A stretch of DNA of 24,865 nucleotides from Fragilaria crotonensis (lineage: Eukaryota > Bacillariophyta > Fragilariophyceae > Fragilariales > Fragilariaceae), in the NCBI GenBank assembly GCA_022925895.1, contig JAKSYS010000794.1:1-24865 (forward strand), in the 5' to 3' direction. The notes below the pieces were generated by a model. It saw only the letters and a list, made by a program, of their open reading frames with translations, was not told the origin of the DNA and did no database searches. The translations under genes were made by a program, and so were the position numbers. Shown piece by piece: positions 1 to 24,865 of the stretch (positions within the stretch are counted from its first letter, which is position 1; each line of letters starts with the position of its first letter).

Positions 1-184
1 AAACGGACCAATTGTCTGTTCGTCTTCCGTCGTGTGCTAGGCATATGGTTTCGTGGACGACCGTTCCTGTTCATCAGTGCTTGCACCTTTCTCAACTTTG
101 GCTCGGAGGACAATTCCATGATTCACTTGCATTGGAAATTGGATACAGTTCGTAGTCAGTATCGTACCAGTCGGGGTCTGGGAC
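1..184. other. Left flank of the retrotransposon, no gene recognised
   Basis: No convincing coding sequence, repeat or RNA gene is visible. The open frames here run into the retrotransposon repeat and have no recognisable similarity. This is host or older sequence next to the Ngaro-like insertion. Its last bases (GGGAC at 180-184) directly precede the element's outer ACGG. Confidence 0.5.
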
Positions 185-394
185 ACGGCGGGATGCGTAG
201 CCTTTCCCGCCTCAGTGGCGGTCGACTACCTAACGGGGTTTGTAGGAGTAGGATGAGGTACCGCCACAGTGTCCAGTACAATAATAGTGCAATAGTATGG
301 AATGGTGTTGGTGGCATCTTTACTAAGAATTACCACGCCATCCATCCTGTAGGACGGTAGCACTAGTAGTATAGTGCCTATCGTACTCGTTCGG
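185..394 (-). repeat. Split direct repeat B, outer copy
   Basis: This 210-bp block is repeated at 675-883. The only difference is a run of three C here (around 206) against two in the inner copy. It forms the outer 3' end of the element and starts, on the plus strand, with ACGGCGGG. Confidence 0.9.
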
Positions 395-408
395 AGGGGG
401 CGGGCGGG

Positions 409-678
409 TAAATTAAGCTGTAGTAACTTGTGCAGCTACTAGTCCTTCACTCTTCGCACTCCGTGGGCAACCTGTCTCGTAGCAGGTTCCTCGATCGCCG
501 TGCGAGAGGTTTCTTGTTGCCGCAACTTGGTTACAACTAACAATGAGGATTCGTCGCCAGGTCTCGTTTCAAGTGCCGAATTTTGGTGTCTACTTCCCGT
601 GACGCGCCGAATCTGATTCTGACGCATCGTGGTGTGCGTGTGGCATCCCCGACCGTCCGTCTTCCCTGCCACTGACGG
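409..678 (-). repeat. Split direct repeat A, inner copy
   Basis: This 270-bp block is repeated at 6347-6617. The differences are one C/T substitution (near 556) and one C in a short C run (near 648). It shares the four bases ACGG (675-678) with the adjoining inner B copy. That A-B junction is what a circular intermediate would carry at its closed ends. Confidence 0.9.
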
Positions 679-883
679 CGGGATGCGTAGCCTTTCCGCC
701 TCAGTGGCGGTCGACTACCTAACGGGGTTTGTAGGAGTAGGATGAGGTACCGCCACAGTGTCCAGTACAATAATAGTGCAATAGTATGGAATGGTGTTGG
801 TGGCATCTTTACTAAGAATTACCACGCCATCCATCCTGTAGGACGGTAGCACTAGTAGTATAGTGCCTATCGTACTCGTTCGG
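675..883 (-). repeat. Split direct repeat B, inner copy
   Basis: This 209-bp block matches the outer B copy at 185-394 except for one deleted C. It lies directly downstream of the pol frame (stop at 944) and overlaps the inner A copy by ACGG. Confidence 0.9.
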
Positions 884-943
884 CCCAAAGGGGGCCAAAG
901 GCTGGAGTTGGGAGGGTGCCGAAGGCAGGGTGGGAGTCGGCGG

Positions 944-1515
944 TTATGGTGGTGTGAGGCGGAAGGCGCCTCCACGGAGCATGGCCGCAGAAAGACCATT
1001 CATAACCGGCTGGGCTTGCACATGCAAGTAGCGGTACATCTCGTCGGACCGCCACCGACCCACCATGCGGATGCGGTCGGAGTCGACGCCAGCACAAAGG
1101 AGGGCCATGGCACCGCCGGCGCGGGTGGAACGCACCGTGACGTCGGCGACCGCGTATGCAGGGTCCGGATGGACCAGTAGAGCAGTGCGAATGCGAGTAG
1201 TGATGTCCGACGGTAAGATGTGCCGGAATGGGCTGTCCGGGTGAACGCGCACAGCATTGAGGGGCGTATCCGGAGTGGCTCCGCTGCGGCGCAAGGTGGC
1301 GACGCGAGCGGCCAAGCAATGTACGGGGCAAAGGAAGGGGTGACCAGAGCGGCCGTGGCCAATAGTTTCGTTGCGAACGCCATTCTTCTGGGTCGTGAAA
1401 GTCAACGTGGCAAAGGTGGCCGCGGAGAGGTCGTCGTCGGGGCAAGTGACAGTATCAAGTGCCCGCGAGCCAACCCACAACGTGACGTCGCGAAGCCGAA
1501 AGAGGGGCCTGCGCC
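944..1515 (-). pseudogene. Tyrosine recombinase C-terminal catalytic part
   Basis: This segment continues the recombinase in a different frame from the RT, beginning around PLFRLRDVTLWVGSRALDT near 1510. Visible catalytic elements are QKNG with the beta-hairpin lysine (near 1387), STRAGGAMALL with the second arginine (near 1123), GRWRSDEM with the GRW tryptophan, and YRYLHVQ with the nucleophilic tyrosine (codon near 1030). Tyrosine recombinases of DIRS elements insert the circular DNA copy without target duplication. The frame join falls in about 1505-1545 and needs one extra base or two missing bases. A 35-nt GT...AG stretch lies there, but removing it gives the wrong frame. The stop at 944 lies 60 bp before the inner B repeat. 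Confidence 0.82.
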
Positions 1516-3746
1516 GGAAACAGGGGAGTGCCCAGATACTCACCCGGTCGAAGCAGGAAGTAGAACCCGACGACCAAGCATTCTGCCACGGCGATCGCAA
1601 GGGCGGAGGGCGTTTGGTGAGCGAGCGCCCATACTTGCGCCACCACGGAGACCGGGAGGGGTTTGACGCGACTCGGAGGGACATCTTCGCGTCCCCACGC
1701 ACGATACAGGGCCGTGAGGCGAATGTCCACATCGCCATGGTGGTTCAGGCGAGGGTCAGAGGCCCCCAGCCGGGCGTACGCCTGACCCACCGCTCGTACG
1801 GCGTCCTCCACCGTCCGAGCGGACAGGTTGACGGCCGGGAGCAATGGAGCCGGTACGGTACCGTTGGGCAAAGAGTTGGAGCAATGGGACGGGATCGGTG
1901 TTGCCGAGATGTCGGGGGTCCACGTGTAGGGAGGCGCAGAAGGTTTCCCATAGGCGCCAACTGGTGTCGGCCGAGGCCGCGCGTTGCCGAGAAACCCGTC
2001 CGGCGGACGTTTCCTGAAGAGCGCACCAGTCAAGGAGGCATTGGTGTCGGGTCGCAGCCGGCGCAGCACCCAAGAACGCACCTGTGGATAATGCGCTTGA
2101 AAGTGAGTCACGAGTTGTGCATCAGATAACTCCCAGAGACGGCTGGCATCGTCGGCCATGGCATTCACCGGGCCAGGAATATAATGGTGACGGGCCAAAT
2201 AGCGATGATGCCGTTGGTGTACGGCATTGTACTGGAGAAGATATGCGCGGGCAGCGAGCGACGTTGCTGACCCTTTCGTGGACCACGCGACCGCTGCGCG
2301 GTTATCGCTCGCAATCCATATCGTGTGTTCGCGCACGTCGTGGCAATGCACAAGGACATCTTTGTGGGCAATTATGCCTGTCAACTCCAAATCGGATATA
2401 GACAAAGAGCCCTCGCGGTTGTCCGAAGTGACCAGTGCTTCCGCAACATGTGGCGCGAAGCGTTGGCGCCACACGATTGGCGGTTGGTCGCCCTCACTGG
2501 ATAACCACACACCCCCCATGCCAGTTTGACAGGCATCGCAGGCACCGACATAGGACGGTGCGGTGGGAACAAGTTCCTGCAGCCGCGTGGGACGCTCGGC
2601 CAAGGAATCAACGAGTGCAGTGAAGTCGGCGGCGGCATCATACACTTGCCGATTCAAACGCACCCGCCGTTTGTCTCCGCGACTAAGGGCCTCCTGGAGC
2701 ACGGAGAAGAGCCCTCGTGTGCCCGGGAGGGCCGGAGACATGGACCGTAGCTCTCCTAGTAGCTGGTGCCACTTGGCAACGGCTAGGCGTTTGCGTGGTG
2801 GCTGGAGCCAGCCGAGGACAGTGCGTAGACGTTCGAGGCGATGCGGTGGCAGATTCAAGGTCATGGTTTGGGAGTCGATGTCCCACCCCAGGATGCGCTT
2901 TTGTGTCATCCAATAGGCGTCGCCTTTCAAGAATTTCTTGACCGATGCAGGCTCTTTGCGATGGGGCGGGTCGCCCTCGTCCAACGGACGAAAAACGCGA
3001 TCAATGGAGTGTAAGGCGGCCCTCAACACTCGTCGTTGCTGGTGCTTCGTCTGTGCCAGCAACAGAAAGTCGTCGACGTATACGTCGACCGCGGCGACGG
3101 GCTTGCTTGGCCGCGATGTTCCCCGGTGGCACGAGACGTGTTCGCAGGGGACGGTCACGTGAAAACCGGCTGGAGGTGTGGCGGCCACTGCCTCCAGCCG
3201 GTGTGAATCCCACAGGCACCGATCCCCTGTTCGAAGCATCTGATTGGCCACGTCACATGCTGTTTCGGTAAGTATCGTGAAGTATGGCGGCGATTCCACC
3301 CAGCCCATCGGGAGGGCCAGCGGAAAGGCTATAATTGGTTCGTGTCCAGGGATACAAGGTAACACGACGCCTAATTTTGGGATGTCCTCTATTCTCACCC
3401 AGACTCGATAGAACCCGTCTGCAATGTCAATCTTTGCCATGTATACAGGTCCATGCCTTGGATCTGCGTGGACCAGGGTGCTGCAAACCCTCTGAAGTGC
3501 TCGCCCAAATTGCATGGCTTCCCGTGGCGCTAACTGGAGCGTCTCCTCGTTAAGCTTGGAAAAAGTATAGTCCACAATAAGCCGTGGGCGTCGATCTCGT
3601 TGCGGACGACGCCCAGAGGCGACACCCGTAAGTGCCGCAGCTGGCGCACGGCCCGGTAGGGCATTACGATCCAATATCCTTGGGCACAAAGTCCAGCATC
3701 TCCTCACAGACGAATTGTCGCTCGCCGGCGGACGAGCGGTGGGCAC
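1455..3746 (-). pseudogene. pol: Reverse transcriptase - RNase H - start of tyrosine recombinase
   Basis: Residues below count from 3746; the first ~46 residues are out of the ancestral frame. RT begins at RRPRLIVDYTFSKLN (52-66). Motif A is KIDIADGFYRV with catalytic D107, motif B is LPMGWVESPPYF (144-155), and motif C is YVDD (223-226). RNase H follows with D404 (GACDACQTGMGG), E454 (SDLEL), D481 (SDNRA) and D532 (ADDASR), matching the usual D-E-D-D set. After a variable linker, a recombinase N-domain-like helical region starts near 645. The first catalytic arginine is R733 in LLRPGEYLG. Just after this the frame is lost: the last ~20 residues and the stop at 1455 are out of frame, and the recombinase continues in the next segment. 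RT-RH-YR in one polypeptide without a methyltransferase fits Ngaro-like pols. Confidence 0.88.
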
Positions 3747-4128
3747 CGCGCGTCACCGCTCCGTCGCGGCGTTCAATCGGCCACGCTGGTGTGTGTACGG
3801 GCACCGTTGCGCCCCGCTTCTTCAGATGAGTCAATAGACGGGCTGCGCGGTGGGATAGTTGGCCCACCGTTGGGGTGATGTCGGACTTCCCGCGTGCCAA
3901 CGCGACGGTACGGACCCACCCATGTGTTGCGAAAAGCTTTTCGGTTACCACTGCTAACTTACCAAGTGCGGCTTCGGCTTCCGAGATCTGGTCTGCTCTT
4001 CGCTTACGGGTGGCGCCGTCGCCTACCCCCACCTCCGTCCCCAAGTCATTCAGTCGCGCCGTCGTCGCTGCCCACGGTGGTGCTGCAAGTAGCCAGGGCA
4101 CACTCGTCGTGTCACCCTGGCCGTCCCG
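3615..4128 (-). pseudogene. pol: Pol N-terminal region upstream of the RT core, frameshifted
   Basis: This frame continues from gag across the TGA. It contains a block that precedes the RT fingers in DIRS-type pols, around HLKKRGATVPVHTPAWP and ERQFVCEEMLDF. It stops at 3664. The expected continuation, YWIVMPYRAV then LRVSPLGVV, lies in a second frame from about 3680 to 3610. The RT frame then takes over at RPQRDRRPRL. Both switches are consistent with loss of one base from short runs (a G run near 3676-3682 and a C run near 3603-3607). The first ATG in the frame lies inside the conserved block, so independent initiation is unlikely. Confidence 0.7.
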
Positions 4129-4131
4129 TCA
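4092..4131 (-). promoter_or_regulatory. Candidate stop-codon readthrough element between gag and pol
   Basis: On the minus strand the gag stop TGA (4131-4129) is followed by CGG. After a 7-nt spacer (4128-4122) comes a hairpin: GCCAGGG (4121-4115) pairs perfectly with CCCTGGC (4098-4092). A second stem, ACAC (4112-4109) with GTGT (4103-4100), closes a five-base loop across a small bulge. A UGA-CGG stop with a 3' stem-loop starting about 8 nt downstream is the pattern known for readthrough signals in several plant RNA viruses. Pol is in the same frame as gag and has no ATG before its conserved block, so a fusion product is the simplest way to express it. Readthrough itself is inferred, not shown. 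Confidence 0.6.
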
Positions 4132-6215
4132 GGTGGCGGGTGCTTGGAGGCGCTCACGAACATAAGCAAGGAGGCGACTTCGCTCTCCCGCCGAGGCGAA
4201 TGGCGTGTGAGTCGCTCGCCTGCCGCAGTTAGGGAAACATCCGCCTTTCGTCCACCATGCCACGCAGAACTCTTGACCAGCATCATTTGATGGGGGGCGG
4301 TGCTCACGTAAGATATTGCGTGTGCCCCCTGCGCGTAGCGGGATGTTGGCGAATTCAGCGTCACCCGCTGGATTCTCGACGCGGGTGACGCTGGTTCTCG
4401 TCACTGTCGGTGTCTCGCCTGAGGGTGTGCTAAGCGACGACACCCCTGTGCGTGTCGATGCGTACGTTATGGTGGTGGAACCACTCCCTCCGCCGGCACT
4501 ACTGCCAGTCATAGACCGCTGTGGCGGTACGGGGTCGAGATACGCTTCCGGGATGTCGACCCAATTTGTTGAGTTATGGAAAGTGCCACGCTTTAGCTCC
4601 TGCAGCATTACGGTGAAGTTCGGCACTTCCACACCGATGACTCCATCGGCAATGTTATGAGCTACCATCTGCATGTACTCGTGCGTGCAAACTTGCACGG
4701 CACGTACGATGCGCGCATGATAGGTAGGTGCGACTGATGGGTGCCTGCTTGCAAGGGCGTGGTATCGCTCCGTGACGAACGGGGCCGCATTCTGGAACCC
4801 CGCGACCATCGACCACATTGCCTCAACGAACGGGTGAGTAGCCCCCACTCCTTGAAAGAGACACTGGCACAGTACTGCATACCTCGTCAAGGTAATCCCC
4901 ACTTCCAGAATATCTCGCGGGAACTTAATGCGTTCCTTTTCGCGTAGGGTGCGGTAGTCAGATAAACTGGCGTTCTGCTCGCCTTGCGCCAATTGGTTTC
5001 CAACGCTCGCATCTGCTAAGGCCAGATAATGGTGGGCGCTGCCAGAGTAGGCAACCAAGAACGGTTGGCATCCCGAGGAAAGGTCGTCTACTCCATGTCC
5101 CACAAACTGGAAACCGACAACCATTTGCTTCAGGAGGGTGGTGATGATTGGTGCATACAACTCTGACGACAGACCTCGAGACATACACACCTTTTGTAAT
5201 TCCTGGGTGAGCACAGTGTGCTGCTCGCTCTTGTGGCAATTTGCAAGGCGGGTCCACACTGGCGCTACGCTCTCAGGGGTTGCCACATTGCAATAGCGGA
5301 GAAGCGTCGTATACGTCTCGTTGTAGGCGTCGGCGATGGTCTTGACTTCGCGTTCGGCACGCCCGCCGTCGCCACCTCGCCCTAGTGTGTCACCCCCCCT
5401 GGCCATCCCCAGGGTACGTAGAAGTACAGCGGCGGCATCTCCTCCACCCGGTCCTTGGGGCGCTGCTAATGCTGGGAGATCCGCCTGTACCTTCATGTTG
5501 ACGTAGCGGTACGCTTCTCGTGGTAGGTGGAGTGGTGGAAACGTGTGGAGTACACTGGGTACAGCGTTAAGTGGACCCCACCTCCACGTGCCGTGCACGC
5601 TGCACGCAACCACGCGATTACGTCCTGACAGGCCTCCGTTTCGTGTTGTGCTTGTATTGCACTCACGATGTCCTGATATGCTTGTTTGGGCCGCACCCTA
5701 TTCCGATGAATCAGAAGGGCGGCGTAGCGACCCGGGAGGAGCTGAATGTGCCTTGTGCGGATGACTTCTGTTTCCGGATCTTGTTCGGTGTAGGGTCCCA
5801 GAACTTGCTGTGCCTCCTCCCACGTGGGTAGGAGCGTAGTCATCGCAGCCACAGTGGGAACCCGTACAGCTGTCCCTACTAGATGGAAGGCGGAACCTTG
5901 GACTTCGACAGTTGGGTACTGGTGAGGTAAGATGTCCCCAACGAAGCCCAGTACATGATCATGAAGTCCCGTGGGCTCGTCACCGGGCGCATCCACATAC
6001 CGGAGCATGCGGTGCACGATGACCACCTCTAGCCCATCATCCCGCCCCGTAATAAGTGCGAGGAATGCCATGGGTTGACGGTCACTGAGTGCAATGGTTT
6101 GATCTTTAAGGGCCGCCGGTGTTGGCACCGCCCCTCCAGGGTCAGTGAAGCGATACCCCGCCAGGTAAGCTGCGGTACGTGCTTCCGGCGGGTTGTTGGT
6201 TGCATCACTATACAA
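4129..6215 (-). pseudogene. gag: Gag-like protein of the Ngaro-like element, one frameshift
   Basis: There are two overlapping frames. The 5' frame (6215 to about 5585) runs through VIAWLRAACTARG. The 3' frame (about 5585 to 4129) picks up at TWRWGPLNAVPSVLHTF and continues to the stop. The switch lies around 5575-5595 and can be explained by a single indel. The 3' part has a helical core, then a Ser/Thr/Gly-rich linker, then a C-terminal zinc knuckle with spacing C-x8-C-x3-C-x5-H (C450 to H469 of the 494-residue frame). That knuckle and the position before pol identify it as the nucleic-acid-binding structural protein of a DIRS-type element. The frame ends in TGA at 4131-4129 and pol follows in the same frame. 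The true start is unresolved: the long 5' frame begins with TTG and stays open upstream toward the A repeat. Confidence 0.75.
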
Positions 6216-6346
6216 CTCACGATACGTACGAGGGCTACACCTTCCCGCGCGGCAGGTAGGTCCCCGGCCCTAGAGGGGTCCGGCGATGGCGTGCGGATCT
6301 ACCAGTTGGGCCATGGTGCGGTGTCGCCTCTGTGCTCAACTGAGTC

Positions 6347-6617
6347 TAAATTAAGCTGTAGTAACTTGTGCAGCTACTAGTCCTTCACTCTTCGCACTCC
6401 GTGGGCAACCTGTCTCGTAGCAGGTTCCTCGATCGCCGTGCGAGAGGTTTCTTGTTGCCGCAACTTGGTTACAACTAACAATGAGGATTCGTCGCTAGGT
6501 CTCGTTTCAAGTGCCGAATTTTGGTGTCTACTTCCCGTGACGCGCCGAATCTGATTCTGACGCATCGTGGTGTGCGTGTGGCATCCCCCGACCGTCCGTC
6601 TTCCCTGCCACTGACGG
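6347..6617 (-). repeat. Split direct repeat A, outer copy
   Basis: This 271-bp block matches 409-678. It is the 5' end of the retrotransposon on the minus strand and would hold its promoter and leader. Its outer edge is CTGACGG, with apparent host sequence (TTATCG) following from 6618. Confidence 0.9.
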
Positions 6618-6794
6618 TTATCGAATCTCGAGAGAGGTGCTGTTCACACACCTCCTTCCGACACCAACTATCGGTAAACTGCCACCAGCGACCAGCGACC
6701 AGCGACCAGGTCCGAACTGCAAAAAGCACCATCACGCACAGACCAGGTACAAAGTCGCATCGAGTGCAACGGAGGGAACAACCTCAAAGGCATC
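6618..6794. other. Intergenic leader with a heptamer tandem repeat
   Basis: This 177-bp gap separates the retrotransposon's outer A repeat from the next ATG. At 6684-6710 the unit ACCAGCG is repeated three times followed by a partial copy. The gap presumably holds the core promoter and 5' UTR of the 6795 gene. No TATA box stands out. Confidence 0.5.
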
Positions 6795-8039
6795 ATGCTC
6801 ATGTTTTCCAGTCCCAGCATCATTGCCTCTCTGCTACTTATTGTATGGTCTACAGCTAGTCCGTATACAGTGCTGTACAGTGAAGCAAAACCACAAATTC
6901 GACAATCGCAGTCAACCTTTCGTCGATTGGATCAAGCTTCTTCCGCATCTGTGCAACACAAAGGCATTCAAAACACTGGACTTGCCGTCATTTTTCAAGA
7001 TGATGGTCGATCGCGGGCCACCGAGAGCCACAGAAATGATACAAATACCTCCTCCACGATTCCAGCCCCAGCAACCGACAAAGCCTCGAGAGCAACAAAT
7101 GATGGAGTAGCAACGCAGCCTCCAACCAAACCACCTCGAAAGAAGTCACGGGCTCCAACGTCTAGTCCGATTTCGCCCCCTGTAGATGACGATACTGTTG
7201 GCGATGATGCCGCACCCGACACTGCCACGAAAGCAAAAAGTGATGAGGTCATCACGCAGCCTCCAACCAAGCCACCTCGAAAGAAGTCGCGGGCACCAAC
7301 GCCTAGTCCGACTTCGCCCCCTATAGATGACGATACTCTTGGCGATGATGCCGCACCCGACGCTGCCACAAAACAAACAACTGATGAAGTCATCACGCAG
7401 CCTCCAAGTCGAAAGAAGTCGCGGGCTCCAACTCCCAGTCCCTCTGCGCCCCCTATAGATGACGATACTCTTGGCGATGATGCTGCAACAATCGAGACAG
7501 ATGCACCTGCTGCAGTAGATATAAAGCCACCAGTTCCTCTTCTTGTTCCTACCCCCTTTCCTGTGCAACCTGTTCCTCCTACAACGGCACCGACATCACA
7601 TAAGCCTACGATCTCTCCAGTATCTATCCCATCCAATACTCCAACGTACCCAAGGATTACAACAGTGCAACCCTCGCCGGTTTATGTTCCAATCGACGAC
7701 GATCCTATTGTTACTCAAGATAAAGAGGTTGAAGAAGATAAGGAGGAAGTTGAGCTTGAGCATGTTCAAACCGAAGCCAAGACTGCTGGTAGCATTGGAT
7801 TTTTGCTGGCCCTCTGTGGAATGATATTTACGGCTTATCAAATGTCTGAAAATCCGGACGGCATCTATGCTAGTGTGTGTCGTTTGGCAATTACCATCAT
7901 TGGATGCGCATTTAAATTGATCTTGATGCCGTGCCGCAATTTCTTGGGGTATCGATATCATGCGGGACACATTCCTGTCAGTACCATGGAATACAGAGAA
8001 CCATATCGAGGGGGCAATAGTGCCATGGAACTGACGTAG
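6795..8039 (+). CDS. Secreted/membrane protein with Pro-Thr-Ser-Lys repeats
   Basis: This is a 414-residue protein of unknown function. Residues 1-22 form a signal peptide with a hydrophobic core (IIASLLLIVWSTAS). A second ATG at codon 3 could also start it. Residues 107-231 hold about 2.7 copies of a 47-residue unit built from TQPP, PRKKSRAPTPSP and an acidic DDDTLGDDAA stretch. A Pro/Thr-rich linker (245-305) and an acidic stretch (311-328) follow. Two hydrophobic segments (about 333-349 and 361-378) flank SENPDGIYASVCR, and a short tail ends the protein. I have the impression that the C-terminal block recurs in other diatom proteins, but cannot check this. The predicted layout is an extracellular repeat stalk with a membrane anchor. 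The alternating Lys/Arg-Ser-Pro and acidic blocks recall diatom cell-wall proteins in style only. The frame is intact, unlike the adjacent transposons. Confidence 0.8.
   Translation: MLMFSSPSIIASLLLIVWSTASPYTVLYSEAKPQIRQSQSTFRRLDQASSASVQHKGIQNTGLAVIFQDDGRSRATESHRNDTNTSSTIPAPATDKASRATNDGVATQPPTKPPRKKSRAPTSSPISPPVDDDTVGDDAAPDTATKAKSDEVITQPPTKPPRKKSRAPTPSPTSPPIDDDTLGDDAAPDAATKQTTDEVITQPPSRKKSRAPTPSPSAPPIDDDTLGDDAATIETDAPAAVDIKPPVPLLVPTPFPVQPVPPTTAPTSHKPTISPVSIPSNTPTYPRITTVQPSPVYVPIDDDPIVTQDKEVEEDKEEVELEHVQTEAKTAGSIGFLLALCGMIFTAYQMSENPDGIYASVCRLAITIIGCAFKLILMPCRNFLGYRYHAGHIPVSTMEYREPYRGGNSAMELT
7113..7487 (+). repeat. In-frame 141-bp tandem repeat in the secreted protein gene
   Basis: Copy 1 is 7113-7253, copy 2 is 7254-7394, and copy 3 is partial from 7395 to about 7487. 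Copies 1 and 2 are exactly 47 codons. Copy 3 lacks a four-codon TKPP piece near its start and diverges after GDDAA. The changes keep the reading frame, indicating expansion under coding constraint. Confidence 0.85.
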
Positions 8040-9491
8040 ACGTTTGAACTATGGGAAACAAAGCGTTCGGTGACATTTTCAATTTATGCTCTGTATCTGG
8101 TAGATCATTGTCTGACCATTTGTGAGCAGCCGTCATTCATACCCATCCCGCTGATGGCACAGGACCACCCTTGCAACAGTCCCGTAATATCAATCACATA
8201 GCACTATCACAACGTACGTTCAGTGCACAGCACCTTGGCTCCTCCAATAAACTAGAGATGAGTCTCATGCTTTGACCTTGTCGCATTGCATGTTCTCACG
8301 CAGAGGCGTCGTCGGGTGCGTACTGATTATAGATTGATTTTCTCCCGCGGTTATGGAAATGAGTGCTGAATTTTCCCCGAATCGCCATTATGTGGTGCAA
8401 TAATCTAGCCCTAGCTAGATTCAACCTGATCAGCTGCGTGCCGATTGACAAGATCACCGTTCAGTCGATCGATGCCGATGCGAATAACCTAGCCCTACTA
8501 GATTCAACCTGATCCGATCCCTGCCGAGTGACGAGATCACCGATAAGTCGATCGGTTCCCATGCGCTCATCTGCCGGCGCCTCGAGCTCACCAACTTAAC
8601 TTATTGACAAGGATATGAAGTCACTCACCAAAAAACTACCTAGAACGGTATTGTACGCCAGTATTTGCGGTATTTTTGTAATTTGTAGTAGGCAATGACT
8701 TGTATAGACTGCATCATCACTGTCTCTTCAACCACGGAATACTACCAACGTACGTCAAACATATTTGGGATACGACCCATGTTTCCCACCGTTGTAACCA
8801 AGCCAAACAATAGCTTTACTAACCTGTATTTCAGAAGAATATGACCACTTCCCCTTCCATAGTAGCAAGTGAAGGGAACCCAGCCTATGCACCGTAGTAG
8901 CTACATCAACGAACCGTTTCTGATCGTGCCCATTTGAACATGGTACTTCAAAATACAGAAGACATACATATCCAAGCTATTCACATATCATCAAAAGGAC
9001 TAGCTAGCAACACAAAAATCACTCAATCACTAGCAGGATTTTGAATCGAAGGCAAAACCATTGGTCAAGCTTTCTCAGGTTGCCGTCATTGCTAGACATG
9101 ATCCTCAAACTCAATGATCCAAACCAATAGTTTCATTAGTTTGGCTGAATCATTAAACACCGGGTTGTCTATCCAAGGCAGCATCATATGTTGCATTCAA
9201 GCAAACCTACAACCTGAACTTCACCAGATGTCAACTTTCCAGTGAGTTTGTTCTAAAGCCACACAAACTATGCACCAGTCACCGCCAGCACTGATACTCA
9301 CCCTTGTTGTGAATTAGGGTATCAGTATGGAACTGACCTCCTGGCAATTGCCATCATAAACTTGTTTCAAACATCATTTTTGACCAATGATGGAAACAAA
9401 TCCAAAGTGTGCACACAGAATGTATAGAACAGCACTTTGACGTCTGATTGATACTTAAACAAGGCGTGATGCAAAAATATCATCTTAGATG
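8040..9491. other. Non-coding stretch between the secreted protein gene and the DNA transposon
   Basis: No open frame or known RNA is recognised on either strand. A possible polyadenylation signal AATAAA lies at 8246-8251, about 207 bp after the stop of the upstream gene. A tandem duplication lies at 8399-8565. A weak hairpin (ACTGATAC...GTATCAGT with a small bulge) lies at 9290-9326. Nothing else in the stretch could be explained. Confidence 0.5.
8399..8565. repeat. Imperfect 84/83-bp tandem duplication
   Basis: Unit 1 is 8399-8482 and unit 2 is 8483-8565. Both run from AATAA(T/C)CTAGCCCTA through CTAGATTCAACCTGATC, GAGATCACCG-like and AGTCGATCG to ATGCG. They differ by scattered substitutions and small indels, so the duplication is old. 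Each unit contains short palindromes (CTAGCTAG in unit 1, CGATCG in both). Confidence 0.8.
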
Positions 9492-9537
9492 CAATCATCA
9501 GAAGGTGCAATATGGTAACTAAATTTTCACATGTTAA
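9492..9537 (+). repeat. Left terminal inverted repeat
   Basis: It begins CAATCATCAGAAGGTG, which is the exact reverse complement of 19069-19084. It continues imperfectly to 9521 and then shares ATGTTAA (9531-9537) with the right end at the same spacing. Confidence 0.75.
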
Positions 9538-9830
9538 GTGTTACCGGATAATGGTGTGTGTCTTTCCTGTTCTTACAATGTACATGGTTGAGTAAACAAA
9601 TATGTTAGCTCAACAATATATTGTTACTTTGAACCATATTAGCAACATATTGATTTGTTTCATAAACATTTATGTTAAGATCTTTTGCTTCTTGTTACTT
9701 TCTTATAATGACAATACACCATCTTTGTTAAGTGCATCCGTTGTAAAATGACCATATTTGTTGTCGTTTATGTTGCTTAGTAGATATATATGCTGTTGAC
9801 TATGTTTCTTTGTAACTATATATGTTACTC
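9531..9830 (+). repeat. Left subterminal TGTTA motif array
   Basis: TGTTA occurs on the plus strand at 9532, 9539, 9603, 9622, 9673, 9693, 9726 and 9823, usually as TATGTTA or TTGTTAC. I see no TAACA in the same arm. Arrays of short directional motifs near the ends are binding sites for element-encoded proteins in EnSpm/CACTA transposons. That role here is inferred. Confidence 0.55.
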
Positions 9831-9940
9831 CTAAATTCAATTGTACAAATCACAATTGTTGATTAAATCCACCTATATTGTTTCATTACGAGTTGCTGAT
9901 GTTGTTGTCACTTCTAACGAGAAGGCACCCGATGCAACGT

Positions 9941-11513
9941 CTAGTCATCATCTGAGTCCCAGTCCGCCTCGACAGGCACCATTGCTTCCGCTCTCTCCAA
10001 CGTATTATTGGGCGCTGCACCACCTGCATCTAGCTCGTCATCCTGATTATCACCAGCATTCTTCTTTCCAGCGCTTGCCCTGCAGAAACGCATCAACTCC
10101 TTTTCCATTTGCTCGGCTTCCGGACACGCCCTGTCCTCTTCAACCACCTTGCGCAATGCATTGAACTGGCTAATTCCGTCTCGACTCCACCCACTGTACT
10201 TGCATTGTCCCGCTTTTTTGAGTATACTTTCCCGCCATTCTTCTTGCTTTCTTTTGTATTCCCTGCCCGCTGCCTGTTTCTGCTTCTGTTGTTGTGCTGT
10301 TGTTTTCTGTTCTTGGTCCAGTGCCTCCTGCCTCCTCCTCCGCTACGACCTTCCACTTCTCCAAGTAATTGTCGATTAGCAACAAACCGAAGGCTTCGTC
10401 GCTCACACTCACAATTTTTGATCCATTGCTCTCTCGCGCCGCCGAAATGAGCTGTGTTGTTTTTGCATTTCTCAAGACGTTCGCACCACAAACACATTCC
10501 AAGAAGTTGTTGAAGAACCAGAAGAACGCCCTTTTTTCCCTTTCTGACGTAGATCTCCTGAGCTTGCAGAATTCCTCGAATGTGAAGAACTCTTCTCCGC
10601 GCTTTTTGAAGTCTTTGATTGCATCCCTTGCAATTTGGGAGCCGGACTGTTCGCAAGTACTTCGTTTTTGGTTCAACGCCTTAGTGAAACATTTTTCGTA
10701 TGTCAATTGAAACACGAACGGATTCTTGGGCCTCTCCACCTCTCGCACCTTTTGAAAAGCCTTGGTGAATGATGCTTGACTGGTTACAAACTTGATCCTA
10801 CGGAACAAGTTGTTTTTGACAAATATCGTAATCCGCTGCGCCACATTCTTCTCCACTGTCGGAACTTCCAACTCTGCATTAAACTGCAACTCCCGCGGCC
10901 TGTAATCATTTGTTGCCCTGCTTGGGGGCTTTGACGCCTTTGAAGTTCCGTCCTCGTCCTCGCTCGGAGGATCAGCCGCACCTTCCTGGGCACGGCGGCT
11001 CGACTCCTTACGATTCTGTTGAGAATCCTCGTCATCGCCCGATGATTCGTTGTCATCTGGCGAGTCATGAATAGCATCGGGGGTTCGAGGAACTTTCTTC
11101 CCCCCCGCCTCGGTATCATCATCCCTGTCGCCATCAGTAGATTTGTAGGACGAGTCATCATCCGAGTCCTTTCGTTCAGAACCCGGGTTGTTGCGTGGTG
11201 GGGGCGGAGCCCTTTTTGCTTTTGCCCTGTTTGTTTTCTTCCTCTTTGCCTTGCCGCCCGAACCAACAACACGCTTTTTTCCCGGTTTCTCCAGCTCAAC
11301 TGTCTCCACAGGGTCCGTTTGCTGTACTGTCTCCAATAGTTTTGCACGTTTTGCCGCCTTCCTTTTCTCCTCTTTCAGTTTCCTCTTTGTCCGCGCCGTT
11401 GGTGTTTCGGGTTCACCGTTCCTGTCTAGACGAACGCGTCCGCCTTGTCCTTGTTTGCTCCGAGTGCGCGTTGCTGGTGAGGATTCCAGAATGTTTGTCA
11501 CCACTGGAGGCAT
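9941..11513 (-). pseudogene. Transposon-borne protein with basic/acidic N-terminus and helical C-terminal domain
   Basis: The likely start is the ATG at 11513 (MPPVVTNILESSPATRTRSK). The frame stays open further upstream but without plausible protein. The N-terminal ~55 residues are Lys/Arg-rich (TKRKLKEEKRKAAKRAK), like a nuclear localisation signal. An acidic Ser/Asp stretch follows. From ITIFVKNNLFRRIKFVTSQ onward the sequence is well structured: YEKCFTKALNQKRS, RAFFWFFNNFLECVCG, SDEAFGLLLIDNYLEKW. A final KYSGWSRDGISQFNALRKVVEEDRACPEAEQMEKELMRF block lies in a shifted frame, and the protein ends in WDSDDD. The shift is explained by one extra A in the six-A run at 10214-10219. I do not know the family name. 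Position and motif arrays suggest an accessory DNA-binding role like TnpA of CACTA elements, which is speculative. Confidence 0.6.
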
Positions 11514-12601
11514 GACGGCTGCAATGGACAAGTACAAAAGCAAGCAATGGGTTAGAAACAAGTCTGACTGGTACGTTTCAATTCGCAGCAAGTGTGAGTT
11601 CAATAACAAGATTGCAATTTTTAGTCATGTACTCTTTTTTTTAATCAGAGAACAGTTTTGGAAGCGTGCACTTGTTGTCCTGTTTGTTCATCATGTAACT
11701 GTACATGATTTGAACATAAATTTATTATGTTCAATTTTAACAATAATTTAACATGTGCATGTCATTTATGTTGTTTGAATGTACTTGCGTGTTCACTACA
11801 TAACGTCGTAAATGTACAGTTTCATCTACTTGGATGCATATGTGTGAGGTTTTGAATATATACGACATGTGTGTAGTGCAGTCTTGTTTTTGCATGGGCG
11901 GCCTCGCCAATCATGTATCGTCAGTACCGGTAAATGTCGTACGCAGCAGTGGTACTATTAGTTCGTGTATATATGTTTATTAGTACGGTGTATACAAATA
12001 TATTTATTAACATATCTTTGAATATGTGTGTCGCGTTGAATACATAGGTGGATTGTGAATCTTATGACAGTTTGAGACACGAATCATAAAAATTCGACTA
12101 CTGTCGATACGTATGCTGCAGTACAACGGCCATGTAGCAGTATGCAGTCCAGTCATGGGAAACTAATAAATCATACATACATGTAAATAAGCATTCTCTT
12201 TTTCTGACTATTAAACTTGATTAAGTACAAAATACTTATGCGATGTGTATGTCATTTTATTATACATATACACGCATAATTAATTAACATTGCTACGAAT
12301 TAAATCTATGTATTAAAACCATGTATATATGGCTGTACTCGTGCAATTACTCTAAGTAAATACACCTCATTTAAAGGTCTTGCTTGGAGTTCCCATGTGT
12401 GAAGTTTCCTTTTTTTGCATAGCACGCAGTGTATCTTGTTTTGCCTGTTTTCTGCGCGCAGTGACACCAAAAATCACAATCTGGTGTCAGAGTACTTCTA
12501 TGAAGTACTTCGTTCATTGATTGTGTTTCGCAACATAACGTCGCCGTCGGATCGTTCTCGCTTCCTTTGAGACAAATTGACAGTCCGCGCCAGGAAGCGC
12601 G
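11514..12601. other. AT-rich divergent intergenic region inside the transposon
   Basis: This is about 1.1 kb between two genes transcribed away from each other (11513 minus, 12602 plus). It is very AT-rich from about 11600 to 12400, with many ATATATG/CATATAT and TTAATTAA-like palindromic words, and holds no credible frame. It probably carries both promoters. No precise site can be assigned. Confidence 0.5.
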
Positions 12602-15127
12602 TTGATTGCTTTGTCAAAAAGGACACGGAACTGGCATTGTGCGGCTCACTACCTGCCAGGAAGCAGTAGAGAGCCCGATGTCGCCAAATCGACGCGACGT
12701 TGGTTGCGTTGGCGTGGATGTTGTTGTGGAGAACCGGATGACGGTTGTGGCGGAGAGGAAGGTTGTGGGAGTGGGGTTGGCGAAGACAAAAAGCTCGCAA
12801 AGAAGAGGAAAAACGCAAAGAAGAAGGCTGCGGAGACCGGGAATAGGACTTCCCCAACTATGGCGTGTGTCAGGAACCTGGGGAACTCGCCACGTGTTCC
12901 GGGAGCGGACAGTGGGAAATTCCTTCCTACTGGGCGCGACGAGAGGCAGAATCGCCCAACTCATCAGCGCATTATGACGCTGTTGTCCATGGCCGTTGTT
13001 CCGGAGGAGAGGATTGCATTCAGGCGGAGATTTGTGAAGGCCATGCGGGGTGGTGATGGGAGTGCCGCGAATTGTTGTGTTTTACTCCCGTGAGCGTCAT
13101 TGCAAAGGCTTTCGGATGCAAGCCGTTTCAATTGCGTTCCGCTGCCGACATGTTCCCGGAGTCCGGACTCCAGTCGGAGTTCCTCAACGAGTTCTACGTG
13201 ATGGACGTGATACTCAATCGGGCTCCTTCACCGGCCGTTTTGACTGGCGGTGGGAAGGGGAGGAGTGGTGGCGGCCGTCGTTCGCATCGCGATGACTGCG
13301 ATGCAGTCCGTCATGCCCTGTCACGCAAACCGGAAGACATTGGCCCTGGGATGGATCATTTCTACCGGGCTGCAATTCTGTTCCTACCTCAGTGTGGGGT
13401 GTTCTATTGTCACCGTGACCGTCACGTTGGGGATGCTGGCGTGCCCGGCACGCTGAGAGCGTATGATATGAGCTGGCTCCGCTTGCAGAGGACGGAGGGA
13501 ACAGAACACGACTTTCCGTTGTATGCCTTTGGTGGTGACAGCTTTGTGAGGCGGTTCTATTCGGATCGCGGTCTAGGCGACAACCGCCGTGTTTCTGCGT
13601 GGAGGATCTCCACGGGGTACCTACCCAGTTCCCTACAGAATCGGGTGGTGTACAGGGCCGTACACAATAGTGATGCTGAATTACCTGCGTTACCACCGGA
13701 TTTCATTGCTGGCGTTGACCTGCGGACTGTCCCTGCTGACTACCGCGCTCATGAATTCCGCAACAAACTCAGAAATTCTAGTAGTGCGAAGTTTGATTGC
13801 CGGCATTACGTTGACGGCAGCCACCACTACAATCTGCAGGAGTCTTGCTGGATCATCGATCCAGAAGAAACTCACTTTGTTGATGTTCACGTTCGCGTCG
13901 ATGGAATTCCAAACCGTGAGTCTGTCGTTGCCATCCGGAACGTAACGAAGATCAGTGCGTGCGATGACCACCTTGAGTTGCTGGAGCGGTTGACATTGCG
14001 ATGTCGTCAGATCCGAGTGTCGGGGCGAAGGGCACTGCCAGGGCGAAGTCGTCCGATGTCGGTTCAATGTTTGCACTGGGCACCAGAATCGAGAAAAAGA
14101 GTCCCGACGGGCGTTGCTGTTCACAGCAAGATTCCGTACGCAGCCAATGGATGTGTTTCGGATAGTGTCCTCCGGGGTCTTGTGGTTGACTTGGCAACCC
14201 TTGGGATTCGCTGTTTCCCTGTGGTCTACTCTGTGGTAAGGGACACCGAGGAGAACTCGGGACTGAGTCCGGTGCCACCGATGGATGGCGTTGCCCTTCC
14301 GACGGGTGGGTCGGGCGGGCGGGGTGGGTCGGATTGCGATGATGAGAATTGTGTTGACGATGATGACGATGACGAAAGAGACGGTGGCGATTGCCTTCGC
14401 AAGGAACTTCGGAGGAAAATGGAAGCGCAAGAGCGTAGACAACGGGTCGGATACACCGTCGACATGAGCATAAACCTGGGCAACTCCTCGCACTACGACG
14501 TGAACGATGCCTCGCAGGGCTATAGTGTGTGGACAGAGGAGGTGCTGGGCCTTGGGAAGAACTGGTATTTTGTTATCCCCAGTGTGTGTGGCCTGCGACC
14601 GGGCACGAAAACCAAGTTCAGTGGCATGGCGGTGAAACTTGGCCACGGCGTGGCCATCAGCTGGGATGGCAGGGTGATCCGGCACTGCACGTCGGTTTCC
14701 TGTCCAGACGGGATGGAACGTGGGTTTGTTGCCAGGAAGAGGGTCTCCCTTTCGAAATTATCTTTATGGGACTTTCACGGCAGCAAAGGAAAAAATTGTT
14801 GAGGCGGGGCGTGCCGCGTGTGCCGAGGCTTTCTGTCCCGGAAAGCCCTCTCCTGTTAAAGCGGTGGTGGATCGCAAGAAGCGGCCGAACAGGAGGCGGA
14901 GAAGACCCCGTGGGGGCCTCGGATCGAATCCGGGGATGCCGTGGTTGCGGGTGTCGGTTGTCCTGCTGTTGAGTTCGCTTCTGTTGAGCCGACTGTTGAG
15001 CTCCCCTCCGTTGTGCCGCTGGTTTTTGGTGGCTGGCAGGTGCGGGCAACTGACCTGGAGGTTGGTGGAAGGTACAGGATACCAAGGAAACAAAAAAAAT
15101 AAACAACATGTTCGATTTGAATACTGA
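12602..15127 (+). pseudogene. Candidate double-stranded beta-helix (2OG-Fe(II) dioxygenase-like) protein, frameshifted
   Basis: The main frame (13072-14802) is flanked by an N-terminal frame (about 12602-13093, Lys-rich KKLAKKRKNAKKK then RIMTLLSMAVVPEERIAFRRRFVKAM) and a C-terminal frame (about 14720-15127). The frames join near 13080 and 14718 by one-base shifts. In the main frame NLGNSSHYDVNDASQGYSV gives an HxD pair (H474, D476). WYFVIPSV and then GVAISWDGRVIRHCTSV follow, with H538 (or H525) as the distal histidine. Strand pattern and HxD...H spacing (about 51-64) fit an Fe(II)/2-oxoglutarate oxygenase fold such as TET/JBP. An Asp-rich insert (NCVDDDDDDERDGGD) precedes this core. The C-terminal frame has YLYGTFTAAKEKIVEAGRAACAEAF and a Lys/Arg tail. 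The start is uncertain; an ATG at 12678 lies in yet another frame. Substrate is unknown, and a role on the element's own DNA is possible but unproven. Confidence 0.5.
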
Positions 15128-15176
15128 AACTACTCCTTCTACTGGTACTCTTCATTGACAGCACCCGAGGGACTGT

Positions 15177-18100
15177 CTACCCCTTCTTTGTCTTCACGGG
15201 AGCTTCCCACTTGCGTTTCAAGTTCCCTGTGGACTGTTGTGCGGCAGTGGCCTTCACAGCCTTTGCAGCCTTTGCAGCTGCTTTCTCTGCGGCGTTGTCA
15301 TCCCTCTTCTTCTTGGCGGTAACCTTTTCGGCCTTTTTTGTGGCAACCTCAGCTCCAAACTCTTCGGCAGTCTTGACCCTATGCACCTCCCGGCCACTTG
15401 GCAGGCGGCTGACAAATTCTTTCTCGTACTCCTCTTCAAACCAAGTGTCGTCGTCGACGTCGTGTTCCAAATCGTGATGACACTTATTGATGAGAGAATC
15501 CCACGCTTGGGGCCACTCCGCCTTCCGACGGATCAAAAACAGGTGACACCGCTTGCGCCTCGGCGCTTTCTCTACTCCAAATGGGGGGACGTCTTCGATG
15601 CCGAGTACTGGAGATAAGATTGACTTGACGTCCACCAGGAACAAGGTGGGATGTCTCTCATCGGGTGAGTGGAAATGTGGGGTGTAGCGCCCTATGAGAG
15701 TGTTCGGAGTGTCGAGGTCGCCAACGGAAACTGGATCAAATGAATGGGCGACAGCGTACAACCCGGCTTCCAAATTTTTCTGCCCATTTGCTTTGATGTT
15801 AATGCACTCTCCATTTGGAAGCCCACGAAGATCAACAAAGGTGTGGATGAATGCTGGATAATCACGGGGTATCCTTCCCACTTGATCATTGCACTGTCGT
15901 TCCAGGCTTTGCCATCATAACAGGGGTGAGCGCGGTACTTGTTGCCCTTACGGTCGGTAAACAATGTGAAGCATGGAAGTGAGTGCTGTGGCACCTTGGG
16001 CAAGCAGTGTTGACTCAGGAAGTCCATCACTCGAGTTGAAAGGTGGGCTGTCTCCATGTTGTCACCGGGACGGGTGAGTCCAGCGGCACGCTGAAAATTC
16101 ATCACCAGTCTTCCAGAAAGGTTGAAATGTCGGCCACCCTTGCCGTCAACAAGTAATGCAACGGGTTGACCTACTCCGTTGTGGGCATCGCCTTTTCTAT
16201 CGGTGTCCATGTCCGCAGAAGCAAGTGATACAACAAGATTCTCAACATAGCGATGGGCAGCTTGCTTGGTGAATGAAACGGCTCGTTTCTGGGTGTTCCG
16301 TGATGTTACCTTTGCGAGTGGAATGTGGGCTGACTCCGCGTACGAACTGTTTACGTTCTCTGGGACGCCGTGGTCAAGGATGTCCTCGCACAGATGCAAG
16401 ACCAAATGTGTCTTGATCGTGTTGTTTCCCATTGCTCCTGGGCGGGGTGCCACTTCAGCGACAACACGCATCAGCCACTGAACTGCCACATGTGAACGCT
16501 TCACCATTTTTTTGGAATGGATGGTTGCTTCATCCATTGATGCCACACTAGAAGAGAGGTCACGATGTCAATCCAATCTATGACATGGTTTTCATAACGA
16601 AGCCTTTGGTCGGGAACCCCAAGTCTGGGTTCCTTCTTCCCGACATCGAAGATAGTGCGGAAGCAGGTGGTGTGCAACGCAAACAACTTCACCAAAAGGC
16701 ACCCTGCCATCTCGTGTCCCATCAGATTGGTTCCTGATGAGAATCCCTTGGGAAAGTTTGTTCGTGGGACATCACGGTCACTCTGTCTCGACAGTTTGCG
16801 GCCCAATTTTGCACACAGTTGATCGTACTCCTTCAATGCATTGGACTTGGGACCGGCTTGGGTGGAGAAAGCCTGCAGGCAGTATTTGAACCAACCGAGG
16901 GAAATCAAGTGTAGCATCTCACCTGGACAGGCACCAAAAATGCCCCGCTGATTGTGCAGACCAAAACGAACCCTGGCAAAGCCGTTTTAAGGTAGGTCTG
17001 CGACAGCAATTGGAGCTCGTTGGTAAAACCTTTGCGAACAAGGGTGTCCATTTTTCTGGGAAGGCGGTGGGGAAACTTAGACTTCGAGTAACCAGTCAAG
17101 TATGTAGGGCACTCGCAGATGCGACAAAGTTGTTTGATCTGTGAAAATCGGGCGGTGTAGTGCCCACAAAGGCGGTCGTGACCCTCTGTGTCACCGATGA
17201 TGAACGGGACATAGAGGTGGAACACGACTGGGTGTATTGTTCCGTTGTACTGCAGATTCCATCGGAAGCCGTACTTTTGCAACTGTAAAAAACCAGACTC
17301 TTGGAGAATAAACTGGATCTGCATGTGTGTCTCGTTGAGGAGCAATGTTGCCCAACTGACATTTTCATCGGGGCACCGAATTGGATTGTTGACACGGTGC
17401 ACTCCCTTTGGCAAGTCTGCGGGTGCATTAAACTTGGGATCAATTTCGGCATCTGAGGGGAGGTTGGCAGGAGTGCTGTGATTGATGTATCCAAGGATGC
17501 GCATGGCGCTTGGGAGGCGGCGCGTAATGTGGTTCAAAAGGCCGTGTGAGACTGTTATGGGCTCCATCTGGAGGCGTCCAGCCATGTCAATGTGGGTCTT
17601 GTCCATCGCCATGACACAAGGTAGGAGCATGTCAACACCGGGTTTCTTTATCAGGGCATCGTACGTCTTTCTATAACAACGACCTGTGTGTATGTCACCA
17701 ACATCCGACGATGCTTGTGGTGCAACAAATGGATCCTTTGCTTCATCAAAAAAATAATTTGTGTCCTGATTAAGTGTGGGACACGAGAGAAGCGACGCGA
17801 ACACCTCCCGAGCATCAAAAAAAACCATGGACACTATCCTCTGCGTGTAAGGGAGATACAATTTCTTCTCCTTGGGGATCAGTCCGTTCATATTATACCT
17901 TTCGTACAACTTGGCGATGACCTTCTCTCGAGTTGGTTGAACACCCTCGCGGAACACATGACCACTCGCGTTTGATTTGGCAGCCCACTTCAGTATGATG
18001 GTAAATGCTTTGAGAGGACAGTGCAGCTTTCTAAGGAGATCTAATAACTCAATTTGGACCTTCTCCTCCTGGGAAAATCGCGCGAGACCTAGTGGGTTTG

Positions 18101-18536
18101 CTCGTAGCTTGAACAGTTCCAAACACAAATCCAACACACCAAGATCAGGACCTTCCTCATCCTCTTCCTCAGTTTCTTCAAAGGCATCCTGATTGCCAGC
18201 GTCGCCATCATCGATGTCTTCAAACATCACAAAATTGTCATCGTCAACTGTATTCAAATCCTTTACGTGATGCAGAGGATCCCCCGCCTCTCCTCTTAGA
18301 GATGCACCGCTCCCACGGAGTGAAGTCCTCGAATTCGGGAAAGTGGAACGATTTCCGACTTGCGACGCATTAGTTGTGTTCGCAATGCTGTCGTTCGGGA
18401 TGGTGGGTGCCACTGTTGCTGCTGCATTGACACGTGACATGTAGAATGATTTACATGCCAAATTATGAGCGAGGTGGGACTGAAGCCTCTTGAAACTCTT
18501 TCCACAAACAGCACAAGCATTAGTCGACGTTGACAT
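15177..18536 (-). pseudogene. Plavaka-like (EnSpm/CACTA-related) transposase, frameshifted
   Basis: Four frames together cover about 1,100 residues: 18536 to ~16985, ~16985 to 16501, ~16510 to ~15870, and ~15880 to 15177. The N-terminus has a zinc-finger-like CAVCGKSFKRLQSHLAH (C8, C11, H21, H24). The catalytic core has GDIHTGRCYRKTYDAL, MAMDKTHIDMAGRLQMEPI with D312, and PFIIGDTEGHDRLCGHY with D449. LCRICECP is a likely zinc site. GIFGACPGEMLHLISLGWFKY follows in the second frame, and the third has YAESAHIPLAKVTSRNTQKRA with a glutamate (codon near 16336). These blocks are characteristic of Plavaka-type transposases, best known from fungi, which act as DDE enzymes at element ends. The tail is Lys/Ala-rich. 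One join fits loss of an A in the run at 16507-16513, another loss of one base in a C run near 15872. The gene converges on the dioxygenase-like gene, with 49 bp between their ends. Confidence 0.8.
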
Positions 18537-19063
18537 TCTGATCGCTGCTGATGAGTGCGTTAATGTGCAGAGTGATTAGAACAGAACACAAATGTTTTAT
18601 TGTGATCAACAAAATTTATAAAGCATGTGAGAAATGATTGGTGTACAATGATTATTTTCAATGAAGCCAGAAATGGTTCGTTCGTGATCCCCTTGTCGGA
18701 TCCAATAACAAAACTTTGGGATGTAATACACATACCAGTAAAAAGAAAAAGGGACTGCATGATAATCGTAGGTCATTCGATTAAACCATGATGGTCAGAT
18801 CAAAATATATATGTCGTACTAACAACCGATTTACACAACTGTGACGCGTAATAACCAAACATGTTATGAGTTACAATGCAAAAATTTGATATTTTGCAAA
18901 GATAACAATCAAAAATATTACTTTTGAATATATACTATAAGGAAGGACTAATATATTTAAACTTAAGCAATCATACATTTACTTTTAACCATATTATTGC
19001 ATCAACTAACAATATATGAATCACAATGCACAAAAAAGTTAACATATAATGACATAGTTAACA
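18537..19063 (-). repeat. AT-rich right arm with subterminal TGTTA motifs
   Basis: This stretch lies between the transposase start and the right terminus and has no gene. On the minus strand TGTTA occurs at 19063, 19044, 19011, 18907 and 18824 (5' base), pointing inward like the left array. The part nearest the transposase ATG would hold its promoter. Confidence 0.5.
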
Positions 19064-19084
19064 TTCTTCACCTTCTGATGATTG
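19039..19084 (-). repeat. Right terminal inverted repeat
   Basis: Plus-strand CACCTTCTGATGATTG (19069-19084) mirrors the left terminus exactly. The match runs on with four mismatches to 19055, and TTAACAT at 19039-19045 mirrors the left ATGTTAA. Outside 19084 the sequence no longer matches the left flank except for a possible gapped ATGC. Confidence 0.75.
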
Positions 19085-19489
19085 GTGCATAAAGATCAGC
19101 AGTCCGCGGTGTGATTTGTGTTGTCAAATAACAATGGTTGGGGAATCCTTGTTTGCATAACATTCTGCCTGCTTCATCCTGAACAACCTGTGCTCCAATA
19201 TCCCCACTGCCACATGCCACATCCAAAGTTTGATTGCTCTGCAATAAGACTTGTAGTGAATCGAAAAACAACTGCATGAGGGAGTAAGGAAGTTTAGGAA
19301 TCAGCACTACTAAGCTAATGCCAAGTCTTTAGTCAAGACTATAGAGTGTACCCCATTCCCGTCCCATCATACTAGTACAGGAGGGCGATAACTTAATTGA
19401 CCTATTTCCCCCCAAGATCCCCTGTGCATCCCGTCCCATCTTCATCATCTTCATGACTGTCGTTGGACAAATGCAGTGATCAGCGTCTG

Positions 19490-20910
19490 ACGTTGACCCT
19501 CTTTAACCATACGTCTACGAGCCCCTATCATGGGAATGAGCCAGTTTCTCTGAGTCGCTCCTTTCTTTTTTGCCAATTCAGCATCCCTTATTTCTTAACA
19601 AAGGATCAAGTCTGTTGAGCCATGTAGTGCTTCATTTTGTCCTTTCCATAGAGATTGAGTAAGTGACTGCTGCATTGCCTGTAGAATCTTGTTTTACAGT
19701 TTGGAAACCCCTTCCTTGATGTGTGCTGTGCTGCCTGTACTACTTAAAGAAAAAGAAGTTAACCCACTGAGCAATGTGTTGGCAAAGATGGCGGTCGCTG
19801 CATGAATATTTGATCATTTCAATACCACATTCAGTGCGGAGATTGATTGATTCCAGACCACCCATTGAGACTGGCCCAAAACGAATTGCCCTTGGTAATT
19901 TTCGCTTATCCCCAGACATGGTAGTGTGTTAGGTAGTATTATCTTGGACTGTACTGTGTCACAGCACTCCTCTTCATCACTTGCAATAGCAGGAAGTGAA
20001 TACCGCATCGGGAGAGTATACACTCCGATATCTGATGTCGTTAAACGCGGCCGGAGACTTCAAATGTCGCGAGTATCATGTGTCTGCCTTTTCTTTAACT
20101 ATCAGCCATGTAGTGAGACAAGTTCCTCAATGCTGATTGATAAACTCCGAGTATCCGCGATGGTCTAGCAGCTATCGAGAGAATGTGGTGGAATATTTGT
20201 GACGTCTTTTGTCAATCCATTTGGAAGAGTAATCCCAGGATCGTCATCCGAAACTTCCATCTCTCCAATCCCAGAAAAACACGAACCGCAAACATTTGGT
20301 GAGATTAAAAGACCCACTTGAAAAAGGGAGTAGTAACTTCTCCAATGTTTGTGCTGCTGTCTCCAGACCGTTAATTAACTCTTCAAATCTTTTTTGTTCC
20401 TTCATCGGTTATGCCTAACGCAGTGTCATCAACGAAGGCATCCACTACTAGTCTTCGTTGTTCTAGGGTTCCATCATAGGACCGAAAACTGATTCGGTCT
20501 GGTGCTACTTGATCAAGTGTATTCAGTGAGATCACCACCAATCATAGCAAAATGGATGGTGAGGCACCACTCCCTCGACCAGCAGTCCTCAAAAGTGGTG
20601 CAAAAGGTGCGCCTGAATGTGAGGTCTCCGAGATGCTGTGTACAGTTTTGGCGGTATGGTTCATTATTTCTAGGGACTTGGCATGTGATTGTATAGCTTG
20701 ACATGGCATTCCGCATCGTTGCGCTGCCATCATTCCCAAGGCTACAATAAGAATGCGATCAAAACATGCTGGTGCCACATCGTCACTGTCAAATCAAGCA
20801 TAGTTGAGTTTCAATACTCACACGTGTTGGCTGCAAGCTGATTCAGCATGATCACATCCATAGCGGTGGCCAGATGAGGAGGATGCATGTTGATCTGTAT
20901 TCTTCTTTCC
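19490..20910 (-). pseudogene. Degenerate reverse transcriptase
   Basis: No long frame survives, but conserved RT blocks occur in order on the minus strand. ATAMDVIMLNQLA lies near 20860. FDSDD-VAPACFDRI (motif A) lies near 20800-20755, with a TGA just before it. GRGSGASPSI (motif B) lies near 20578-20549, and AFVDDTA (motif C) at about 20445-20420. FEELINGLETAAQTLEKLL and FNLTKC (about 20390-20280) follow across frame changes, then RYSLPAIASDEEECCDTVQ in a short frame at 19814-20023. Stops and frame changes are scattered through it. The block pattern resembles RTs that I associate with diatom retroelements. Whether it is a LINE-like or other class cannot be decided here. It has no detectable repeat ends. 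Confidence 0.7.
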
Positions 20911-21999
20911 ACCATGAGACACTGCAGATGATGGCTTTGCTGACATTTTGGTTCTGATACTTTTAGCTTCCCGAAAGCAGTGGATGGAATCCTAGAAGCA
21001 GTCAGTACAAACTGCTGTGGAGAACACCTAGTACTGTTTACTCATTTGCCATGCCAAGCACCTGGTACAATGCCCTTGTTTGAGAAGGTACTGCCTATAG
21101 TGGTTATGATGCTGCACTGGACAGTCTGAAGCATTAAGCAATGGGTCAAACATCCCACAATGTCTGGATGGCAGCCACAACACCATCCGAAAGACCTATC
21201 AATTGAATGTGAGTAGTTGTTTTTTCATGAACTGGCTGGCAATCGTCAATCGTGCCTCACCATCCAAGATGTGATGGATACAGCTGCCTGGGAGGGTTGG
21301 AGGGTCAATAGGCCACTATTCAAGTGACATATTGGTGAAAATGATGCCAGAGATTCATTTGGTAATTCAACTGGAGTATTACTGAGTATTAACGCATTGC
21401 GGTAGTAGAGAGTAGACTATAGAGTACTCATTTCTGCAGTTTGGTCTTCAATGCATCATGGTAAGGACTGAGTTGCTTGTGAGTGAAATGGTGAACTGGC
21501 TGCTGGCTTGGTTACATTCCAGTACTACGGCTGGTACTTCGAGTAGCTGGTACAGTCAACTCGGAGTACGGTGTAGCTCAGTAAACCAGTATCATACTGC
21601 AATAAAAGGACAACTAGTACTAGTAGTAGCACAACTTATTAGCTATGATAGTACTGTAGGAGTACTTTTTCTCGGCGTGGCTCGGAGTGCAAGTACTGTT
21701 GACAATTAGTTCCGGTAGGTGGTATTCCAGTACAAGTACCCCATGGTACCCTGTAGAGCGTATGGTCGTCCGGCAGAATTACATACATTTCGTCTGTTAT
21801 TCACCCCTTCGGCACTCTGTGATCCTCTTCGCCCGGTCCAGCGCAGCGCGCAGCACGGCCTTGGACGTTGTAATCATACAAATGGACAGACGGTGCGGGC
21901 ATTCTGGTCGCACTGCGCGCCATCAGCATTTGTCCCGCATAAAATTATTAGGATCATTATTAATCCAGACACGCGGCTGACTAGGTGACCGATTCCACG
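20911..21999. other. Non-coding region upstream of RanBP1, with GTAC cluster
   Basis: No gene is recognised. From 21424 to 21749 the palindrome GTAC occurs 12 times (at 21424, 21522, 21534, 21550, 21566, 21617, 21651, 21662, 21693, 21730, 21736, 21746). The last 250 bp before the RanBP1 ATG lack the cluster, include a GC-rich stretch (CGCAGCGCGCAGC near 21842), and should contain the promoter. Any regulatory role of the GTAC cluster is unknown. Confidence 0.55.
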
Positions 22000-22968
22000 A
22001 TGAGTGAAGTTGAAGAAACGACGGAGAATCCAACGACGGAAGAGGGTGCTGAAGATGAACCCGTGAAGGAAGAGGAAAGCACGGCAACCTTTGAGCCAGT
22101 GGTAAGTCTATTCTTGGTAGTTGTCGAAGACACTACTCACCATACTCATCAAAATTCGACGGGCGTCCGCGCTTGTAGGATTTATGTAGGAACTGGTACA
22201 TGTATGTACCATGTTGATTTCATTGACGACTTTATTGCTATGGAATGCGTCCTTGATGTTACTCAACGTCCACATCTGCCTGTTTCTAATTTTTCTTTCT
22301 ATATGCATAGGTCAAGCTTGAGGAAGTCGAAGTCAAAAGTGGAGAAGAGGACGAGGTGAGTGACCCGTGTTGGGTCAAGAATGCCACGTTCGATCATTTG
22401 AAATGCCGGACGTATGATGCATTGCATTATGAATTGAATGCACTAAAACTGACGCGCCGCTTTACAGGAAGTTGTAATTGGCCTTCGAGCGAAGCTTTTC
22501 ATCTTTGGAGAGACTCTGCTCGATAAAGGAAGTGGCAAGAAATCGTGGAAAGAGCGAGGTATCGGAGAAATTCGTATCCTTCGTCATAGAGAACACCAAG
22601 GTCTTCGTGTCTTGATGCGACAGGAGAAGACAATGAAAGTGATCGTCAACCATGCGCTGGATCCTAGGATTGCGCTAGAGCCAAATGCGGGATCGGACAG
22701 GTCTTGGGTTTGGTCTGCCTTCGATTTTGCGGAAGGTGTGCTGACAGAGACAGTCTTTGCTATTCGTTTCGCTGACTCCGACATTGCAAACCAGTTCAAA
22801 GAAAAATTTATCGAGTGCCAAAAGGAGATGGAAACGCTGCTCGCTGGAGAAGACAAACCAAGTGCAGATGGAGGTGCCGCAGCTGATGACGCTGCTGCAG
22901 CGCTTGCTGGGCTGAAAACTAACGACGATGCTGACGCTGATGACGACGACGACAGCGTCGATGTTTAA
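22000..22968 (+). CDS. RANBP1: Ran-binding protein 1 (three exons)
   Basis: Exons are 22000-22101, 22311-22355 and 22468-22968. The introns (209 and 112 bp) begin GTAAGT and GTGAGT, end CATAG and TACAG, and are both phase 0. The product is 215 residues. An acidic N-terminus leads into FEPVVKLEEVEVKSGEEDEE, then the RanBP1 domain: LRAKLFIFGE, KKSWKERGIGEIRILRH, LMRQEKTMKVIVNH and the signature GSDRSWVW, then AIRFADSDIANQFKEKFIECQ. An Ala/Asp-rich tail ends in DDDDSVDV. RanBP1 binds Ran-GTP and, with RanGAP, promotes hydrolysis and release from export complexes in the cytoplasm. Length and domain fit the family. An upstream in-frame GTG at 21985 is not needed. Exon 2 is only 15 codons. The gene is intact and converges on the LMBRD2-like gene. 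Confidence 0.94.
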
Positions 22969-23021
22969 CATATATACTCTCGTAGATAAAAATGTTAGAT
23001 TACTCCGTACTATTCAACCCC

Positions 23022-24836
23022 TCAAACTATGCCATTTGACAAATCTCCGCTAGAACTCTGTGTCGACAATGGTTCGCTTCCATTCCGGATGCCGGACCGG
23101 CGAAGTAATGTGATGCCTTCGTTGACCTTGTTTTCAAGGGTTTCTTGGTCGCCTAACAGAATTGCATCCTCGTGGTCGATGCGAAGGAGGGCAAGAAGAC
23201 GTGCGTAACCATCACACAGGGTAAACCCGCACAGTGCCAAGATTAAAAGCGGTGCGTAGATTGAGAAATTAGTGCCGAAGAATGGAACCGTTTCCATGTT
23301 GCTCATAACATGAGCGAAAGCACAGTCAGTCGACGAAGTATCATATTTAATCCTGCATTTTGCAAAAAAAGTCAGCGGTTGCGTCATTGCATCACATTCA
23401 ACCGATGGGACTTACATGAATAGATAGTTGTATCCCAATGGAAATTGCATGCGAACCAAGTATTGAGCGTTGAAAACCAACGCGATACCGGAGCTCATCA
23501 TACGTCCACGCAGCTTGTAGGGCCCAAACAGGCTGAGCTTGAAAAGGCTGCTGTAAACACATATGGACATGTACAGAAAGGGGATCAAAGCCGACAATTG
23601 AAAGAGCATCCCTCGCGTCTCGTCGAACCATCGCAACAACCAAGCAAATGGCGAGGCATTGAAGGGGAGCCACAATGTCGCTTCTGACCACAGCACCATG
23701 CCAGATAAAACTGCACACATCATCGCCAAAACTCTGATGCATGGATTCCGCAGACAACTCAGCCAGACATGTCGCATATAAGACGATATGTTTGCCAAGC
23801 AAATTGCGAACTTTGGGTCAGCGTCGGAGTTCGATTGTATACGTGCGATGATGGGGCCTTCGGTCAGCTCAGCATAGAATTCGCTCCTCTTAACAACTGA
23901 AAGCCAACGCTGTTCCGCCGACAAAACCTCATTTTGAGCATGTTGAAGTCGGCGATTAAGTTTGGCCAGGCATTCAATAGTAGGAAAGCCTTCGTCCGAA
24001 ACTGCGGCAGAATGACTTTCTTGGCGTCGTTGGCCAGTTGTTCGTCGGCGTTGCAACTCGGGAGACAGGACTGCAGTGGTCTTGCGTAAGGTTAACAATT
24101 TGTCGACACATCGTGCATAATGGTGATCCAAGGTTCGCATGCGACTGCCGTTCTGTTCGTACTCTCCGATGCGTGCGGCTGTGTTGTCAATCATAGCCTC
24201 GCAATCTTGCAAGTCCCAAACCGCTTCAAAAAGATGCTCATCCGCATTTGAGGCAATTATTTGAGTTCGTCTCAATTCCATGGCAGGATCAGCCTGACGC
24301 CAAAGTTTCCTTGGTAGGTCCACTAATCCGTATCCTAGCAAGAGCGACACCAACAAAAGACCGTATGTATTACCGATCGCCATGAGAACAGGAACAACAT
24401 GCCACGAATGTAACTGAATGACCATGAAAGCAACGCCTAATACTCCAAGCACAAGGAGCACGAGATATCCCTGAATTGCAGCTCTGCATCCAGCTTGAAG
24501 GCGTGACCGAAACGTGAAGTGACCACTTAGAAGCGCTTCACGGATAAGTGGTAACAGGAAAAATCCGAGAAGAAACGTTGTCCAGTAAGTTATCTGCCAA
24601 GGGCCATAGGTTGCATTGGGGTGGATCTTCTGGTCGTAATCAGCATCGTAGACGGTTGTGATCGTCAAGTCAACTGGCAACAATGCCACTCCAGCGAATC
24701 CAAGACCGAAGCTTAACACCACAAAGACCTTGATAGAGAAGCTAGTACTGGGGCTGGCAAAGTGACAAACTAGAAAGGCTGACAGAAGAAACAGAGCAAG
24801 GAGAAGAAGGAGCAGGAATTCGGTGGGAAGGTCCAT
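23022..24836 (-). CDS. LMBRD2: LMBR1-domain membrane protein, LMBRD2-like (two exons)
   Basis: Exon 1 is 24836-23416 and exon 2 is 23352-23022. The 63-bp intron (23415-23353) starts GTAAGT and ends TGCAG. Joining them gives 583 residues without a stop. Hydrophobic spans lie near residues 6-24, 35-53, 82-98, 120-142, 150-172, 364-388, 411-432 and 448-465. A ninth (SIYAPLLILALCGFTL) is in exon 2, as expected for nine-span LMBR1 proteins. Recognisable blocks are WQITYWTTFLLGFFLLPLIRE, GHFTFRSRL and GYGLVDLPRKLWR before a charged, coiled-coil-like stretch (185-320). After the splice come AFAHVMSNMETVPFFG and KVNEGITLL. Animal LMBRD2 affects receptor signalling and trafficking; the role in protists is unknown. 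The ATG lies 29 bp from the window edge, so the promoter is outside. Confidence 0.88.
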
Positions 24837-24865
24837 GGTGGATGATCACAGAAAATAGGCTACTA

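Follow-up and report, generated by a model that had tools for sequence, protein, structure and literature searches.

Does a set of three unusual genes lying between inverted ends in the freshwater diatom Fragilaria crotonensis constitute a single mobile element, and, if so, what would an enzyme resembling DNA-modifying dioxygenases contribute to it? The question is raised by a 24,865-nucleotide stretch (contig C773, here called the window), for which a preliminary description made from the letters alone had proposed a new composite DNA transposon joining a Plavaka-like transposase (T), a dioxygenase-like protein (D) and a third protein (P3). Here we delimit the element, trace its relatives through the 62.1-Mb genome assembly (881 contigs), and relate the predicted properties of its proteins to those of known transposons and oxygenases.

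Limits of the element and its target-site duplication

Comparison of flanks places the element at positions 9496-19080, between two copies of a 2-bp AT duplication (9494-9495 and 19081-19082). The left terminal inverted repeat (5'-CATCAGAAGGTG..., 9496-9535, plus strand) pairs with the right (...CACCTTCTGATG-3', 19041-19080, minus strand), and when counted inside these limits 12/12, then 22/26, then 30/40 bases match. The 12 outermost bases recur in other copies, many of which align from 9496; the best-aligned copies start mostly at 9495-9496 and stop mostly at 19080-19081. The 16-base perfect inverted match first reported at 9492 and 19084 is real, and an exact inverted 16-mer spaced 7-12 kb apart arose in none of 50 single-base shuffles of the window; its outer four bases on each side (CAAT/ATTG), however, comprise the AT duplication plus two bases matching by chance, and lie outside the element. 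Positions 9492 and 19084 are accordingly ruled out as ends.

A flush 2-bp duplication was found in all 14 elements that could be read at both ends, namely ten short relatives (described below) and the long elements on C773, C649, C620 and C529, the last read by eye. The duplicated dinucleotides are CG, TG, CA, TT, TC, TA, TG, AT, AA, TT, AT, AA, TT and CA; the copies on C98, C110, C177 and C360 stand outside this count because one end is missing or unread. Each of the 14 combines these duplications with 5'-CATCA..TGATG-3' termini, the end features of PlavakaB elements.

To the left of the element, positions 867-6269 hold a decayed minus-strand retrotransposon with a weak RVT_1 match (E 1.9e-5, below cut-off), DIRS-like by eye and including a possible recombinase-like frame (944-1744). 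To the right lie two host genes, one with a RanBP1 domain (22453-22968; E 1.2e-31) and one for an LMBR1-like membrane protein (23412-24845; E 7e-66). The left flank recurs at 99% identity, with the same element start, on C546 (34823-35238). This filled site is allelic to that of the window or a duplicate of it, and some haplotypes may thus stand uncollapsed in the assembly. Flanks are also common to C620 and C202 (left) and to C98 and C360 (right), over the 15 bases compared.

Three genes travel together

All three genes lie within the inverted ends, as originally described, and all three are broken in the window by frame changes, recognized by setting the frames beside open relatives. Matching pieces are abundant in the same genome: D has at least 121, T at least 90 and P3 at least 95. 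Clustering these, with one place counted per gene and locus, yielded 24 three-gene clusters, every one of which keeps the order P3-D-T and the same relative orientation; those on C85 and C367 include parts of a second element, and a further three-gene cluster, on C620, is split by inserted DNA. Near-full-length copies bear out this linkage: C110 matches the element of the window at 98% identity along the whole 9.6 kb and C649 at 94-95%, and C529 carries a 10,124-bp element with its own duplication and all three frames open, apparently inside a reverse-transcriptase-like reading frame (by eye). The three genes also diverge together across copies, and the family amounts to dozens of copies with at least two D subfamilies. 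On this sequence evidence, the composite, three-gene nature of the transposon is near certain.

On C367 (37800-52872) two T-D pairs occur in tandem (T-D-T-D-P3). Their identities to the window differ widely, and they are two family members side by side.

Eleven clusters contained P3 and T without D, one of them (C160) discordant in that T and P3 are oppositely oriented. A second search using a diverged D (P0174) as query, with 40 of 413 candidates scored, located a D flanked by P3 and T on C829, C124 and C160, one next to T on C1, C134, C183, C285 and C609, and one next to P3 on C321, C340, C482 and C770. For eight of the 11 P3-T clusters, no D was among the matches listed from the searches with window D and P0174.

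The transposase

Gene T (15177-18536 on the minus strand, split in the window among at least four overlapping frames) begins with a CxxC, zinc-finger-like N-terminal portion. Its assignment to Plavaka is supported by Pfam profile PF18759, which scores 28.2 bits for the window and 31.8 bits for C529 against a curated cut-off of 26.3, although of the 325 positions in the profile no more than about 120 are matched. According to a recent study (PMC12730594), the CMC(T) group is defined by a C(2)C and then an H(3-4)H motif, both lying between the second acidic residue and the last E. Candidates for the two motifs stand in this order as CRIC and HLVLH in window T, and as CRVC at residue 492 and HLVLH at 737 in the open T of C529, a protein with four other H(3-4)H strings.

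A dioxygenase-like protein with a predicted TET fold

Gene D occupies positions 12606-15127 on the plus strand, in at least three frames (open stretches at 12606-12977, 12581-13093, 13057-14802 and 14678-15127). The predicted iron site comprises HYD (14491-14499, plus strand), representing HxD, and WDGRVIRH (14662-14685, plus strand), which supplies the distal His and two nearly invariant Arg, R674 and R677, just before it. Position by position, the HxD...H triad is conserved in 133/133, 125/130 and 124/127 readable homologs; at the third position of HxD, 125 of the 130 have D, the other five have N, and none has E.

The dioxygenase-like character initially proposed is further supported by structure prediction, in which D adopts a TET/CMD1-like double-stranded beta-helix with the features of a TET-type fold. 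TET2 was the best match to the model by about 3 Z units, and the alignment joins model residues 163-723 with TET2 1155-1914, extending beyond the core alone. A TET-like fold for D is thus very likely, as judged from the model. Identity to TET2, CcTet, NgTET1 and CMD1 over aligned parts is only 7-13%, and comparison of D with solved TET chains detected no sequence match. The profile searches suggested at the outset divide: T exceeds its Plavaka cut-off, but for D none of 44 members matched Pfam Tet_JBP (PF12851) at E<=1. A genome scan with PF12851 gave no match, but neither did the controls of that scan.

In TET2, the residue that binds 2-oxoglutarate is R1896, an Arg after the distal His. No conserved Arg stands at the place judged equivalent by eye among D homologs, so that use of 2-oxoglutarate by D is not assured.

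The third protein

Gene P3 (9941-11513, minus strand) is represented in the window by two frames (11513-10170 and 10342-9941), aligned beside open relatives; an annotated fragment exists in F. crotonensis as MHU86_24949. The protein combines a charged, low-complexity N-terminus with a helical C-terminal domain. In the predicted model of P0098, residues 232-493 are helical with pLDDT mostly >85 and a poorly predicted portion at about 405-455; structure comparison of the predicted helical domain returned no usable fold match. Any role for P3 is suggested solely by its constant company with D and T.

Short relatives and empty sites

Ten short elements of 1.9-2.7 kb possess the same kind of ends and mostly different content. 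They share their first 185-340 and last ~230 bp (68-80% identity), with internal repeats between; from cross-matches we judged that they comprise two families, with internal repeats about 170 bp apart. Five (C58, C173, C223, C394 and C874) retain a pair of short T-region segments, and no such segment was found in the other five. The most fitting interpretation of all ten is that they are non-autonomous derivatives mobilized by a related transposase. Cut-and-paste families are expected to produce such derivatives, which leave the linkage of the three genes intact. The observation named in advance as damaging to a composite element, the same ends flanking unrelated content, was therefore made in the letter and not in the sense intended.

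Empty sites were sought genome-wide by joining the flanks of 13 elements with one duplication copy. Among 40 scored of 121 candidates, an uninterrupted junction match appeared for seven of the 13: C620, C134, C525 and C215 at 99-100% for the best copy (the C134 match being one base short of the query), C58 at 96%, C394 at 95% and C173 at 93%. Repeated DNA makes up several of the matched targets. Within the same scored set there was no empty site for C55, C235, C874 or C223; a second search, with the flanks of the window element and of C649, retrieved an empty relative at 73% for C649 and none for the insertion in the window. The sequences thus show a 2-bp duplication and, for relatives of the window element, precise empty sites. 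Three short elements (C134, C235 and C55) are 99.4% alike at different sites, which, together with identical empty sites for some elements, points to recent movement.

Sequence evolution and the methylation context

Between diverged copies, dN/dS is 0.16-0.32 for D and 0.11-0.24 for T, with several dS values high and some pairs saturated; this sequence comparison indicates purifying selection between diverged copies. The window compared with young copies gave 0.43-0.51 (C546, C649, C177 and C98) and, from very few changes, 0.16 (C110); young pairs excluding the window gave 0.26-0.34. Very few changes likewise underlie the values for a near-identical D pair (C393-C21; 1.3) and a T pair (C251-C317; 0.06). 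P3 pairs yielded 0.15, 0.60 and 0.64, three more being saturated.

Transitions per site were more frequent at CpG than at other C/G sites in five of six overlapping comparisons, made without a host-gene control (for example, 60/864 vs 53/2992); the one opposite comparison gave 1/794 vs 8/2909. The element shows mild CpG depletion (observed/expected 0.92), its flanks having ratios of 1.0 and 0.81. The C5-methyltransferase profile PF00145 has 13 matches on nine contigs, in a family that includes enzymes not methylating DNA and on contigs that may include contaminants. A study of F. crotonensis at high pH lists 48 differentially expressed "mobilome" genes, all up; nine of them are copies of a single transposon gene of plant type (PMC9732472).

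Relation to known systems

The composite is not new in kind: a paper of December 2025 described TET-bearing Plavaka elements in fungi. That report (Kojima 2025, PMC12730594) shows that many DNA transposons of fungi contain TET/JBP genes. Among them are the PlavakaB elements of Agaricales, which resemble the diatom element in having a Plavaka transposase, 5'-CATCA..TGATG-3' termini, duplications of 2 or 3 bp (2 bp in the diatom) and an internal TET/JBP-like gene whose TET relationship, as here, emerged from structure-based comparison. The fungal Plavaka TETs described there are of the PE type, similarly very distant by sequence from known TET/JBP members, and have HxE, while the AG and PU types keep HxD. 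D homologs differ from the PE type in having HxD (125/130), which rules out a PE-type identity; the host is a diatom rather than an Agaricales fungus; and the diatom element adds P3, in the order P3-D-T, although from the same portions of the report a third gene may exist in the fungal elements also.

The initial comparison had been with fungal Kyakuja, Zisupton and Dileera, which again join a DNA transposon to a TET/JBP gene. The predicted TET-like fold of D backs that comparison and takes it beyond analogy, yet the transposases of these elements have no sequence similarity to Plavaka, and Kyakuja differs in its 7-bp duplications and absence of inverted repeats, according to the same source (PMC12730594). 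Outside fungi, the giant Plavaka repeats of Amoebidium carry cargo genes beside a Plavaka transposase, but form tandem gene clusters that reach 50 kb and include tyrosine recombinases, and a TET gene goes unmentioned in the accessible text (PMC11244446), as it does in that of a report of EnSpm-Plavaka elements in a green alga (PMC12633428). The literature covered on diatoms, algae and stramenopiles, which included few subscription journals, disclosed no TET-carrying transposon outside fungi. Given that no common sequence was detected, capture by the diatom element was likely, though not provably, independent of that in fungi. D itself resembles TET2, CcTet, NgTET1 and CMD1 in predicted fold and HxD...H triad, and differs from them in its low identity, its want of a Tet_JBP match and its encoding by a transposon.

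Proposed role of D and alternatives

Maize Spm/En, which like the present element falls in the CACTA-like superfamily, offers a parallel: of its proteins TnpA and TnpD, TnpA, which has no dioxygenase, couples DNA binding with demethylation of the element. For the cut-and-paste Plavaka transposon described here, which carries its three genes as one inherited unit, we think the following roles probable. T would cut and join at CATCA/TGATG; D, as a predicted enzyme that may strip or alter host silencing marks, would oxidise 5-methylcytosine, or a base related to it, in the element's DNA; the element would thereby escape or reverse silencing by host cytosine methylation, permitting transcription and movement; and P3, by analogy with TnpA, might bind the DNA or chromatin of the element, helping to aim D or T.

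Rather unlikely, in our estimation, is that D instead writes a mark by which the element is shielded or labelled, through a CMD1-like addition to a methylated base or by oxidation of thymine or 6-methyladenine; the lead of TET2 over other fold matches speaks against it. A bolder proposal, which we rate as unlikely, is that a TET-fold enzyme captured independently of fungi and devoid of the usual 2-oxoglutarate Arg makes a new or CMD1-like base on the element, as part of a kit of cutter, base modifier and DNA-bound partner in which P3 would be its targeting or reading subunit. That D acts on protein or RNA, hydroxylating host chromatin factors or the transposase, and is TET-like in fold only, seems improbable: the fold class does include such hydroxylases, but FTO (10.8) and PHD2 (10.3) score 7-8 Z units below TET2, and the match to TET2 exceeds the core. 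Still less credible is a family that once worked through an active D and is now a relic passively carrying the enzyme; frame changes or stops in the window and many close copies would fit such decay, but open copies remain, diverged copies show purifying selection, and the near-identical short elements, including C134 with its matching empty site elsewhere, point to recent movement. Chance nesting of unrelated elements, or a single capture of D and P3 as host genes, would accommodate the opposed T and P3 of C160 and the ten short elements lacking the genes, but is refuted in the main by the collinear clusters, near-full-length copies, correlated divergence and open C529 unit, leaving it a negligible chance.

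The same pairing of gene and transposase superfamily, with another enzyme type and in a distant host, suggests that capture of DNA-base oxidation by transposons has been repeated and selected, and the anti-silencing idea becomes testable in an alga. Among TET-fold enzymes D may also form a new branch, one whose unusual co-substrate site could be of use in methylation chemistry.
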